Positions 1 through 64,000 of a DNA stretch of 64,000 nucleotides are shown in pieces. How positions within the stretch are numbered: position 1 is the stretch's first letter; every line of letters starts with the position of its first letter. The position numbers were made by a program, and so were the translations under genes. The notes beneath the pieces are model-generated. The model was not told the origin of the DNA. It saw only the letters and a list, made by a program, of their open reading frames with translations, and did not search any database. Origin of the DNA: Moritella sp. (lineage in GTDB: Bacteria; Pseudomonadota; Gammaproteobacteria; Enterobacterales; Moritellaceae); assembly GCF_013215705.1 (NCBI RefSeq), contig NZ_JABSQR010000017.1, forward strand, positions 50,689 through 114,688, read 5' to 3'.

Positions 1-37
1 ATTTATTATATTATTATGAATTGTTCCGATGTAAGTC

Positions 38-66
38 TTTACATTGTTGATATTTTTCATGATAAT
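38..66 (+). promoter_or_regulatory. sigma70-type promoter of tRNA-Ser
   Basis: A TTTACA -35 box (38-43) and a GATAAT -10 box (61-66) are separated by exactly 17 bp. They lie about 12 bp before the tRNA 5' end, so a transcript would start just ahead of the mature tRNA. Read from sequence only. Confidence 0.6.
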
Positions 67-77
67 AGAGTTTGTGT

Positions 78-169
78 GGAGAGGTGGCCGAGTGGCCGAA
101 GGCGCTCCCCTGCTAAGGGAGTATGGGCTTTAAATCCCATCGAGAGTTCGAATCTCTCCCTCTCCGCCA
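78..169 (+). tRNA. tRNA-Ser (anticodon GCT)
   Basis: This is a 92-nt class II tRNA. The acceptor stem pairs GGAGAGG (78-84) with CCTCTCC (159-165), followed by discriminator G and an encoded CCA (167-169). The anticodon stem is CTCCC/GGGAG around a CTGCTAA loop, with anticodon GCT at 112-114, which reads AGC/AGU serine codons. The T arm is GAGAG-TTCGAAT-CTCTC (142-158). The long variable arm between 122 and 141 is typical of serine tRNAs. It has its own promoter and terminator, so it is a single-gene unit. Confidence 0.97.
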
Positions 170-180
170 TTAACATAAAA

Positions 181-205
181 AAACCGCTTAATAGCGGTTT
201 TTTTA
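181..205 (+). terminator. Rho-independent terminator of tRNA-Ser
   Basis: An 8-bp stem (AAACCGCT/AGCGGTTT) with a TAAT loop is followed by a run of T. It begins 11 nt after the tRNA CCA end. Confidence 0.9.
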
Positions 206-295
206 TACCTGAAATTTACCCCATCAATTATTTTCACTTGCTATTATTGAGCTAGACTTAGAAAACACCCTATTTTATTGGTCGGTCTATCTATC

Positions 296-706
296 ATGCT
301 CCAATTCACGCTCACCATTCAAAAGTTTGCAGCGCCGCTGGGTCGCTTTCTTATTGGTATCTTATTCGTACAAGCTGGATTAGGAAAGATATTTTCTTAT
401 GCAGGTACGGCTGACTATATGGTCGCCATGGGCGTACCGGGTATATTGCTACCTTTGGTTATCATTACCGAATTGGGCGGTGGTTTGGCGGTTATCCTTG
501 GTTATTATACCCGGATAGCGGCTTTTGCCTTAGCTGGTTTTTGTGTATTGACTGCGGTGATATTCCATGTCGATTTTAGTGATACCATGCAGATGATCAT
601 GTTTTCCAAAAATATTGCGCTGAGCGGCGGTTTTTTAATTTTGGTTGCGTACGGGGCGGGGGATTTTGCTTTGGATAATCGTAAAAAAGACAGTGCGGGT
701 ACGTAA
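296..706 (+). CDS. DoxX family inner-membrane protein
   Basis: The 136-residue protein has four predicted membrane helices (about residues 12-32, 45-66, 70-92 and 101-122) and the DoxX signature pattern of an early Arg-Phe-Leu-Ile-Gly helix and a Gly-rich second helix. DoxX proteins are small integral membrane proteins; some form oxidoreductase complexes with thiol enzymes, but most, including this one, have no proven reaction. I chose the ATG at 296 over an in-frame TTG at 278 because neither has a strong ribosome binding site and the ATG start fits the family's N-terminus. It stands alone between the tRNA and a convergent hydrolase gene. Confidence 0.8.
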   Translation: MLQFTLTIQKFAAPLGRFLIGILFVQAGLGKIFSYAGTADYMVAMGVPGILLPLVIITELGGGLAVILGYYTRIAAFALAGFCVLTAVIFHVDFSDTMQMIMFSKNIALSGGFLILVAYGAGDFALDNRKKDSAGT

Positions 707-798
707 TGCCCAACTTAAGCGCTGGTTGTCAACTTGAGATGAAAGACGCGAAACTATAGGTTGAAAATATTAATTCCGCGCTGGTGCTAAAATGGCCG

Positions 799-1605
799 TT
801 AAATTTTCTCGGGTTGATGATTCTCTAACCAGTCGATTGCCAGCTGATTAAACGCCTCCGGTTGCTCTGTCATTACCCAGTGACGGGTATCAAACGCGAC
901 CACTTTATTGCCTGGGATTGCCGCCACTTTGTGTTCCCAATGTTGAGAATGGAACATACCCGGTTTATTTTTACCGTAAACAAACAGCAGCGGACAAGTG
1001 ATGTCGATGGGCAGATTTCCTAACGGACGTCCTGTGAGTGTATGACTCCATTTCCAGTAGTAGGAATAGGTCATCGATGAGGTTATGCTCGCAGGATCTC
1101 CTGGTGCATTTAATGCCTTCGCCATCTTACGAGTCATCTTATCACCGATGGACCCTCCTATTTTCCAAGCTGCTGCCAGCCAAATTTGATAGGCAAACAT
1201 AAAGGCTTTAGCTTTGCTGGAGAGCACATGGTCGGGAGAACCTGCATCGCCGATATCAATACTAATAATTTTGCTTACTTTAGATTTATTACGCATATAA
1301 TATTGGTAACCGAAAAAACTGCCCCAGTCATGTATCAACAAGGTCACTGGTTTTCCAGCGCCCACTTGACTGACAACAGCATCAATAGTCTTAAGTATAT
1401 CTTCAAGATCATAGTACTTACGTGGTTTATCGGTAGCGTAACCAGGCAGTGTAAAGCGCACACAGCGGTAAGTGTCTTTTAATGCGGCAACCTGAGCATC
1501 CCATATTCGATAAGTATCTGGCCAACCATGGATCATCACAATAGTTTCTTGCCCTGTGCCTTCTATCAGCACATCAACATCACCAATACTGAATTTTTCT
1601 GTCAT
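799..1605 (-). CDS. alpha/beta-fold hydrolase, epoxide hydrolase/dehalogenase-like
   Basis: The 268-residue protein has the alpha/beta-hydrolase fold. HGWPD (about residues 26-30) supplies the oxyanion turn. The nucleophile elbow reads HDWGS (about residues 92-96), with Asp instead of Ser, as in epoxide hydrolases and haloalkane dehalogenases. The catalytic His is in the RHWVM segment near the C-terminus. There is no signal peptide, so it should be cytosolic. The substrate cannot be named from sequence. The start ATG has a good AAGGAA site 7 nt upstream. It faces the DoxX gene and looks monocistronic. Confidence 0.85.
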   Translation of the reverse strand: MTEKFSIGDVDVLIEGTGQETIVMIHGWPDTYRIWDAQVAALKDTYRCVRFTLPGYATDKPRKYYDLEDILKTIDAVVSQVGAGKPVTLLIHDWGSFFGYQYYMRNKSKVSKIISIDIGDAGSPDHVLSSKAKAFMFAYQIWLAAAWKIGGSIGDKMTRKMAKALNAPGDPASITSSMTYSYYWKWSHTLTGRPLGNLPIDITCPLLFVYGKNKPGMFHSQHWEHKVAAIPGNKVVAFDTRHWVMTEQPEAFNQLAIDWLENHQPEKI

Positions 1606-1879
1606 AGTTATTCCTTATTACTGCAAGGTTATCAGTTGCAATATTTAATTGGGTAAATGAGGTAGAGTAATTACTCTATTCTTATTTTCACCTCAGATCT
1701 ATGCTTCTTCACTTAGATTGCGAACTGGTTCCAATTTTATTATTTTTAAATGTAAGATCATGCTTATGTGATTAAATAAGCATGTTGTAACTAACTATCG
1801 ACTTTGTGTTTCTAATTGAGGAGGGATGAGGTGATTACTGTATAGCAGCTAAAAGTTGGGCGTTCTTTGAACGCGGTAG

Positions 1880-2047
1880 TTATTGAGTTAAAAATATCAT
1901 CAGGCTGAAAAATGCGATCATGGCTGTGGTGCCGCCAATAATATAGATAAAGCCCTTTTTACCTTGCTGGATGCTCCAGTCATTGTATTGCAGGAAAGCA
2001 AACCATAAGATGCTTAGCAGTAAAGGTAATAGAAAAAATTTAAACAT
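1880..2047 (-). CDS. small two-helix membrane protein
   Basis: The 55-residue protein is nearly all membrane: a helix at about residues 3-20, a short polar loop with Lys-Lys, and a second helix at about residues 32-52. I start it at the ATG at 2047, preceded by a TTGGGGAACTT ribosome binding site; a start nine codons upstream lacks one. I do not recognise the family. Its neighbours give no functional clue: a hydrolase lies downstream on the same strand after a 270-bp gap, and a YqaA protein is divergent. Confidence 0.6.
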   Translation of the reverse strand: MFKFFLLPLLLSILWFAFLQYNDWSIQQGKKGFIYIIGGTTAMIAFFSLMIFLTQ

Positions 2048-2284
2048 AAGTTCCCCAATGTAGCGATTTATCACTGTTTATTGAATTATATAGTGGCTAA
2101 ACTGTCCTACCACCTTTAATGAGACTGTTAATATTGGCGTTTTTGTTAGATATTAAAAACGTCGTTAAGTCCATTAAGCCATGATATTAACATGCCTAAC
2201 TTTGATTATATGTCTAACTTCAATATATAGTGTGACTTATACTCTTGCTGGACATGCTGTGAGTGAATGAATTTAGAGGATTAA

Positions 2285-2704
2285 ATGGGTCTTTGGTTAT
2301 TATTTTTCAGTAGCTTTACGTCAGCGACCATTTTACCTGGTAGTTCGGAAATATTATTAACCGCGATGCTGGTTGAAGGCTCATGGTCATATTGGCAACT
2401 GTTTGTGATGGCCACCAGTGGCAATGTTTTAGGGTCTATCCTCACTTTTTATATGGGGTATTTCATTCATGCGAAAAAACCAATCGACTTTTCAGTCAAT
2501 AAGCACTACCAGCGTGTGCATGATGTGATCCAGCGTTGGGGTTGGAGTAGTTTATTATTTAGTTGGTTGCCTATTTTTGGTGATATATTTTGCTTATTAG
2601 CGGGTTGGTTACGTGTAAATCCGTTACTTGCTTTTATCGCTATCATGTTTGGTAAATCAATTCGTTATGCCATTTTGATCTGGTTTATGAGTGCAGTTAG
2701 TTAG
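2285..2704 (+). CDS. YqaA family membrane protein (DedA/SNARE-associated fold)
   Basis: The 139-residue inner-membrane protein has the YqaA/DedA-type pattern. A re-entrant N-terminal segment carries LPGSSE (about residues 18-23), then come a Gly-rich helix and the late WLRVNP and GKSIRYAIL motifs. YqaA is a short relative of DedA lipid-scramblase-type proteins; its own activity is unproven. GAGG lies 6-7 nt before the ATG. It lies 45 bp upstream of the M16 protease gene on the same strand, and no terminator is visible between them, so the two may be co-transcribed. Confidence 0.85.
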   Translation: MGLWLLFFSSFTSATILPGSSEILLTAMLVEGSWSYWQLFVMATSGNVLGSILTFYMGYFIHAKKPIDFSVNKHYQRVHDVIQRWGWSSLLFSWLPIFGDIFCLLAGWLRVNPLLAFIAIMFGKSIRYAILIWFMSAVS

Positions 2705-2749
2705 TGACTTTATAGTTATATTTAATTTTAAACGGACGGGGAATTTTTG

Positions 2750-5626
2750 ATGCGTGTTAATGCTTTTTATAGTGTGGTAGTGCTGAGTTCTGCAATAATG
2801 CTGTTGAGTGGGTGTTCATTATTAGATAAAGAGACTGATGTTGCGGTATTACCAGCAGGCATCACCCTTGTTGATAAGCAAGACAAAACACCGGGTAGCT
2901 TGTTAATTCCTTATGAAAAATATCAGTTAAGTAATGGTCTTACGGTTATCTTACATGAAGATAATTCCGATCCTTTGACTTATATTGATATGACCTATCA
3001 TGTCGGCTCGGCACGTGAAGAACTGGGGAAATCAGGATTCGCGCATTTCTTCGAGCATATGATGTTCCAAGGCAGTAAAAATGTTGGCGATCAGCAACAT
3101 TTTAAAATCGTCAATGAAGCTGGCGGGTCGATGAATGGCAGCACCAATCAAGACCGGACTAATTATTATCAAACAGTGCCGGCGAATCAATTAGAAAAGA
3201 TGCTCTGGCTAGAAGCCGATCGCATGGGATTTTTATTAGATGCGGTTGACCAGCGTAAGTTTGAAATTCAACGTGCGACCGTTAAAAACGAGCGCTCTCA
3301 ACGTGTCGATAATCGCCCTTATGGTTTACTGGGCGAACGCGTTGGTGAAGCCTTATATCCACGAGACCACCCTTACTCTTGGCAACCGATTGGTTATATT
3401 GAAGATTTGGACCGTGTTGATGTAAACGATTTAAAACAGTTCTTTTTACGTTGGTATGGACCGAACAATGCAACTTTAACGATCGCCGGTAAATTTGATA
3501 AAACAGAAACACTCATTTGGGTAAATAAGTATTTTTCGACCATTCCGGAAGGTCCTGAAGTCAAAGATGTTGAGCCTGTATCTGTGACCCTTGATAAGGA
3601 CCGCTACATTACGTTAGAAGATAACGTCCCTCAGCCGATGCTTTACATTAGCTATCCGACTGTATATATGGGGCATGAAGATGAAGCCCCTCTGGATTTA
3701 TTTGCCTACGCGCTGGGCGGTGGTAAAAACTCGGTGTTATATAAAGATCTGGTCGAAACTGGCTATGCCACCAGTGTGGCGGCTTATCACAGTTGCAGTG
3801 AACTGAGCTGTACCTTTGATATCTATACTCAGCCTAATCCGGCCAAAGGCATGGCACTTGCTCCTCTGCTAGACAAGATCAACGCCTCGATTAAAAAGTT
3901 AGCAAAACAAGGTATCGCAGATTCTGAAGTCACTCGTTTGCGCTCGATTATTGAAAGCTCAACGATATTTGGTATGCAGAGCGTAGCCGGTAAAGCCAAG
4001 GAACTGGCGTTAGGTGAAACTTTAATGAATGATCCTAATTATTTAACCAAAGGGCTGTCGGTCTTTAAGCATATGCGTGCTGAAGAAGGGGTGGCTGGGT
4101 ACCATAAATACCTCGAAAACAAGCCGAAAGTAATTATGAGTGTGGTACCAAAAGGGCAATTACAATATATCGCCCACGAGCCGACATTCAGTCCTGCGCC
4201 GCGTAATATAGATAAGCTCACGCAGCCGTCAGTGGAACTACTGGCTGAGCGTATTACCCAAGATAACTTTGATCGCTCGGTTATGCCAAAGGTGGGTAGC
4301 AACCCACAGCAAACATTACCTACGTTATGGCGTCAATCACTTGCGAATGACATTCAAGTACTTGGCACGGAATACGATGAAACCCCAACCGTGAGTATAC
4401 AGATCAATTTGAAAGGCGGACGCCGTGTTGAAAGCTTAGATAAGTTAGGTATTGCTAAGTTAACGGCGGCAATGATGAATCAATCGACAGCGTTACATAG
4501 CTCGGCAGAACTCAATGATCAGCTGCAATCATTAGGCAGTAGTATTAACTTCTCTGCAGGCTTGTATGGCACGACTATCAGTGTAAATAGTTTATCTAAA
4601 AACTTGCCCGCAACACTGGCTATATTAGAAGAAAAATTATTTAACCCTGGTTTTGTTGATGCCGATTTCATTCGCATTAAAGCACAATCAAGACAGGCAT
4701 CATTACAAGATCAACAACGTGTGGGTTGGTTAGGGCAGTTAGCTACGCAGCGTATTTTGTACGGTGAAGAGCGTGTTACTGGTAACCCATCTTCGGGTAC
4801 GTTAAAAAATCAAGCGGCGTTGACCCCCGATGATGTACTGGCTTATTATCAGCAGTATTATAATTTGGCGGCAGCGAAAATCGTGGTGGTTGGTGATGTC
4901 AGTGAAGTAGCGATAACCAAGTCGTTAGGTTTCTTACAACAAGGCGCGCGATTACCTGCGGTGACTTATCCTGTGCTGGCAAAAGCACCGTTATGGCAAC
5001 CAAATACCTTGTATATTGTCGATAAGCCCGATGCAGTACAATCGGTAATTAAAGTCGTATCGCCAGCAATCTCTTATGATGTAACTGGGGATTTCTTTAA
5101 AGCCAATCTGATGAACTTTAACTTAGGTGGTAATTTTAATAGCCGCTTAAATCAGAACTTGCGTGAAGATAAGGGGTATACATACGGCGCCAGCACCGGA
5201 TTTTATGCTGATCGTGAATTCGGCTATTTCTCTGCTTCGGCGGATGTTCGGGCGGAAGTAACTGGCGATGCCATTAAAGAAACACTCATAGAATTAAAAA
5301 ATTATACCGAAAATGGTATTACAGATTCTGAGTTAGATTATATGAAGAGTGCAGTATCACAACAGGAAGCACTGTCTTATGAAACGCCTGCACAGAAGTC
5401 TAACTTCTTAATGCAGCTGCTGTTATTGGACTTATCTCCGGATTTTGTTGAGCAGCAAGCTGATATTATTCAAACCATGGATAAGTCTGAAATTCAGGGA
5501 TTGGCAAAGACTTACTTATCGAGCGATAAATTTTCTGTTATTGTGGTTGGTGATCGTCAGTTGATTGAAAAACAGGTTCAAGACTTTGGTTTAGATATTC
5601 AAGTTTTTGATCTGTTAGATAAATAA
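2750..5626 (+). CDS. M16 family zinc metalloprotease, lipoprotein
   Basis: The 958-residue protein is a double-domain insulinase/pitrilysin-family protease. An N-terminal signal ends in the lipobox LLSGC (about residues 19-23), so it should be lipid-anchored, probably to the outer membrane facing the periplasm. The inverted zinc motif H99-F-F-E102-H103 is present and the third ligand is Glu181. The C-terminal half (from about residue 530) is the second M16 domain, with the late R/Y substrate-binding region (residues 800-835) and no zinc motif, as usual. The ATG at 2750 follows a GGGGAA site; the TTG just before it is less likely. Substrates are unknown; relatives degrade peptides in the periplasm. 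Confidence 0.93.
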   Translation: MRVNAFYSVVVLSSAIMLLSGCSLLDKETDVAVLPAGITLVDKQDKTPGSLLIPYEKYQLSNGLTVILHEDNSDPLTYIDMTYHVGSAREELGKSGFAHFFEHMMFQGSKNVGDQQHFKIVNEAGGSMNGSTNQDRTNYYQTVPANQLEKMLWLEADRMGFLLDAVDQRKFEIQRATVKNERSQRVDNRPYGLLGERVGEALYPRDHPYSWQPIGYIEDLDRVDVNDLKQFFLRWYGPNNATLTIAGKFDKTETLIWVNKYFSTIPEGPEVKDVEPVSVTLDKDRYITLEDNVPQPMLYISYPTVYMGHEDEAPLDLFAYALGGGKNSVLYKDLVETGYATSVAAYHSCSELSCTFDIYTQPNPAKGMALAPLLDKINASIKKLAKQGIADSEVTRLRSIIESSTIFGMQSVAGKAKELALGETLMNDPNYLTKGLSVFKHMRAEEGVAGYHKYLENKPKVIMSVVPKGQLQYIAHEPTFSPAPRNIDKLTQPSVELLAERITQDNFDRSVMPKVGSNPQQTLPTLWRQSLANDIQVLGTEYDETPTVSIQINLKGGRRVESLDKLGIAKLTAAMMNQSTALHSSAELNDQLQSLGSSINFSAGLYGTTISVNSLSKNLPATLAILEEKLFNPGFVDADFIRIKAQSRQASLQDQQRVGWLGQLATQRILYGEERVTGNPSSGTLKNQAALTPDDVLAYYQQYYNLAAAKIVVVGDVSEVAITKSLGFLQQGARLPAVTYPVLAKAPLWQPNTLYIVDKPDAVQSVIKVVSPAISYDVTGDFFKANLMNFNLGGNFNSRLNQNLREDKGYTYGASTGFYADREFGYFSASADVRAEVTGDAIKETLIELKNYTENGITDSELDYMKSAVSQQEALSYETPAQKSNFLMQLLLLDLSPDFVEQQADIIQTMDKSEIQGLAKTYLSSDKFSVIVVGDRQLIEKQVQDFGLDIQVFDLLDK

Positions 5627-5711
5627 TAGACTTGAAATTAACCTTAAAGATTGTCTCACAGAGCGCAATTTTTAAGGTGCTACTTTTATATAGTTCATTG
5701 GTGGATTTAAT

Positions 5712-7307
5712 TTGAACGTTACATTTGAATCTCTGATTTCGAAATTATCAGAGCCAAGCAATATACAGTCCTTAAACGGTATTACTCGTGGCATAGAACG
5801 AGAGTGTTTACGCGTCAATGAAGCAGGGGATTTATCTCAGAATGACCATCCTGCAGCGTTTGGTTCGGCATTAAGTCATCAGCACATTACCACAGACTAT
5901 TCTGAAAGCTTACTCGAATTTATTACCCCGGTTAGCGATAGTGCCGAGACAGCCCAGCAGCAGTTGAGTGATATTCATCGTCACGTAGTAAAAAACCTTG
6001 ATGGTGAGCTATTCTGGCCGTCAAGCATGCCGTGTCAGGTTAATAATGTAGATGCAATCCCATTGGCTAAATACGGTACCTCGAATACCGGGAAAATGAA
6101 GCACACTTACCGCATCGGTCTAAAGCACCGTTATGGCAGTAGTATGCAAATCATTTCTGGTCTGCATTATAATGTGTCATTGCCTGTGCCATTTTGGCAA
6201 ACGCTTTATGATCTAAAAGGTGAAACTGGCGAACTGCAAGATTTCATTTCTCATAGTTATATGGGCTTGATCCGTAATTTTTACCGTTTTGGTTGGTTAG
6301 TACCTTATTTATTTGGTGCGTCGCCAGCATTAAACCGTTCATTCTTACCGGTAGAAAAGCAAACGCCATTTTCATCTCTGGGTGAAGATACGTTATATAT
6401 GCCGTATGCCACATCATTGCGTATGAGTGATTTAGGTTATACTAATAATGCCCAAGACGATCTGGTTATTTGCCATAATACCTTAGATAACTATACCGAT
6501 AGTTTGAAAAAAGCGATTAAAACCAAGGCACCTGAGTTTGCCAATATTGGTATTAAAGTTGATGGGGAATATCGTCAGCTTAATGATAATGTTCTGCAGA
6601 TCGAAAACGAACTGTATGCGCCGATCCGACCTAAGCGTGTGGCTAAATCCAATGAAAAACCTTCGGAAGCATTAGCTGATCGGGGTATTGAGTATATTGA
6701 GATCCGTTCTTTGGATGTTAACCCATTTACAGCCACGGGTATTACGACGGCACAAATGTCGGTATTAGACAGTCTGCTAGTGTGGATGGCGCTACAACCT
6801 TCAGCGCCGATGACGGCTGATGAAATGGCGGTATGTCGTGATAACAGTACCAAAGTGGTGATGGAAGGGCGTAAACCAGGTTTAACATTAGAATTAAAAG
6901 GTAAACAGCAGGTACTTACCGATGTTGCTAGCGATGTATTAGCGCAAGTTCAACAAGTTGCACAGCTATTAGATGGTGCGCAACTCGCCACCGATACTGC
7001 AGCGAGTAATTTTGCTCAAGCGGTTAGTGAACAGCAAGCGTTGATCTGTGATCCGCAAGCGCTGTTGTCTGGCCAAGTTCTGACTATAATGAAAGAACAA
7101 GGTTTAGAGCACAATGATTTTATTTTAAACTTAGCCAATAAGTATAAAGCAGAATTATTAGCAACGGATTATGGACATTGGGATGATGTTTACTTTGCGC
7201 AGATGCAGCAGCAGTCTGTTGCGCAACAACAGCAGATTGAAGCTGCTGATACGCTTGATTTTGATGCGTTTTTAAATGCATATTTTTCAGAAACTAAAAA
7301 TAGCTAA
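5712..7307 (+). CDS. gshA: glutamate-cysteine ligase
   Basis: The 531-residue enzyme joins L-glutamate and L-cysteine using ATP, the first step of glutathione synthesis in the cytosol. It aligns with the proteobacterial type I family along its length. GITRGIERECLRVN (residues 23-36) and the TDYSESLLEFITP segment (about 60-72) are the ATP/glutamate binding landmarks, and SMPCQV and IEIRSLDVNPF follow. The start is TTG at 5712, eight bases after GGTGG; the alignment leaves no better start. gshB is not next to it. luxS follows after a gap filled with two antisense small RNA genes, the same gene order as in E. coli. Confidence 0.97.
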   Translation: MNVTFESLISKLSEPSNIQSLNGITRGIERECLRVNEAGDLSQNDHPAAFGSALSHQHITTDYSESLLEFITPVSDSAETAQQQLSDIHRHVVKNLDGELFWPSSMPCQVNNVDAIPLAKYGTSNTGKMKHTYRIGLKHRYGSSMQIISGLHYNVSLPVPFWQTLYDLKGETGELQDFISHSYMGLIRNFYRFGWLVPYLFGASPALNRSFLPVEKQTPFSSLGEDTLYMPYATSLRMSDLGYTNNAQDDLVICHNTLDNYTDSLKKAIKTKAPEFANIGIKVDGEYRQLNDNVLQIENELYAPIRPKRVAKSNEKPSEALADRGIEYIEIRSLDVNPFTATGITTAQMSVLDSLLVWMALQPSAPMTADEMAVCRDNSTKVVMEGRKPGLTLELKGKQQVLTDVASDVLAQVQQVAQLLDGAQLATDTAASNFAQAVSEQQALICDPQALLSGQVLTIMKEQGLEHNDFILNLANKYKAELLATDYGHWDDVYFAQMQQQSVAQQQQIEAADTLDFDAFLNAYFSETKNS

Positions 7308-7357
7308 AAAAAAAGAGCCTTACTAAGGCCCCAAATAATGAAAAAACAACTCTTGCA
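7308..7357 (-). ncRNA. putative sigmaE-dependent small RNA, copy 1 (MicA-position)
   Basis: The predicted transcript of about 50 nt runs antisense to gshA-luxS. It starts near 7357, about 6 nt after the -10 box. It has a single-stranded 5' part complementary to ATGAAAAAACAACTCTTGC and ends in a hairpin followed by nine U. One stem position is a G-U pair that only works on the minus strand; on the plus strand it would be an A-C clash. Its sister copy lies 114 bp away. Position and orientation match E. coli micA between gshA and luxS, but there is no clear sequence match, so homology is inference. Confidence 0.6.
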
Positions 7358-7362
7358 ATGAA

Positions 7363-7390
7363 TCAGACTACAGGATGAAGCTATGGTTCA
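7363..7390 (-). promoter_or_regulatory. sigmaE-like promoter of small RNA copy 1
   Basis: Reading the minus strand, TGAACCA (7390-7384), a 16-bp spacer and TCTGA (7367-7363) resemble the sigmaE pattern GGAACTT-N16-TCTGA. The two boxes are conserved in the second copy while the spacer has diverged, which marks them as the functional part. Confidence 0.55.
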
Positions 7391-7419
7391 TAAATAATTG
7401 TAAAAGTTGTGCAATAGAT

Positions 7420-7471
7420 AAAAAAAAGGAGCCTTAATAAGGCTCCAAAAAATGAAAAAACAACTCTTGCA
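7420..7471 (-). ncRNA. putative sigmaE-dependent small RNA, copy 2 (MicA-position)
   Basis: This is the sister of the RNA at 7308-7357. The predicted 52-nt transcript has the same 5' stretch (GCAAGAGTTG then a U-run and CAU) and an 8-bp terminator stem, GGAGCCTT/AAGGCTCC, followed by eight U. Compared with copy 1, the stem change A-U versus G-U preserves pairing only in minus-strand RNA. An Hfq-type U-tail and an exposed 5' seed fit a trans-acting envelope-stress small RNA. Confidence 0.6.
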
Positions 7472-7476
7472 CTTAA

Positions 7477-7504
7477 TCTGACGTCAGCATTAAGCAATGG
7501 TTCA
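7477..7504 (-). promoter_or_regulatory. sigmaE-like promoter of small RNA copy 2
   Basis: On the minus strand TGAACCA (7504-7498) and TCAGA (7481-7477) are separated by 16 bp, as in copy 1. It lies just upstream of luxS and points away from it. Confidence 0.5.
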
Positions 7505-7550
7505 TAAAATTATTATTTGTTTATTAAATTATTTCAACGGAGTGTTAATA

Positions 7551-8060
7551 ATGCCATTACTGGATAGTTTTACGGTTGACCATACCATCATGAATGCACC
7601 TGCAGTACGTGTCGCTAAGACCATGGCGACGCCAAGCAAAGATACCATCACTGTCTTTGACCTGCGTTTTTGTGCACCAAATAAAGATATTCTAAGTGAA
7701 AAGGGTATTCATACCTTGGAACATCTTTACGCTGGCTTTATGCGTGACCACCTTAATTCAACAACGGTAGAAATTATTGATCTTTCACCAATGGGCTGTC
7801 GCACTGGTTTTTACATGAGTTTGATTGGCGCTCCGACTGAGCAACAAGTTGCTGATGCTTGGTTAGCTGCGATGCAAGATGTGCTGACGGTTAAAGATCA
7901 AAAAGCGATCCCTGAGTTAAACGAATATCAATGTGGTACTTACCAGATGCATTCGTTAGATGAAGCAAAACAAATTGCACAGGCGATTATTACTGCTGGT
8001 ATTGGCGTGAATAAAAATGATGATTTGCTGCTAGCGGATGAAATTTTAAATAAACTATAA
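7551..8060 (+). CDS. luxS: S-ribosylhomocysteine lyase (AI-2 synthesis)
   Basis: The 169-residue enzyme cleaves S-ribosylhomocysteine to homocysteine and DPD, the precursor of the quorum signal AI-2, and completes the activated methyl cycle. The metal site is H54-T-L-E57-H58 with a third Cys/His ligand near the C-terminus (EYQCGTY), and the catalytic cysteine is C83 in [10 protein letters not shown] start at the ATG at 7551 because [12 protein letters not shown] is the universal LuxS N-terminus and a GGAG site lies upstream. A longer in-frame start at 7497 would run through the small RNA promoter and is not used. Confidence 0.98.
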
Positions 8061-8097
8061 TATTTAACAGAGCATCTAAATAAGCAATAACAGTAGA

Positions 8098-8121
8098 GGC
8101 GACAGTTGAGTCGTCTTTTTT
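8098..8121 (+). terminator. terminator of luxS
   Basis: A GGCGAC/GTCGTC stem (one G-U) with an AGTTGA loop is followed by six T, 38 bp after the luxS stop. Confidence 0.75.
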
Positions 8122-8204
8122 ATTATCGTTATCTGTTAATGAACCATATTAGTAACAATAAACACGCGTTAATCATAGAAAGTATTGGGTCTCGAGGAGG
8201 GTTT

Positions 8205-8804
8205 ATGAAAGCAAGACAATTGGTTAATAAAAAATCTTATTTGGTGGCGTTGTTTAGCTTAGCTTTAACAGCATGCTCCATGGTTAAAGTCAGTACGGAT
8301 TACGATCAAAGTGCTGATTTTAGCGCGCTAAAAGGCTTTAATTGGTTACCTGAGTCGGCAAAGGTTGAAAAAGAAAGTGCCTATTTGAATAATCGTATTA
8401 TGGATGTGCGTATTACTAAGGCTATTGATAAGCAATTAGTTGCTCAAGGTTTTAAGTTTTCGACGACGGCTGATTTTTATATCAATTACAGCATCACCTC
8501 GGAAAAGAAAACTGATATTCGCAGCTACGATAATTATTCCGGTTACGGACCAAGTTGGGGTTGGGGAGTTGGTTATGGATACCGCGGCATGTCACTGAGC
8601 GCGCACACCGAAACCCGTATTGACGAATACCAGCAAGGTAGTCTCGTTATCGATGTAATTGACCCAACAAGCTTAGAGCTAATTTGGCGGGGCATAGGGA
8701 GTAAACGTCTACCTGAATCGACAGATGCGGCTGAAATGGATAAATTAGTTGCAGATGTGGTGAAAAGTATCTTAAGTAAATTCCCACCTAAAGTAGACAA
8801 ATAG
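8205..8804 (+). CDS. DUF4136 family lipoprotein
   Basis: The 199-residue protein has a signal peptide ending in the lipobox LTAC (about residues 22-25) and should be a membrane-anchored periplasmic lipoprotein. The mature part has the DUF4136 pattern. A Tyr-Asp-Phe-like strand (DYDQSADFSALKGFNWLP) comes first, then a Gly/Tyr/Trp-rich stretch (residues 115-127), and a late strand ending LIWRG. The family is widespread and has no known function. The start at 8205 has a near-perfect GAGGAGGG site. It stands alone between luxS and purD, which faces it. Confidence 0.82.
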   Translation: MKARQLVNKKSYLVALFSLALTACSMVKVSTDYDQSADFSALKGFNWLPESAKVEKESAYLNNRIMDVRITKAIDKQLVAQGFKFSTTADFYINYSITSEKKTDIRSYDNYSGYGPSWGWGVGYGYRGMSLSAHTETRIDEYQQGSLVIDVIDPTSLELIWRGIGSKRLPESTDAAEMDKLVADVVKSILSKFPPKVDK

Positions 8805-8861
8805 TCCTGACTAAGTGGTCATCGTACTGGGTATTGTAGAAAAATCGGTATTGCAGAAATA

Positions 8862-8892
8862 AAAATGAGCAACCGATGGCTGCTCATTTTTG
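8862..8892. terminator. bidirectional terminator between DUF4136 gene and purD
   Basis: A 10-bp stem AAAATGAGCA/TGCTCATTTT has A and T runs on both sides, so it can end both convergent transcripts. Confidence 0.8.
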
Positions 8893-8935
8893 ATAACATC
8901 AAAATAGTGTCTGACTATTTGTGCTACTTGCTATG

Positions 8936-10225
8936 CTACTTTGGGTTTTCACGCGCGATGGCACGGTAACCAATATCGGTACGGTAGAAAGCACCTTCCC
9001 AACTGATTTGTGCAGCCAGTTTATAGGCATTTTCTTGCGCTTCAGTCACTGTGTTACCCAGTGCCGTTGCACAAAGAACACGACCACCGTTAGTCACAAT
9101 GTTGTCACCTTGCAGTGCAGTACCAGCGTGGAATACTTTGCTTTCTGTTGAGTCCGCTGTCGGTAGACCGGTAATAATGTCGCCTTTTGCGTAATCAGCA
9201 GGGTAACCGCCAGCCGCAATGACCACACCTACAGCAGCACGTTCGTCATAATCTGCAGTTACAGTATCAAGTTTACCTGCAACCGCAGCTAGACAAAGCT
9301 CAACAAGATCGGATTTTAAACGCATCATGATAGGTTGTGTTTCTGGATCACCAAAGCGACAGTTATATTCTAATACTTTCGCGGTACCATCTGGTGCAAT
9401 CATCAGACCTGCATAGAGGAAACCGGTGTAAGTATTACCTTCTGCTTTCATGCCATCAACCGTCGGTCGAATCACTTCATTCATTGCAAAGTCATGCACA
9501 GCTTGTGTTACTACTGGTGCTGGTGAGTAAGCACCCATACCACCCGTGTTTGGACCTTTATCGCCATTGTCACGCGCTTTATGATCTTGGCTTGTTGCTA
9601 GGGCCAGAATATTTTCGCCATCAACCATTACAATGAAGCTTGCTTCTTCACCGACTAAAAATTCTTCGACAACAACACGGGCACCGGCATCGCCAAACTT
9701 GTTACCTTCAAGCATGTCATCAATTGCAGCAAATGCTTGCGCTTCAGTGTCAGCGATGATCACGCCTTTACCTGCGGCTAGACCATCTGCTTTAATCACG
9801 ATAGGGCAACCCATTTTACTAATGTAGGCTTTCGCTGGTGCGATTTCAGTGAAATTTTGGTATGCCGCTGTTGGAATATTGTGACGCGCAAAGAAGTCTT
9901 TCGAAAATGCTTTTGAACCTTCTAACTGCGCTGCACCTTGAGTAGGGCCAAAGATAGCTAAACCTTCTGCTTGGAACGCATCAACAACGCCAAGTACTAA
10001 TGGTACTTCAGGGCCAACAATGGTTAGTTCAATGTTGTTTTCTTGCGCGAATGCAACCAATGCTGGAATATCTTCCACTTGGATAGGTACATTTTTACAT
10101 TTGTTTTCTAGCGAAGATCCAATATTACCAGGTGCGATAAATACCGTTTCAACATGTTTAGACTGAGCCGCTTTCCAACCTAGGGCGTGTTCACGACCAC
10201 CGCCACCAATAATTAATACGTTCAT
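8936..10225 (-). CDS. purD: phosphoribosylamine-glycine ligase (GAR synthetase)
   Basis: The 429-residue enzyme makes glycinamide ribonucleotide from phosphoribosylamine, glycine and ATP in purine synthesis. It is full length. The N-terminal MNVLIIGGGGREHALGWK motif (cut after 18 residues here) is the family hallmark. The ATP-grasp core carries AAGKGVIIA and a Gly-rich loop, and NTGGMGAYSPAP and CRFGDPETQ give metal and ATP binding. It lies 137 bp downstream of purH on the same strand. A 10-bp inverted repeat sits in that gap, so the two are probably one unit with a possible processing or pausing site. Confidence 0.98.
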   Translation of the reverse strand: MNVLIIGGGGREHALGWKAAQSKHVETVFIAPGNIGSSLENKCKNVPIQVEDIPALVAFAQENNIELTIVGPEVPLVLGVVDAFQAEGLAIFGPTQGAAQLEGSKAFSKDFFARHNIPTAAYQNFTEIAPAKAYISKMGCPIVIKADGLAAGKGVIIADTEAQAFAAIDDMLEGNKFGDAGARVVVEEFLVGEEASFIVMVDGENILALATSQDHKARDNGDKGPNTGGMGAYSPAPVVTQAVHDFAMNEVIRPTVDGMKAEGNTYTGFLYAGLMIAPDGTAKVLEYNCRFGDPETQPIMMRLKSDLVELCLAAVAGKLDTVTADYDERAAVGVVIAAGGYPADYAKGDIITGLPTADSTESKVFHAGTALQGDNIVTNGGRVLCATALGNTVTEAQENAYKLAAQISWEGAFYRTDIGYRAIARENPK

Positions 10226-10310
10226 AATGCTGTTATTCCTTTTACTTTATGCGCTAATCTTGGCGGTACTCTATAATACTTAGCAAGATTTATAATTGAA
10301 TGAGAGCAGT

Positions 10311-10345
10311 ACAATAAGAGCGGGGTTTGTCACCACTCTTATTGT
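10311..10345. repeat. inverted repeat between purH and purD
   Basis: A perfect 10-bp inverted repeat (ACAATAAGAG/CTCTTATTGT) has a 15-nt loop, 18 bp after the purH stop. No U-run follows on the minus strand, so it is more likely an RNA-stability or partial-attenuation hairpin than a full terminator. Confidence 0.5.
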
Positions 10346-10362
10346 ATGTTTAGTTTACGTGC

Positions 10363-11955
10363 TTAGTGACGGAAGTGACGCATGCCGGTGAAGACCATGG
10401 TCATACCGTGTTCGTTAGCCGCATCGATAATTTCATTATCACGGATTGAACCACCTGGTTGGATCACACATTTAATACCCGCCGCCGCTGCCGCATCAAT
10501 GCCGTCACGGAATGGGAAGAATGCATCAGATGCCATGACTGAACCTTCAACGACTAGACCTTCGTCAGCCGCTTTAATACCAGCTACTTTGGCACTGTAA
10601 ACACGGCTCATTTGACCTGCGCCAACACCAACCGTAACGCCATCTTTTGCGTAAACAATAGCGTTTGATTTAACGAACTTAGCTACTTTCCAACAGAAGA
10701 GCAGGTCAGTGAGTTCTTGTTCTGTTGGTTGACGCTCAGATACAACCGTTAAGTCGTCTAGGCCGACCATGCCACGGTCACGATCTTGTACTAAGATACC
10801 GCCGTTAACACGTTTAATATCGAACTCGCCGTTTTTAGCTGTCCATTCACCACATTCAAGTAAACGAACATTTTTCTTGCTTGCCACTATCACGCTTGCT
10901 TCAGCGCTAACTGATGGCGCAATGATCACTTCGGTGAATTGACGGTCAACGATTGCTTGTGCAGTTACTGCGTCAAGTTCACGGTTGAATGCAATGATGC
11001 CACCGAATGCGGATGTTGGGTCGGTTTTAAATGCACTGTCGTAAGCACTTAGGATATCGTCACCAATTGCAACACCACATGGGTTCGCGTGTTTTACAAT
11101 CACACAGGCAGGTGCATCGAATTCTTTAACACATTCGAGTGCCGCATCTGTATCGGCGATGTTGTTATAAGATAATGCTTTACCTTGCAGCTGTGTTGCT
11201 GTTGCAACAGATGCTTCAGTAGTATGCTTTTCAACATAGAATGCCGCTTTTTGGTGGCTGTTTTCACCGTAACGCATATCTTGTTTTTTGATGAACTGAC
11301 TGTTGAATGTGCGTGGGAATTTAGATTCTTCATCACCTTCAGTATTGTCGCCATAACTCGGAACCATAGTACCGAAGTAGTTTGCGATCATGCCATCATA
11401 AGCAGCGGTGTGCTCAAAGGCTGTAATCGCAAGGTCAAAACGGGTTTTATGAGTCAGTGAGGTATTGTTTGCAGACATTTCACTTAATACGCGGTCATAA
11501 TCGCTCGCGTTAACGACGATAGTCACGTCTTTGTGGTTTTTAGCTGCAGAGCGAACCATTGTTGGACCACCGATGTCGATATTCTCAACGGCGTCAGCAA
11601 GGCTGCAATCTGGATTGGCAACAGTGTTGGCAAATGGGTAAAGGTTAACAACTACAATATCAATCGGGTTGATACCGTGCTCTGACATTACTTCAACATC
11701 AATATCACGACGGCCAAGAATGCCACCATGTACTTTAGGATGCAGTGTTTTAACACGACCATCCATCATTTCTGGATGCCCTGTATAGTCAGACACTTCT
11801 ATTACTGGGATGTCATTTTCAGCTAATAATTTAGCTGTCCCGCCAGTAGATAATAATTCGACGCCTTGTTCTACTAGGCCGCGAGAAAATTCTACAATAC
11901 CAGTTTTATCAGACACACTGATAAGTGCACGGCGAATAGGTCGAGCGTTGTCCAT
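10363..11955 (-). CDS. purH: bifunctional AICAR transformylase / IMP cyclohydrolase
   Basis: The 530-residue enzyme carries out the last two steps of IMP synthesis in the cytosol. The N-terminal MGS-like cyclohydrolase domain (residues 1-150) includes [15 protein letters not shown] and STGGTAKLL; the C-terminal AICAR transformylase domain follows, with the conserved KHANPCGVA motif (Lys-His catalytic pair) and the late PGGSIRDNE segment. The start is an ATG after TGAGGTAA. The leader upstream forms a large hairpin (11980-12051). purD lies downstream on the same strand. Confidence 0.98.
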
Positions 11956-11979
11956 TTTACGATTACCTCAAAGTACATT

Positions 11980-12051
11980 TATAGAAGGATGTTTTCGGAA
12001 AAGGTCGGCTGGGCCTTTTACGGAAACATCCTGCACTATATCCCTTCTATA
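11980..12051. promoter_or_regulatory. large nested hairpin in the purH leader
   Basis: A perfect 9-bp outer repeat TATAGAAGG/CCTTCTATA (11980-11988 and 12043-12051) encloses an 18-position inner stem (11987-12004 with 12014-12031; 16 standard pairs, one wobble-type position and one mismatch). The structure ends 24 bp before the purH start. I know of no riboswitch class with this shape, and it has no purine riboswitch core. Confidence 0.5.
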
Positions 12052-12304
12052 TCGACTAACTTTACGAAGCAATTTGCTTGTTAAAGTGTTTTCGATATAT
12101 AACGTACCGCAGATGGGGGGCATTTTAACTGAAAATTAATTAATTGTGTCGATTTTTTCATAAAAAATTCACGAACAGTATTTTTATACTTTGAATTTAA
12201 CTTCGTTAGTACAATCAATCTAAAAACTCAGTGCAATCGAGCTATATTTATGGATTATGATTTTATGATAATGCGTTATAGACGTCAGCTATTATATTGT
12301 TATG

Positions 12305-12904
12305 TTAACGTTTTTTCTTTTTATGCCAAATTTTAGTTTCTTCGCCGCGCAGCAAACGCATGATATTGTCGTAGTGACGTAAAATAATAAGGCAAGATAA
12401 CATGGCGACGGGTAGGGTATATTGGGCTTTGAATATTAAGGTATAAATAGGGGCGAAGAGGGCGGTGAAAATAGCCGCCGCGGAAGAATACCCTGTTACT
12501 GCTAAGGATAGTAACCAGCTAGCGACAATCGATGCGCCCAAATCAAATCCAATCGTCAGCAGTGCGCCAAATGCGGTGGCCACACCTTTACCACCTTGAA
12601 AATGGAAAAAAATGGGATAAATATGACCAACACAGGCTGCTATTGCAATCAGTCCGAGATAAAAGGGGGTCATATTAAAATACCAAGCTACCCAAACCGG
12701 TAATGCGCCTTTGAGCATATCAAAAAATAACACTAAACCAGCGGCCACTTTATTTCCTGACCGTAATACGTTAGTCGCGCCGGGATTCAATGAGCCGTAT
12801 TTCCGAGGATCAGGTAAGCGAAAAAGGCGGCAAATCAGAATTGCTGAAGAAATAGAACCTAGCAGATAGGCGGAAATGATAAAGATTAAGCTCAATAGGG
12901 TCAT
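12305..12904 (-). CDS. plsY: acyl-phosphate:glycerol-3-phosphate acyltransferase
   Basis: The 199-residue integral membrane enzyme transfers an acyl group from acyl-phosphate to glycerol 3-phosphate, making lysophosphatidate for phospholipid synthesis. It has five to six membrane helices. The three cytoplasmic family motifs are visible: [11 protein letters not shown] (about residues 38-48), the segment around [18 protein letters not shown] (about 92-109), and the C-terminal [16 protein letters not shown] (about 174-189). It is divergent from folB, the same arrangement as ygiH-folB in E. coli. Confidence 0.97.
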
Positions 12905-13093
12905 TACTGATTAATTCTTCTCTAGGTTTGCTGTATTATTGCATTATTATATCGATTAATAAATTGCGTACTGCCATACCGCTTACAATTATGCAGTTTA
13001 TCTTGGATATAAATAAAAATTGAGAAACCTATCATACGTGTTTTTTATTCGCTAGGGTATCCGACCTCTATTAAGTTTATTACGGACGAGTTC

Positions 13094-13462
13094 ATGGACA
13101 TTGTATTTATTGAAAAATTGGAAGTTTTTACTACGATCGGTGTATATGATTGGGAAAAAGAGATCATTCAACGATTAGTCTTTGATTTAAAAATGGGCCA
13201 CGATAATCGCCCTTCAGCACTGACTGATGATATTACTAAGGCGCTGGATTATTCAGCTGTGGCTAAATTAGTCACAGATTTTGCACAAAACAATATTTTT
13301 GAGTTAGTCGAAACAATGGCTGAGCAAGTGGCTGAGCTATTAATGACGACGTTTGGTATCCCTTGGATCAGCTTAAAACTCAGTAAACCGGGTGCGGTGG
13401 CGAATGCTGCTACTGTCGGTGTGTATATTGAACGTGGTCAGCGTGATGGAACGTTAGCGTAA
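13094..13462 (+). CDS. folB: dihydroneopterin aldolase
   Basis: The 122-residue folate-pathway enzyme cleaves 7,8-dihydroneopterin to 6-hydroxymethyl-dihydropterin and glycolaldehyde. The N-terminus reads MDIVFIEKLEVFTTIGVYDWE; its Glu-Trp-Glu region and the later LVETMAEQ and SKPGAV motifs form the pterin site and the catalytic Lys. ACGGACGAG lies before the ATG. The stop overlaps the folK start by one base (TAATG), so the two consecutive pathway enzymes are translationally coupled. Confidence 0.96.
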   Translation: MDIVFIEKLEVFTTIGVYDWEKEIIQRLVFDLKMGHDNRPSALTDDITKALDYSAVAKLVTDFAQNNIFELVETMAEQVAELLMTTFGIPWISLKLSKPGAVANAATVGVYIERGQRDGTLA

Positions 13463-13968
13463 TGGCCTTAGTGTATATCGGCATCGGTAGTAACATTGAT
13501 AAAGAATATCATGTTGCGAATGCGCTGCAAGATCTGGATAAACGGTTTGATGATTGTCGTGTTTCACCTATTTTCGAAAGTGCTGCGGTTAATTGCATCG
13601 GTGATAATTATTACAATTTAGTGATGGAATTTACCACATCGTTATCTATTCACGAATTAATGCAGTGTTTAAAAGATCTTGAGATCATACATGGACGTAA
13701 AGCCACTGATCGTCGTTATGCACCGAGAACGTTAGATCTGGATCTCTTGTTGTTCGATAATATCATCCAATCGGCCCCCCCAGTTTTACCGCGTCCTGAA
13801 ATTATTTATCATGCTTTTGTGCTATGGCCTCTCTCTGAGCTAGCCCCCGATTTACGCCATCCGGTGTCTGGATTATCCATGGCTGAATTGTGGCGTGATT
13901 TTGACAAGTCAACACAGGTATTAAGGCTAGCCGAGTGGCAATGGCCGAAAATAACTGAGCTAGCTTAA
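13462..13968 (+). CDS. folK: 2-amino-4-hydroxy-6-hydroxymethyldihydropteridine diphosphokinase
   Basis: The 168-residue enzyme phosphorylates the pterin product of FolB with ATP, giving the substrate for dihydropteroate synthase. The family motifs GIGSNI (residues 6-11), the Arg-Tyr-Ala-Pro-Arg-Thr-Leu-Asp-Leu-Asp-Leu-Leu core (about residues 89-100), and RPEIIYHAFVLWPL (about 112-125) are intact, including the two Asp that bind magnesium. It starts inside the folB stop codon. Confidence 0.97.
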   Translation: MALVYIGIGSNIDKEYHVANALQDLDKRFDDCRVSPIFESAAVNCIGDNYYNLVMEFTTSLSIHELMQCLKDLEIIHGRKATDRRYAPRTLDLDLLLFDNIIQSAPPVLPRPEIIYHAFVLWPLSELAPDLRHPVSGLSMAELWRDFDKSTQVLRLAEWQWPKITELA

Positions 13969-14071
13969 CTATGTTCATTGTTCATTGTTAATCGTTAAGG
14001 TTAATATTACTGATTAGCATTGATGTTATTTAAACTAATTTATTTTAATTATCACCATAAAGGAAATATGA

Positions 14072-14926
14072 ATGAGTATGTTGGAAGTGATCGTTCTGGC
14101 ATTAATTCAGGGGTTAACTGAATTTTTACCGGTATCAAGTTCTGCTCACCTTATCTTACCGTCGCAATTATTAGGCTGGACAGATCAAGGTCTTGCTTTT
14201 GATGTGGCCGTACACATAGGCACATTATTAGCGGTACTTATTTATTTTCGTGACGAAGTCGGCACAATGGCAGTTGCTTGGGTACACTCAATATTTAAAC
14301 AACAACACAGTAAAGACAGTCAGTTGGCATGGTGCATTCTTTTAGCAACCATTCCGGCGGCATTTTTTGGCTTCTTTGGTAAAGATTTTATTGAGTTATA
14401 TTTACGCAGTACTACGGTGATCGCCACGACAACGATCATCTTTGGCTTGTTATTATGGTGGGCAGATGCCAATGCGACGCAGATAAAAGACGAGTACAAA
14501 ACCGGTTGGAAAGGCGCATTAATCATAGGTTTTGCGCAAATGTTAGCACTGGTCCCGGGGACATCTCGTTCGGGAGTGACCATTACGGCTGGTTTGATGT
14601 TAGGGCTAAGTCGTAGTGCCGCGGCGCGCTTCTCATTCTTAATGTCGATTCCGATTATTGCCATGGCGGGTGGTTATTTAACACTGAAATTAGTACTGCA
14701 TGGTGATGTCGTTGAAACCCTGCAAGCGGGTGACATCATTACGACAGTACGCGCTGTTGATTGGTTTGCAATGGGCTTAGGCGTTGTAGTTTCTTTCTTT
14801 AGTGCCGTTGCCTGTATCCATGTATTTTTGAAAGTGCTTGAAAAAGTCGGCATGTTGCCGTTTGTTATCTACCGCCTACTGTTAGGCGCTGGTCTGTTTT
14901 ATTTAATCTATACTCAAGGGCTTTAA
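14072..14926 (+). CDS. uppP: undecaprenyl-diphosphate phosphatase
   Basis: The 284-residue inner-membrane enzyme recycles the cell-wall lipid carrier by removing a phosphate from undecaprenyl diphosphate; extra dosage gives bacitracin resistance (hence bacA). Both family motifs are present: [15 protein letters not shown] (about residues 13-27, catalytic Glu and Ser) and [10 protein letters not shown] (about 163-172, catalytic Arg). Seven or eight membrane helices are predicted. AAAGGAAA lies 8 nt before the ATG. Between its stop and its terminator lies a 7-bp tandem repeat. Confidence 0.97.
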
Positions 14927-14946
14927 TTCCCTCGATTAGCATTAGT

Positions 14947-14974
14947 ACTAAAGACTAAAGACTAAAGACTAAAG
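14947..14974 (+). repeat. 7-bp tandem repeat (ACTAAAG x4)
   Basis: Four perfect head-to-tail copies of ACTAAAG lie between the uppP stop and its terminator. They are non-coding. Confidence 0.9.
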
Positions 14975-14980
14975 AGAGAA

Positions 14981-15012
14981 AAGGCTGTTACCAGTGAGGT
15001 AGCAGCCTTTTT
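14981..15012 (+). terminator. terminator of uppP
   Basis: A 10-bp stem GGCTGTTACC/GGTAGCAGCC with one G-U pair is followed by six T. It also lies just beyond the end of the convergent cca gene. Confidence 0.85.
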
Positions 15013-15048
15013 TGATCTTGCATGTTAATCATCATTTATGACAATTAC

Positions 15049-16218
15049 TTATTGAGATCGTAATGTGGTTAATGCTGCAATACGTTGGGTTGTTAATTGC
15101 TGTTTGATTTCTGCGCCACGGAACCCTGCCGCAATGATCGGTTGTACTGCAATATTACAAGCCGCATGAAGCATTTTTGTCAGATATTGGGTCGGTTTAT
15201 ATTCATCGACTAATTTACTGACTTGGCTGCTTGAACAGGTCAACAATATTTGCTGAAAACGTTCGGGTTTACGCCATGCGTCGGTATTGTCGAAAAGGCT
15301 GATAATATCAGTAGGCTCTAAGGTTAGAGCGCTGTGAATGTTTTCTTGTTGTGCGCTAACTAGCAAAGCTAAATCTCGGTGTTCGTTAGGCACTTTACAG
15401 CGCTTGGCCAGTGCTTTAATACTGACTTGAGAATTATCAAGTTTCTGCATCAATGCAGCAAAGCGAATGGCTAAATCAGCCGAAAGTAATGCCGTTTTCT
15501 GTAGCTGAATTAAGGCTTGCTGGCCGACAGTTTTAGTTTCATTGTCACCTTCGCTATGTGTATTTAGCATTCGCTCAAAGAGAGCATCGAGTTCGGGTAA
15601 GATAACTGCTAATGCGCCAATTTCATTTAACACGTGGAAAAATATTTCTGGATTCGCTGCTGATAATGTCTTTTCAACTTCTTGCCATACGCGCTCGGGG
15701 GTTAATTCAGCAAGATCACCTGCTTGTGTCATCTCTTGCATCAATGTCAGTGTTTCTTTGGCAATGGTAAAACCAAGCTGATGAAAACGCGCGGCAAAAC
15801 GGGCCACGCGTAGAACGCGTAATGGGTCTTCACTGAAGCTCTCTGAGATATGACGCAGTATGCGATTATCTAAATCTGATCTAGCATTGAGTGGGTCGAT
15901 GATTTGACCGTTTATATCTTCAACTATGGCATTAATGGTTAGATCTCGGCGCACAAGATCTTGCTCAAGCGTCACGTCGGGTGCTGCGTAGCAGGTAAAA
16001 CCTGTATAACCAGAACCACTTTTTCGTTCGGTTCGTGCCAGTGCATATTCTTGCTTACTGCTCGGGTGTAGGAATACAGGGAAATCTTTACCGACTTGCT
16101 GATAGCCTTGTTCGAGCATTTCTGCGGGTGTTGCACCAACAACCACAAAATCTTTATCTTTTACCGGTAGAGATAATAATTTGTCACGAACGGCCCCGCC
16201 GACTAAATATATTTGCAC
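15049..16218 (-). CDS. cca: CCA tRNA nucleotidyltransferase with degenerate HD domain
   Basis: The 389-residue enzyme adds or repairs the 3' CCA of tRNAs using CTP and ATP. The class II catalytic head is intact: GGAVRDKLL (residues 7-15), the Asp pair in KDKDFVVVG, RRDLTINAI (about 94-102), and the ERVWQE helix. In E. coli Cca the C-terminal HD phosphohydrolase domain carries HTLM and HDLGKG. Here those positions read QALI (in VGQQALIQL) and QKLDNS, so both metal ligands are lost although the surrounding domain is still recognisable (RCKVPNEHRDLA, FDNTDAWRKPERF). Nucleotidyl transfer should work; the phosphatase and phosphodiesterase side activities should not. Confidence 0.95.
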   Translation of the reverse strand: MQIYLVGGAVRDKLLSLPVKDKDFVVVGATPAEMLEQGYQQVGKDFPVFLHPSSKQEYALARTERKSGSGYTGFTCYAAPDVTLEQDLVRRDLTINAIVEDINGQIIDPLNARSDLDNRILRHISESFSEDPLRVLRVARFAARFHQLGFTIAKETLTLMQEMTQAGDLAELTPERVWQEVEKTLSAANPEIFFHVLNEIGALAVILPELDALFERMLNTHSEGDNETKTVGQQALIQLQKTALLSADLAIRFAALMQKLDNSQVSIKALAKRCKVPNEHRDLALLVSAQQENIHSALTLEPTDIISLFDNTDAWRKPERFQQILLTCSSSQVSKLVDEYKPTQYLTKMLHAACNIAVQPIIAAGFRGAEIKQQLTTQRIAALTTLRSQ

Positions 16219-16471
16219 TAAACAACCCCTGTTACTTTGCTGATGGCTTCAAGATAATTACATGGTATTCATTAATTATACCTTAACTACTTAGAAACTC
16301 GATCTTTGCTGTTGATTATGGGCGTTTACTTGCTGTCATTAAGTCTGAGTTGATGGATAATGAGCTCCTAGCGACTTATTCATGAATAAAGTTGTATTTC
16401 TGTCGCCTATTTTTGACATTTTGTTGTCTAGCTATTAACGTGAAGCATCAACCATAGGATGATAATCATAG

Positions 16472-18112
16472 ATGTATACTGAGTTTTTTCATTTAAAAGA
16501 AATGCCTTTCTCCATTGCGCCCGATCCGCGTTTCTTTTTTATGAGTGATCGACATAAAGAAGCACTAACGCACCTGACCTATGGCTTACAAGGTGCGGGT
16601 GGTTTTATCATGTTGACTGGTGAAGTTGGAACGGGGAAAACAACAGTATCACGCGCCTTGATACAAGAACTCACCTATACGACTGTTGTGGGTTATATCC
16701 ATAATCCTGCAGTCAGTGAATTAGAATTATTGGCGACCTTGTGTGATGAATTTAAACTTGATTATGATCAGCATAATTTGAGTTTAAAAGTGTTGTTCGA
16801 TTTATTGCATTACTTTCTGTTAGATAATTGTCAGCAAGATAAAGCCTGTGTGGTTATCATTGATGAAGCACAGTTATTATCAACAACGGCCTTAGAGCAA
16901 TTACGTTTATTAACCAATCTCGATGTTGAACATAAAAAACTGTTACATATCGTCCTCATTGGTCAGCCAGAATTACAGCAAAAACTAAAGCTACCAGAGT
17001 TACGCCAACTCGCGCAACGTATTACCGCTCGTTATCATTTATTGCCTTTAACAGAATTAGAACTGGCCAGTTATGTCGCTTATCGGTTAAGTATTGCATC
17101 GGGTAATCCGGGGTTATTTAGTCGTAAAATATTAAAACTCATTCACCGACATACCGCTGGGCTTCCCCGTTTAGTGAACCTTGTTTGTGATAAAGCACTT
17201 TATTATGCGTTCAAAACCAGGGACGATAAAATTACCTCTCAGCATGTTAAAGCCGCGGTTACAGCCGTTGCTATTACTACGCCGGTTAAAGCCAACAACA
17301 ACGCGCAGAGTTTAGCTGCACTTGCAGTCACTGTATGTCTTGGATTGGTGATCACTGGCTTTCAGTTTGGGTTGTTTAATTTTGTTGAGGATGACAGCGC
17401 CACCACGCCAGTTGACAAGGTTACACCTATCATCGCCACTACTAACGCAGAGATTCTGTTAGCGCGTGCTAGTAATGACGTGATGTCTGACAAAGCCTTG
17501 TTCAGCGATATTAAATCGGCGCGACAACGTAGCGCGGCAACCCAGTTTTTATATAAAGAGTGGGGTTACGACATTGCCTTGAACGATGCCACTTGCCGTA
17601 ATGCACAACACGCTAATTTACGTTGTTTGCAGCGCCAAGGTAATTATGCACAGTTAGTGCAATATAATTTACCTGCGGTGGTACGTCTGTTAGATAATTT
17701 AGGTGAAGGCTATTACGCGACCTTACTGAGTATTACGCCATTGGGGGTGGAACTACAATTAAGCAGCAGTCATCTACTGGTGAGCCAGGCCTGGTTTGAG
17801 CGATACTGGAGTGGTGATTTTACCTTATTTTGGACCGCGCCAAGTCGTTTTGAAAATAGCTTAAAGCAACACGATAAAGGTGAATTAATTCGTTGGTTAG
17901 ATCACAATGTGAGTGCTGCGCTTGGCGAAAATGCATTATCAGGGACGAGGTTTGACTGGCCATTACTGAAAAAAGTGATGCGTTTTCAAAAGCAGTCAGG
18001 CTTAACAGCAGATGGTATTGTGGGCCCTCAAACTATGATAACCGTCGTCCATTATGCTGACAGCACTGTGCCTAAATTGAATATCGCCACACATCTTGCG
18101 GAGGATAAATGA
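16472..18112 (+). CDS. exeA: ExeA/GspA-type secretion ATPase with peptidoglycan-binding domain
   Basis: The 546-residue inner-membrane protein helps insert the type II secretion secretin through the peptidoglycan. The cytoplasmic AAA+ domain (residues 1-260) has Walker A GEVGTGKTT (50-58) and Walker B VVIIDEAQ (about 128-135). One membrane helix follows (about 285-303), then a periplasmic peptidase-like region and a C-terminal peptidoglycan-binding repeat (about 480-530, QKQSGLTADGIVGPQT). It overlaps exeB by 4 bases (ATGA). The rest of the type II secretion genes are not in this window, which is the usual split arrangement. Confidence 0.93.
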   Translation: MYTEFFHLKEMPFSIAPDPRFFFMSDRHKEALTHLTYGLQGAGGFIMLTGEVGTGKTTVSRALIQELTYTTVVGYIHNPAVSELELLATLCDEFKLDYDQHNLSLKVLFDLLHYFLLDNCQQDKACVVIIDEAQLLSTTALEQLRLLTNLDVEHKKLLHIVLIGQPELQQKLKLPELRQLAQRITARYHLLPLTELELASYVAYRLSIASGNPGLFSRKILKLIHRHTAGLPRLVNLVCDKALYYAFKTRDDKITSQHVKAAVTAVAITTPVKANNNAQSLAALAVTVCLGLVITGFQFGLFNFVEDDSATTPVDKVTPIIATTNAEILLARASNDVMSDKALFSDIKSARQRSAATQFLYKEWGYDIALNDATCRNAQHANLRCLQRQGNYAQLVQYNLPAVVRLLDNLGEGYYATLLSITPLGVELQLSSSHLLVSQAWFERYWSGDFTLFWTAPSRFENSLKQHDKGELIRWLDHNVSAALGENALSGTRFDWPLLKKVMRFQKQSGLTADGIVGPQTMITVVHYADSTVPKLNIATHLAEDK

Positions 18113-18765
18113 ACTTTATAGTTAGTAAAAAATTACGCATATTGGCTGTCAGCTTGATCGTTAGTTCATTATGGAACCCAACCTTACTCGCTAATAGCAA
18201 TATTTCAGCGGGCGTTGAGCAAACTGATCCACTTATTATTTTGAAGTTAGCAGATATAGAATTTGAACATCCGCTGTCAGTGGTTAAGATACCGGCACAA
18301 GTGGTCACACCTTCATATTCAGCAAAGCACTCAGAGACTATCGTGATACCGAACCGTCAATCGAAAGCCAAGATGGATAGCCGCTCTGAACTATTAACCA
18401 TGAATGCGGAATTAGCCAATGAGCAGGTGTCTGCAGAATTACTGGCTAAGTTTAATCGTGCGTTAACAGCAACAAATGATAACGATAATATCCCTGTCAA
18501 CGCGGTTACAGAAAGTTATAATGCCGTCCCTATCGCGGATTTACCACAGTACTTACGCGCACAAATACCGGACATTAGTTATAGCTCACATATATATTCG
18601 TCGAACGCTAAAAATCGCAGTGTGCGTCTTAATAATCGAGACTTACGAGAAGGTAGTTGGTTAAGTGATGATGTGGAGATCTTAGAAATATTACAAAATG
18701 AGGTGATTATGCGTGTTGGTGTGCAAAGTTTCAGTTTACAAGCGTTATCTGACTGGTCTGCATAA
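18109..18765 (+). CDS. exeB: ExeB/GspB-type type II secretion assembly protein
   Basis: The 218-residue protein has an N-terminal membrane anchor or signal (residues 8-29), a low-complexity linker, and the C-terminal GspB domain. That domain is recognisable from DLPQYLRAQIPDISYSSHIYS through RSVRLNNRDLREGSWL to the final EVIMRVGVQSFSL strand. It partners ExeA in the complex that carries the ExeD secretin to the outer membrane. Start and coupling come from the 4-base overlap with exeA. Confidence 0.9.
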   Translation: MNFIVSKKLRILAVSLIVSSLWNPTLLANSNISAGVEQTDPLIILKLADIEFEHPLSVVKIPAQVVTPSYSAKHSETIVIPNRQSKAKMDSRSELLTMNAELANEQVSAELLAKFNRALTATNDNDNIPVNAVTESYNAVPIADLPQYLRAQIPDISYSSHIYSSNAKNRSVRLNNRDLREGSWLSDDVEILEILQNEVIMRVGVQSFSLQALSDWSA

Positions 18766-18878
18766 TCAATTTAATCAGCTAATCTAAGTGGTCAATATAG
18801 ATATAAGGGCGTTGTGATACTCCCTTATATCATCTACGCTATCCCAGTTAGTCTCTGAGCTAGAGTATTGCATCGTCC

Positions 18879-19140
18879 ATACCCAAGTTATTTCAAGATG
18901 CTATATCAGAGACGAGCAGGGATATCAGAACAAGGCGCAATATGTAGATAATGGTTATTCCATTTTCATATATTGCAACGCGGTACTGTTATTCCTGCTC
19001 GCCTCCCGCAGGGCAAAACGAACGAAGGCATCTTCGGCGTTATGAAGTCTTGATTTAGAATAACTAAATCCTCGACTTCATGCCTTGAATATACGCTTCA
19101 TTCGGTTTGCTGATTGTGCATCTTGAAGTAGCTTGGGTAT
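18879..19140. mobile_element. MITE-like element with 23-bp terminal inverted repeats
   Basis: A 262-bp non-coding element is bounded by ATACCCAAGTTATTTC-type ends. The left end (18879-18901) and the right end (19118-19140) match over 23 bp as inverted repeats with two mismatches. Inside are further small hairpins and no open reading frame. No clear target duplication is visible. It ends two bases before the stop codon of the nitronate monooxygenase-family gene and fills the gap between two convergent genes. The end sequence resembles repeats common in marine gammaproteobacteria (from memory, not searched). Confidence 0.75.
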
Positions 19141-19142
19141 AA

Positions 19143-20171
19143 TTACTGCTTGGCTAATTTATTAATCACCTTATCAGCTTCAGACATAATACGTTCTACG
19201 ATCACTGCAACACTCGGTACATCATTGATCAAACCTTGCGATTGACCAATAAATTGCACGCCTGTGGTGAGGTTACCTGCAATCGTTGCTGCTTCTAGTT
19301 TCTCTGTTGCGGCACCAAAATAAGATAGTTGCTTGATCTTGTCGAACTGCACAAATACCCCTGCTACAAGCTTCCAAAATGGTAGATCAACCATTTTTGC
19401 GGCCTTCACCGATTTAAATAATGCTAAAGCGAAGTTCATTGGTTTCTTGGTTGCTTTAATCGAAGCTGGGGTTTTTAGTACGCGGGCATAAAGACCATCA
19501 AAATTCTTCGAATAAATAGTATCGTTTTCTGATTTAGTGGTGATGACTTGTTTAACGTCATGATGCAATGCACTTTCTTGGCTGGTGGCAAAACGGGATC
19601 CCATGGCCACACCGTCAGCGCCTAAAGACAGCGCTGCAACTAAGCCTCGTCCATCAGCAAAGCCACCCGTTGCGATCACTGGTATATCAACAGCACTGGC
19701 AATTGCAGGTACAAGTACCAGTGAGGTAACTTCACCACCATGTGCAGCAGCTTCATGACCCGTTACCATCAAGGCATCGGCACCAATCGACTGTGCTGAT
19801 TTTGCATGTTTTTCGTTAACGACTGTCGCAATGACTTTACCGCCATAAGCATGTACCTGTTCAACGATCCACGCACCTTTACCTAGTGAAAAATTAATCA
19901 CAGGTACTTGTTCTTCAATACCTACTTTAGCATTCTCTTTTGCACCCGGCATAAGCAGCGTGACGCCAATGCCAAATGGTTTATCGGTGAGTTCACGGAT
20001 CTTTCTAATTGCAGCGCGGGTTTCTTCCTGGCTCAATGGCCCTGTTGCTAAAATACCTAAACCACCGGCATTGGAAACAGCAGCAACAAGTTCTGGTTTT
20101 GATATCCAACTCATACCTGGCAAGATGATAGGATGCTCAATCCCTAATAATTCTGTAATCCGTGTTTTCAT
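19143..20171 (-). CDS. nitronate monooxygenase / FMN-dependent dioxygenase family protein
   Basis: The 342-residue TIM-barrel flavoprotein belongs to the NMO / 2-nitropropane dioxygenase family. PGMSWISKPELVAAVSNAGGLG (cut for length: PGMSWISKPELVAAVS) lies at the N-terminus. GHEAAAHGG (about residues 140-148) and the phosphate-binding ATGGFADGRG and GADGVAMGSRF follow. These bind FMN. The family oxidises alkyl nitronates, although several members have other roles; FabK is a relative. The ATG at 20171 is preferred to the adjacent GTG, with GAGATAAAG upstream. It appears monocistronic, and its 3' end abuts the MITE-like element. Confidence 0.85.
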   Translation of the reverse strand: MKTRITELLGIEHPIILPGMSWISKPELVAAVSNAGGLGILATGPLSQEETRAAIRKIRELTDKPFGIGVTLLMPGAKENAKVGIEEQVPVINFSLGKGAWIVEQVHAYGGKVIATVVNEKHAKSAQSIGADALMVTGHEAAAHGGEVTSLVLVPAIASAVDIPVIATGGFADGRGLVAALSLGADGVAMGSRFATSQESALHHDVKQVITTKSENDTIYSKNFDGLYARVLKTPASIKATKKPMNFALALFKSVKAAKMVDLPFWKLVAGVFVQFDKIKQLSYFGAATEKLEAATIAGNLTTGVQFIGQSQGLINDVPSVAVIVERIMSEADKVINKLAKQ

Positions 20172-20366
20172 CACTTTATCTCAAGATGCAAAAAAAGGTT
20201 GGAAAATAAACTAGCATAAATACACTAATACATACAGATGTTAATGATATGTTTATTTTTAACAGAATTATTTATCATAAAATTTTAATAATGACAACTT
20301 TAGTTTAGGTATGTCCTGTCTATTGTTAATCAACAATATTATCTGCTGAGTCAGCAGATCCTCAAG

Positions 20367-20446
20367 TGTAAGACATCGACTATTTATGGTGGGGGATATA
20401 GCCGTTATGTCACGGTGTCTATCTCGATGTTATGTCTGGTCTTACA
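20367..20446 (+). promoter_or_regulatory. putative UvrY/GacA-type element upstream of CsrB copy 1
   Basis: TGTAAG (20367-20372) and CTTACA (20441-20446) face each other 68 bp apart within an imperfect long inverted repeat. The same pair with the same 68-bp spacing lies upstream of copy 2. TGTAAG...CTTACA is the core of the GacA/UvrY box, although the classical spacing is 6 bp. It lies about 130-210 bp before the RNA start, in the range where UvrY acts on csrB genes. Confidence 0.5.
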
Positions 20447-20576
20447 CTCGTAAATAACAGCTATTACCATTAATATCATGCGCTTACTGCTTTGTGGTTT
20501 TTATTTCTTGTAAATAAATGTAATTTAATCGTTTTGTCTCACTTGTTGCGCTGCGTTAATGGCGTATATTTATAAG

Positions 20577-20914
20577 CACAAGGACGAGGCGGGAACATCT
20601 TCAGGAAGAAGACTAAAGGATTAAGTTGCAGGACGCGACACACGGACAGCTTCAGGAAGAAGACCAAAGGATTAAGTTGCAGGACGCGACACAAGGACAG
20701 CTTCAGGAAGAAGACCAAAGGATTAAGTTGCAGGATGTAACACAGAAATAGATCAGGATCGATTTATTGTGCTAGGAAGGCAAAAGGACACTCCGACGGA
20801 TTGGGAAGTGGAAATTTAATGGAATAAATGGAGTCAGGATTTTAGCAGGGTTGCTACAAGTTTCATGGATTGAAAGTATAGACTTTAGGGCGGCACAGTG
20901 TGCCGCCTTTTCTA
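20577..20914 (+). ncRNA. csrB: CsrB-type regulatory RNA, copy 1
   Basis: This non-coding gene of about 335 nt holds 23 GGA motifs, many as CAGGA or AAGGA, spread along its length. It contains three near-identical repeats of about 50 bp (CTTCAGGAAGAAGAC ... AAGGATTAAGTTGCAGGA). It ends in a strong terminator GGCGGCACAGTGTGCCGCC followed by TTTT. A -10-like TATAAG (20571-20576) sets the start. CsrB RNAs sequester the translational regulator CsrA through GGA sites; the motif density, length and terminator fit this class. A second copy follows 796 bp downstream. Confidence 0.88.
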
Positions 20915-21162
20915 TTTCTGGGATTTAATAAACGCTTTTTTACGATTTTCCACCAACTTATTTTTCTGGCATAACTCATCTCATCTTATATAAACTTACT
21001 TCCTTGGTTTTTTACCTTTAGATCTACTTATAGGTGTTGATGGTATGTTTGTTTTTAACAATATTATTTATCGTTAAATTTTAAGTTTTACAACTTTAGT
21101 TTGGGTTTATTCTGTGTATTTTATATGCACAATATTATCTACTGAGTGGCTAGATTTCGATG

Positions 21163-21242
21163 TGTAAGACATCGACTATTTATGGTGAGGGACATAGTCG
21201 TTACATCACTGTGTCTATCTCGGTATTAGACCTGGTCTTACA
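21163..21242 (+). promoter_or_regulatory. putative UvrY/GacA-type element upstream of CsrB copy 2
   Basis: TGTAAG (21163-21168) and CTTACA (21237-21242) keep the same 68-bp spacing as in copy 1, within a conserved block. The surrounding DNA has diverged more than this block, which suggests selection on it. Confidence 0.5.
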
Positions 21243-21372
21243 CTTGCATTTAATTTATATATTCAATATTATCAATAACTTAGTGTTTAATGTGTTTTGT
21301 AGCTTGTAAATTTTTGTAATTTAATTGAATTTACGCGCTTGTTGCTCAGAGTTAATGACGTATATTTATAAG

Positions 21373-21708
21373 CACAAGGACGAGGCGGGAACATCTTCAG
21401 GAAGAAGACCAAAGGATTACGTTGCAGGATGCGACACAAGGAACATCTTCAGGAAGAAGACAAAGGATTAAGTTGCAGGACGCGACACAAGGACAGCTTC
21501 AGGACGAAGACCAAAGGATTACGTTACAGGATGTAACACAGAAATAAATCAGGATCGATTTATTGTGCTAGGAAGGCAAAAGGACACTCCGACGGATTGG
21601 AAAGTGGAAATTTAACGGAATAAATAGAGTCAGGATTTAGCAGGGTTGCTACGCGTTTCATGGATTGAGATATATAGACTTTAGGGCGGCACACTGTGCC
21701 GCCTTTTC
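21373..21708 (+). ncRNA. csrB: CsrB-type regulatory RNA, copy 2
   Basis: This is a tandem paralogue of the RNA at 20577-20914, of about 335 nt with 22 GGA motifs. It has the same ordered repeats, the same TATAAG -10 (21367-21372) and the terminator GGCGGCACACTGTGCCGCC followed by TTTT. The internal base of the terminator loop differs while the stem is kept, and most differences fall outside GGA motifs. Both copies should titrate CsrA; multiple CsrB RNAs are known in Vibrio. Confidence 0.88.
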
Positions 21709-21731
21709 TATGTCTGGGATTTATGCAGATA

Positions 21732-21762
21732 CAAAAAAGGCGCTAAATAAATTTAACGCCTT
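21732..21762 (-). terminator. terminator of srmB
   Basis: On the minus strand GGCGTTAAA/TTTAGCGCC (one G-U) is followed by six T, 40 bp after the srmB stop. Confidence 0.8.
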
Positions 21763-21801
21763 ATCGATTCTTACTCACTTAAGTAATAGTTGGTTGAACG
21801 A

Positions 21802-23067
21802 TTACTTACTTTTAGATTTATTTTTCTTGGTACGTTTTTTGGCTTTAAGCTTCGCTTTCGCTGATGTTTTATTTTTACCAGTCGCCGCTACTTTCGCTTT
21901 TTTCTTAGTTTTCGATACTGCAATTTTATTCTTTGGTTTTAAATCTTGAATTACACGACGCTTAATTGTTTCTTCGGTATAACGTTCAATTTTACCAAAG
22001 ATACGTAGATCATGCGCTTCAACCAATGAGATCGCTGTTCCTTTCTTACCAGCACGTGCAGTACGACCAATACGGTGAACATAAATTTCCGCACTACGTG
22101 GTAAATCAAAGTTAAATACATGGCTTACATCTTGTACGTCAATACCGCGAGCAGCAACGTCGGTAGCAATCAGAACTTTTACTTTATCATTTTTGAACTG
22201 GTTCAAAGAACGCGTACGTTTCGCTTGATCCATTTCACCACGTAAATATGCACACGGGATGTCTTGTGATTGCAGGTAGCTAACAAGCTCGGCAAGGCGT
22301 TCACGGGTTTTTACAAACACGATAGAACGTGTTGTGCTTTCATCTCGTAACCAATGCACTAACAAGGCTTGCTTGTGTGCGTGATTATCAACATGGTGCA
22401 TGAACTGATGAATTTTAGCTTTTTCTCTACGAGAAGGATTCGCTGTAAACTCAACAGGTTCATTCAATAGTTCTTCAGCAAAACGATCAATACCGCGACC
22501 TTCTAGGGTTGCAGAAAATAGCATTGTTTGTTGACGACGGGTCATTTCATTAGTGATTCTTTTCACATCATCATAGAAACCCATATCTAACATACGGTCA
22601 GCTTCATCTAGGATCAGTACTTCAATGGCTGCACATTCAAATGCATCACGGCGGATGTATTCTAATAAACGCCCCGGCGTTGCAATGACAATATCAAGGT
22701 TATTTTTTAATACTTCTGCGTGTAGGGCATAATCAACACCACCTGTGACCATCGATACTTTATGGTCAGTATAAGCCGCTAGCATTTTAGCTTGTTGGAA
22801 TACCTGACTCGCGAGTTCTCGCGTTGGTGTCAAGATAAGTACTCGTCCAGGACCTAATTCGCGACGTGGAAAGTCCAGCAGATGTTGAATAGCTGGTAAT
22901 AAAAATGCCAGCGTTTTACCTGTACCAGTCGGTGCAGATGCAAGGATATCTCTACCTTCCATGGCCGTTGGCAGTACTTGCTGTTGAATCAATGTTGGTT
23001 GAACAAGATTATTATCAGTAAGTGCTACAATTAATTGAGGGTCTAGATCGAGACTTTCGAAGTCCAT
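21802..23067 (-). CDS. srmB: DEAD-box ATP-dependent RNA helicase SrmB
   Basis: The 421-residue helicase assists assembly of the 50S ribosomal subunit. The DEAD-box set is complete: Q motif (QPTLIQQQ), Walker A APTGTGKT (about residues 46-53), PTRELA, TPGR, DEAD (about 150-153), SAT, and HRIGRTARAG in the C-terminal RecA domain. A Lys-rich tail of about 45 residues ends the protein, as in SrmB. The ATG at 23067 gives the normal N-terminus MDFESLDLDPQL; an upstream start would add 25 atypical residues. It is divergent from the beta-barrel gene. Confidence 0.92.
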   Translation of the reverse strand: MDFESLDLDPQLIVALTDNNLVQPTLIQQQVLPTAMEGRDILASAPTGTGKTLAFLLPAIQHLLDFPRRELGPGRVLILTPTRELASQVFQQAKMLAAYTDHKVSMVTGGVDYALHAEVLKNNLDIVIATPGRLLEYIRRDAFECAAIEVLILDEADRMLDMGFYDDVKRITNEMTRRQQTMLFSATLEGRGIDRFAEELLNEPVEFTANPSRREKAKIHQFMHHVDNHAHKQALLVHWLRDESTTRSIVFVKTRERLAELVSYLQSQDIPCAYLRGEMDQAKRTRSLNQFKNDKVKVLIATDVAARGIDVQDVSHVFNFDLPRSAEIYVHRIGRTARAGKKGTAISLVEAHDLRIFGKIERYTEETIKRRVIQDLKPKNKIAVSKTKKKAKVAATGKNKTSAKAKLKAKKRTKKNKSKSK

Positions 23068-23389
23068 AAAACTACCGTATAACAAGAGGTTAAAAAGGAA
23101 GATGAGGTTATCATTTGCTGTAATTAAACAATGACACGTCAAATTTTGGAACGTTAATCAGTCATTATGGCAGATATGAGGCCTGGAGGGTATTGGTTTT
23201 CTACTCAAATGACGAAATAATCACTATTATAAAACTTATGATTTATCGGTGTTAGCAGCGCGGTTGTAGTGTCAGTTTGGATCTAGAAATACGCTATAAA
23301 CATGTTTGATGGTTGGTTATATTCATTAGCTTGAATGCTGTATTTTTGTTATCTTAGCGGAGTTATTTTATTATTAAGGTGTGTTTTCG
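23068..23389. other. divergent intergenic region, no gene seen
   Basis: These 322 bp separate srmB and the beta-barrel gene. I find no open reading frame with a ribosome binding site, no RNA-like structure and no clear repeat. It should hold the two divergent promoters. Confidence 0.5.
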
Positions 23390-24355
23390 ATGAACCCTCG
23401 TGGTCTATTTTCTGCTGTATTATTGTCATCTATGGCATTGTTACTGTCTTTATCCCCTTCAATTCATGCTGCTGAAGATAAGTATTATTCTGAGAATGAT
23501 GGTGCTATCTCTAATAAAGGTTATTGGGGTAAACAGCGTGGTCACCTTGGTGGTGAAGAGCAACGTAAACCAACGCTTGTAGTCGAAGCGCCAGAAGAAC
23601 CTGCATTTGAATCTTTCGAATTTTTAAAACCACTTTATTCTAATCTCAGTTTGGGTTTACAGCTGCACAGTAACTATGGTGATTACGACCGACACGGTAC
23701 ATCGTTAGCGAATAACCCAGGGTTTGATTATGTGCTCGATAATGTTTTTGCCGATGACCTGGTTTGGCAAGCGAATATCGATTACAAAAATGAGGATATA
23801 TTAATCTCTAATGGTATCGGTATCCTACCTGAAGACAGTCCTGTCGGCGTTGGTGTGAATGCTTTTTGGGATGTTGAAATGAACTCGGGCAATCATCGTC
23901 TATCTATCGGTAGTAAATACGATGATCCAAATTATATCTTCAATCTTTCATCGAATATTTATTTCCCCTTGTCAGGTAAAGGCAGTAAAGATGATCTGGT
24001 TAACAGCATCGATATTCGTGCGGAAGGGGCTATCACTCCGACCTTGCAATTTCATAGTTCTTTGGAATACTTCTTTGGTGATGACATTACAGTGAGTCAT
24101 GATTACGAGCCAACGGATAATAGTCATAAACTAACTGCGGGGCTGGATTACACGCCAATCCCATTATTGCAATTAGGTGTTGAAGCCACCAAAGTGCAAG
24201 ATCATGATGTCGGCTACGGGGTTTATATCTACTTTAATTATGATCCATGGCGACCATTAAATGAACAGCTTGAATTTATTTTAGATAATGGTTTTTCGAT
24301 GCATCAAATGATCCCATTCTCGCGTTCTAAAGTGCTTGCGCGCACTGCTGAGTAA
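23390..24355 (+). CDS. stand-alone inverse autotransporter-type beta-barrel protein
   Basis: The 321-residue outer-membrane protein has a signal peptide (residues 1-27, cut after IHAA). The remainder matches the intimin/invasin inverse-autotransporter barrel. Landmarks are VGVNAFWDVEMNSGNHRLSIG, NIYFPLSG, IRAEGAITPTLQ, SLEYFFGDD and LDYTPIPLLQLGVEA. In intimin and invasin the barrel exports a long C-terminal Ig-like passenger. Here the protein stops about 30 residues after the barrel, with no passenger. The ATG at 23390 is preferred over a GTG nine bases earlier. trmN6 follows 48 bp downstream. Confidence 0.68.
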   Translation: MNPRGLFSAVLLSSMALLLSLSPSIHAAEDKYYSENDGAISNKGYWGKQRGHLGGEEQRKPTLVVEAPEEPAFESFEFLKPLYSNLSLGLQLHSNYGDYDRHGTSLANNPGFDYVLDNVFADDLVWQANIDYKNEDILISNGIGILPEDSPVGVGVNAFWDVEMNSGNHRLSIGSKYDDPNYIFNLSSNIYFPLSGKGSKDDLVNSIDIRAEGAITPTLQFHSSLEYFFGDDITVSHDYEPTDNSHKLTAGLDYTPIPLLQLGVEATKVQDHDVGYGVYIYFNYDPWRPLNEQLEFILDNGFSMHQMIPFSRSKVLARTAE

Positions 24356-24403
24356 TAATAAGTGAGATATTTTACCGTTATGTTAGAGAGTGAAGAGTAG
24401 TCT

Positions 24404-25147
24404 GTGAACGATAAAAATAATGGTTTTAGCTTTAAGCAGTTTCATGTTTCACATGCCGATTGTGCGATGAAAGTGGGGACCGACGGAATTTTACTCGGTG
24501 GTTGGGCAGACGTAACAACAGCGTTCACAGCACCATTAAAAGTACTGGATATTGGCACCGGTTCCGGGCTTATTAGCTTAATGCTAGCGCAACGTTGTCA
24601 GGGAAATATGCAGGCCATTGCGATTGATATTGACGTGTCGGCATGCCAGCAGGCAAAAATCAATGTAGATAACTCACCATGGTCATCTTCGATAGCAGTT
24701 AAACATGTTGCTTTACAGGCGTTCACGCAAGCCTGCAAAGATGAATCTGCTAAGTTTGACCTTATCGTCTCTAACCCGCCTTATTTTGTTCATGGCCAAA
24801 ATTTTGCTGATGACGCCCGTAAAATTGCAAGACACACGGGCAGTTTAACCCATCAAGAACTGGTTGATTGTGCGCTGCAACTGTTAGCACCTAATGGCCG
24901 CATTGCCCTCGTACTGCCTTATACGTCGGGATGTGAACTTGTTACTTATTGCCAACAATTAGGTGATTTGAAAATAACTTGCTTAAACATAAAAACCACC
25001 CCTACAAAACCTTACAAACGTATGTTGATGAATATCCAACGCGGTGATAACAACTTGGAAAAACAATCGCTTACTATTCATGATCCCGATGGCCGTTACT
25101 CTAATAACTATCAGCGGATCACCAAAGCGTTTTATCTAAAAATGTAA
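24404..25147 (+). CDS. trmN6: tRNA1(Val) (adenine(37)-N6)-methyltransferase
   Basis: The 247-residue SAM-dependent enzyme methylates A37 of valine tRNA (YfiC in E. coli). FSFKQFHVSHADCAMKVGTDG opens the fold, VLDIGTGSGLISLMLA (about residues 46-61) is the SAM loop, and SNPPY (about 123-127) is the N6-adenine methyltransferase motif. The start is GTG at 24404. E. coli yfiC also sits close to srmB, and here srmB is one gene away, so part of the neighbourhood is kept. Confidence 0.93.
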   Translation: MNDKNNGFSFKQFHVSHADCAMKVGTDGILLGGWADVTTAFTAPLKVLDIGTGSGLISLMLAQRCQGNMQAIAIDIDVSACQQAKINVDNSPWSSSIAVKHVALQAFTQACKDESAKFDLIVSNPPYFVHGQNFADDARKIARHTGSLTHQELVDCALQLLAPNGRIALVLPYTSGCELVTYCQQLGDLKITCLNIKTTPTKPYKRMLMNIQRGDNNLEKQSLTIHDPDGRYSNNYQRITKAFYLKM

Positions 25148-25361
25148 TTTCACTAAGCTGATATTAGATTTACGCTTGCACTTAATGACCAGATTGTTAG
25201 TATCGATTATTAATGGGTGAGTGGCTAATACAAAATTCTTTACAAGAATATAATTATAATACTTTGTGCTACACCGGCTGGGGGGACTACTTCTCCTTGC
25301 TTGCTTCATGGAAGAAGTGAATGAATGAACACACAACAATATCTAAGCAGAGAGTATATTA

Positions 25362-26687
25362 ATGACTACTAAGTTAAAAACAGCTGATGTTTTAGCCATC
25401 GGTTTTATGACGTTTGCCTTCTTTTTAGGCGCAGGTAATATCATCTTTCCACCGTTAGCTGGTAACCTTGCAGGGCAATCATACATGCCTGCAATGTTGG
25501 GCTTCCTTGCTACCGCTGTCGGTTTACCTCTTATTACAATTATCGCGGTCGCAAAAGCCGGCGGTGGTTTAATTGCCATGACACGTTTTTTACCTGCAAT
25601 GGCGGCAACTGCGTTTGCAGTGGCTATTTATGTCATTATCGGTCCTGCGTTTGCGGCCCCAAGAACAAGTTTAGTTGCTTATGAGATGGGGATTAAGCCT
25701 TTCTTAGGTGATGCTGCTAACGATACGACACTGGCTTTGTATTCTGTTGTTTTCTTTATTATCACCGCCTATTTCGCTTTAAGCCAAGGTAAACTGATTG
25801 ATAATATTGGTAAAATATTAACACCGGTATTAATTATATTATTAGCGGTATTAGCGATTTCGGTATTTATTATGCCACAAGGTGAGATTGGTCTAGCACG
25901 TGAAGCGTATATTGATAGTCCATTTACTACCGGCTTCCTCGAAGGTTATAACACCATGGATACGTTTGCGTCGTTAATGTTTGGTATGTTGATCATTAAT
26001 GTACTTAAAAGCAAAGGCGTAACAGATAAAGCGGGTCAATTTAAATATCTAGTCATGGCGGGTTCTATCGCTGCTGCTGGTCTAGCATTTGTTTATATTT
26101 CATTATTCTACTTAGGTGCAACGAGCCAATCGCTTATTGCCGTCGGTGCTGATGTAAATGGTGCGATGATCTTAGCAACTTATGTGCAAGCCTTATTCGG
26201 GTTGCCTGGTCAATACATCTTAGCGGCGGTTGTAACATTAGCATGTTTAACTACGGCTATTGGCTTAGCAAGTGCAGTGGCAGAATTCTTCCATGAATTA
26301 AAACCACAATGGTCATACAAAATGCTGGTTATTATTAACTGCATCGCATGTGCGATTGTTGCTAACGTTGGTTTATCTCAATTAATCAGTATTTCTGTAC
26401 CGGTATTATTTGCGGTATACCCGCTGGCTATTGCGATTGTTGCGCTGATTTTATTGCAAGAACGTTTCCCTAATCCACAGTTTGCATTCCGTTTCGTCAT
26501 GGTTGTTGCATTCATGTTTGGTGTATTAGACGGCATGAAAGTGGCGGGTCTTGCAATGAGTGGTTTTGACTTCTTACCACTATTTGATCAAGGTTTAGCT
26601 TGGGTGTTACCGACTGCACTTGCTATCATAGTATCGATTGTTGCAATGCGCCCGCAAGCAAATGTGAGTGCCGCTACCGCAAAATAG
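25362..26687 (+). CDS. brnQ: branched-chain amino acid:cation symporter
   Basis: The 441-residue inner-membrane carrier of the LIVCS family takes up leucine, isoleucine and valine with sodium or protons. Twelve membrane helices are predicted. GFMTFAFFLGAGNIIFPP (residues 13-30) and the following GQSYMPAMLGF are the family signature, and a Gly-rich NVGLSQLISISVPVLFAVYPL segment lies late. The leader from 25148 to 25361 holds no recognisable attenuator. A terminator follows 43 bp after the stop. Confidence 0.95.
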   Translation: MTTKLKTADVLAIGFMTFAFFLGAGNIIFPPLAGNLAGQSYMPAMLGFLATAVGLPLITIIAVAKAGGGLIAMTRFLPAMAATAFAVAIYVIIGPAFAAPRTSLVAYEMGIKPFLGDAANDTTLALYSVVFFIITAYFALSQGKLIDNIGKILTPVLIILLAVLAISVFIMPQGEIGLAREAYIDSPFTTGFLEGYNTMDTFASLMFGMLIINVLKSKGVTDKAGQFKYLVMAGSIAAAGLAFVYISLFYLGATSQSLIAVGADVNGAMILATYVQALFGLPGQYILAAVVTLACLTTAIGLASAVAEFFHELKPQWSYKMLVIINCIACAIVANVGLSQLISISVPVLFAVYPLAIAIVALILLQERFPNPQFAFRFVMVVAFMFGVLDGMKVAGLAMSGFDFLPLFDQGLAWVLPTALAIIVSIVAMRPQANVSAATAK

Positions 26688-26729
26688 TCGATCATATGCT
26701 CTAAATGAGACCTGATTAAACTAATTTAC

Positions 26730-26757
26730 AATCCGTTCCTGAGTGAACGGATTTTTT
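26730..26757 (+). terminator. terminator of brnQ
   Basis: A 9-bp perfect stem AATCCGTTC/GAACGGATT with a CTGAGT loop is followed by a T-run. Confidence 0.9.
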
Positions 26758-26808
26758 ATGCTATTTTTTTGGTGCTTATGGTTTGTCACACTATAATGAG
26801 GTGGTTTG

Positions 26809-26991
26809 ATGGGTAATGAATTGTGGTTGGCGTTAGCGATTGTATTTATCATTGAAGGTATTATGCCGCTGTTGCTGCCTAAGCAATGGCAACAAATGCT
26901 CTCGTTGATTACCCAGCAGCCCGCTGACAAAGTACGTAAATATGCTGGTTGCCTGGTGGTGACGGGTGTCGTTTTATTGTTTATGTTGTAA
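26809..26991 (+). CDS. yjeT: DUF2065 (YjeT) family small membrane protein
   Basis: The 60-residue protein has two membrane helices (about residues 4-22 and 43-59) joined by a short polar loop, with the IVFIIEGIMPLLLP pattern of DUF2065. Function is unknown. The ATG at 26809 has a GAGGTGG site. It lies directly upstream of purA, the same position as yjeT in E. coli, which supports the call. Confidence 0.85.
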   Translation: MGNELWLALAIVFIIEGIMPLLLPKQWQQMLSLITQQPADKVRKYAGCLVVTGVVLLFML

Positions 26992-27082
26992 TTTTTTTGT
27001 ACAGCAGAACAACCAGTAAACTTGTATTTTCTGATTTTAATGAGATAGAAATCAAATTTTTTAAACATTTTGATTTAATTTT

Positions 27083-28420
<1,338 letters not shown>

Positions 28421-28490
28421 GTCTATTTGGTTATAACTGATAAATAAAAGGTCGCTGGTGCGGCTTTTTTGTATCTTGAATTTCAGGTAC

Positions 28491-28537
28491 AAAAAAGCCG
28501 CCTGATTATTCGCTATCGAGTAATCAGGCGGCTTTTA
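28491..28537. terminator. bidirectional terminator between purA and ispB
   Basis: A 16-bp stem (AAAAGCCGCCTGATTA and its complement) has a 12-nt loop and flanking A/T runs, serving both convergent genes. Confidence 0.92.
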
Positions 28538-28558
28538 ATATCGCTAATCGGTTACTGC

Positions 28559-29530
28559 TTAATTGCTGCGGTTAGCTGCAATATAAGCCAGTGAAATAAG
28601 CGCTTGTTTATATTCTGACTCAGGTAGTACCGCAATTGCTTTAACGGCTAACTCGGCTTCTTGCTGGGCTTTATCAAAACAATAGTTCAGTGACCCGTTA
28701 CGTTCAAGAATTGCCAAGATCGCCTCAAGATTATCCATGCCATTCATTTTCTCGATAGCTTCACGCACCATTAATGCTTCTTGTTCGGTGCCATGAACCA
28801 TTGCATGAATTAACGGTAGTGTTGGTTTTCCTTCGGCAAGGTCATCGCCAACGTTTTTACCCATTTCTTGGGCGTCAGAAGTATAGTCCATTACATCATC
28901 AATAAGCTGGAACGCAGCGCCTAAATGTACACCGTAATCAATCATAGCTTGTTCAATATCAGCTGGTTGCTCAGAGATAACTGCAGCCAGTTGCGTTGCC
29001 GCTTCAAATAGCTTGGCTGTCTTGTAATAGATAACATCCATATAACGCTTTTCGTCAGTGTCGGCATCATTACAGTTCATTAACTGTAATACTTCACCTT
29101 CAGCAATCACATTGGTTGCATCAGATAAAATATCGATAATTTTACTGTTATTCAGTTTTGCCATCATTTGGAAAGAACGTGAATAAAGGAAGTCACCCAC
29201 TAACACGCTTGCCGCATTGCCGAATGCCGCATTCGCAGTTTTGCGACCACGGCGCATGTCAGACTCATCAACCACATCATCATGTAATAAGGTTGAAGTA
29301 TGAATAAATTCGATAATAGCAGCTACATCTACGTGTTGTTGGCCTTGGTAACCCAGTGCGCGTGCACTTAACGTTGCTATTAGTGGACGAATGCGTTTAC
29401 CGCCACCATTTACAATGTAATAACCCACTTGATTAACGAGGGCAACATCGGATTGCAGTCGAGCTAAAATGAGTTCATTGACAGCGTCCATATCTTGTTT
29501 CGATAACGCTTGAATGGCTTTAATGTCCAT
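28559..29530 (-). CDS. ispB: octaprenyl diphosphate synthase
   Basis: The 323-residue trans-polyprenyl synthase extends farnesyl diphosphate with isopentenyl diphosphate to make the quinone side chain. The first Asp-rich motif is LLHDDVVDESDMRRG (about residues 81-95) and the second is QLIDDVMDY (about 208-216); both bind magnesium-diphosphate. GGGKRIRP (about 43-50) holds the IPP site. It is divergent from rplU-rpmA-obgE, the conserved gammaproteobacterial arrangement. Confidence 0.97.
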   Translation of the reverse strand: MDIKAIQALSKQDMDAVNELILARLQSDVALVNQVGYYIVNGGGKRIRPLIATLSARALGYQGQQHVDVAAIIEFIHTSTLLHDDVVDESDMRRGRKTANAAFGNAASVLVGDFLYSRSFQMMAKLNNSKIIDILSDATNVIAEGEVLQLMNCNDADTDEKRYMDVIYYKTAKLFEAATQLAAVISEQPADIEQAMIDYGVHLGAAFQLIDDVMDYTSDAQEMGKNVGDDLAEGKPTLPLIHAMVHGTEQEALMVREAIEKMNGMDNLEAILAILERNGSLNYCFDKAQQEAELAVKAIAVLPESEYKQALISLAYIAANRSN

Positions 29531-29759
29531 GTGTATAAGTTCCGTGCTACTTTTATAGTTGTATGACGATTTTTTAAGACTATTATTGAAGAATGTTTAT
29601 AGCTACATTCATCGCAAGCCCTATCTTGGTCGTAGGTGATAAGATAAAATCCCTGTCAAATTTATGTCGTAATTGTACACTAAATTGCAATTGCAGAAAG
29701 GATTAAGCGGTCGCGATTTACTACTTTCCTGCTTATTTATATTTATTTTAAAAATGAGC

Positions 29760-29788
29760 TTGCCTAACCGGGGAGTTTTGAGTAGAAT
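29760..29788 (+). promoter_or_regulatory. sigma70 promoter of rplU-rpmA
   Basis: TTGCCT (29760-29765) and TAGAAT (29783-29788) are separated by exactly 17 bp, 75 bp before rplU. The leader contains a short hairpin around GTGTC/GACAC. Confidence 0.7.
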
Positions 29789-29862
29789 TCGCGCCATTGT
29801 TATAAATTATCATGACGTGTCGCTACCTAAGGTATGCTGGACACGGATCGGAGTCAGAAAAC

Positions 29863-30171
29863 ATGTATGCTGTTTTCCTAAGCGGTGGCAAACAACACCG
29901 CGTTGCTGAAGGTCAAACTCTTCGTCTAGAACTTCTAGACGTTGAAGCTGGTTCAAGCATCGAATTTAACGAAGTATTAATGGTTGCAAACGGCGAGAAT
30001 ATCGAAGTTGGCGCACCTTACCTTGAAGGTAAGAAAATCACTGCTGAAGTGGTATCTCATGGACGTGCGGACAAGGTTAAAATCCTTAAGTTCCGTCGTC
30101 GTAAGCACTCTCGTAAACAGATGGGTCACCGTCAATGGTTTACAGAAGTTAAGATTACTAAAATCGCTTAA
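29863..30171 (+). CDS. rplU: 50S ribosomal protein L21
   Basis: The 102-residue L21 binds 23S rRNA. The N-terminus [14 protein letters not shown] and the C-terminal [16 protein letters not shown] are diagnostic. I start at the ATG at 29863 (GGAG upstream) because an upstream ATG at 29812 would add 17 foreign residues. rpmA follows after 16 bp. Confidence 0.99.
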
Positions 30172-30187
30172 TTAGGAGTTCTAAAAG

Positions 30188-30445
30188 ATGGCACATAAGA
30201 AAGCTGGTGGTAGTACCAACAACGGTCGTGATTCAGAAAGTAAACGCTTAGGCGTTAAACGCTTTGGTGGCGAATCTGTTCTTGCGGGTAACATTCTAGT
30301 TCGTCAACGTGGTACTAAATTCCACGCTGGTACAAACGTAGGTTGTGGTCGTGACCACACTCTATTCGCTAAAGCTAGCGGTAAAGTGCAGTTCGAAATT
30401 AAAGGACCACAAAACCGTAAGTTCATTAGCATTGTAGCTGAATAA
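30188..30445 (+). CDS. rpmA: 50S ribosomal protein L27
   Basis: The 85-residue L27 reaches into the peptidyl transferase centre. [16 protein letters not shown] is the standard unprocessed N-terminus and [16 protein letters not shown] the core. An AGGAG site lies before the ATG, and a terminator follows 24 bp after the stop, separating it from obgE. Confidence 0.99.
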
Positions 30446-30469
30446 TTTCAGTACAAACTAAGAATTTTA

Positions 30470-30497
30470 AAACCCCGCCTATATGGCGGGGTTTTTT
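30470..30497 (+). terminator. terminator of rplU-rpmA
   Basis: A GC-rich stem (AAAACCCCGCC/GGCGGGGTTTT) is followed by a T-run. Confidence 0.92.
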
Positions 30498-30612
30498 TAT
30501 TGCTAAAATTAATATGAGCAATAAAAAACTAAAATAGTAAACATTGAGAGAGAATATTGACCCATACTTGCTGGTTAAGCTTGGTTAGTCATGATACTCC
30601 ATAATAAGTTGA

Positions 30613-31893
<1,281 letters not shown>

Positions 31894-31920
31894 GCGTCTA
31901 CTTTATATATGTTTATAGTG

Positions 31921-31950
31921 AAAATACCAGCCTCGTGCTGGTATTTTTTT
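31921..31950 (+). terminator. terminator of obgE
   Basis: An AAAATACCAGC/GCTGGTATTTT stem with a CTCGT loop ends in a T-run. Confidence 0.92.
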
Positions 31951-32297
31951 AATTAAAACTATACTTTTAGGCATTTGATTTGTAATTCTTACTGAAATCA
32001 TAGTTTTATGTAATAAGGTATGCTTTTATGACAAAAAACTTCCATTCTAATATGAATTAGCAGATAATCCCGCCCGTTCACAAAGTGAATATAGCAGGTA
32101 ATAATTACCTATATTTTAAATCCGGTTATTTAATAATTGTCAGCTTAGAACTTTCCACTTTTCCGCTAAGCGACAGCCATTTATTAAACAGCCAGTCACC
32201 TTGGTTTGTATCTATCAGTTGCATTAAAGAGCAATAAGGTCAGACAGCCACTGTCATACAGTGAGTAAGGTGAACAAAACCAAAAGTGAGTACCTTA
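31951..32297 (+). other. leader region of the NCS2 permease gene
   Basis: This gap of about 350 bp has no gene. It contains a perfect 15-bp palindrome AGGTAATAATTACCT (32096-32110), a candidate operator, and small hairpins such as CACTGT/ACAGTG nearer the gene. I looked for a purine riboswitch core and did not see one. Confidence 0.45.
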
Positions 32298-33647
32298 ATG
32301 AATTCCGCGAGTCAGTCTACCCCGGCAGCAACAAACACCTCTGCTTTTGCAACTTTGATGGAAAAGTTGTTCAAGCTAAAAGCACATAACACCACGATTA
32401 AAACAGAAGTAATGGCAGGTTTAACGACTTTCGTTACCATGGCTTATATCCTATTTGTTAACCCTGATATCATGTCTATTGCAGGCATGGACTACCAAGC
32501 GGTATTCGTTGCAACAGCATTAAGTGCCGCAATTGGCTGTATCTTCATGGGTCTTTATGCGAACTGGCCTGTGGGTCTAGCGCCAGGCATGGGGCTTAAC
32601 GCCTTCTTTACCTTTGCTGTCGTAAAGGGCATGGACTATACGTGGGAAGTTGCATTAGGTGCGGTATTCATTTCAAGCATTGTATTTGTATTGATGAGTG
32701 TGACGAGACTACGTAGCTGGATCATCGATAGCATTCCAAGTAGCTTACGTTATGCAATGACTGCGGGTGTTGGTCTGTTCTTAGGTATCATTGGTTTAAA
32801 AGCTGCTGGTATTATCACTGCAAGCCCTGCAACACTCGTGACACTGGGTGACTTTAATGATCCGAAAGTGATCTTAGGCGCCGTCAGTTTCCTTATTATT
32901 GCTATCTTAGCCACACGTAAAGTATTCGGTGCCGTATTAATTGGTATTATTACGGTTACTGTGATGGGTGGGGTTCTGGGATTAGTCTCCTTACCTGACC
33001 AGCTTGTATCACTACCAACCGGTTTATCAAAAACATTCATGAAAATGGATGTCATGGGTGCGTTAGACGTATCGATGGTAAGTGTTATTCTCGCCTTCCT
33101 ATTTGTGAACATGTTTGATACTGCCGGCACTATGATTGGGGTGGCCGAAAAATCAAATATGTATAACGAAGATGGAAAAATTGAAAATTTAAACAAAGCC
33201 TTAGCCGCTGACAGTGTGGCAAGTGTGGTTGGTGCGGTAATTGGTTGTCCACCGGTAACAACGTATATTGAAAGTAATGCCGGTATTGCCGAAGGTGGCC
33301 GTACTGGTTTAACTGCGGTTGTTGTTGGTCTGTTATTCTTAGCATCGATGTTCTTTGCGCCGATTGCCCAGATTGTACCTAGTTATGCGACTGCGGGTGC
33401 GTTGATCTACGTTGCTTTCTTAATGGTTGGCAGTTTACATAAAGTTAACTGGGATGAATTCACCGATTATGTACCAGCGGCAATCACTGCAATCATGATG
33501 CCGTTAACGTATTCAATCGCTGACGGTATTATCTTAGGCTTCTTATCATTCACTATCATTAAGCATGGTACAGGTCGTTCTGCCGATGTGTCTTTAGGTA
33601 TGAATGTATTGGCGGTGGTATTCATTGCGAAACTCGCGTTTATCTAA
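32298..33647 (+). CDS. NCS2 family purine (hypoxanthine/guanine/adenine) permease
   Basis: The inner-membrane transporter of about 449 residues belongs to the AzgA/GhxP branch of NCS2. The landmarks are TTFVTMAYILFVNP (after the first helix), ANWPVGLAPGMGLNAFFTF, the FVNMFDTAGTMIGVAEKS loop (split for length: FVNMFDTAGTM), and TTYIESNAGIAEGGRTG. This branch carries purine bases by proton symport; which base cannot be told from sequence. The start is ATG at 32298 or an in-frame GTG at 32286; neither has a strong ribosome binding site. Purine synthesis genes (purA, purD, purH) lie elsewhere in the window. Confidence 0.9.
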   Translation: MNSASQSTPAATNTSAFATLMEKLFKLKAHNTTIKTEVMAGLTTFVTMAYILFVNPDIMSIAGMDYQAVFVATALSAAIGCIFMGLYANWPVGLAPGMGLNAFFTFAVVKGMDYTWEVALGAVFISSIVFVLMSVTRLRSWIIDSIPSSLRYAMTAGVGLFLGIIGLKAAGIITASPATLVTLGDFNDPKVILGAVSFLIIAILATRKVFGAVLIGIITVTVMGGVLGLVSLPDQLVSLPTGLSKTFMKMDVMGALDVSMVSVILAFLFVNMFDTAGTMIGVAEKSNMYNEDGKIENLNKALAADSVASVVGAVIGCPPVTTYIESNAGIAEGGRTGLTAVVVGLLFLASMFFAPIAQIVPSYATAGALIYVAFLMVGSLHKVNWDEFTDYVPAAITAIMMPLTYSIADGIILGFLSFTIIKHGTGRSADVSLGMNVLAVVFIAKLAFI

Positions 33648-33696
33648 TGCGTTAGATAGCCAACATTGACGGTACCTGTGTGCCGCTAATGGGATA

Positions 33697-33750
33697 AAAA
33701 AGTGCCAGCTGAGTATGCGCGATGCGTGTATATTAGGCTGGCATTTTTGA
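33697..33750 (+). terminator. terminator of the NCS2 permease gene
   Basis: The arms AAAAAGTGCCAGC and GCTGGCATTTTT enclose a 27-nt loop and end in T-rich sequence. Confidence 0.7.
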
Positions 33751-33831
33751 TCTGCAAACCCGGTAGGTGTTGCCCCTATGACCTTAAGTGTTACACTTTC
33801 CTTTCATCCATTTTTATCTTAGCGGGGCAGA

Positions 33832-34179
33832 ATGCCAAAATTAGAATCTCAATGTTGCCCAGAACCACAATGTAGTGCTGAATTACCTGCATTAGATGAT
33901 CAGCATATTGCTACTCTTGCGCATCTTTTTCATTTGTTAGGCGATGAAGGCCGTATCCGCTTAGTGCTGGCCTGTATGGCTGGACCTGTTCCTGTCTCTG
34001 AGTTATCAGCGGTTACTGGTATGTCACAATCACTGACCAGCCATCATTTACGTCATTTACGTGAAGCGCGTATTTTACGTTCTGAACGTCAAGGTAAACA
34101 AATCCTCTATCGACTGGATGATCACCATATTCGTCATGTGGTGCATGATCTGGCTTGTCACGTGACCGAGCATGAATAA
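33832..34179 (+). CDS. ArsR/SmtB-family zinc-responsive repressor
   Basis: The 115-residue winged-helix repressor has its recognition helix around MSQSLTSHHLRHLREA. The C-terminal helix keeps the SmtB/CzrA alpha5 zinc site exactly: Asp-x-His, then His 11 residues on and Glu 3 further (within DDHHIRHVVHDLACHVTEHE, 20 residues). The N-terminus also has a Cys cluster (CCPEPQC) like the alpha3N site of CadC. It should release DNA on binding zinc or cadmium. zntA lies two genes downstream, so control of zinc export is likely. Confidence 0.88.
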   Translation: MPKLESQCCPEPQCSAELPALDDQHIATLAHLFHLLGDEGRIRLVLACMAGPVPVSELSAVTGMSQSLTSHHLRHLREARILRSERQGKQILYRLDDHHIRHVVHDLACHVTEHE

Positions 34180-34226
34180 TTTGTATTAAAGCTCCTAGCT
34201 TAAAGCGTTATTTTAACGAGAGTATC

Positions 34227-34853
34227 ATGCGCAATCTGTTTATTGAATTTTTAACCCAACTGGGCTGTGCCGATCGCGCCCATGATATCGATCATATTGA
34301 ACGGGTGGTTGCGACCGTGAGGCTATTGGGCGAGCGTGAAGGCGCAGAGTTGGCGATCTTAGAGCCAGCTGCTTGGTTGCATGATTGTGTTTCAGTTGCT
34401 AAAGATCACCCGCAGCGCCAGCAAGCCTCGTTGTTAGCTGCCGATCGCGCTGTGGCGTACTTACAAGAGATTAACTACCCTCAGCAATACCACAGGGCTA
34501 TTCATCATGCCATCGTCGCACATAGCTTTAGTGCTGATATTACGCCTGAAACGTTGGAGGCGAAAATATTACAAGATGCTGACCGTATGGATGCACTCGG
34601 TGCGATTGGTATCGCCCGTTGTATTTTAGTCGGGGGCAAGTTAAACCGTCAGTTGTATAGCAGTATTGATCCACTTTGTGCAGAACGCGAACCAGATGAT
34701 AATGTGTATACCTTAGATCATTTTTTTACCAAGCTATTAACGCTGGGTGATCGCATGCATACACCAGCGGCAAAGGCGGAAGCACAACGACGCAGTGTGT
34801 ATATGCGTGACTTCTTAGTCCAACTGCAGTCGGAATTGTTATCGTCGAATTAA
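34227..34853 (+). CDS. HD-domain metal-dependent phosphohydrolase (YedJ-like)
   Basis: The 208-residue HD-superfamily protein has the full metal set: His in AHDIDHIERV (about residues 18-27), His-Asp in WLHDCV (about 51-56), His in HHAIVAHSF (about 87-95) and Asp in LQDADRMDALG (about 110-120). YedJ-like proteins are phosphohydrolases of unproven substrate. It lies 47 bp after the zinc repressor and ends in a terminator, so it may share that transcript. No direct link to metal handling is visible. Confidence 0.85.
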   Translation: MRNLFIEFLTQLGCADRAHDIDHIERVVATVRLLGEREGAELAILEPAAWLHDCVSVAKDHPQRQQASLLAADRAVAYLQEINYPQQYHRAIHHAIVAHSFSADITPETLEAKILQDADRMDALGAIGIARCILVGGKLNRQLYSSIDPLCAEREPDDNVYTLDHFFTKLLTLGDRMHTPAAKAEAQRRSVYMRDFLVQLQSELLSSN

Positions 34854-34886
34854 GCCGATAGACTCAAAAATAGTGATGACCAAAAC

Positions 34887-34918
34887 GAAAAGCGAGCATT
34901 TGTGTTCGCTTTTTTTTG
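34887..34918 (+). terminator. terminator after the HD-domain gene
   Basis: AAAGCGA/TCGCTTT is followed by a long T-run; it separates the repressor-HD unit from zntA. Confidence 0.8.
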
Positions 34919-34941
34919 TTATTACACTTGAATGAAAGTTA

Positions 34942-34961
34942 ATATGAATATATATTAATAT
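34942..34961 (+). promoter_or_regulatory. candidate ArsR/SmtB-type operator upstream of zntA
   Basis: ATATGAATATATATTAATAT is an imperfect 20-bp palindrome, 73 bp before zntA. It resembles the AT-rich inverted repeats bound by SmtB-type repressors. The AT richness makes chance likely. Confidence 0.3.
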
Positions 34962-35034
34962 GTAAGTTAACTAGCTTGAACGCTTAACTGGTATTTATAT
35001 CAATAACACCAATTCTATTTACGAGGATAAACTT

Positions 35035-37377
35035 ATGTCATGTAACGGTAACGCTGCCACTGCCACTGCGACTGCAGCAAAAACAACATCAGGATGCTGT
35101 GCTAACGATCACAGCAAAACGCACGTACACGAACACCAGCACAGTGATGAACACCATTCAACATCTGCAAGCAGTAGCCGTGATTCTTGCTGCGCACACT
35201 CAGAATCAAATGACATTATTGCTGATGATGAGGAACCCGAGTCCCGTAGTTTAACTGCCCGTTTATCTTGGTTAGTGACTGGCATGGATTGTCCAAGTTG
35301 TGCCCGTAAAGTAGAAAAAGCCGTTCAAGCCTTACCCCAAGTTAAGCAATGCCGTGTTGCATTCGCGACTGAAAAATTACTTGTTGATATTGACCACGAC
35401 AATAGCAGTACTGCTGTTGATAGCATCAAAATGCAAGTCAATGACGCCGTCGTTAATGTCGGTTTCAAGTTACAACAAGTGGGTAAAAAGCCCACAAACA
35501 CTGACGATGACGCTTCATTAAAGCAAAACCTGCGCGAGCATTGGCATGCTATTACCTTAGTCAGCGCGATTGTTATTGCCACTATTCTGACGCAATTTAA
35601 CGGCGATGCCAGTCAGTGGTTATTTACCTTTGCGAGTGTGTTTGGTGTTATTCCTGTTATTAACCGTTCGATTAAATTAGCCCGCTCGGGTACCCCATTT
35701 GCCATCGAAACATTGATGGCAGTGGCGACTGTCGGTGCCCTTATCTTAGGCGAAACCGCAGAATCTGCGATGGTATTAGTACTGTTCATGGTCGGTGAGA
35801 AACTGGAATCGTTTGCCGCAGGTAAAGCACGTAAAGGTGTTAAATCATTAATGTCGCTGGTGCCTGAAGAAGCCACAACAATTGTGGATGATAAGCGTAT
35901 CGTCGTCGCCGCAAGTGATTTACAACCAGGCGATATTATCGAAATTAAACCCGGTGATAGGCTACCTGCTGACGGCGCGTTATTAGCATCTGGTATTAGC
36001 TTTGACGAAAGTGCATTAACGGGGGAATCAGTCCCTGTTGAACACCAAGCTGACGATATTGTGATGGCTGGTAGTCTGGCGGTGAACCGTCTCGCGCAAT
36101 TACGTGTGGTATCAGAGTCGGGTAATAATGCGATTGATCGTATTTTACATCTTATTGAAGAAGCAGAAGAAAACAAAGCGCCAATCGAACGTTTCCTCGA
36201 TAGATTCAGTCGTTGGTATACACCGGCAATGATGTTTTTAGCGTTATTGGTCGTCGTCGTGCCACCCTTATTATTTGGTGGTGATTGGACGGAGTGGGTA
36301 TATAAAGGCTTAACATTGTTACTGATTGCGTGTCCTTGTGCCTTGGTGATCTCAACACCCGCAGCGGTAACATCGGCATTATCATCAGCCAGTAAACGTG
36401 GTGTATTAGTGAAAGGTGGCGCGGCGCTCGAGCAGATTGGTCGTATTCAACAAATCGCCTTTGATAAAACCGGTACCTTGACCCAAGGTGTACCAAAAGT
36501 AACAAGCGTGGTGAGCTTCATTGATGATGAAGCCAAAGTATTACAACTTGCGGCCAGTATTGAGCAAACCTCAAATCACCCATTAGCAACTGCGATCCTC
36601 GCCCATGCGGAGCTCAAATCAGTGGCTTTATTGGCGGTTAGCAATGACCAAACATTAGCAGGTTTAGGTGTGCAAGGTGAAGTACAGTTGGGTGGTTCGG
36701 CACAGTTAATTAAACTGCTTGCGCCACATCACATGACCGCGCAACTGGCTGAATTAGCGCATGTACGCACGGCTATCGAAGATCTTGAAAATGGGGGGAA
36801 TACGACCGTTGTAGTACTGCAAGGTGAGCACGTTATTGGTTTAGTCGCGCTGGCTGATAGTATTCGTGACGATGCCCGTCAAGCAGTGGAACAATTGCAA
36901 AAACTCGGTATTAATACGGTGATGCTAACCGGTGATAACCGCCGCACCGCGAAAGTGATTGCCGATTCGTTAGGCATGGAATTCCGCGCCGAACTATTGC
37001 CAGAAGACAAATCTCGCATTGTCGGGGAACTGAGCCAAGGTAAAGATACCGCGATGGTAGGGGATGGTATTAACGATGCACCAGCCATGAAAAGTGCCAA
37101 TTTAGGTATTGCGATGGGCGGTGGGACAGATGTCGCATTAGAAGCGGCCGATGTAGCTCTCATGCATAATCGGTTAATTGAATTACCACAAATGGTGGAA
37201 CTGGGTCAGGCGACCCTTACCAATATTAAACAAAATATTAGTTTAGCCGTTGGGCTTAAAGCGATATTCTTGGTGACAACCCTATTAGGGGTTACTGGAC
37301 TGTGGGTGGCTATCTTAGCGGATTCAGGTGCGACTGCATTGGTAACAGCAAATGCATTAAGACTATTACGTAAATAA
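35035..37377 (+). CDS. zntA: zinc/cadmium/lead-exporting P1B-type ATPase
   Basis: The 780-residue inner-membrane pump exports Zn, Cd or Pb with ATP. A His/Cys-rich N-terminus (residues 17-60) is followed by a heavy-metal-associated domain with MDCPSCARK (about 83-91). The P-type core has TGES, the membrane motif CPC (about residues 432-434), DKTGT with the phosphorylated Asp (about 477), HP (SNHPLA), and MVGDGINDAP. CPC with a downstream membrane Lys/Asp pair (GLKAIF, LADSG) marks the Zn/Cd/Pb subgroup. The zinc-sensing ArsR gene nearby supports the call. Confidence 0.95.
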   Translation: MSCNGNAATATATAAKTTSGCCANDHSKTHVHEHQHSDEHHSTSASSSRDSCCAHSESNDIIADDEEPESRSLTARLSWLVTGMDCPSCARKVEKAVQALPQVKQCRVAFATEKLLVDIDHDNSSTAVDSIKMQVNDAVVNVGFKLQQVGKKPTNTDDDASLKQNLREHWHAITLVSAIVIATILTQFNGDASQWLFTFASVFGVIPVINRSIKLARSGTPFAIETLMAVATVGALILGETAESAMVLVLFMVGEKLESFAAGKARKGVKSLMSLVPEEATTIVDDKRIVVAASDLQPGDIIEIKPGDRLPADGALLASGISFDESALTGESVPVEHQADDIVMAGSLAVNRLAQLRVVSESGNNAIDRILHLIEEAEENKAPIERFLDRFSRWYTPAMMFLALLVVVVPPLLFGGDWTEWVYKGLTLLLIACPCALVISTPAAVTSALSSASKRGVLVKGGAALEQIGRIQQIAFDKTGTLTQGVPKVTSVVSFIDDEAKVLQLAASIEQTSNHPLATAILAHAELKSVALLAVSNDQTLAGLGVQGEVQLGGSAQLIKLLAPHHMTAQLAELAHVRTAIEDLENGGNTTVVVLQGEHVIGLVALADSIRDDARQAVEQLQKLGINTVMLTGDNRRTAKVIADSLGMEFRAELLPEDKSRIVGELSQGKDTAMVGDGINDAPAMKSANLGIAMGGGTDVALEAADVALMHNRLIELPQMVELGQATLTNIKQNISLAVGLKAIFLVTTLLGVTGLWVAILADSGATALVTANALRLLRK

Positions 37378-37413
37378 CAGACAATGTAACGTTAAGCTGT
37401 TCTATACTCAATG

Positions 37414-37447
37414 AAGCTCATCAAATTTAATTTGCTGAGCTTTTTTT
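37414..37447 (+). terminator. terminator of zntA
   Basis: The hairpin AAGCTCA/TGAGCTT, extended by an AT-rich inner stem, runs into seven T. It overlaps the last bases of the convergent GGDEF gene. Confidence 0.85.
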
Positions 37448-38321
37448 ATTTGGTGTTGAATTTATTGTTATAAAGGTCTTCATCTGCGAGTTTAAACAAA
37501 CTTTCAATGGTTTCACCGGCACGCCAAGTTGCCGAGCCTATTGCCGACGTGATATTGAACTCACTAAGCAAAGCATCATTTTTAATTTCACTATCAATTC
37601 GCTCGATGACTAAGCGTGTTGACTGGACTGAGGCAGGTTGTAAGATGATCGCAAACTCATCACCACCCAACCGAAATGCCACATCACTATTACGAATACA
37701 TCGTTGTAATACGTGCGCATAATGTTTCAGGATCTTATCGCCAAAGGGATGACCATAAGTGTCATTTACCCGTTTGAAATCATTTAAGTCAGTCACTAAT
37801 AACGCCATGTTTGATTTATGACGTTGGCAAAGACTGTAAGAACGTTGAATGTTTTCATCAAAACTGGCGCGATTATCTAAACCGGTTAGATGATCTTTCA
37901 TGATCCGGACCTGCATTTCTTGCAACATCAAGGCATGCATCAGGTTGGTCTCTAATAGCTGATGTAGTTCTTTTAATATGCTCAGTTCACTAATCTTAAA
38001 TGGTTTTACTGAGCTATACCGCAAGGAGCCAAGGTCTTTACCTTCGACAGCCAAATGGTAATTTTGTTGAAACGTCGCAGAGCAGTCTGTTTTTAAATGG
38101 ATGTTGTTCATAGCATCTGTAAAGCTCAGCGCGGTAAAACGGACATGCTGTGCCGCTATAGCGGCAAAGTTATGTAACAAAGAATCGACATCTAAGCTGG
38201 TCTGTAACTTTTTTAAAGTAGCAATGGTTTGCGACGACGTCAATTTCTGCTGCCGTTTTGGCGCAGTAAACCCATAATATGTATGTGTTTTAGGGGTATT
38301 GATGATGCTTAAGTTATCCAT
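37446..38321 (-). CDS. diguanylate cyclase (GGDEF domain)
   Basis: The 291-residue protein has an N-terminal GAF-like region (about residues 25-130) and a C-terminal GGDEF domain (about 135-290). The active-site loop reads RLGGDEFAIIL, intact, and NDTYGHPFGD supplies the metal and GTP contacts, so it should make cyclic di-GMP. No membrane segment is seen. The usual inhibitory-site RxxD is not obvious upstream of GGDEF. I start at 38321 behind GAGGTAAAA rather than at an upstream ATG that adds 13 hydrophobic residues. Confidence 0.9.
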   Translation of the reverse strand: MDNLSIINTPKTHTYYGFTAPKRQQKLTSSQTIATLKKLQTSLDVDSLLHNFAAIAAQHVRFTALSFTDAMNNIHLKTDCSATFQQNYHLAVEGKDLGSLRYSSVKPFKISELSILKELHQLLETNLMHALMLQEMQVRIMKDHLTGLDNRASFDENIQRSYSLCQRHKSNMALLVTDLNDFKRVNDTYGHPFGDKILKHYAHVLQRCIRNSDVAFRLGGDEFAIILQPASVQSTRLVIERIDSEIKNDALLSEFNITSAIGSATWRAGETIESLFKLADEDLYNNKFNTK

Positions 38322-38546
38322 TTTTACCTCTGTCAAAAAAATTACAATAATTAGTATCACGATAAAATATGCATATTGCGTACCATTATTTAAAAAACCC
38401 TATAGTTAAATTAATGGTGATCTTTTTATTGATCCTTGCACTGACTTGTTAAATCGGGCGCTAGTACATATTCTTTAATGGCATTGTATTTATTATTGTT
38501 GGTTGCTTATCGATAACGTCTGCTTAACTGTTTCGGAGGTAATAAT

Positions 38547-40511
38547 TTGTTTATTGATATCATTCTATTACTTTCTCTCGCAGTTGCGCTTGTCGCGTTA
38601 TTTCAGCGTATTCACCTACCGCCGATCCTCGCTTATCTGGCGACCGGTGTGATTGCCGGGCCTTTTGGTTTTCAATTGATTGTCGAACAAGCTGATATTG
38701 AATTGTTTGCCGAGTTGGGCGTCGTTTTTCTAATGTTCTCATTGGGTTTAGAGTTTTCTCTGCCCCGGTTATTATCGATGCGGCATCTGGTATTAGGGCT
38801 TGGTGGTGGTCAGGTGATGAGTGTCGGTGTGCTCTTTACAGTGCTGGGGTTATTCGCTTCATTGTATTGGTCTCAAGCATTTGTGGTGGCTTCGGCGTTG
38901 TTAATGTCATCGACCGCGATCGTGATCAAGCAGTTAGCAGAATCGAAGCTACTCAATACCCGCATGTCGAAATTGTCGATCAGTGTACTGTTATTTCAAG
39001 ACATTGCAGTAGTCCCTTTCCTTATTATGATCCCTTTGTTGGCGCAGCAAAGTGGCAATGTTATCTTGATTGCCGAGCAGATGGGCTGGGCATTAGTTAA
39101 AGGTTTGTTTGCGGTATTTCTGATCCTATCAGTCGGGCGTTGGATTTTACCTGCGGTGTTTAAAGAGATTGCCTTAACCCGCTCTGATGAATTGTTTGTG
39201 ATGTCGACTCTATTAGTGGCGTTAATTGCAGGACTGATCACCCATTGGTTAGGGTTGTCGATGGCACTCGGGGCTTTTTTAGCGGGCATGATGTTAGGCG
39301 AGGGACCTTATCGACACCAGCTCGAAGCTGATATTCGCCCTTTTCGTGATGTACTAATGGGGCTGTTCTTTATTACTATCGGTATGCTACTCAACTTACC
39401 TAGTTTGCTGGCCGATTGGCCGCGCTTGATCATGGTACTGGTGGTGATGATGTTAACTAAGATCGTCTTGGTATTCATCCTTGCCAAACTGCTCGGTGAA
39501 AGTAGCAGTAATGCCCTTAGTACTGGACTTGTGTTAGCGCAAATGGGCGAGTTTGGTTTTGTACTACTGGCATTAGCAGGCAAGTTAGCATTATTACCCT
39601 TACCGTTAATTTCGACGCTGGTGGGTGTTGGGATCATCAGTATGGCGATGACACCTTGGTTAATTGATTGCCACCAGGAGGTCGTTAGGCGGTTGTTATT
39701 TCAGTCTAAGCCGAAATCTAAAAGCGGATTGTCACCACCACTTCCAGGGCAATATATGGATCATGTGATTGTTTGCGGTTATGGTCGCGGCGGTCAAACT
39801 ATTGCCCGTTTCTTAAAAATTGAAGGCATACCTTATACGGTGATCGATCGTGATCCCGTGCGGGTACAGGAAGCTTTAAATGGAGGTGAAAAAATTGAGT
39901 TTGGTGATGCCAGTCGCCGCGAAATTCAAATGATGCTGGGGGTCGAAAAAGCCAAGTCGATTATTATTACCTTCAAAGACACCGAAAAAGCCATCGAGTT
40001 ATTAAAGATCGTTAAACCTTTAACCGAAGCCAAGGTATTAGTGCGAACCACCGATGATTCCAATATTCAAAAATTACATGATGCGGGGGCGACAGATGTG
40101 GTACCTGAATCGTTAGAGGGCAGTTTGATGATGGTATCGCATGTACTGGCTATTTCAGGGGTGCCGATCAAACGTATTTTGAAGCGATTACAGTACGAAC
40201 GGCAAGGCCATTATAACCATTTACACGGTTTTTATTTTGGTGGCGAAAGTACGATGTCTTTTGAAGAAAGTGAAGTTCTGGAACGGTTACACGCTATTCG
40301 CCTTGAGTTTGGTGCTGATGCGATTGGTAAAACCGTTGCAGAAGTAAAATTAAAAGAAGTCAGTTATCGTGCCATTCGTCGACAAGGGGTTGAGCTTACT
40401 CAGGTTCATCAAGATTTCATCTTCGAAGTGGGCGATGTGGTACTGCTTTGTGGGCCTTCACGTTATGTTAAACGAGCGGAACATTGCTTGTTAGGCGGTT
40501 GGGCAGGTTAG
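38547..40511 (+). CDS. Kef-type monovalent cation:proton antiporter with TrkA domains
   Basis: The 654-residue CPA2 antiporter has about 12 membrane helices (residues 1-380). LAYLATGVIAGPFGF, LGVVFLMFSLGLEFSLPR and AFLAGMMLGEGPYRHQLE are family motifs. A cytosolic TrkA-N/RCK domain follows (from about residue 405, with the nucleotide loop CGYGRGGQTIARFL), then a TrkA-C domain (about 575-654). It exchanges K+ or Na+ for H+. The start is TTG at 38547, supported by a strong GGAGG 8 bases upstream. The stop is one base from the end of the convergent patatin gene. Confidence 0.93.
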   Translation: MFIDIILLLSLAVALVALFQRIHLPPILAYLATGVIAGPFGFQLIVEQADIELFAELGVVFLMFSLGLEFSLPRLLSMRHLVLGLGGGQVMSVGVLFTVLGLFASLYWSQAFVVASALLMSSTAIVIKQLAESKLLNTRMSKLSISVLLFQDIAVVPFLIMIPLLAQQSGNVILIAEQMGWALVKGLFAVFLILSVGRWILPAVFKEIALTRSDELFVMSTLLVALIAGLITHWLGLSMALGAFLAGMMLGEGPYRHQLEADIRPFRDVLMGLFFITIGMLLNLPSLLADWPRLIMVLVVMMLTKIVLVFILAKLLGESSSNALSTGLVLAQMGEFGFVLLALAGKLALLPLPLISTLVGVGIISMAMTPWLIDCHQEVVRRLLFQSKPKSKSGLSPPLPGQYMDHVIVCGYGRGGQTIARFLKIEGIPYTVIDRDPVRVQEALNGGEKIEFGDASRREIQMMLGVEKAKSIIITFKDTEKAIELLKIVKPLTEAKVLVRTTDDSNIQKLHDAGATDVVPESLEGSLMMVSHVLAISGVPIKRILKRLQYERQGHYNHLHGFYFGGESTMSFEESEVLERLHAIRLEFGADAIGKTVAEVKLKEVSYRAIRRQGVELTQVHQDFIFEVGDVVLLCGPSRYVKRAEHCLLGGWAG

Positions 40512-40512
40512 G

Positions 40513-41640
40513 TTATATATGTAAAAATGCTCTTAATTCCAGTTCTTGTTTTAGCACATCTTGATAGCCCAAGTTAATTAACTCCCGCGTATAGTTTTGT
40601 TCAAACATTAAGTAAGAGGTAATTGAAGAATTGCTACCTTGGTTAACGCCAATAGTACGTAGCAGGGTGCGGATGGTGATCGGCAGATCGTGAAAGTATT
40701 TAGCGGCAATAGCATTAATATCATGCTCATTGGCGACTCGAAACAAACCGATGGGTTTCATGCTTAACGACGATTGCTGTGACGTGGGTGTTAACGAGAG
40801 CGTATCATTAATACGGCTCAAGCGCTCGATGTCCGAGTTTAAGGTATCGGTAAAGATCGTATCAAGCAGATGCCCGGCGATATCGGCCCCGGATGGGGTT
40901 TGCCGTTCTTCCCCTTGTTTGAATGTCTGCGGTGGCTGCTCTGCACCTATTACCAGTATTTTCTCTGCGCCGAGGTGGATGGCAGGACTGAGTGGTGATA
41001 GCTGATGCACCGAACCGTCACCATAAAAATCACGGCCTATCTGGGTACAAGGAAAGACCAAGGGGATGGCGGACGAGGCTAACAGATGGTGGGGGTGTAA
41101 GCGCGTACGCAAACCACAGCGACGAGCACGCTGCCATTCTTGTAATTGTTGATTACCTTGAAAGAAACTAATGGAATCACCGTTGTTATAGTCAGACGCG
41201 GTAATCGAAATAGCATCCAGGTGCTGGCGTTGAATGTTGATATCGATACGGCGCATATCCAAATACCGATCCAGCAGTTGATGTAAGGGTTTATTGTTAA
41301 GCAGAGATACCGGTTGGCGCGCCACATGCGGTGATTGGAATTTGGATAAGAAGGTCAGCAGCAAGTGCCGTGATATTTCATTAAAACGGCATTGAAATAC
41401 CTGGTTGGCATGGAAGTTATTCCAGATATATTCGAGCTTTTTCACCCCTAAGCGAAAGCAACTGGCATAACACGCGATGGCGCAACTGTTGATTGCCCCT
41501 GCCGATGTACCTGTGATGATTTTAAAGGGTGTACCGTGATTACGCGGATAAAATTCGGCAATGGCTTTGAGCGCACCGACTTGATACGCCGCCCGCGCGC
41601 CACCGCCAGTCAGTAACAATCCTTGTTTCGTGTCTGTCAT
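40513..41640 (-). CDS. patatin-like phospholipase
   Basis: The 375-residue protein has the patatin fold. The oxyanion loop is GGGARAAYQ (residues 12-20), the nucleophile elbow GTSAG with Ser46, and the catalytic Asp is in YGDGS (about residue 209). This dyad hydrolyses acyl esters of lipids. No signal peptide is seen, so it should be cytosolic or membrane-associated. A GGGGGG ribosome site precedes the ATG at 41640. It is divergent from the SIR2-STAND gene, with 348 bp between, and its codon use looks like the housekeeping genes around it. Confidence 0.88.
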   Translation of the reverse strand: MTDTKQGLLLTGGGARAAYQVGALKAIAEFYPRNHGTPFKIITGTSAGAINSCAIACYASCFRLGVKKLEYIWNNFHANQVFQCRFNEISRHLLLTFLSKFQSPHVARQPVSLLNNKPLHQLLDRYLDMRRIDINIQRQHLDAISITASDYNNGDSISFFQGNQQLQEWQRARRCGLRTRLHPHHLLASSAIPLVFPCTQIGRDFYGDGSVHQLSPLSPAIHLGAEKILVIGAEQPPQTFKQGEERQTPSGADIAGHLLDTIFTDTLNSDIERLSRINDTLSLTPTSQQSSLSMKPIGLFRVANEHDINAIAAKYFHDLPITIRTLLRTIGVNQGSNSSITSYLMFEQNYTRELINLGYQDVLKQELELRAFLHI

Positions 41641-41988
41641 AATCCCCCCAAATTTATCGATAAAGCGCTGTTTAATCAAAACTGTAGTGTGCTTTATTAA
41701 TTATTGTTAAAGACTAACGCCTTCGCCAGATTAATACTGTGGAGTAGGGGGAAGTTTAAGGGATTCGGGTGGTAGAGCGAAGTAAAACTTTACGTAACTG
41801 GAACTGGGTAAATAATAAATGGGATTCAATTAGATACTCTCTGCAGTTATCAATTTACATTGGCTGTAAGCGTATGATTTAAAGTGTTTTTAATTTACAA
41901 TGTTGGAACGTTGTTGTGTTGTTAATCAAAACGCTATTTCAGACCTTATTCTGTGATTTTTTGTTTCTTTTCAAGCCGGAGCCACCTC
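41641..41988. other. divergent intergenic region upstream of the SIR2-STAND gene
   Basis: These 348 bp lie between the patatin and SIR2-STAND genes. I find no gene, repeat or RNA structure. It should hold both promoters. Confidence 0.5.
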
Positions 41989-44900
41989 ATGAGCCAATTT
42001 CATAAAACTCTTATTTCAGCACTTAAGGATGGTACTTTGCTACCCCTTGTTGGTGCTGGAGTCTCAATGTCGATCAAGGATACTGAAGGCAAAAGGGTTT
42101 TTCCTAGTTGGCCTGAATTGCTAAACAATGCTGCTATTCAGGTGGGAGATTCTCTCGAACCGTTGATTAAAGGTTTAGTTACAGCAAATGAACTACATAC
42201 AGCTGCGGATTTAGCAAAAAAAAACTTGCCTGCTTCAGAGTGGTTCAAGTTTATAGAATCTCAATTTAACATTGAATTACTTGCATGTGATAAAAATAGT
42301 TTTGCATTACCTAAAGCTATTTGGAAGTTAAGCTCTCAAATTATCACCTTAAATTATGATAAAGTGATGGAGTTCTGTTCGGATTCTAGTAAAACGCAGA
42401 TTATCAAAAATTACTTGCTTGCAGGTATTAATAAAATGCAAAGCGTTAGTGATGATAAAATGATATGGCACTTGCATGGACATGTCGATGAGCCAGACAA
42501 ATTAGTTTTAACACCTGATGGATATAACCGATTATATGATGACAACACAGAGTATCTTGCTGCATTAAAAGCTTTAAAAACAGTGCTTGCTACACGCAGC
42601 CTAATTTTTATTGGCTGCAGTTTAAATGATGTTGAACTATTGGCTGAGTTAGCCGCTCAACATGATTTATTTGAAGGTAATACCCAACTACATTTTGCAT
42701 TTGTTCATGAAAATGAAAAAGATGTAATTAAAGAAAGGTTAAAGAATTTCCCAAGTATAATACTCATCCCTTTTTCCGATTTTGGTCAACCATTCGTTGA
42801 TTTAATCAACGAACTTGCAGTACATAAAAATACAGCCCTAAATGAACCAGATACCGATGAAGAAATTACGGTTCAAGCTGCTAATCAACCAAATGACGAT
42901 TTAATACGACAAGAACCAAAAATAGCTTACTTAAGTGCAAATCCATTAGGCACATATTGTGACTTTATCGCGTTAGACAATAAGTTAGAAAGACGCCTAC
43001 CATATGATCTGCATTCTTTTCCACTGACTGAAGCTTCTCTACAAGATCTTACCGGGTATGACTATCTTGTATTCGCGTGTCGAATCAAAAATAATAAGTT
43101 ATTAATTGAAAATGAATGGTTGGGCAGAGAGCCCCTAACAATTGAAGAGCTAGAAGCTAACCTAGAATTAGACGATCTAAAAGGTGTGATTGTTATTTGT
43201 GATAAGAATCCAGCTATGGATGCTCTTGAGAATATTACTTTACCTATACTCTTTATACCTGAATTAGATATGCCAGATAATTGTTTAGATAAACTTTGGT
43301 TTCAATTATTTAAAAAACAATCGTTTACAACATTTGAAAGTACTTGCTTACTGCATAATATAAGTAAATTTGACTTGGGGATACCTGTAAAGCAATTCAA
43401 AGGTAAGAAGCAGGCGGTTATTCAAGAATTACCAAAAGAAATCTCAAAAGAAGAAATAAAGAAGTTTATAGGTCGCAAGCAGGACTTAGAAGATTGTAGT
43501 CGAGCGCTTTATGATGCGAGTATCTATAAAGAATGTTTGACCATCCAAGGGACAGGAGGGCTAGGTAAAACAACGCTAGTTAAAAAACTTGCGTTTGAGT
43601 ATAGCCAACGACAGAATTTTGGTCAAAGTATTACTTTTATTGATTGTGAAAACCTGGGTAATTATCAACAATTTCATCGTTTCATTGCTGGTGCTTTTGA
43701 ATTAGAAGATGCCATTGATTTTATAGCTCATATTGAGAAAAATAAGGATCTCCAAGAAGGAGACCGCTTAATTATAATTGATAATGCAGAGAGCCTGCTT
43801 CAATTAACAGAGAAAGATAAAATATGTAGACTGATCGGCAGTACACTTGAGTATGCGACGATTATAGTCACTAGCCGTGAACCATTAAATATCACTTCAG
43901 AAAAAATATTTATGCTTCGAGATTTTGTAACTGATGAAGCTCTTGTATTATTTGAAGAAAAATCAAATCGAAACTTTACTGAGCGCGAACGTGAATACTT
44001 AAGACAGCATATTCTCAAAGAGTTGCTTGATAATAATCCATTAGCTATTTCATTGGTCGCTAGTTCTTTGGTTAAAGGAAAAAGTCTTGAAGCCTTAAAG
44101 TCTGAACTAGAAGATAATTTCTTTGAGTTGACGAAAATTCAACAAGCCTCATTTACAAACCCTGAAGAACGTAACATTGATAGAAAATCTTCAATTTATA
44201 ATAGTATTGATTATTCTTATCGGGCATTACATGAAACTCAGAAGGATGCATTAATTAAACTATCGTATTTTCCTGATGGAATTGATCTTGAGAATTTTAA
44301 AAAGTTGACTGAAAATGATACTGAAGCTCGAGGTAAGGCTGCGATCAAAGATGCGACAATTAAAGTTCTACAAGATAAATCATTAGTGCAAACCAACAAC
44401 AAACATATTCGCTTGCATCCTTTAGTTGTAAGATTTGCGAGGGGGGTAGTTAGGAATGAAGAAGAAGTAACATATCTAAAAATTGTATTTGATTATAATG
44501 CAGCATTAGCTTCATCACTTAATCAACTTGGCAGATCTGGTGATGTAAAAAAACGAGCTAAGGCCGATATGATATTTGATGCACAGCTCAGGAATATTTT
44601 AACGTCAGTAGAAAATATAAATGAGAATTATGACGATCACACAGTTGCATATTTTTTAAATTTAGTCAGTTTGTTAGTATTTAAAGTTGGTGCTTATAGT
44701 GAGTTTCGAGATGCTTTATCAAGGATTTCATCTATTTTTAATCGGTCAAAAAAGTTGAACTTATATATAAAAATACTCTTGCTTACATTGAGATACTTTT
44801 CAGGTGACTTTAATCGTGCCTTGTATGAATTAAAAGAGCTTCTTTCTATTGATGATTGGTGTGCTTTTAATGTATCTGATGATATTGAATATGGTTGTTG

Positions 44901-45600
44901 GAATACTGCTTCAGCAATATACTTAAATGAGGGGTATGAGATGGAAACTATTCTTAACCATTTTGATAAAAAAAATAAAATGTCTAGTTGGTATAATCCC
45001 CAATTAAGTCATTTGGGTGTATTTGATGCTGACTATGCTGGTTCTGCATTACAAGATGAATCTAGCATTGATGTCAAACTTGCTTTAGGTCAATTAAGTA
45101 TAAAAGAATTTAACGCTGCTTTTGAACATATTCACCCTAAAAATCATCTGTCCATAGCGAACTTTTTGTTTATAAAATCCAAATTAGTACCTTTAAATAT
45201 TACTGAAATAGACTCGTTAGTTGTGGTAAACCCTTATACTCAAGGTATTAAATACCTACTGTATGCAGGACATTGTGATGATATAGAGCAAAGTAAAAAA
45301 TTTTTTGAATTGAGCTTACCTGAATTAATTCATATTAAGTTTTCTTATGTAGAGGCTCTTTATTTATATGCTAAATGGCTGAAAAAAAATAACTTGCCGA
45401 GTTTTGATGAAATTAATCAAGAAGGGGTCATGCTTTCAAAAGAATTTCATTATAGGTATTTACAGCATAGTTTTTTACAACTGACCTGTGAAGTTGAAAG
45501 TGTTTATAATGAAGCTGATTATCCACTTCCAGATGGAATAGATTTTAGTGGACATATTCAAAATTACATCAAGTATTGTAAAAGAGAAATCAAAAACTAA
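41989..45600 (+). CDS. SIR2-STAND (NB-ARC-like) NLR-type antiphage protein
   Basis: The 1203-residue protein has four parts. (1) SIR2 domain, residues 1-280: LVGAGVS (20-26), TLNYD (120-124), HLHGH (161-165) with the catalytic-type His, and IGCSLND (about 207-213); such domains destroy NAD. (2) A Rossmann-like middle domain, about 310-465, resembling CHAT with Cys404 kept but Arg365 where the catalytic His would be. (3) A STAND ATPase: Walker A GTGGLGKTTL (521-530), Walker B LIIIDNAE (594-601), VTSRE, NNPLAISL, then a winged-helix-like part and HPLVVRFA. (4) A helical C-terminus, about 820-1203, the likely sensor. Family knowledge (Avs5-like) suggests NADase suicide upon phage sensing. It is AT-rich and single-gene. 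The start at 41989 has GGAG 8 bases upstream. Confidence 0.85.
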   Translation: MSQFHKTLISALKDGTLLPLVGAGVSMSIKDTEGKRVFPSWPELLNNAAIQVGDSLEPLIKGLVTANELHTAADLAKKNLPASEWFKFIESQFNIELLACDKNSFALPKAIWKLSSQIITLNYDKVMEFCSDSSKTQIIKNYLLAGINKMQSVSDDKMIWHLHGHVDEPDKLVLTPDGYNRLYDDNTEYLAALKALKTVLATRSLIFIGCSLNDVELLAELAAQHDLFEGNTQLHFAFVHENEKDVIKERLKNFPSIILIPFSDFGQPFVDLINELAVHKNTALNEPDTDEEITVQAANQPNDDLIRQEPKIAYLSANPLGTYCDFIALDNKLERRLPYDLHSFPLTEASLQDLTGYDYLVFACRIKNNKLLIENEWLGREPLTIEELEANLELDDLKGVIVICDKNPAMDALENITLPILFIPELDMPDNCLDKLWFQLFKKQSFTTFESTCLLHNISKFDLGIPVKQFKGKKQAVIQELPKEISKEEIKKFIGRKQDLEDCSRALYDASIYKECLTIQGTGGLGKTTLVKKLAFEYSQRQNFGQSITFIDCENLGNYQQFHRFIAGAFELEDAIDFIAHIEKNKDLQEGDRLIIIDNAESLLQLTEKDKICRLIGSTLEYATIIVTSREPLNITSEKIFMLRDFVTDEALVLFEEKSNRNFTEREREYLRQHILKELLDNNPLAISLVASSLVKGKSLEALKSELEDNFFELTKIQQASFTNPEERNIDRKSSIYNSIDYSYRALHETQKDALIKLSYFPDGIDLENFKKLTENDTEARGKAAIKDATIKVLQDKSLVQTNNKHIRLHPLVVRFARGVVRNEEEVTYLKIVFDYNAALASSLNQLGRSGDVKKRAKADMIFDAQLRNILTSVENINENYDDHTVAYFLNLVSLLVFKVGAYSEFRDALSRISSIFNRSKKLNLYIKILLLTLRYFSGDFNRALYELKELLSIDDWCAFNVSDDIEYGCWNTASAIYLNEGYEMETILNHFDKKNKMSSWYNPQLSHLGVFDADYAGSALQDESSIDVKLALGQLSIKEFNAAFEHIHPKNHLSIANFLFIKSKLVPLNITEIDSLVVVNPYTQGIKYLLYAGHCDDIEQSKKFFELSLPELIHIKFSYVEALYLYAKWLKKNNLPSFDEINQEGVMLSKEFHYRYLQHSFLQLTCEVESVYNEADYPLPDGIDFSGHIQNYIKYCKREIKN

Positions 45601-45626
45601 ATTGATTGGAAATAGTTAAATAAAAT

Positions 45627-45660
45627 ACAATAAAGCCAAGAAAATGCTTGGCTTTATTGT
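45627..45660. terminator. strong hairpin terminator after the SIR2-STAND gene
   Basis: A perfect 14-bp stem ACAATAAAGCCAAG with a 6-nt loop. It lies between two convergent genes. A near-copy with the same flank follows proS at 46297-46322. Confidence 0.75.
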
Positions 45661-45683
45661 TCACTTAATCGAATTTAGGTGAA

Positions 45684-46079
45684 TCAGTTATAAACCCGAC
45701 CTCGATGCTTCAACCAACCGTGCTGATGATTATTACGCGGATCTTTATGGGTCCAATGAATGACTCCACCTCTGCTGTTCCACTCATACTCACCGTAAAA
45801 TTGCACAAAATCACCGACGTTTAACTTGTTAATACGAGGTGCTAAGTCAATATTACGGGCGACTAAGATGGTTTGACGATTCTTTAAACGTAAGATGAAT
45901 TTTTGATGGCGGGAACCGTCATTGTCATCGGGCAATATTCGCGTCACCTTACCTGAGCCCTTAACTTGAATATCACTTTGCTGCGATTGATAAGCACGCT
46001 TCAAGACGCCGTCATTTGACCAAGCGTTGAAAGACAACACGCTTAAAAGTATTAATAGGTTAGTAAAAAACCGTTTCAT
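45684..46079 (-). CDS. DUF3465 family secreted protein
   Basis: The 131-residue protein has a signal peptide (residues 1-21, ending in AWS). The mature domain has the DUF3465 pattern: VKGSGKVTRILPDDNDG, RHQKFILRLKN, TILVARNIDLAPRI, GDFVQFYGEYEWN and GGVIHWTHKDPR. The fold looks like a small OB-type barrel and the protein should be periplasmic. Function is unknown; the conserved His and Trp near the end could be functional. It sits between the SIR2-STAND gene and proS, flanked by two related terminators. Confidence 0.88.
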   Translation of the reverse strand: MKRFFTNLLILLSVLSFNAWSNDGVLKRAYQSQQSDIQVKGSGKVTRILPDDNDGSRHQKFILRLKNRQTILVARNIDLAPRINKLNVGDFVQFYGEYEWNSRGGVIHWTHKDPRNNHQHGWLKHRGRVYN

Positions 46080-46296
46080 GGTGATGACCTTTTCTTTTTG
46101 ACTACTTACACTTAACGAATAAATACCTATCTATTGCGCTTGTTATGCAGGCGTCAATATAACTATTTTAAAAACGACAGTGAAACTAAAAAACAAGTAT
46201 AAACTATATTAACAATCTGTATGTTGCACGAGTTTAAACTCTCAGATTTTAAGTATGATTATCTAAAAAAATATTGTCATATTTCTCTAGATGTTA

Positions 46297-46322
46297 AAAA
46301 GCCAAGCAGATGCTTGGCTTTG
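46297..46322 (-). terminator. terminator of proS
   Basis: An 11-bp stem AAAGCCAAGCA/TGCTTGGCTTT on the minus strand is followed by T-rich sequence, 40 bp after the proS stop. Confidence 0.85.
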
Positions 46323-46361
46323 ATTGTTGATTTAACCGATGTCAGTTAATTGTCTATTAGC

Positions 46362-48083
46362 TTATGCTAGTAGGCTTTTAACGTGCGCGACGATATCAGC
46401 AACAGCAACTTCAGTCTTATCACCTGTTAGACGTAGTTTATGTTCAACCAGGCCATTCTTCAGGCTACGATCGCCGATGATGATGTTGTGTGGGATACCG
46501 ATAAGTTCAGAGTCTGCGAACATAACACCTGGACGCTCTTTACGATCATCGAAGAACACTTCGATGCCAGCCGCTTGCAGGTCAGCGTAGATCTTCTCTG
46601 CTGCTTCTTTCACGTCTGCTGATTTGTGCATGTTCATTGGGATGATAGATACTTTGTATGGTGCGATTGACTCGTTCCAGATAATACCGTTTTCATCGTG
46701 GTTCTGTTCGATTGCCGCTGCAACGATACGAGAAACACCAATACCATAACAACCCATTGTCATGATTTGCTGTTTGCCTTGCATGTTTAATACGCCAGCT
46801 TTCATTGATTCTGCGTATTGCGTACCAAGTTGGAAGATATGACCCACTTCAATACCACGTTTAATAGAAAGTGTACCCTTACCACATGGGCTTGCTTCAC
46901 CTTCAACCACGTTACGGATATCTGCAACTGTGTAATCGCTAATATCACGATCCCAGTTAGCGCCAGTCATGTGTTGACCATTAACGTTAGCACCACAAAC
47001 AAAGTCTGCTAGGTGTGCTGCAGAACGATCAACAATAACAGGGCAGTTCAGACCTTTAGGACCGATAGAACCCGCATCGCAGTTTGCTGCTGCTTGGATT
47101 TGTTCTTCGTTAGCAAATGTTAACGGAGACGCAACGCCTGCAATTTTTTCTGCTTTTACTTCGTTTAGTTCATGGTCGCCACGTAGAACAAGTGCGATAA
47201 CGCCTTGTACTGCGCCTTCTTCTGCTTCAGCAGCAACAAGCAGTGTTTTTACTGTTTGTGTTGCGTCAACGCTTAACAATTTACAAACGTCTTCGATGCT
47301 GTGCGTATCTGGTGTATCAACAACTGTTAATTCTTGCGTTGCTGCAGGACGTTCGCCAGCAGGTGCTAGTGCTTCTGCTTTTTCGATGTTTGCTGCGTAA
47401 TCACTGCCGTCAGAGAAGACGATATCGTCTTCGCCGCTTTCTGCAAGTACGTGGAATTCGTGAGATACAGCACCACCAATTGAACCGGTATCAGCAAGTA
47501 CAGGACGGTACTCTAGGCCAATACGATCGAAGATGTTGCAATATGCTTGATGCATTTTGTTGTACGTATCGTTTAGACATTCATCTGATATATGGAACGA
47601 ATACGCATCTTTCATGATGAATTCACGTGAACGCATCACACCGAAACGAGGACGAACTTCATCACGGAATTTCGTTTGGATCTGGTAAAGGGTCAACGGC
47701 AGTTGTTTGTAGCTGTTGATCTCTTTACGTGCAATGTCGGTGATCACTTCTTCGTGCGTTGGACCTAAAACAAAAGAACGGTTGTGGCGATCGTTAATGC
47801 GTAACAACTCTGGACCAAACTTATCAATACGGCCTGTTTCTTGCCATAAATCTGCTGGTTGAACCATTGGCATTAGAGTTTCAACAGCACCTGCTTTGTC
47901 CATCTCTTCACGTACGATGTTTTCTACTTTGCGTAAAACTCGTAAGCCTGTCGGTAACCAAGTATATAGACCTGATGCAAGACGACGAACCATACCTGCA
48001 CGAAGCATTAGCTGGTGGCTAATTACTTCTGCGTCATTTGGAGTTTCTTTCAAAGTTGAAAGCAAGTAATTGCTGCTGCGCAT
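46362..48083 (-). CDS. proS: prolyl-tRNA synthetase
   Basis: The 573-residue class II synthetase charges tRNA-Pro. Motif 1 includes [19 protein letters not shown] (19 residues), motif 2 is around [16 protein letters not shown], and motif 3 [10 protein letters not shown] (about residue 445). Between motifs 2 and 3 lies the long YbaK-type editing insert (about 225-400) that removes misacylated Ala, as in bacterial ProS. The anticodon-binding domain ends the protein. trmO and rcsF lie nearby in the E. coli order, with two extra genes inserted. Confidence 0.98.
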
Positions 48084-48256
48084 AACGTTCCTTTATTTAC
48101 TAATAAAATCGATTTAAGAGCGTGATTTTAACAGGGCGACGCCAGAGTAAACAGTAAAAGTTAATGATTAGTTTTATTTATTTTTGACTGCTGTCCTTTT
48201 ATTCGTTTCTCGGAGGTCATATACTGGCAGCCAAAATTGGATTTGTGTTATTAAAA

Positions 48257-48871
48257 ATGAATAAAATACTGAGGTTAGCTGCACTTATAATGGTCAGCAG
48301 TTTATTATTTGGTTGTGCTTCGCAACCTCGTAATCCGGAAAATATTTGCGATATCTTTATTGAAAAATACGATTGGTACGAAGCTGCCATCGACAGTAAA
48401 GACAAATGGGGCGTGCCTGTACACGTGCCTATGGCGATGATGTACCAAGAAAGCTCATTTAAGCATAATGCCCAGCCGCCAATGCAGTATTGGTGGATCA
48501 TTCCGACAGGTCGCGCCAGCTCTGCTTATGGTTATGCCCAGGCAAAAACGGTGACCTGGGGTGATTACGTGAAGGAAACTGGCAATAGTTGGTCAAGTCG
48601 TTCTGATTTTCATGATGCCATGGATTTTATGGGCTGGTTTATTAATAAATCCCAAAAAATCAACGGTGTATCTAAGTGGGATGCAGAAAAACAATACTTG
48701 AATTACCACGAAGGGTGGGGCGGTTATAAGCGTAAAAGCTATAATAAGAAACCTTGGTTGAAGAAAGTCGCCAAGAAAGTGAATAAGCGTTCATTAAAAT
48801 ACGCGGGCCAATATCGTACCTGTAAAGATGATTTAGACTCCAATTGGTTGTGGCGTCTATTCTTCTTATAA
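48257..48871 (+). CDS. SLT/lysozyme-like domain lipoprotein
   Basis: The 204-residue protein has a lipobox LLFGC (about residues 16-20), so it is a membrane-anchored lipoprotein. The mature part resembles a small lytic transglycosylase. VPMAMMYQESSFKHNAQPP supplies a Glu in the right position for catalysis, ASSAYGYAQA resembles the SLT Gly-Tyr-Gly-x-x-Gln motif, and YLNYHEGWGGYKRKSY follows. It should act on peptidoglycan. The start could also be a GTG at 48245. It is divergent from proS. Confidence 0.75.
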   Translation: MNKILRLAALIMVSSLLFGCASQPRNPENICDIFIEKYDWYEAAIDSKDKWGVPVHVPMAMMYQESSFKHNAQPPMQYWWIIPTGRASSAYGYAQAKTVTWGDYVKETGNSWSSRSDFHDAMDFMGWFINKSQKINGVSKWDAEKQYLNYHEGWGGYKRKSYNKKPWLKKVAKKVNKRSLKYAGQYRTCKDDLDSNWLWRLFFL

Positions 48872-48928
48872 CGGCGAATGTTGTCATAGCAGGGCATAGT
48901 TTAGGCGACTGTCGCGGTTAAATCAGCA

Positions 48929-49567
48929 TTAGTCTGCCTGAATGTGTTTGAGCAGACTGTCTTGTTTATCTCGTCTGTCGCCAATTTGGCGCGCGGGATT
49001 GCCTGCCATTATCGCCCACCGCGGCACATCTTTGGTGATCATGCTGTGCATACCAATCACGGCATGGTCAGCAATCGTCACACCATCGACAATACCGACA
49101 TTCGCCCCTATCCACACATCTTTACCTATGCACACCCCTTGGGAAGTCGAGGCTTGTTGCCAGATCACTTGGTCAGGATGCATACCGTGATTAGAGGCAT
49201 GAATAACGCAATTATTGGCAATACGGGTATCATCACCAATGCTAATGCCATTTTTACCGCCATCGAAAGAGCAACTGTGGTTGATTGCAACGTTGTTTCC
49301 CAGCGTCATTGGCCCGTGCATAAAACTCGCCGAAGCAAAGAAACAATGATCGCCCATGGTAATTTTACGACCGGGTTCGGCAAACATATGGCAATCGGGG
49401 GCAATAAAACAGTGGTGACCAAACTCCACCGTTTCGACCGACATGACATAAGCCTGCAAATCGGCTTGCCATGTTCTTGCCCAGCTTAATGCTTTCGGTT
49501 TGAGTTTGTAATATAAGCCCGGCATCCACGCCAAGCGGCGCTTATGCTGAGCAATATAATCAATCAT
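48929..49567 (-). CDS. hexapeptide-repeat (left-handed beta-helix) acyltransferase
   Basis: The 212-residue protein consists of hexapeptide repeats from about residue 50 to 190 (for example ITMGDHCFFA, MTLGNNVAIN, VCIGKDVWIGANVGI, VTIADHAVIGMHSMI). It ends in the typical KDVPRWAIMAGNPARQIG closing loop. Such trimeric enzymes move acetyl or acyl groups from CoA to sugars or amino compounds; the acceptor is unknown. The catalytic His could be in HASNHGMHPD. Its start overlaps the trmO stop by 8 bases, so it is coupled to trmO. Confidence 0.88.
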   Translation of the reverse strand: MIDYIAQHKRRLAWMPGLYYKLKPKALSWARTWQADLQAYVMSVETVEFGHHCFIAPDCHMFAEPGRKITMGDHCFFASASFMHGPMTLGNNVAINHSCSFDGGKNGISIGDDTRIANNCVIHASNHGMHPDQVIWQQASTSQGVCIGKDVWIGANVGIVDGVTIADHAVIGMHSMITKDVPRWAIMAGNPARQIGDRRDKQDSLLKHIQAD

Positions 49568-50303
49568 TGCTGCTTTCCGATTCAGTGACGGCTTTAGCTA
49601 CTGTTTTCATGACAGAAAATACAGTGGTGATATTATCTTCCACTGCCCAACGCACATTAAAGTCATACAGTTTTACCCCGTATTCTTGGCGTGCTGTTTT
49701 ATTCTTTTTATAGGCCGGACGCGGATCTTGCGCCAGTACTTGTGCAATAAAGATCTGCAATTCAGGATGCTTTTTTCGCTGCGCCGATATTTGTGTTAAG
49801 GCTTCATCGGTAAACTCGACAGGCATATCAGCAATGGGCGCATCCGTCGCGTAACCCGCTTCGGCATCAGGTAAACTGTCGGCATAAGGTACATAAGGTT
49901 TGATGTCTAAAATTGGCGTGCCATCGACCAGGTCAACACCAGATAGATTCAAAATACACTGATTATTTTTAATCGTAATACCATCTAACTTCGCTACCGA
50001 TAAACCTAATGGGTTCGGACGGAAAGTCGAACGTGTGGCAAAGACACCTAAACGTTCATTGCCACCTAAACGTGGCGGACGTACGGTCGGGTTCCAACCT
50101 TTATCCATGGTTTCATGAAAAGCAAAAATCAGCCACACATGACTAAATTGTTCAATGCCGCGCAGCGCATCGGCTTCATCATAGGGTGGCGTTAAAATGA
50201 GCTTTGCTTTTGCGGCAGAAACCAAACCTGGTTGACGCGGTACGGCAAATTTTTCTTTATATGGGGTATGGATGATCCCAACTGTATCGAGTTCTAGTTT
50301 CAT
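49560..50303 (-). CDS. trmO: tRNA (N6-threonylcarbamoyladenosine(37)-N6)-methyltransferase
   Basis: The 247-residue enzyme methylates t6A37 of some tRNAs using SAM (YaeB/TsaA fold). Features are GIIHTPYKEKFAVPRQPGL near the N-terminus, GIEQFSHVWLIFAFHE, and RPPRLGGNERLGVFATRSTFRPNP (key part RSTFRPNPLGLS), with VDLVDGTPILDIKPYVPYAD after it. The length matches the E. coli enzyme. It overlaps rcsF by one base and the acyltransferase by 8, forming a three-gene unit. Confidence 0.94.
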   Translation of the reverse strand: MKLELDTVGIIHTPYKEKFAVPRQPGLVSAAKAKLILTPPYDEADALRGIEQFSHVWLIFAFHETMDKGWNPTVRPPRLGGNERLGVFATRSTFRPNPLGLSVAKLDGITIKNNQCILNLSGVDLVDGTPILDIKPYVPYADSLPDAEAGYATDAPIADMPVEFTDEALTQISAQRKKHPELQIFIAQVLAQDPRPAYKKNKTARQEYGVKLYDFNVRWAVEDNITTVFSVMKTVAKAVTESESSND

Positions 50304-50692
50304 TATTGGCTATCGTTATTACTGCTGGTTAAAGGGGTTACTTTGATTGCATCGCCATAACACACATAACTGCTGAGGCAGGCTTTTGATGCAGGTGGGG
50401 CGATACATGAACGGATAATAATACCATTGGCATTAAGTGCTGCGGCCTTGCGCTTGGCGGTTATTTTAGCTTGTTGTTGTTCTGCTGGTGGCAGATTTTT
50501 GGCAGATTGACAGCTTTCGCTTTCCACTAAACCAAGCTGTTCAACGTGATAATTTTGTAATGCGCTAGCGGTGTAATACTCGACGCCAGAAATTGAGAAG
50601 TATTCGGTAAAGTTATTTTTATCTAAGTTGGTTTGTAGCGGGTAGTTGCTGCAACCGCTCAAGAGTATCGTCAGTAATAGTAAATATTTCAT
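50303..50692 (-). CDS. rcsF: RcsF-type envelope stress lipoprotein
   Basis: The 129-residue lipoprotein has an LLSGC lipobox (about residues 10-14). The C-terminal domain keeps the four cysteines that form the non-consecutive disulfides of RcsF (SESCQS, IRSCIAP, KACLSS, YVCYGD). It also keeps the LGLVESESCQ and GIIIRSC core. RcsF senses outer-membrane damage for the Rcs phosphorelay in enterobacteria. Whether this organism has RcsCDB is not shown here. The rcsF-trmO order matches E. coli. Confidence 0.87.
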   Translation of the reverse strand: MKYLLLLTILLSGCSNYPLQTNLDKNNFTEYFSISGVEYYTASALQNYHVEQLGLVESESCQSAKNLPPAEQQQAKITAKRKAAALNANGIIIRSCIAPPASKACLSSYVCYGDAIKVTPLTSSNNDSQ

Positions 50693-50898
50693 GGCATATT
50701 CATCAAATGATATTTGCTTTAATTATAATTCTATCACTGACTTAAAGACATTTATTTTTAGCCTGATTTATCTATTAGGCGGTTTTGTTACGCTGTTTAT
50801 CGGTATTACAGATGGATAATTGTGACTATTTACTAGATAGCTGGTGATTTATAGTCTTAACTTATATTGGATAAACGCAATATGAGGTAAGTATCACG

Positions 50899-51702
50899 AT
50901 GACAAAAACGAGCTGTATTATCGCGCTATTATGTTCACTAAGTTTAGCCAGTATTAGTCTATCTGCCCATGCCCGGATTGATAAAATACGCCTTACAGCT
51001 GAAGAGCGTAACTATCTTTCTGATCGAGCACCGATAAAGCTGTGTATTGATCCTAACTGGATGCCGTATGAAGCGTGGGATCCTAAACTTGGTTATATTG
51101 GTATTGCTGCTGATTATATTGCGGTGTTTTCGGCGATGCTCGATGTCGAATTTAAAGTGCGACAAACCAAGACTTGGCAACAAAGTTTAGATGTCACTCG
51201 TAATGGTGGTTGTGATCTACTGTCATTTCTTAATCAAACGCCAAGACGTTCGCAATGGTTGATCTTTACTGCGCCTTATGTTGAAGCTGAGGCTGCACTA
51301 GCAACCTTGAAAAATATGCACGGGATCCGTAATTTAAAGTCTCTTCGTGGTAAAACCGTCGCTGTCGTTGAAGGTTATGTGTATGAAGAATATCTCCGTA
51401 ACAACTATCCCAGAGTGATCGTCAGCCGAGTCGATAACACGGATGAAGCACTGCTGAAAACGGCTAAGGGTGAGATCGTCGCGACCATAGAATCCTTATT
51501 CGTACTGCGTTACAAAATCGCTAAACTGGGGCTAAAGAATTTAACCGTTTCAGGACGTACCAAATACGTGAACCGTTATCGTTTTGGGGTACGTAAAGAC
51601 CAAGCCATGTTACGTAAAATTCTAGACAAGGCGATCATGCAAATTGAGCCGAAAGTGGAAAACAAAATTTTACGTAAATGGAGTCTAGAGCATAACTATT
51701 AA
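50899..51702 (+). CDS. periplasmic solute-binding protein, family 3-like
   Basis: The 267-residue protein has a signal peptide (residues 1-25, ending in AHA). The mature part has the family-3 solute-binding fold: IKLCIDPNWMPYEAWD (first strand and ligand-binding start), GIAADYIAVFSAMLDVEF, GGCDLLSFLNQTPRR, LIFTAPY, LRGKTVAVVEGYVYEEYL, and a late YRFGVRKD. Relatives bind amino acids for ABC transporters or act as sensory inputs. No transporter or kinase gene is next to it, so it is a solo receptor. The ligand is unknown. Confidence 0.85.
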   Translation: MTKTSCIIALLCSLSLASISLSAHARIDKIRLTAEERNYLSDRAPIKLCIDPNWMPYEAWDPKLGYIGIAADYIAVFSAMLDVEFKVRQTKTWQQSLDVTRNGGCDLLSFLNQTPRRSQWLIFTAPYVEAEAALATLKNMHGIRNLKSLRGKTVAVVEGYVYEEYLRNNYPRVIVSRVDNTDEALLKTAKGEIVATIESLFVLRYKIAKLGLKNLTVSGRTKYVNRYRFGVRKDQAMLRKILDKAIMQIEPKVENKILRKWSLEHNY

Positions 51703-51801
51703 TTTTTTGCTGAAGTTTATTCGTTAGGCAAGGTAAACTAAACTAATAGATTAGCCCAATGCTTGGGTATTCACCTTGATATTTAACGAAGAGAATTTAG
51801 C

Positions 51802-52152
51802 ATGATAGAACGTATGGGAACGAAACCAAGAATGAGTCGTATTGTAAAGCATAACGGCACTATCTACTTATGTGGCCAAGTATGCGCAGATGCAACGTAT
51901 GGTATCAAAGAGCAAACAGAAACTATGTTAGCAAAAGTGACTGAGCTATTAGGCCAAGCGGGCAGTGATAAAAATCACATGTTATCGGCAACTATTTATA
52001 TTAAAGACATGGCAGATTTTGCTGAAATGAATGCGGTTTGGGATGCTTGGGTTCCTGCTGGTCACGCACCTGCACGTGCATGTGTACAAGCGAGTATGGC
52101 GCGTGAAGCGTTATTGGTTGAAATATCAGTGGTTGCGGCTGAGATAGTATAA
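51802..52152 (+). CDS. RidA/YoaB-family enamine/imine deaminase-like protein
   Basis: The 116-residue Rid-family trimer protein has [37 protein letters not shown], and the [20 protein letters not shown]-terminus. The conserved Arg (in PARACVQ) binds the carboxylate of 2-aminoacrylate in RidA, and the late Glu is also kept. It is likely to hydrolyse reactive enamines or imines, but several Rid subgroups lack that activity. The MIERMG N-terminus resembles YoaB/Rid2 rather than archetypal RidA. It is monocistronic, with its own terminator. Confidence 0.88.
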
Positions 52153-52160
52153 AGTCGATA

Positions 52161-52194
52161 ATACCACCCACAGTGGATCTGCTGTGGGTGGTAT
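52161..52194. terminator. hairpin after the Rid-family gene
   Basis: A perfect 13-bp stem ATACCACCCACAG with an 8-nt loop lies between convergent genes. It lacks a long T-run. Confidence 0.7.
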
Positions 52195-52239
52195 TCGCTA
52201 TCGACTGAGTTATTAAGCTCGTGATGAGTAATTAACTCA

Positions 52240-52668
52240 CTATGCAGCTTGTGCGAATGCTAAATATTTTGGATCGTCGTCACCAAAGAGCTCAGCTCCT
52301 TCCGCTTCAAACGCTTTTACTAGCTGTTCTTTAGCTGGTTCCATGTTACCTAGTTCAAAGTGTGCTTGACCTAAACGCAGGTGTAAATAAGGGTTTATCG
52401 CACCTTCAGGGCATAACATAGCAAAGCCTGTTGCTTCTTCTAATGAAGCCCAGTCGCCTAACATGAAATGAGCATCACCTAACGCAGTTAAGATCCAAGT
52501 TGAAACGTTCCAGTGGATCTTTGGCTCAGGAACAAGATCATAAGCTTGCATGAAAGTCTCTATCGCAATCTTGTATTCTTCAGCTTCGAGCTGCTCTTCA
52601 CCTTTCTCACAAATGATTTCGATTTTTTTAAATAGTTTAGGATCGAGTGCTGTCTTGGTTGCTGTCAT
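52240..52668 (-). CDS. TPR-repeat protein (SycD/LcrH-like)
   Basis: The 142-residue, all-helical protein has three or so tetratricopeptide repeats: EGEEQLEAEEYKIAIETFMQAYDLVP-type (about residues 22-49), ILTALGDAHFMLGDWASLEEAT (about 60-81) and LRLGQAHFELGNMEPAKEQL (about 98-117). It resembles class II type III secretion chaperones and tetratricopeptide proteins found alone in marine bacteria. No secretion genes are near. An ACGGAAAT site precedes the ATG at 52668. The partner is unknown. Confidence 0.72.
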   Translation of the reverse strand: MTATKTALDPKLFKKIEIICEKGEEQLEAEEYKIAIETFMQAYDLVPEPKIHWNVSTWILTALGDAHFMLGDWASLEEATGFAMLCPEGAINPYLHLRLGQAHFELGNMEPAKEQLVKAFEAEGAELFGDDDPKYLAFAQAA

Positions 52669-52827
52669 CTTATTTCCGTAATAAAAGCCTGATAGGGTCA
52701 TCAGAGATATGTATTTTGTAAGTATATCGTATTGCAGCACAGAAATTGTAAAAAAATGGCTAAAAATGAAATCAACGAGGTCAACGACTAAACTTTAAGA
52801 GTTAGTCGAACTAAATGAGGTGTTTCT

Positions 52828-54222
52828 ATGGAAAGTACCAACAATAAAGTGTTCATTCTCGATACTAATGTCTTGTTGCACGCCCCCTTGTCTATCTTCA
52901 CCTTTCAAGAACACGATGTCATGATCCCCATGACGGTTTTAGAAGAGCTCGATAATATTAAAGATCGAGGAAGAGATGTCAGCCGCGATGCGCGTGTGGC
53001 TATTCGTGCACTAGAAGATATTTTTTCAAATGCGACCCCCGAAGAAATTAGCGAAGGGGTGCCACTACAAAAAGTCGAAAATAAAAATAAGCTGGGTAAA
53101 ATCTCAATTTTTGCCGATCATAGTGTCATGCATCCAGATGCTTTTTTTACTGATAACGAACCGGATAATCGTATTATTAACGCGGCGTTGTTTTTACAAG
53201 GCCAGTCAGAGCGAGAAATTGTCTTAGTGACCAAAGACATCAACATGCGCTTAAAAGCCAAAGGTGCGGGGCTGAGACATGTTGAAGATTACCGCTCTGA
53301 TCAATTGATTGATGATATTAAGTTTTTAGCCACCGGATTTCATAAGTTTACCGGTGACTTTTGGCAAGAAATAAATGAATGTCACAGTGAAAGTATGAAA
53401 AGTGAAACTATGGGTTCGAAAACCATTCATACGGTCGAAACGGAATTGTTGAAAGATACTTTTATTAACCAATACTTGATTGACGAAACTGATCACTTTG
53501 CCGCCCGTGTTGTCGGAAAGGACAAGGGGGAAATTAGTTTTGTTGATTTAGGGCGTGAACGCCTGATGTCAAAAAAAGCCTGGGGCATACATCCTAAAAA
53601 CATTTACCAAGGCATGGCGCTGGAGGCCTTACTGAATCCACATATTGATTTGGTGATCTTAACGGGTCCTGCGGGCAGTGGTAAAACTCTTTTGGCCATG
53701 GCCGCAGCTCTCGAACAAGTCGTGGAACGCAAAATGTATGACAAGGTGATCGTGACCCGTAATACCCCTGAGATTGCTGAAAGTATTGGTTTTTTACCTG
53801 GTACCGAAGAAGAAAAAATGCTGCCTTGGCTGGCTGCGATCACTGATACCTTAGAAGTTTTACATAAATACGATGAGTGTAAAGATGGTTCAGTGGAGTA
53901 CATCAAACAAAAAGCCAATTTACAGTTTAAGTCAGTAAACTTTATGCGTGGCCGTTCGATTCAAAATGCCTTTGTATTATTGGATGAGTGTCAAAACCTG
54001 ACTGCGGCACAATTGAAAACCATCATTACCCGTTGTGGCGAGGGCACTAAAATAGTCTGTTCTGGTAATCTATCGCAAATTGACAGCAGTTATTTAACCG
54101 CCGTCACCTCCGGTCTCACCTATATAGTGGAACGTTTTAAAGACTTTGATGGCAGTGCCAATGTGTTCTTAAAAGGTGTGCAACGTAGTCGCTTAGCCTC
54201 TTTTGCTGAGCATAATATGTAA
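52828..54222 (+). CDS. PIN-PhoH fusion ATPase (PhoH-like, YlaK type)
   Basis: The 464-residue protein has an N-terminal PIN RNase-like domain (residues 1-150): ILDTNVLLHAP with the first Asp, EELDNIKDR, SRDARVAI and a late TKDINMRLKA. The C-terminal PhoH ATPase (about 225-464) has Walker A GPAGSGKTLLA (about 280-290), Walker B LLDECQN, and QIDSSYL. PIN-PhoH proteins are ATP-dependent RNA helicase/nucleases in Mycobacterium; in gammaproteobacteria the role is unproven. A terminator follows 28 bp after the stop. Confidence 0.93.
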   Translation: MESTNNKVFILDTNVLLHAPLSIFTFQEHDVMIPMTVLEELDNIKDRGRDVSRDARVAIRALEDIFSNATPEEISEGVPLQKVENKNKLGKISIFADHSVMHPDAFFTDNEPDNRIINAALFLQGQSEREIVLVTKDINMRLKAKGAGLRHVEDYRSDQLIDDIKFLATGFHKFTGDFWQEINECHSESMKSETMGSKTIHTVETELLKDTFINQYLIDETDHFAARVVGKDKGEISFVDLGRERLMSKKAWGIHPKNIYQGMALEALLNPHIDLVILTGPAGSGKTLLAMAAALEQVVERKMYDKVIVTRNTPEIAESIGFLPGTEEEKMLPWLAAITDTLEVLHKYDECKDGSVEYIKQKANLQFKSVNFMRGRSIQNAFVLLDECQNLTAAQLKTIITRCGEGTKIVCSGNLSQIDSSYLTAVTSGLTYIVERFKDFDGSANVFLKGVQRSRLASFAEHNM

Positions 54223-54250
54223 TTAATAATCCGGTTTTCATGATACCGAT

Positions 54251-54276
54251 AACGGGCTTTTAAGCCCGTTTTTTTG
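54251..54276 (+). terminator. terminator of the PhoH-like gene
   Basis: AACGGGCTT/AAGCCCGTT followed by a T-run. Confidence 0.95.
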
Positions 54277-54498
54277 TAGTTTTTTTAATTTTAGAATGCA
54301 AAACAAAAATTGTAGCACTACAGTTACTATGTATGAAACCAGTTATGTATCAATGGTTATGCTTTGTTGTTTTGTAGCTATACTCTTAGTTGTTGGCGTA
54401 AGATTTACCAATTAATATCGTAATTGGCTGTGAGTTTTTGCTGTCTATATTTATCAGCAAAAATAATCGTGAATTCATGATCATGGATGGTCTAAGAT

Positions 54499-54882
54499 AT
54501 GAAAAAACAAGCTGGAGTTACGTTAGTTGAATTAAGTGCTGTTGTAGTTATATCAGGCATATTAGGTGCGATGGCTGTACCCCGATTTATTGATCTTGCC
54601 GATGCAGCATTAGAGGTCAGTGTGATTAATATTGCTCGCAGTATTGAAAGTGCAAATACGTTTAATTACGCTGCCAAGATGATTTCGAAATCGGGATTAT
54701 CGACGGGGGAGGCTGTACACATTGATAATTGTGATGATGCCGGAAGTCTACTCAGTGGTTCATCATTACCTTTAGGTTACACTGTTACGCCAATGAGCAT
54801 TGCTGAAAGTACCACCGCGACTTGCATCTTAACCCATACGGATTCTGCTAAAAGTGCGACTTTTATTATGCAAGGATACTAA
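54499..54882 (+). CDS. type IV prepilin-like protein
   Basis: The 127-residue protein has a classic class III signal: MKKQAG then VTLVELSAVVVISGILGAMAVP, cut after Gly6, with Glu5 of the mature protein present. The globular part has two cysteines (CDDAGS, TATCIL) that could form a disulfide, as in MSHA/type II minor pilins. No other pilus genes are adjacent, so it is an isolated pilin or pseudopilin. A lipoprotein gene follows after 40 bp and may be co-transcribed. Its first 12 coding bases match the seed complement of the two small RNAs at 7.3-7.5 kb, perhaps by chance. Confidence 0.82.
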   Translation: MKKQAGVTLVELSAVVVISGILGAMAVPRFIDLADAALEVSVINIARSIESANTFNYAAKMISKSGLSTGEAVHIDNCDDAGSLLSGSSLPLGYTVTPMSIAESTTATCILTHTDSAKSATFIMQGY

Positions 54883-54922
54883 CGATGAACCAGAATTTTT
54901 TATATAGGATCAGGAGCGCACT

Positions 54923-55213
54923 ATGCATTTAAAATATGGTTTATTCACCTTGTTAGTATTAAGTATCACAGCCTGCAGTAATTCTGACTTAGAGTCTAAG
55001 CCTATCGGCGGCGATCGTGACGAATATGGTTGCTTGCCTTCCGCGGGTTATTTGTGGTGTGAACGAACTCAACGCTGTGAGCGTTCGTGGGAGCTTGCTG
55101 ATGCAGTCGGCATTCTTCATACCGAAGCTGAAGTTAAGACTTATTGTGACATTATTGATGACGATGATATTGAAGATGATGAAGGAGTCAATGGACTTAA
55201 CTATCACTACTAG
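54923..55213 (+). CDS. small Cys-rich lipoprotein
   Basis: The 96-residue lipoprotein has a lipobox ITAC (about residues 15-18). The mature part has four further cysteines in GCLPSAGYLWCERTQRCERSWE (key part YLWCERTQRC) and TYCDII, then an acidic tail (DDDDIEDDEG). The Cys pattern resembles small secreted disulfide-rich domains of unknown function. It lies 40 bp after the prepilin gene and upstream of the Fur-box-linked operon. Confidence 0.75.
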   Translation: MHLKYGLFTLLVLSITACSNSDLESKPIGGDRDEYGCLPSAGYLWCERTQRCERSWELADAVGILHTEAEVKTYCDIIDDDDIEDDEGVNGLNYHY

Positions 55214-55257
55214 CACATTGGCATGAGTTAACGTAAATAATGTAAATTCAATGCCAA

Positions 55258-55272
55258 TGAAAACAATTATCA
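55258..55272 (+). promoter_or_regulatory. Fur-box-like operator upstream of the metal-uptake operon
   Basis: TGAAAACAATTATCA matches the 7-1-7 Fur consensus TGATAATNATTATCA at 12 of 14 specified positions, 51 bp before the PepSY gene. An outer AATGTAA/TTACATT inverted repeat (55240-55246 and 55274-55280) surrounds it, so a Zur-type reading is not excluded. Confidence 0.6.
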
Positions 55273-55322
55273 ATTACATTGCCTGTACTTAAATCCCATA
55301 ATCAAGCAGTGTTATTACGATC

Positions 55323-56027
55323 ATGTCTTCCCTCAGTCAACCGCTCACCCAGACACCTGCAAGATCGAAAAACAAAGCGGCTAATTCAAAGAACAAAACA
55401 TTCTTAAAAAACAAACAAGTGCAATTATGGGCGCGTCGCTTACATATCTATATTTCCATGGCGTTATTGTTGGTCGTGTTGTTTTTCTCGATCACCGGCA
55501 TTACCTTAAACCGTCCAAGTCTATTTGTCAGCAGTCAGCCTGATATCCAAGAGACTATTATTACCCTTCCGCAAGGTTTATTCAGCGATGCCAATGGCGG
55601 CGTTGCTGTCGATAAAGCCGGTATTATTCATTACCTTACCGAACACGCTAAGCTTTCTGGTCAACCTTCTGCATTAGACGTATTTACCGAAGTTGAAGAC
55701 GGTGAATTAATTGAAGGTGAGATCGCCATGGACTACAAGGGGCCGGGGTATAACGTGGCGGTATTTATTGATATGACCACGACTGAAGCGGTGATTGAGA
55801 AAACTCATTATGGTGTTATTGCAGTATTAAACGACTTACATAAAGGCCGTAACAGCGGTGACGTATGGAAGTTGTTTATTGATGTTACCGCGCTGTTGAT
55901 GGTGTTCTTTGTATTAACGGGTGTGTGTTTACTGGTACCAAAAAAGAAAACCTTCGCAACCTCATTGAAATGGACCTTGTTTGGTTCTCTCGTTACCTTG
56001 GCTATTTTTGTGGTGGCCGTTCCTTAA
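55323..56027 (+). CDS. PepSY-associated membrane-helix protein
   Basis: The 234-residue inner-membrane protein has a basic cytosolic N-terminus (residues 1-38), a first helix (about 45-65), a periplasmic PepSY-type domain, and two helices near the C-terminus (about 184-202 and 213-231). The histidine in RRLHIYISM and the HKGRN segment are typical of PepSY-TM proteins, which often sit with iron or metal uptake genes. It is the first gene of a nine-gene co-directional run to 62119. The next gene starts 10 bp downstream. Confidence 0.83.
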   Translation: MSSLSQPLTQTPARSKNKAANSKNKTFLKNKQVQLWARRLHIYISMALLLVVLFFSITGITLNRPSLFVSSQPDIQETIITLPQGLFSDANGGVAVDKAGIIHYLTEHAKLSGQPSALDVFTEVEDGELIEGEIAMDYKGPGYNVAVFIDMTTTEAVIEKTHYGVIAVLNDLHKGRNSGDVWKLFIDVTALLMVFFVLTGVCLLVPKKKTFATSLKWTLFGSLVTLAIFVVAVP

Positions 56028-56037
56028 AGGATCTTAT

Positions 56038-56571
56038 ATGACTTTGTTATTTAAGCGTCTTACTCAGTGCGTTGCACTGTTAAGTTGCCTGTTATTACCG
56101 GCTTTTTTTGCCTCGGCCGCGCCAATTCCGGCCACTGCCACACTCGATGTTGAATTTAGTCTGCCTAAGATTGATACCACCATGTATGCCCGCCCTTATG
56201 TGGCGATATGGATCGAAAATTCTAAGCGTAAATCTGTGCGTACCATTGAGTTATGGGTGGGTAAAGATGAATGGCTAAAAGATTTACGTAGCTGGTGGCG
56301 AAAAGTGGGTCGCTATGATCGTGCTTTAGTTGACGGCGTTACATCGGCAACACGTCCTGCCGGAGATTATCGTTTCACGTGGGATGGTTTAGACAATGAT
56401 GGCAACCGCGTAGCAGCGGGCAAGTATACATTTTATGTTGAAGTAGTACGTGAACACGGCGGCCGTAATTTCATCCGCCAAAAAATGACGTTAGGTGATA
56501 AGCCGTTTAGTCACAGCATTGCGCCGACAGAAGAAACTGGCGATATCCGTATCAACTACCTAATTAAATAA
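56038..56571 (+). CDS. DUF2271 family periplasmic protein
   Basis: The 177-residue protein has a signal peptide (residues 1-28, ending in ASA) and then a DUF2271 domain: RPYVAIWIENSKRKSVRTIELW, LRSWWRKVGRYD, GVTSATRPAGDYRFTWDGLDNDG and a C-terminal beta-sandwich resembling the FlgD Ig-like fold. It should be periplasmic. Function is unknown, but it regularly accompanies PepSY and DUF4198 proteins in metal-related operons (family knowledge). An AAAGGA site lies before the ATG at 56038. Confidence 0.87.
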   Translation: MTLLFKRLTQCVALLSCLLLPAFFASAAPIPATATLDVEFSLPKIDTTMYARPYVAIWIENSKRKSVRTIELWVGKDEWLKDLRSWWRKVGRYDRALVDGVTSATRPAGDYRFTWDGLDNDGNRVAAGKYTFYVEVVREHGGRNFIRQKMTLGDKPFSHSIAPTEETGDIRINYLIK

Positions 56572-56584
56572 TAGAGCGAGAAAG

Positions 56585-57424
56585 ATGATGTCTACAAGAA
56601 ACAAATTAAAAGTATTAGGTTTAGCCTGTACGGTTATCGCAGGACTAGCGGCTACCACAACTGCAAACGCCCATCCACGTTGGGTATTACCATCACACTT
56701 CACGGTATCGAAAGAGGGCGGTGATTGGTTAACGTTTGATGTAACTGCATCACACGGTACCTTTGTATTTGATAAACCTGCGGGCAGTGAATTTGCACAA
56801 GTTATCATGCCCGACGGTCGTAAAGAATGTCCTAATTTTGTGATCCGCGGTAAACGCCGTTCTATCTTTGACTTTTATTTTGTTGAAGAAGGCACGCATA
56901 AAGTAGCAATCAACAACGTACCGTCTTATTACACATATTATAAAGCGGGTCGTCGCGATACCGTTAAATACGTTAAAGCGAATAAAGCTGAGCGTAGCAA
57001 CCTGCTACCAGAAAAAGCACGCGACGTAAGTACACAATTAAGTTATACCCGTGCAGAGAGCTATGTAACTGTGGGTATGCCAACAGAAAAAGCATTAGAA
57101 ATTGAAGGTAAATACCTAGAGATGCGTCCACTGACTCACCCATCTGACATTGTTGAAGGTGAAGAGGTAAGCTTCCAATTCTTCTTTAACGGCGAACCTC
57201 AAGCTGGTGTTGTTGCTGATATTACCCGTGAAGGTACGTTATACCGTAACCACCAAGAGCAAATTAATGTGGTGAGTGACAAGGACGGTAACGTGACATT
57301 CACGCCAAATGTTGCGGGTCGTTATCTGATGAAAGCTAACTACAAAGGTGAATTGAAAAATGATCCGATGGCAGATAAAGCCAGTGTGAACGTGCATTTC
57401 ACCTTTGAAGCACTATTACAGTAG
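56585..57424 (+). CDS. DUF4198 family periplasmic protein
   Basis: The 279-residue protein has a signal peptide (to about residue 28, ANA) after which the mature chain begins HPRWVLPSHF. An N-terminal His can ligate a metal, and other DUF4198 proteins also begin with His. Two beta-sandwich domains follow; the second carries EGEEVSFQFFFNGEPQAGVVADI. Relatives are linked to nickel, cobalt or zinc handling. The start has two adjacent ATG. It is 13 bp downstream of the DUF2271 gene, so part of the operon. Confidence 0.87.
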   Translation: MMSTRNKLKVLGLACTVIAGLAATTTANAHPRWVLPSHFTVSKEGGDWLTFDVTASHGTFVFDKPAGSEFAQVIMPDGRKECPNFVIRGKRRSIFDFYFVEEGTHKVAINNVPSYYTYYKAGRRDTVKYVKANKAERSNLLPEKARDVSTQLSYTRAESYVTVGMPTEKALEIEGKYLEMRPLTHPSDIVEGEEVSFQFFFNGEPQAGVVADITREGTLYRNHQEQINVVSDKDGNVTFTPNVAGRYLMKANYKGELKNDPMADKASVNVHFTFEALLQ

Positions 57425-57550
57425 TTTTTAACGACGACTAAGTCAGCGCTGTGTGGTGCTGAATTATTTATATTATGGCCTGTAATTAGACGCAATCTGA
57501 TGACAGGCTTTTTAGCTATTACTTATTACTTATTAATCGTTGAGGTTTTC

Positions 57551-57880
57551 ATGACAAAAATGCCAATCAAATCGACGCTGTTAGCGCTTTCATTGATGAC
57601 TGGTTTATTTTCAGGGACGGCAAGTGCCCATTTCCCCTTAATGAGCTGTTGGTTCGAGTCTGACAAAGTAGCTTGTGAAGCCGGTTACAGTGATGCCAGT
57701 ACTGCCGTTGACTACGCTGTAAATATGTATGACTACGATGACAATCTGATTGCTAAAGCAGTGACCGATAAGCGTTCAATTGCAGAATTTAGTAAACCAG
57801 ACACGGACTTTTATTTAGTATTCGATGCGGGCCATGAAAACCCAGTTGAAGTCGATGTTGTTGAGATCAGCGAAAAATGA
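57551..57880 (+). CDS. small periplasmic protein of the metal operon
   Basis: The 109-residue protein has a signal peptide (to about residue 25, ASA) and a mature chain starting HFPLMSCWF, so, like its upstream neighbour, it begins with His at the mature N-terminus. Two Cys (SCWF, VACEAG) could pair. The rest is acidic beta structure. I do not recognise a named family. I start at 57551 (GAGG site) rather than at an upstream ATG. Its stop overlaps the DUF6162 start by 4 bases. Confidence 0.78.
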   Translation: MTKMPIKSTLLALSLMTGLFSGTASAHFPLMSCWFESDKVACEAGYSDASTAVDYAVNMYDYDDNLIAKAVTDKRSIAEFSKPDTDFYLVFDAGHENPVEVDVVEISEK

Positions 57881-58524
57881 TCAGTCAATCAGTCCAGGCC
57901 GACGATGGTGGTCGTGAAGGTAAGTGGGTGGCGTTATTAATCATCTTAATCTTAGCGATAGGGGCATTACTTTTACCTTATCATCAAAACGCATCGAGCG
58001 AACGAGTGCTCGCGAGCCATCAGATCTCGATTAAAGATTTACCGTCTGTTGAATTGGCTATGATCGCTGAACTGCGCTTAGCACACGAAGAGATCCGCAA
58101 TATTCATCAAGACAGTCTTGAACTAGAAAGTCTTGAGCTAGAAAGTGTCGAGTTTGAAGGCGCAGATGTTTGGCCTGAATTGGCTGAACTCAAAGATCTG
58201 TGGTTAGCACCTTTTATCATGGATAAAAGCTGGGAACGTAAAGGTAAACATGACTGGCGTAAAGTCGCTCCGGCTTTATATCAAGGCATTCCGACGCTGA
58301 CAACGGGCAGTGTTGCGGTGTTATTAAATAGCCAAGATGCACGACCTGAAGTGTGGTTAGCTCTTGATATGCCAGTACCTGCGCCGATGGCGGAAAGCGA
58401 TCTTACTAATGAACCTGCTCTGCTTGATATGGCTGCGCTGATTAACGCAGGTTGGAAACAAGTGGTGTTTGCTGATGATACTTCGTCAGAAAATGCAGAT
58501 CACGCAGATAACGACAGCCATTAA
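57877..58524 (+). CDS. DUF6162 family membrane-anchored protein
   Basis: The 215-residue protein has one membrane helix (about residues 18-35), then a periplasmic domain with an acidic coiled stretch containing SLELESLELESVEFEG and a WLAPFIMDKSWERKGKHDW segment. A His/Asp-rich C-terminal tail (ENADHADNDSH) could bind metal. DUF6162 proteins occur beside ZnuABC-type transporters in marine gammaproteobacteria (family knowledge, from memory). It is coupled to the gene before it by a 4-base overlap and lies 18 bp before the binding-protein gene. Confidence 0.72.
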   Translation: MISQSVQADDGGREGKWVALLIILILAIGALLLPYHQNASSERVLASHQISIKDLPSVELAMIAELRLAHEEIRNIHQDSLELESLELESVEFEGADVWPELAELKDLWLAPFIMDKSWERKGKHDWRKVAPALYQGIPTLTTGSVAVLLNSQDARPEVWLALDMPVPAPMAESDLTNEPALLDMAALINAGWKQVVFADDTSSENADHADNDSH

Positions 58525-58542
58525 GGTTCGACGGTAGCGACA

Positions 58543-59610
58543 ATGAGAATAGTCATAATGAAAACTGTAATGATGAAAATGGCAATAATAAAGAAAAGCA
58601 GAATGAGTAACGTAATCAGTCAGACCTGCAAAAATATATTCGCGCTGTGCAGCACTACAGCTGTATTGCTGATGAGCCTGCAAGTACAAGCTGCGGATAA
58701 GCTCACGATTGGTATTACCTTGCAGCCTTATTATAGCTACGTGAAAGCGGTTGTAGGTGATAAAGCCAACGTATTACCTTTGGTTGATGAAGGCTTTAAT
58801 CCTCACAATTACCAACCACAGCCGAATGACTTACGCCGTCTTAAACAGATGGACGTGATCGTGGTAAATGGGATTGGCCATGATGACTTTGCTTTAAAAG
58901 TAATTAAAGCCGCAAACCGTGATGACTTGATTGTGATCCAAGCCAATAAAGACGTGCCCTTGTTACCTGCTATTGGACAATCAGTTGGTGACGGTGCGGT
59001 AAACCCGCATACCTTTGTTGGTCTATCAACAACGATCCAAAAGGTTTACACCATAGCGACTGAGCTATCAAAGATCGACCCTGAAAATGCGCGTACTTAC
59101 CGTAAAAATGCCCGTAAATATGCAACTGAATTTCGCAAGATGAAACGCCAAGCCATGCTAACGCTGGGTGACTTAGATACATCCGGCATGCTGGTGGCAA
59201 CGACGCACAATGCTTATGGTTATATCCTGCAAGAGTTTGGTGTTGACGTAGCTGCGGTGATTGAACCCGCGCACGGTGTTGAGCCGAGTGCGAGTCAGTT
59301 ACAAGAAACTATCGAAAAGATCCGCGCGTCGAAGATCGATGTGTTGTTCTACGAACTAAATATGCCAAGCCGTTATGTGGAAACCATTGAAGCCGCAACG
59401 GGTGTACAACTTTACCGTTTCTCGCACATGACCCATGGCGCGTATGAAGAAAACAAAGTGGCAATTGAAATGAAAAGTAACCTCGCGACCTTAGTTGAAG
59501 CGATGAAGTTTGCAGCCAAGCGTTCACTGGCTGACACTGCAGCAACAGCTCCCTCAACAATAGTTCCTTCAACCACTCATGCCTCTATCAACAAGCAGCA
59601 AGGAAGTTAA
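58543..59610 (+). CDS. metal ABC transporter substrate-binding protein (ZnuA-like)
   Basis: The protein of about 355 residues belongs to the cluster A-I metal-binding family. After a membrane signal (ending about residue 50 in VQA) come PHNYQPQPNDLR (first His), NPHTF (second His), THNAYGYIL (third His, as in ZnuA HDAYGYF) and a fourth region YRFSHMTHGAY where ZnuA has an Asp. The His-rich loop of zinc-specific ZnuA is absent. Zinc is likely but Fe or Mn is possible. The start is uncertain: ATG at 58543 or one of several to 58603. Confidence 0.88.
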   Translation: MRIVIMKTVMMKMAIIKKSRMSNVISQTCKNIFALCSTTAVLLMSLQVQAADKLTIGITLQPYYSYVKAVVGDKANVLPLVDEGFNPHNYQPQPNDLRRLKQMDVIVVNGIGHDDFALKVIKAANRDDLIVIQANKDVPLLPAIGQSVGDGAVNPHTFVGLSTTIQKVYTIATELSKIDPENARTYRKNARKYATEFRKMKRQAMLTLGDLDTSGMLVATTHNAYGYILQEFGVDVAAVIEPAHGVEPSASQLQETIEKIRASKIDVLFYELNMPSRYVETIEAATGVQLYRFSHMTHGAYEENKVAIEMKSNLATLVEAMKFAAKRSLADTAATAPSTIVPSTTHASINKQQGS

Positions 59611-59612
59611 TC

Positions 59613-60353
59613 GTGGGACCTGCAATTCGTTTACAAAATGTCGGTTTGAAATACGGCGACAATGTCATTTTAGAAGACATTTCACATTATTTAGCCGCGG
59701 GGCAATGCCATGTGATCATGGGACCCAATGGTGGTGGTAAGACATCGTTACTGCGCTCTATTTTAGGGTTAACCCCTTTCACTGGCAATATTGATATTCA
59801 ATGGCCAGAGCGTAAAGGCAATATCGGTTATGTACCACAAAAGGCCTCGTTTGAGTCGAGCTTACCTTTTACCGTGATGGATTTTATTCTTTTAAATCAA
59901 AGTCGAAATCCACTGTTTTGGCGTAAGCGTAAAAAAGAACAAGACGATGCATTGGCACAACTCGATCGAGTCGGTATGGCTAACCGTACCGACCGCCGTA
60001 TGGGGCAGTTATCGGGTGGTGAGCAGCAGCGAGTATTATTCGCGCAGTCATTATTAGATGATCCAGACTTGTTGGTACTTGATGAACCAACAACGGGCAT
60101 GGATGAACAAGGCGTGCGTTACCTTGAATCCTTGATCCACGAATTAGTGCGCGACAATAAAACCATATTAGCGGTGCATCATGACGTGACCGCCGTTCGT
60201 CGTTTCGGTGGCCAAGTGCATGTGGTTAATCGGCAGCTGGTTGATACTGGCCCGGTATCTGAGGTGTTAAGAGCCGATAAGATCGAGCGCTTATTCAATC
60301 ATTATACGGGTACAAGTACGCCTGCAATCAAGTTCGCGCAAGGAGTTAAATAA
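59613..60353 (+). CDS. metal ABC transporter ATP-binding protein (ZnuC-like)
   Basis: The 246-residue ABC ATPase has Walker A GPNGGGKTSL (about residues 37-46), Q-loop YVPQKASF, signature LSGGEQQR (about 132-139), Walker B LLVLDEP and the switch His in AVHHDV. It powers the ZnuB-like permease next to it. The start is GTG at 59613, 7 bases after AGGAAG. Its stop overlaps the permease start by one base. Confidence 0.95.
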   Translation: MGPAIRLQNVGLKYGDNVILEDISHYLAAGQCHVIMGPNGGGKTSLLRSILGLTPFTGNIDIQWPERKGNIGYVPQKASFESSLPFTVMDFILLNQSRNPLFWRKRKKEQDDALAQLDRVGMANRTDRRMGQLSGGEQQRVLFAQSLLDDPDLLVLDEPTTGMDEQGVRYLESLIHELVRDNKTILAVHHDVTAVRRFGGQVHVVNRQLVDTGPVSEVLRADKIERLFNHYTGTSTPAIKFAQGVK

Positions 60354-61228
60354 TGGATACGATCCGTCATTGGGCACAACTGGGCGTGGATGCTGGTTGG
60401 TTGAGTGAGAGCTTTTCTTATTCGTTTATGGTGAATGCGGTGGTTGCCGCGTTATTACTGGGGCCACTACTGGGTGGTTTAGGTACGTTAGTGATCGCCA
60501 AGCGCTTAGCCTTTTTTTCTGAAGCGGTTGGTCATGCCGCGTTAACGGGTATTGCCTTAGGCGTATTATTAGGTGAGCCTGCTGAGAATCCAATCATCGG
60601 CTTATTTAGCTTTTGTATGATCTTCGCCTTGCTACTGCATTTTGTGCGTAACCGTACTAATGTGCCATACGATACCTTGGTTGGTGTGTTTTTGGCATTT
60701 GCATTAGCGGTGGGTGCGGCATTGCTGATGTATGTGGCACGTAAGATTAATATTCACATGTTAGAGAATGTGTTGTTCGGTTCGGTTTTAACGATCACCG
60801 ATTATGATTTATTGATCTTAGCGGTGACTTGCGGGGTTATTTTATTGGTATTGATACCGACCTTTAACCGTATTTTATTAACCTGTATCAGCCCTGATAT
60901 TGCCAAAGTACGTGGTTATGCGACTAATTTTTATGACTATTTATTTGTCATGATGATCACCCTAGTGACGATTGCCTCGGTAAAAATTGTCGGTGCGGTA
61001 TTAGTGGGAGCATTGCTATTGATCCCAGGGGCAACTGCACGCCTATTAACCAAAAATATGGGTAGCTTTGTGCTTATGTCAGCATTGTTAGCGACGATCA
61101 GCTGCCTGCTAGGCACGATCTTACCAATGGAATTAAAACTACCGATTCCTTCTGGCGCGGCGATCATTATTGTATCGACGAGCTTCTTCTTAATTGCCAC
61201 TTGCTACCGTATTGTGCGTAAGGGATAA
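60353..61228 (+). CDS. metal ABC transporter permease (ZnuB-like)
   Basis: The 291-residue ABC-3 family permease has eight or so helices. Landmarks are LLGPLLGGLGTLVIAKRLAFFSEAVGHAALTG near the N-terminus (key part FFSEAVGHAALTG), YDTLVGVFLAFALAVG, and VGALLLIPGATARLL (the coupling segment near residues 220-235). It forms the transmembrane channel of the metal importer. It overlaps the ATPase gene by one base. Confidence 0.94.
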   Translation: MDTIRHWAQLGVDAGWLSESFSYSFMVNAVVAALLLGPLLGGLGTLVIAKRLAFFSEAVGHAALTGIALGVLLGEPAENPIIGLFSFCMIFALLLHFVRNRTNVPYDTLVGVFLAFALAVGAALLMYVARKINIHMLENVLFGSVLTITDYDLLILAVTCGVILLVLIPTFNRILLTCISPDIAKVRGYATNFYDYLFVMMITLVTIASVKIVGAVLVGALLLIPGATARLLTKNMGSFVLMSALLATISCLLGTILPMELKLPIPSGAAIIIVSTSFFLIATCYRIVRKG

Positions 61229-61234
61229 CCGATT

Positions 61235-62119
61235 ATGACTGCTTCATTATTTACCATCAGCTCAGCATGTTTGCTACTGGTATCAACGCTAGGTTTTAGC
61301 CAGAAGGTCGATGCCGCAGATATTCTTACCGCAACACCTGTGACTTACATGTTAGCGACGGAGCTAACTAAAGGCACGGACATTACCACGCAATATTTGC
61401 CTCCAAAACGTTATGGTTTATCGCGTTTACCCAATTGGTTTAGCTCGAAAGGGGCGGCGTTAACAGAAAAAGCGGCCCTTAATGCGCAAGTGAGTATTAC
61501 CCTAGGTGCAGTATGGTCGCAAGATCCATTATTCGTGCATGCGCGTAAAGGTAACATTCGCATGATCGAAGTGGATGCATCTCAAGCTATTTCACCACGT
61601 GCGCAAGGCGTCGCAGCACTGCGTTTAGAAGACGGTAGTATTTCGCCTTACACTTGGCTTAACCCGACTAATTTAACCCGTATGACGGCGATTGTAAGTC
61701 AAGATCTGCAACAAGTATGGCCGCAGCAAGCTGCGACGATTGCGAGTAACCAGCAAGCCTTGATGATGTCTGTTCGTCACTTGATCAATCAACAGCAAGC
61801 CATGTTATTAGACCATGAGATTGATTCTGTGGTATTGCTGTCGAGTGAGTTAGAAGACTTTGCGTCGGGCAATCAATTATTTGTGGTTGAACGCTTAACC
61901 AAACCGGAATTAGAGTGGTCAGCAGCAGATAAGCAGCAGCTTGTTGAGCTATTAACTGACGATGATAGCTTATGGATACTGACCTCGAAAAGAGCCAGTA
62001 AGCAGTTAAAAACCTTAGTGCCTAATCCGGCGCGTATCTTAACTATCGATAGTATCGATCGTTGGGGCCGTGGCATTAACGCTGATAAGCCATTACAACG
62101 CTGGCAGTTAGCGCTTTAA
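61235..62119 (+). CDS. ZnuA-like binding protein lacking the usual ligands
   Basis: The 294-residue protein has a signal peptide (ending about residue 27, VDA). It shows the weak outline of the cluster A-I binding fold: TATPVTYMLATELTKGTDI, SPYTWLNPTNLTRM (the place of NPHxF, but Trp-Leu-Asn), and a C-terminal half with RILTIDSIDRWGRG. The metal-binding His residues of the real ZnuA are absent, so it may not bind metal in the same way and could be an accessory periplasmic factor. It is 6 bp after the permease and ends the operon. Confidence 0.7.
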   Translation: MTASLFTISSACLLLVSTLGFSQKVDAADILTATPVTYMLATELTKGTDITTQYLPPKRYGLSRLPNWFSSKGAALTEKAALNAQVSITLGAVWSQDPLFVHARKGNIRMIEVDASQAISPRAQGVAALRLEDGSISPYTWLNPTNLTRMTAIVSQDLQQVWPQQAATIASNQQALMMSVRHLINQQQAMLLDHEIDSVVLLSSELEDFASGNQLFVVERLTKPELEWSAADKQQLVELLTDDDSLWILTSKRASKQLKTLVPNPARILTIDSIDRWGRGINADKPLQRWQLAL

Positions 62120-62138
62120 GTTTAGTCTCTGTGTTTTT

Positions 62139-62167
62139 CTTAACTTGTGCCTATAAGTGGGTATAAT
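62139..62167 (+). promoter_or_regulatory. sigma70 promoter of yihD
   Basis: CTTAAC (weak -35) and a perfect TATAAT -10 (62162-62167) are 17 bp apart, 28 bp before the yihD start. Confidence 0.6.
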
Positions 62168-62194
62168 GGCCGAAGTTAAAATAAGGATTATAAA

Positions 62195-62458
62195 ATGAAA
62201 TATCATCGCTTAAATGAGATCATCGAACTGTTACAGCCTGAATGGCAGAAAACACCGGATGTGAATCTGTTACAGTTTTTATCTACCCTAGCGCAAGAGA
62301 TGAAATTTGAAGGGCAATTAGTTGAGCTGAGTGATGATGCGCTTATTTATCACCTTAAAATGCGCAATGCAGCAAAGAATGACATGATCCCTGGCTTGGC
62401 GAAGGATCAAGAAGATGATTTTAAAACTGCATTGCTCAAAGCACGCGGTTTTTTATAG
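62195..62458 (+). CDS. yihD: YihD family protein (DUF1040)
   Basis: The 87-residue protein is recognised from its similarity to E. coli YihD along its whole length: [61 protein letters not shown]. The family is small, cytosolic and of unknown function. AAGGA lies before the ATG. It converges on thiQ with 4 bp between stops, and no terminator fits there. Confidence 0.92.
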
Positions 62459-62462
62459 GCTC

Positions 62463-63233
62463 TTACTTATTCAGCGTCCCCAAATAACGTTTCAGCATAT
62501 CCGGTGCATCTTGATCAGCCAAAATAGCGGCGGGTGCATGCAGTGCGATCTTACCGTTTTCTATAAAGGCAATATTGTCGGCTATCTGCAGGGCATCATG
62601 TGGGTTATGGGTGACCATTAACACGGTAATGCCATGTTCTTTATTCAGCTTGGCGATCAAACGTAACATCTCTTGACGTAATGCCGGATCGAGCGAACTA
62701 AAGGGTTCATCTAACAGTAATAGCGGTTTTTTACGAGCGAGACAGCGGGCAATACCAACGCGCTGACGTTGACCACCACTCAAGTCAGCGGGTAATCGAT
62801 GCAGTAAATCAGTCATCTCCACTTGTTGTGCTGCGGTTTCTAACGCCGTTTGTTGCTCGGCATTTAACTTCATGCTGGGTGCTAACCCAATGGCAATATT
62901 TTGTTTGACGGTTAAGTGATTAAACAAATTATGCTCTTGAAATAACGTGGTGATCGGTCGCTGCGCAGGTGTTTTGGTTAATATCGAATTTTGTTGAAAA
63001 CGGATATCTCCAGACAAAGGCTGATTAAAACCGGCAATAAGGTTTAGCAGAGTAGATTTACCTGAACCACTTGCGCCGAGTATCGCTAAGGTTTCGCCTC
63101 TATTAACCGTTAAATCAAAGTGCATCGGCATTTGTTCATAAGCAAAGGTAATATTGTTTACTTGCAATAAAACATTATCGACCTGTAATAATACATTTGT
63201 ATTAGCGTTACTTAGCTGAGTAGTCTTAGGCAT
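62463..63233 (-). CDS. thiQ: thiamine ABC transporter ATP-binding protein
   Basis: The 256-residue ABC ATPase of the thiamine/TPP importer has Walker A GASGSGKST (about residues 62-70), signature LSGGQRQR, Walker B LLLDEPFSSLD and a switch His in VMVTHNP. The start at 63233 has a GGAGG site and overlaps the thiP stop by 8 bases. The N-terminus holds a short internal duplication, VLLQVDN then VLLQVNN, before the core fold begins. This makes it about 20 residues longer than E. coli ThiQ. Confidence 0.93.
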   Translation of the reverse strand: MPKTTQLSNANTNVLLQVDNVLLQVNNITFAYEQMPMHFDLTVNRGETLAILGASGSGKSTLLNLIAGFNQPLSGDIRFQQNSILTKTPAQRPITTLFQEHNLFNHLTVKQNIAIGLAPSMKLNAEQQTALETAAQQVEMTDLLHRLPADLSGGQRQRVGIARCLARKKPLLLLDEPFSSLDPALRQEMLRLIAKLNKEHGITVLMVTHNPHDALQIADNIAFIENGKIALHAPAAILADQDAPDMLKRYLGTLNK

Positions 63234-64000
63234 TTTTGCCTCCAATAATACGTTCGAACAGATAGAAAATAACACCGCAAAGGGTCAATAAGAAAATCGC
63301 AGTCACCGCGGCGGCATCGAGTTGATAGCTGCCTAACTGGCGGTAGAGCACCAAAGGTAAGGTTTGCATATCTTGGCTACCAAATAACGCGATCACACTT
63401 AAATCACCCAGTGATAATACACACGCCAGCCCTAATCCCATCGCCACTGGTTTACGTAATAATGGCCATTCGATAATACGCAGACGCTGCAGGCGTGATA
63501 ATCCTAAACTGATTGCGAGTTTGTCATATGCGGTAAAACTATCTTGGATCGGTTGGTTCAATACACGTAATATGTAAGGTAATGCCATCAGCGCATTGAC
63601 GAGGATCACTAACCAAGCTGCAATGCTAAATACATCGACATAGGGGCGTAATAATAAGAACAAGCCCGTACCGAGTACCAGTGCCGGTACCACTAAAATA
63701 ATCGCGCCAATATTTTCGATGCCATACGCGAATGCCATGAGCTTAAAGCGTACTTTTAGTATCCGTGTCGAGAATAAAATTGAGCAGGCCAGTAACAAAC
63801 TTAATAAACCCGAGCTCAGGGCTATTTGTAGTGAGATAGCTGTGGCTTGCCACAACATAGGATCGCTAAGAACGGCGAGAGTCTTGTTGTTGATGCCACT
63901 GATGAAAATAGCCAGTATCGGTGGTACTAATAAACAGCTGGCTAAAATAAAGCTGATCGCATCACCAATTTTACTGCTTAGCGTATGGCAATCGGGGCGA
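63226..64000 (-). CDS. thiP: thiamine ABC transporter permease, partial (C-terminal part)
   Basis: The reading frame is open to the window edge, so at least 257 codons of thiP are present and the N-terminus lies outside. The visible part covers the second binding-protein-dependent transport domain: helices, then the coupling segment SLGLSRLQRLRIIEWPLLRKPVAMG, of which EWPLLRKPVAMG is the EAA-type motif. ThiP passes thiamine across the inner membrane with ThiB and ThiQ. The stop overlaps the thiQ start. A TPP riboswitch, if present, is upstream of the window. Confidence 0.92.
   Translation of the reverse strand, partial: RPDCHTLSSKIGDAISFILASCLLVPPILAIFISGINNKTLAVLSDPMLWQATAISLQIALSSGLLSLLLACSILFSTRILKVRFKLMAFAYGIENIGAIILVVPALVLGTGLFLLLRPYVDVFSIAAWLVILVNALMALPYILRVLNQPIQDSFTAYDKLAISLGLSRLQRLRIIEWPLLRKPVAMGLGLACVLSLGDLSVIALFGSQDMQTLPLVLYRQLGSYQLDAAAVTAIFLLTLCGVIFYLFERIIGGKNA

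Follow-up and report, generated by a model that had tools for sequence, protein, structure and literature searches.

A single gene in the window (the whole 64,000-nucleotide stretch of Moritella DNA that was analyzed) encodes a protein in which a SIR2 domain, a middle domain with a modelled caspase/CHAT fold but without the catalytic dyad (here termed pseudo-CHAT), an NB-ARC type STAND NTPase and a TPR-like superhelix follow each other in this order. The pseudo-CHAT is retained across the relatives of this protein through at least five changes of the N-terminal effector. On balance, the protein is probably a stand-alone NLR-like sensor (STAND, NB-ARC), most likely directed against phages, with the pseudo-CHAT serving as a constant adaptor.

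Domain architecture and genomic setting

The open frame of 1203 residues, with an ATG at 41989 as its start codon, and its surroundings display the following features:

41766..45676, no strand: insert (approximate extent) between two core genes; same-genus genome comparison
41978..41981, + strand: GGAG, likely ribosome-binding site for the ATG; sequence read
41989..45600, + strand: whole gene, SIR2 - pseudo-CHAT - NB-ARC STAND - TPR-like superhelix, 1203 aa; open frame, Pfam, full-length relatives
41989..42858, + strand: SIR2 effector, residues 1-290; Pfam SIR2_2, LmuA and ThsA models, comparison with KomC, ThsA and FAM118B
42352..42354, + strand: SIR2 N122, aligning with ThsA N112; invariant in 42/42 SIR2 rows of the alignment
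42475..42477, + strand: SIR2 H163, aligning with ThsA H152; invariant in 42/42 SIR2 rows of the alignment
42901..43395, + strand: pseudo-CHAT, residues 305-469 (about), predicted caspase/CHAT fold without catalytic dyad; AF2, structure comparison, profile comparison, residue counts
43459..44103, + strand: NB-ARC type STAND NTPase, residues 491-705; Pfam, motif counts
43549..43572, + strand: Walker A GTGGLGKT, residues 521-528; sequence, motif counts
43768..43785, + strand: Walker B LIIIDN, residues 594-599; sequence, motif counts
44104..44589, + strand: ARC/winged-helix region, residues 706-867; limits deduced from the general organization of NB-ARC proteins
44590..45597, + strand: TPR-like superhelix, residues 868-1203, probable sensor; AF2, VIA-align

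Sequence profile analysis recovered SIR2_2 at residues 117-248 (E 8.6e-23, above the Pfam cut-off), in agreement with an earlier sequence-only reading that had placed a SIR2 effector at the N-terminus. That reading took H161 as the catalytic-type His; the role instead falls to H163, the second His of the HLHGH motif, which matches the ThsA residue (numbered by counting on the ThsA alignment) and never varies, position 161 being mostly Lys (26 of the 42 SIR2 rows). By sequence the domain belongs to the SIR2 family and, like the NADases of the ThsA, KomC and FAM118B type, conserves the catalytic Asn and His positions. It probably destroys NAD, and it differs from these enzymes in being fused to a STAND chassis. 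The proposed STAND ATPase was likewise upheld, with both Walker motifs where they had been placed, an NB-ARC match at residues 514-705 scoring 28.9 bits against a Pfam cut-off of 23.5, and K527 and D598 invariant in 49/49 aligned rows. A weak match to WHD_ROQ1 at residues 790-823 lies below its cut-off. The C-terminus, correctly anticipated as helical, is modelled by AF2 as a TPR-like superhelix (pLDDT 94.7), for which VIA-align returned MalT domain III, APC5, Rap and AimR. With an effector at the N-terminus and a probable superhelical sensor at the C-terminus, the overall layout is that of an NLR-like protein.

The gene was gained horizontally as one unit: it is a lone, low-GC insert sitting cleanly between two core genes that are neighbors of each other in same-genus genomes, and its right border may, by comparison with L139, be 45627. 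Its clean insertion and its scattered distribution, with only 1 of 11 genomes of the genus carrying it, argue against a host regulatory NLR-like protein, for example of the MalT type, without an immune role. Such a function is extremely doubtful also in view of the effectors of the family (SIR2, CHAT, DUF4062, phosphoesterase), which match PADLOC models and are of types used in antiphage defense. Phage records searched with the protein yielded no matches, and none of 50 pattern stretches on viral contigs encodes a relative. A scan of the neighborhoods of related loci covered 141 of 163 frames (the 22 omitted being gene pieces, small frames or from near-duplicate loci). Among the PADLOC matches listed (the best 25 of 111 families), those in more than one neighbor frame were mad3 (5), mad8 (3) and AriA (3 and 2), with single frames matching DpdF, type I and II restriction, PDC-S01 and PsyrT; among the best 25 of 164 Pfam families none occurred in more than 5 of the 141 frames. 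We read these matches as indicating no constant partner gene and a defense context of the related loci that is only modest, with few defense-gene neighbors.

Fold and active site of the middle domain

The region between effector and NTPase had been read as a CHAT-like fold with the catalytic His replaced by Arg, and the structure prediction and fold search that were suggested for it gave a caspase/CHAT-like result: the AF2 model is confident and structure comparison points to a caspase-like fold, with weaker Foldseek rows also including response regulators, lactate dehydrogenases and flavodoxin. Pfam gave no match at residues 300-490 of the window protein, and its CHAT model (PF12770) recovered 0 of the 46 middle domains of the family at E up to 10, the 24 matches listed being one-member, weak and unrelated; a PDB sequence search with the middle-domain profile also gave no matches. 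In profile comparisons, the score with an alignment of short-type CHATs exceeded 100/100 shuffles, and that with 27 (of 30) classic TPR-type CHAT segments was 13.9, the best of 60 shuffles being 16.2. Given the silence of Pfam and PDB and a classic CHAT score within the range of shuffles, kinship to CHAT rests on the fold and on one CHAT subtype. The positions equivalent to the catalytic dyad are occupied as follows:

43081..43083, + strand: R365, CHAT catalytic-His position; Lys 26, Arg 5, Gln 5, His 4, Asn 3, other 3 of 46; profile alignment
43201..43203, + strand: D405, CHAT catalytic-Cys position; Asp 30, Asn 8, Glu 4, other 4, Cys 0 of 46; profile alignment, which stops one residue short and was extended without a gap

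The substitution of the His by R365 was thereby confirmed. The catalytic Cys, by contrast, had been assigned to C404, where Cys is found in 4 of the 46 domains; the aligned position is D405. As modelled and aligned, the middle domain shows a caspase/CHAT fold from which the His-Cys dyad has been lost. That it is still an enzyme, either a protease or another hydrolase with an altered site, appears highly unlikely. Such a site might be formed by Lys/Arg365 and Asp/Asn405, in line with the basic residue at 365 in 31/46 domains and with position 405 being acidic or Asn in 42/46, or by His365 and Cys404, which occur together in the closest relatives of the window protein (L002, L012 and L013), a clade in which these residues leave room for some residual or shifted chemistry. 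However, the Cys position is without Cys in 46/46 domains, His survives in few of them, the Gly that follows the CHAT His is missing, and the window protein itself has an Arg in place of this His.

Effector exchange and relation to known systems

The sequence-only reading had treated the middle domain as an insertion peculiar to the window protein, a notion that the family survey did not support. Among 48 related loci, drawn from six phyla, 46 have the domain as a fixed component of their chassis, and the other two start at contig ends; the effector, in contrast, varies between SIR2 (39), calcineurin-like phosphoesterase (3), intact CHAT (2), HD-CE (1), DUF4062 (1) and unknown domains (2). The tree of the family requires at least five effector changes; having been retained through these, the middle domain is to be counted with the STAND chassis and would probably act as a constant adaptor. 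The same layout recurs at full length in many genomes which, together with the confident model of the middle domain, indicates that it is more than chance. In L026 and L048 the intact CHAT lies immediately N-terminal to the dead CHAT-like domain. The middle-domain profile matched just the window's own genome among 269 genomes, and the L027 middle domain used as query recovered two plasmid records, both relatives already in the set; plasmid-borne relatives are labelled simply as 'SIR2 family protein'.

The protein had further been described as following an Avs5-like plan. This holds for the general organization, as Avs5 (AVAST type 5) is likewise a single gene combining an N-terminal Sir2 of PF13289, a STAND NTPase and C-terminal helical repeats (PMC12931631); Avs5 is further characterized by recognition of the jumbo-phage protein JADA and by loss of NAD. 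A closer affinity was not borne out by comparison with models and with the published description: the NTPase scores 17.8 bits with nSTAND3 (PF20720), against a cut-off of 27.2, and exceeds the cut-off of NB-ARC instead; the middle is a defined caspase-like domain, which may or may not set the protein apart from Avs5; and relatives exchange their effectors. The PADLOC Avs5 model PDLC02170 did not match the window protein at E up to 1, but was also silent in 200 and 369 genomes and in control genomes. nSTAND3 itself was found in 10/299 genomes, in proteins whose first residues do not look like SIR2. The tripartite plan notwithstanding, it is distinctly unlikely that the window protein is an Avs5 with the middle domain as a known, routine part, the more so as the main text describing Avs5 (PMC12931631) mentions neither 'CHAT' nor 'caspase'.

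Several other systems share individual elements with the family. In contrast to CHAT proteases (PF12770, e.g. the SAVED-CHAT of 8tl0), in which CHAT itself is the effector, the pseudo-CHAT lacks the dyad, escapes the Pfam model and lies between effector and NTPase. Kaur et al. (2020, PMC7159879) describe inactive caspase-superfamily domains also from the MoxR-vWA conflict systems, which consist of several genes and whose vWA proteins carry the inactive domain in the place of the effector, whereas the pseudo-CHAT belongs to a single-gene system and is kept between effector and STAND NTPase while effectors change. The DUF4062 effector of L059 is of the type of the TIR-like NADase of Swarozyc (PMC13174449), but is joined to a pseudo-CHAT/NB-ARC chassis like that of the window protein. 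Our search of open-licence papers found no description of a SIR2/pseudo-CHAT/STAND protein.

Alternatively, the pseudo-CHAT might be an integrated decoy or second sensor, mimicking a caspase-like effector targeted or blocked by invaders, so that their binding trips the NTPase. This is a real but minor possibility. In recently swapped sisters the divergence of the middle domain (56% identity) roughly keeps pace with that of the sensor (52-54%), the NTPase being at 77-78%; inactive enzymes of related conflict systems have been proposed as decoys or peptide binders (Kaur et al. 2020, PMC7159879); and the authors of the Avs5 study (PMC12931631) suggest a possible contribution to ligand recognition by the stretch that links Sir2 to nSTAND3. 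Nevertheless, over 39 SIR2 members the middle domain reaches a conservation of 0.436, similar to SIR2 (0.45) and higher than the helical region (0.393). Moreover, the alleles of Pseudoalteromonas differ in SIR2 and sensor but share the middle domain as part of their conserved core, and it is under purifying selection.

Proposed mechanism and significance

In the adaptor model that we favor, the C-terminal superhelix would probably recognize a molecule of the invader, upon which an ATP-driven rearrangement of the NB-ARC core would lead the protein to assemble. This would bring the SIR2 domains together, resulting in destruction of NAD and arrest of growth. The pseudo-CHAT, lying between the fixed sensor-NTPase chassis and the exchangeable effector, would probably relay the assembly signal by homotypic contacts. 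In animals, catalytically dead relatives of caspases, such as c-FLIP, similarly pass signals on through contacts of this kind. More tentatively, the ancestor of the family could have been an NLR-like receptor with a live caspase-like protease, whose catalysis was lost as the domain became a fixed platform for both docking and assembly, onto which SIR2, the TIR-like DUF4062, phosphoesterase and HD-CE were grafted. Under this possible, though not favored, scenario the live and dead CHATs of L026 and L048 would constitute a built-in caspase/pseudo-caspase pair, comparable to that of caspase-8 and c-FLIP, and the proteins would represent a bacterial NLR family with a pseudo-caspase adaptor in the place of a death-fold or EAD domain.

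Animal NLRs and Apaf-1 signal to caspases via small adaptor domains, and live caspases are tuned by dead ones. If the adaptor model is true, the family, with a constant pseudo-caspase between its NTPase and exchangeable killing domains, would provide a simple system, contained in a single gene, for studying how a common platform of assembly can activate effectors of unrelated chemistry. They would also illustrate that a domain left blank by sequence libraries such as Pfam can define an immune receptor, and the pseudo-CHAT as a marker would aid in finding members with unknown effectors.

The putative receptor gene and its genomic setting

The putative receptor is encoded by a single gene of 1203 codons, whose ATG is closely preceded by GGAG and whose GC content is 33.1%, as against 41.6% in the window:

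41989-45600, plus strand: SIR2 effector, middle domain (residues 305-469; predicted caspase/CHAT fold lacking the His-Cys dyad, hereafter pseudo-CHAT), NB-ARC STAND NTPase and probable helical sensor
45627-45660, minus strand: 14-pair terminator-like hairpin between the gene end and the downstream small gene; the same-genus empty site L139 has a similar stretch

Pfam matches above cut-off comprised SIR2_2 (117-248) and NB-ARC (514-705), with none at about residues 250-490. PADLOC gave good matches in the SIR2 part only (LmuA, ThsA) and three weaker ones, all within the NTPase, while NCBIfam returned only NB-ARC/TPR proteins with scores far below cut-off. Residues 1-304 have KomC, ThsA and FAM118B as sequence relatives in the PDB. 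N122 and H163 align with the catalytic Asn and His of the PDB SIR2 relatives and are invariant in 42/42 SIR2 rows; hence the catalytic His is not H161, as the sequence-only reading had it, the aligned position being held by H163.

The gene is found in one of 11 same-genus genomes, and an order-level search matched 7 of 295 genomes, reaching beyond SIR2 only in the window's genome and two others (G242, G175). It is flanked on one side by a patatin-like gene and downstream by a gene for what we take to be an OB-fold-like small protein. Six further genomes of the genus also have the latter gene; about 135-181 bp separate it from the patatin-like gene in five of them, and in the sixth it is followed by a different gene. 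The corresponding distance in the window is 4,004 bp, with the non-shared part spanning about 41766 to 45676. Full-length relatives occur on plasmids of Peribacillus and Hymenobacter, the latter preceded by a recombinase gene, and a Metabacillus plasmid carries a broken copy. No constant partner gene was seen among the neighbours of related loci.

Effector exchange around the middle domain

Patterns confined to the NTPase, run against 84,980 species genomes, recovered 163 stretches, 82 of them encoding a relative, of which 80 were retained. Because their homology extends past the NTPase, 48 loci (L012-L059) were taken as the family, the remaining 32 relatives matching in the NTPase region alone. 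The family spans Pseudomonadota, Bacillota, Bacteroidota, Thermodesulfobacteriota, Campylobacterota and Kiritimatiellota. The middle domain is present in 46/48 loci (45 from the alignment of members, and L048 by a tblastn match starting at residue 311); L053 starts at a contig end, downstream of where this domain would be, and L058 starts near a contig end and matches the window protein from residue 372 only. All seven non-SIR2 effectors passed Pfam cut-offs, and one of them, DUF4062, is described in PMC13174449 as a TIR-like NADase of antiphage defence.

Effectors of the family loci
SIR2: 39/48
Intact CHAT: L026, L048
Calcineurin-like phosphoesterase: L027, L036, L051
HD-CE: L054
DUF4062: L059
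Not visible, locus cut: L053, L058

In the cable bacteria Electrothrix and Electronema (L026, 6419-9673; L048, 6329-7801) the CHAT effector, with both His and Cys present, lies directly before the pseudo-CHAT, giving one receptor a live caspase-like domain next to a dead one. Among the Paenibacillus hits (L049, 6998-10480, and others) members of the family are common, with SIR2 nearly throughout and the phosphoesterase in L036. In the Clostridium MAG bin.369, two contigs encode one member each, L024 and L045, which differ from one another. The gene is broken by stops, frameshifts or an insert in L011 (5393-8156), L023 (7001-12143), L037, L048, L051 and L057, which may mean that retaining the gene is costly, or that the draft genomes contain assembly errors.

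Effector switching in the family is repeated. On a maximum-likelihood tree of the NTPase and C-terminus (46/50 rows, four short cores left out; L056 and L059 form long branches) the SIR2 label needs five changes, each forced by well supported branches, and the phosphoesterase-bearing L036 and HD-CE-bearing L054 are sisters of the SIR2-bearing L055 and L038, respectively. Across six pairs with unlike effectors homology sets in at window-protein residues 304, 307, 311 (three), 260, 275 and 290 (three). Three close Pseudoalteromonas alleles (L016, L017, L020) repeat this pattern at higher resolution: their DNA identity is as low as 54% in SIR2 and returns to 94-98% in two of the comparisons, at residues 286-324, whereas the third has reached 94% already at 174. 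It stays mostly at 88-100% through the pseudo-CHAT/NTPase core, and the sensor then varies again between residues 814 and 1047, approximately. These mosaics look, at the DNA level, as if effector and sensor had been swapped by recombination.

Conservation and lost dyad of the middle domain

The middle domain is, as judged by its dN/dS values, under purifying selection (0.28, 0.41, 0.16 and 0.13 in four pairs, dS being saturated in two). Among 39 full SIR2 members its conservation is 0.436, where SIR2 scores 0.45, the NTPase 0.567 and the helical region 0.393. Two sister pairs share 56% identity in it, 52-54% in the sensor and 77-78% in the NTPase; this sensor-like rather than NTPase-like figure leaves room for a decoy role.

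Profile alignment pairs R365 with the CHAT His, bearing out the earlier proposal, and sets C404, formerly equated with the catalytic Cys, one residue before it. As the alignment stops at C404, D405 would occupy the Cys position, assuming no gap after. The 46 members have, at position 365, Lys (26), Arg (5), Gln (5), His (4), Asn (3) or another residue (3); at position 405, Asp (30), Asn (8), Glu (4) or another residue (4), but never Cys; and four of them have Cys at position 404. His365 and Cys404 co-occur in the closest relatives of the window protein (L012 and L013, inside this alignment, and L002, outside it), which, on sequence, counts against calling the domain flatly dead in all. Their Cys is, however, one residue off the CHAT position, and the Gly after the CHAT His is absent.

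Relation to known systems and proposed mechanism

The window protein shares the overall plan of Avs5, but the NTPase of Avs5 is nSTAND3, whereas the window protein scores 17.8 bits against an nSTAND3 cut-off of 27.2, and the PADLOC Avs5 model gave it no match. The Avs5 paper (PMC12931631) describes the stretch that joins Sir2 to nSTAND3 as poorly conserved, and neither 'CHAT' nor 'caspase' occurs in its main text. Bacterial conflict systems are already known to include inactive caspases: Kaur et al. 2020 (PMC7159879) report about 70% of the effector-position caspase domains of vWA proteins as inactive, and suggest that these domains may regulate, bind peptides or serve as decoys. In the open-licence literature searched we found no description of a constant inactive caspase in a STAND receptor with changing effectors.

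Our demonstration concerns the anatomy and evolutionary pattern of the family alone, and it is by analogy with STAND and SIR2 defence proteins, e.g. Avs5 (PMC12931631), that we infer sensing, assembly, NAD loss and an adaptor role. The window protein is most likely a single-gene NLR-like sensor, in which the C-terminal superhelix would effect detection and the NB-ARC core would switch and then assemble. The pseudo-CHAT would then probably hand assembly on to whichever effector is attached, in the window protein a SIR2 that would remove NAD.
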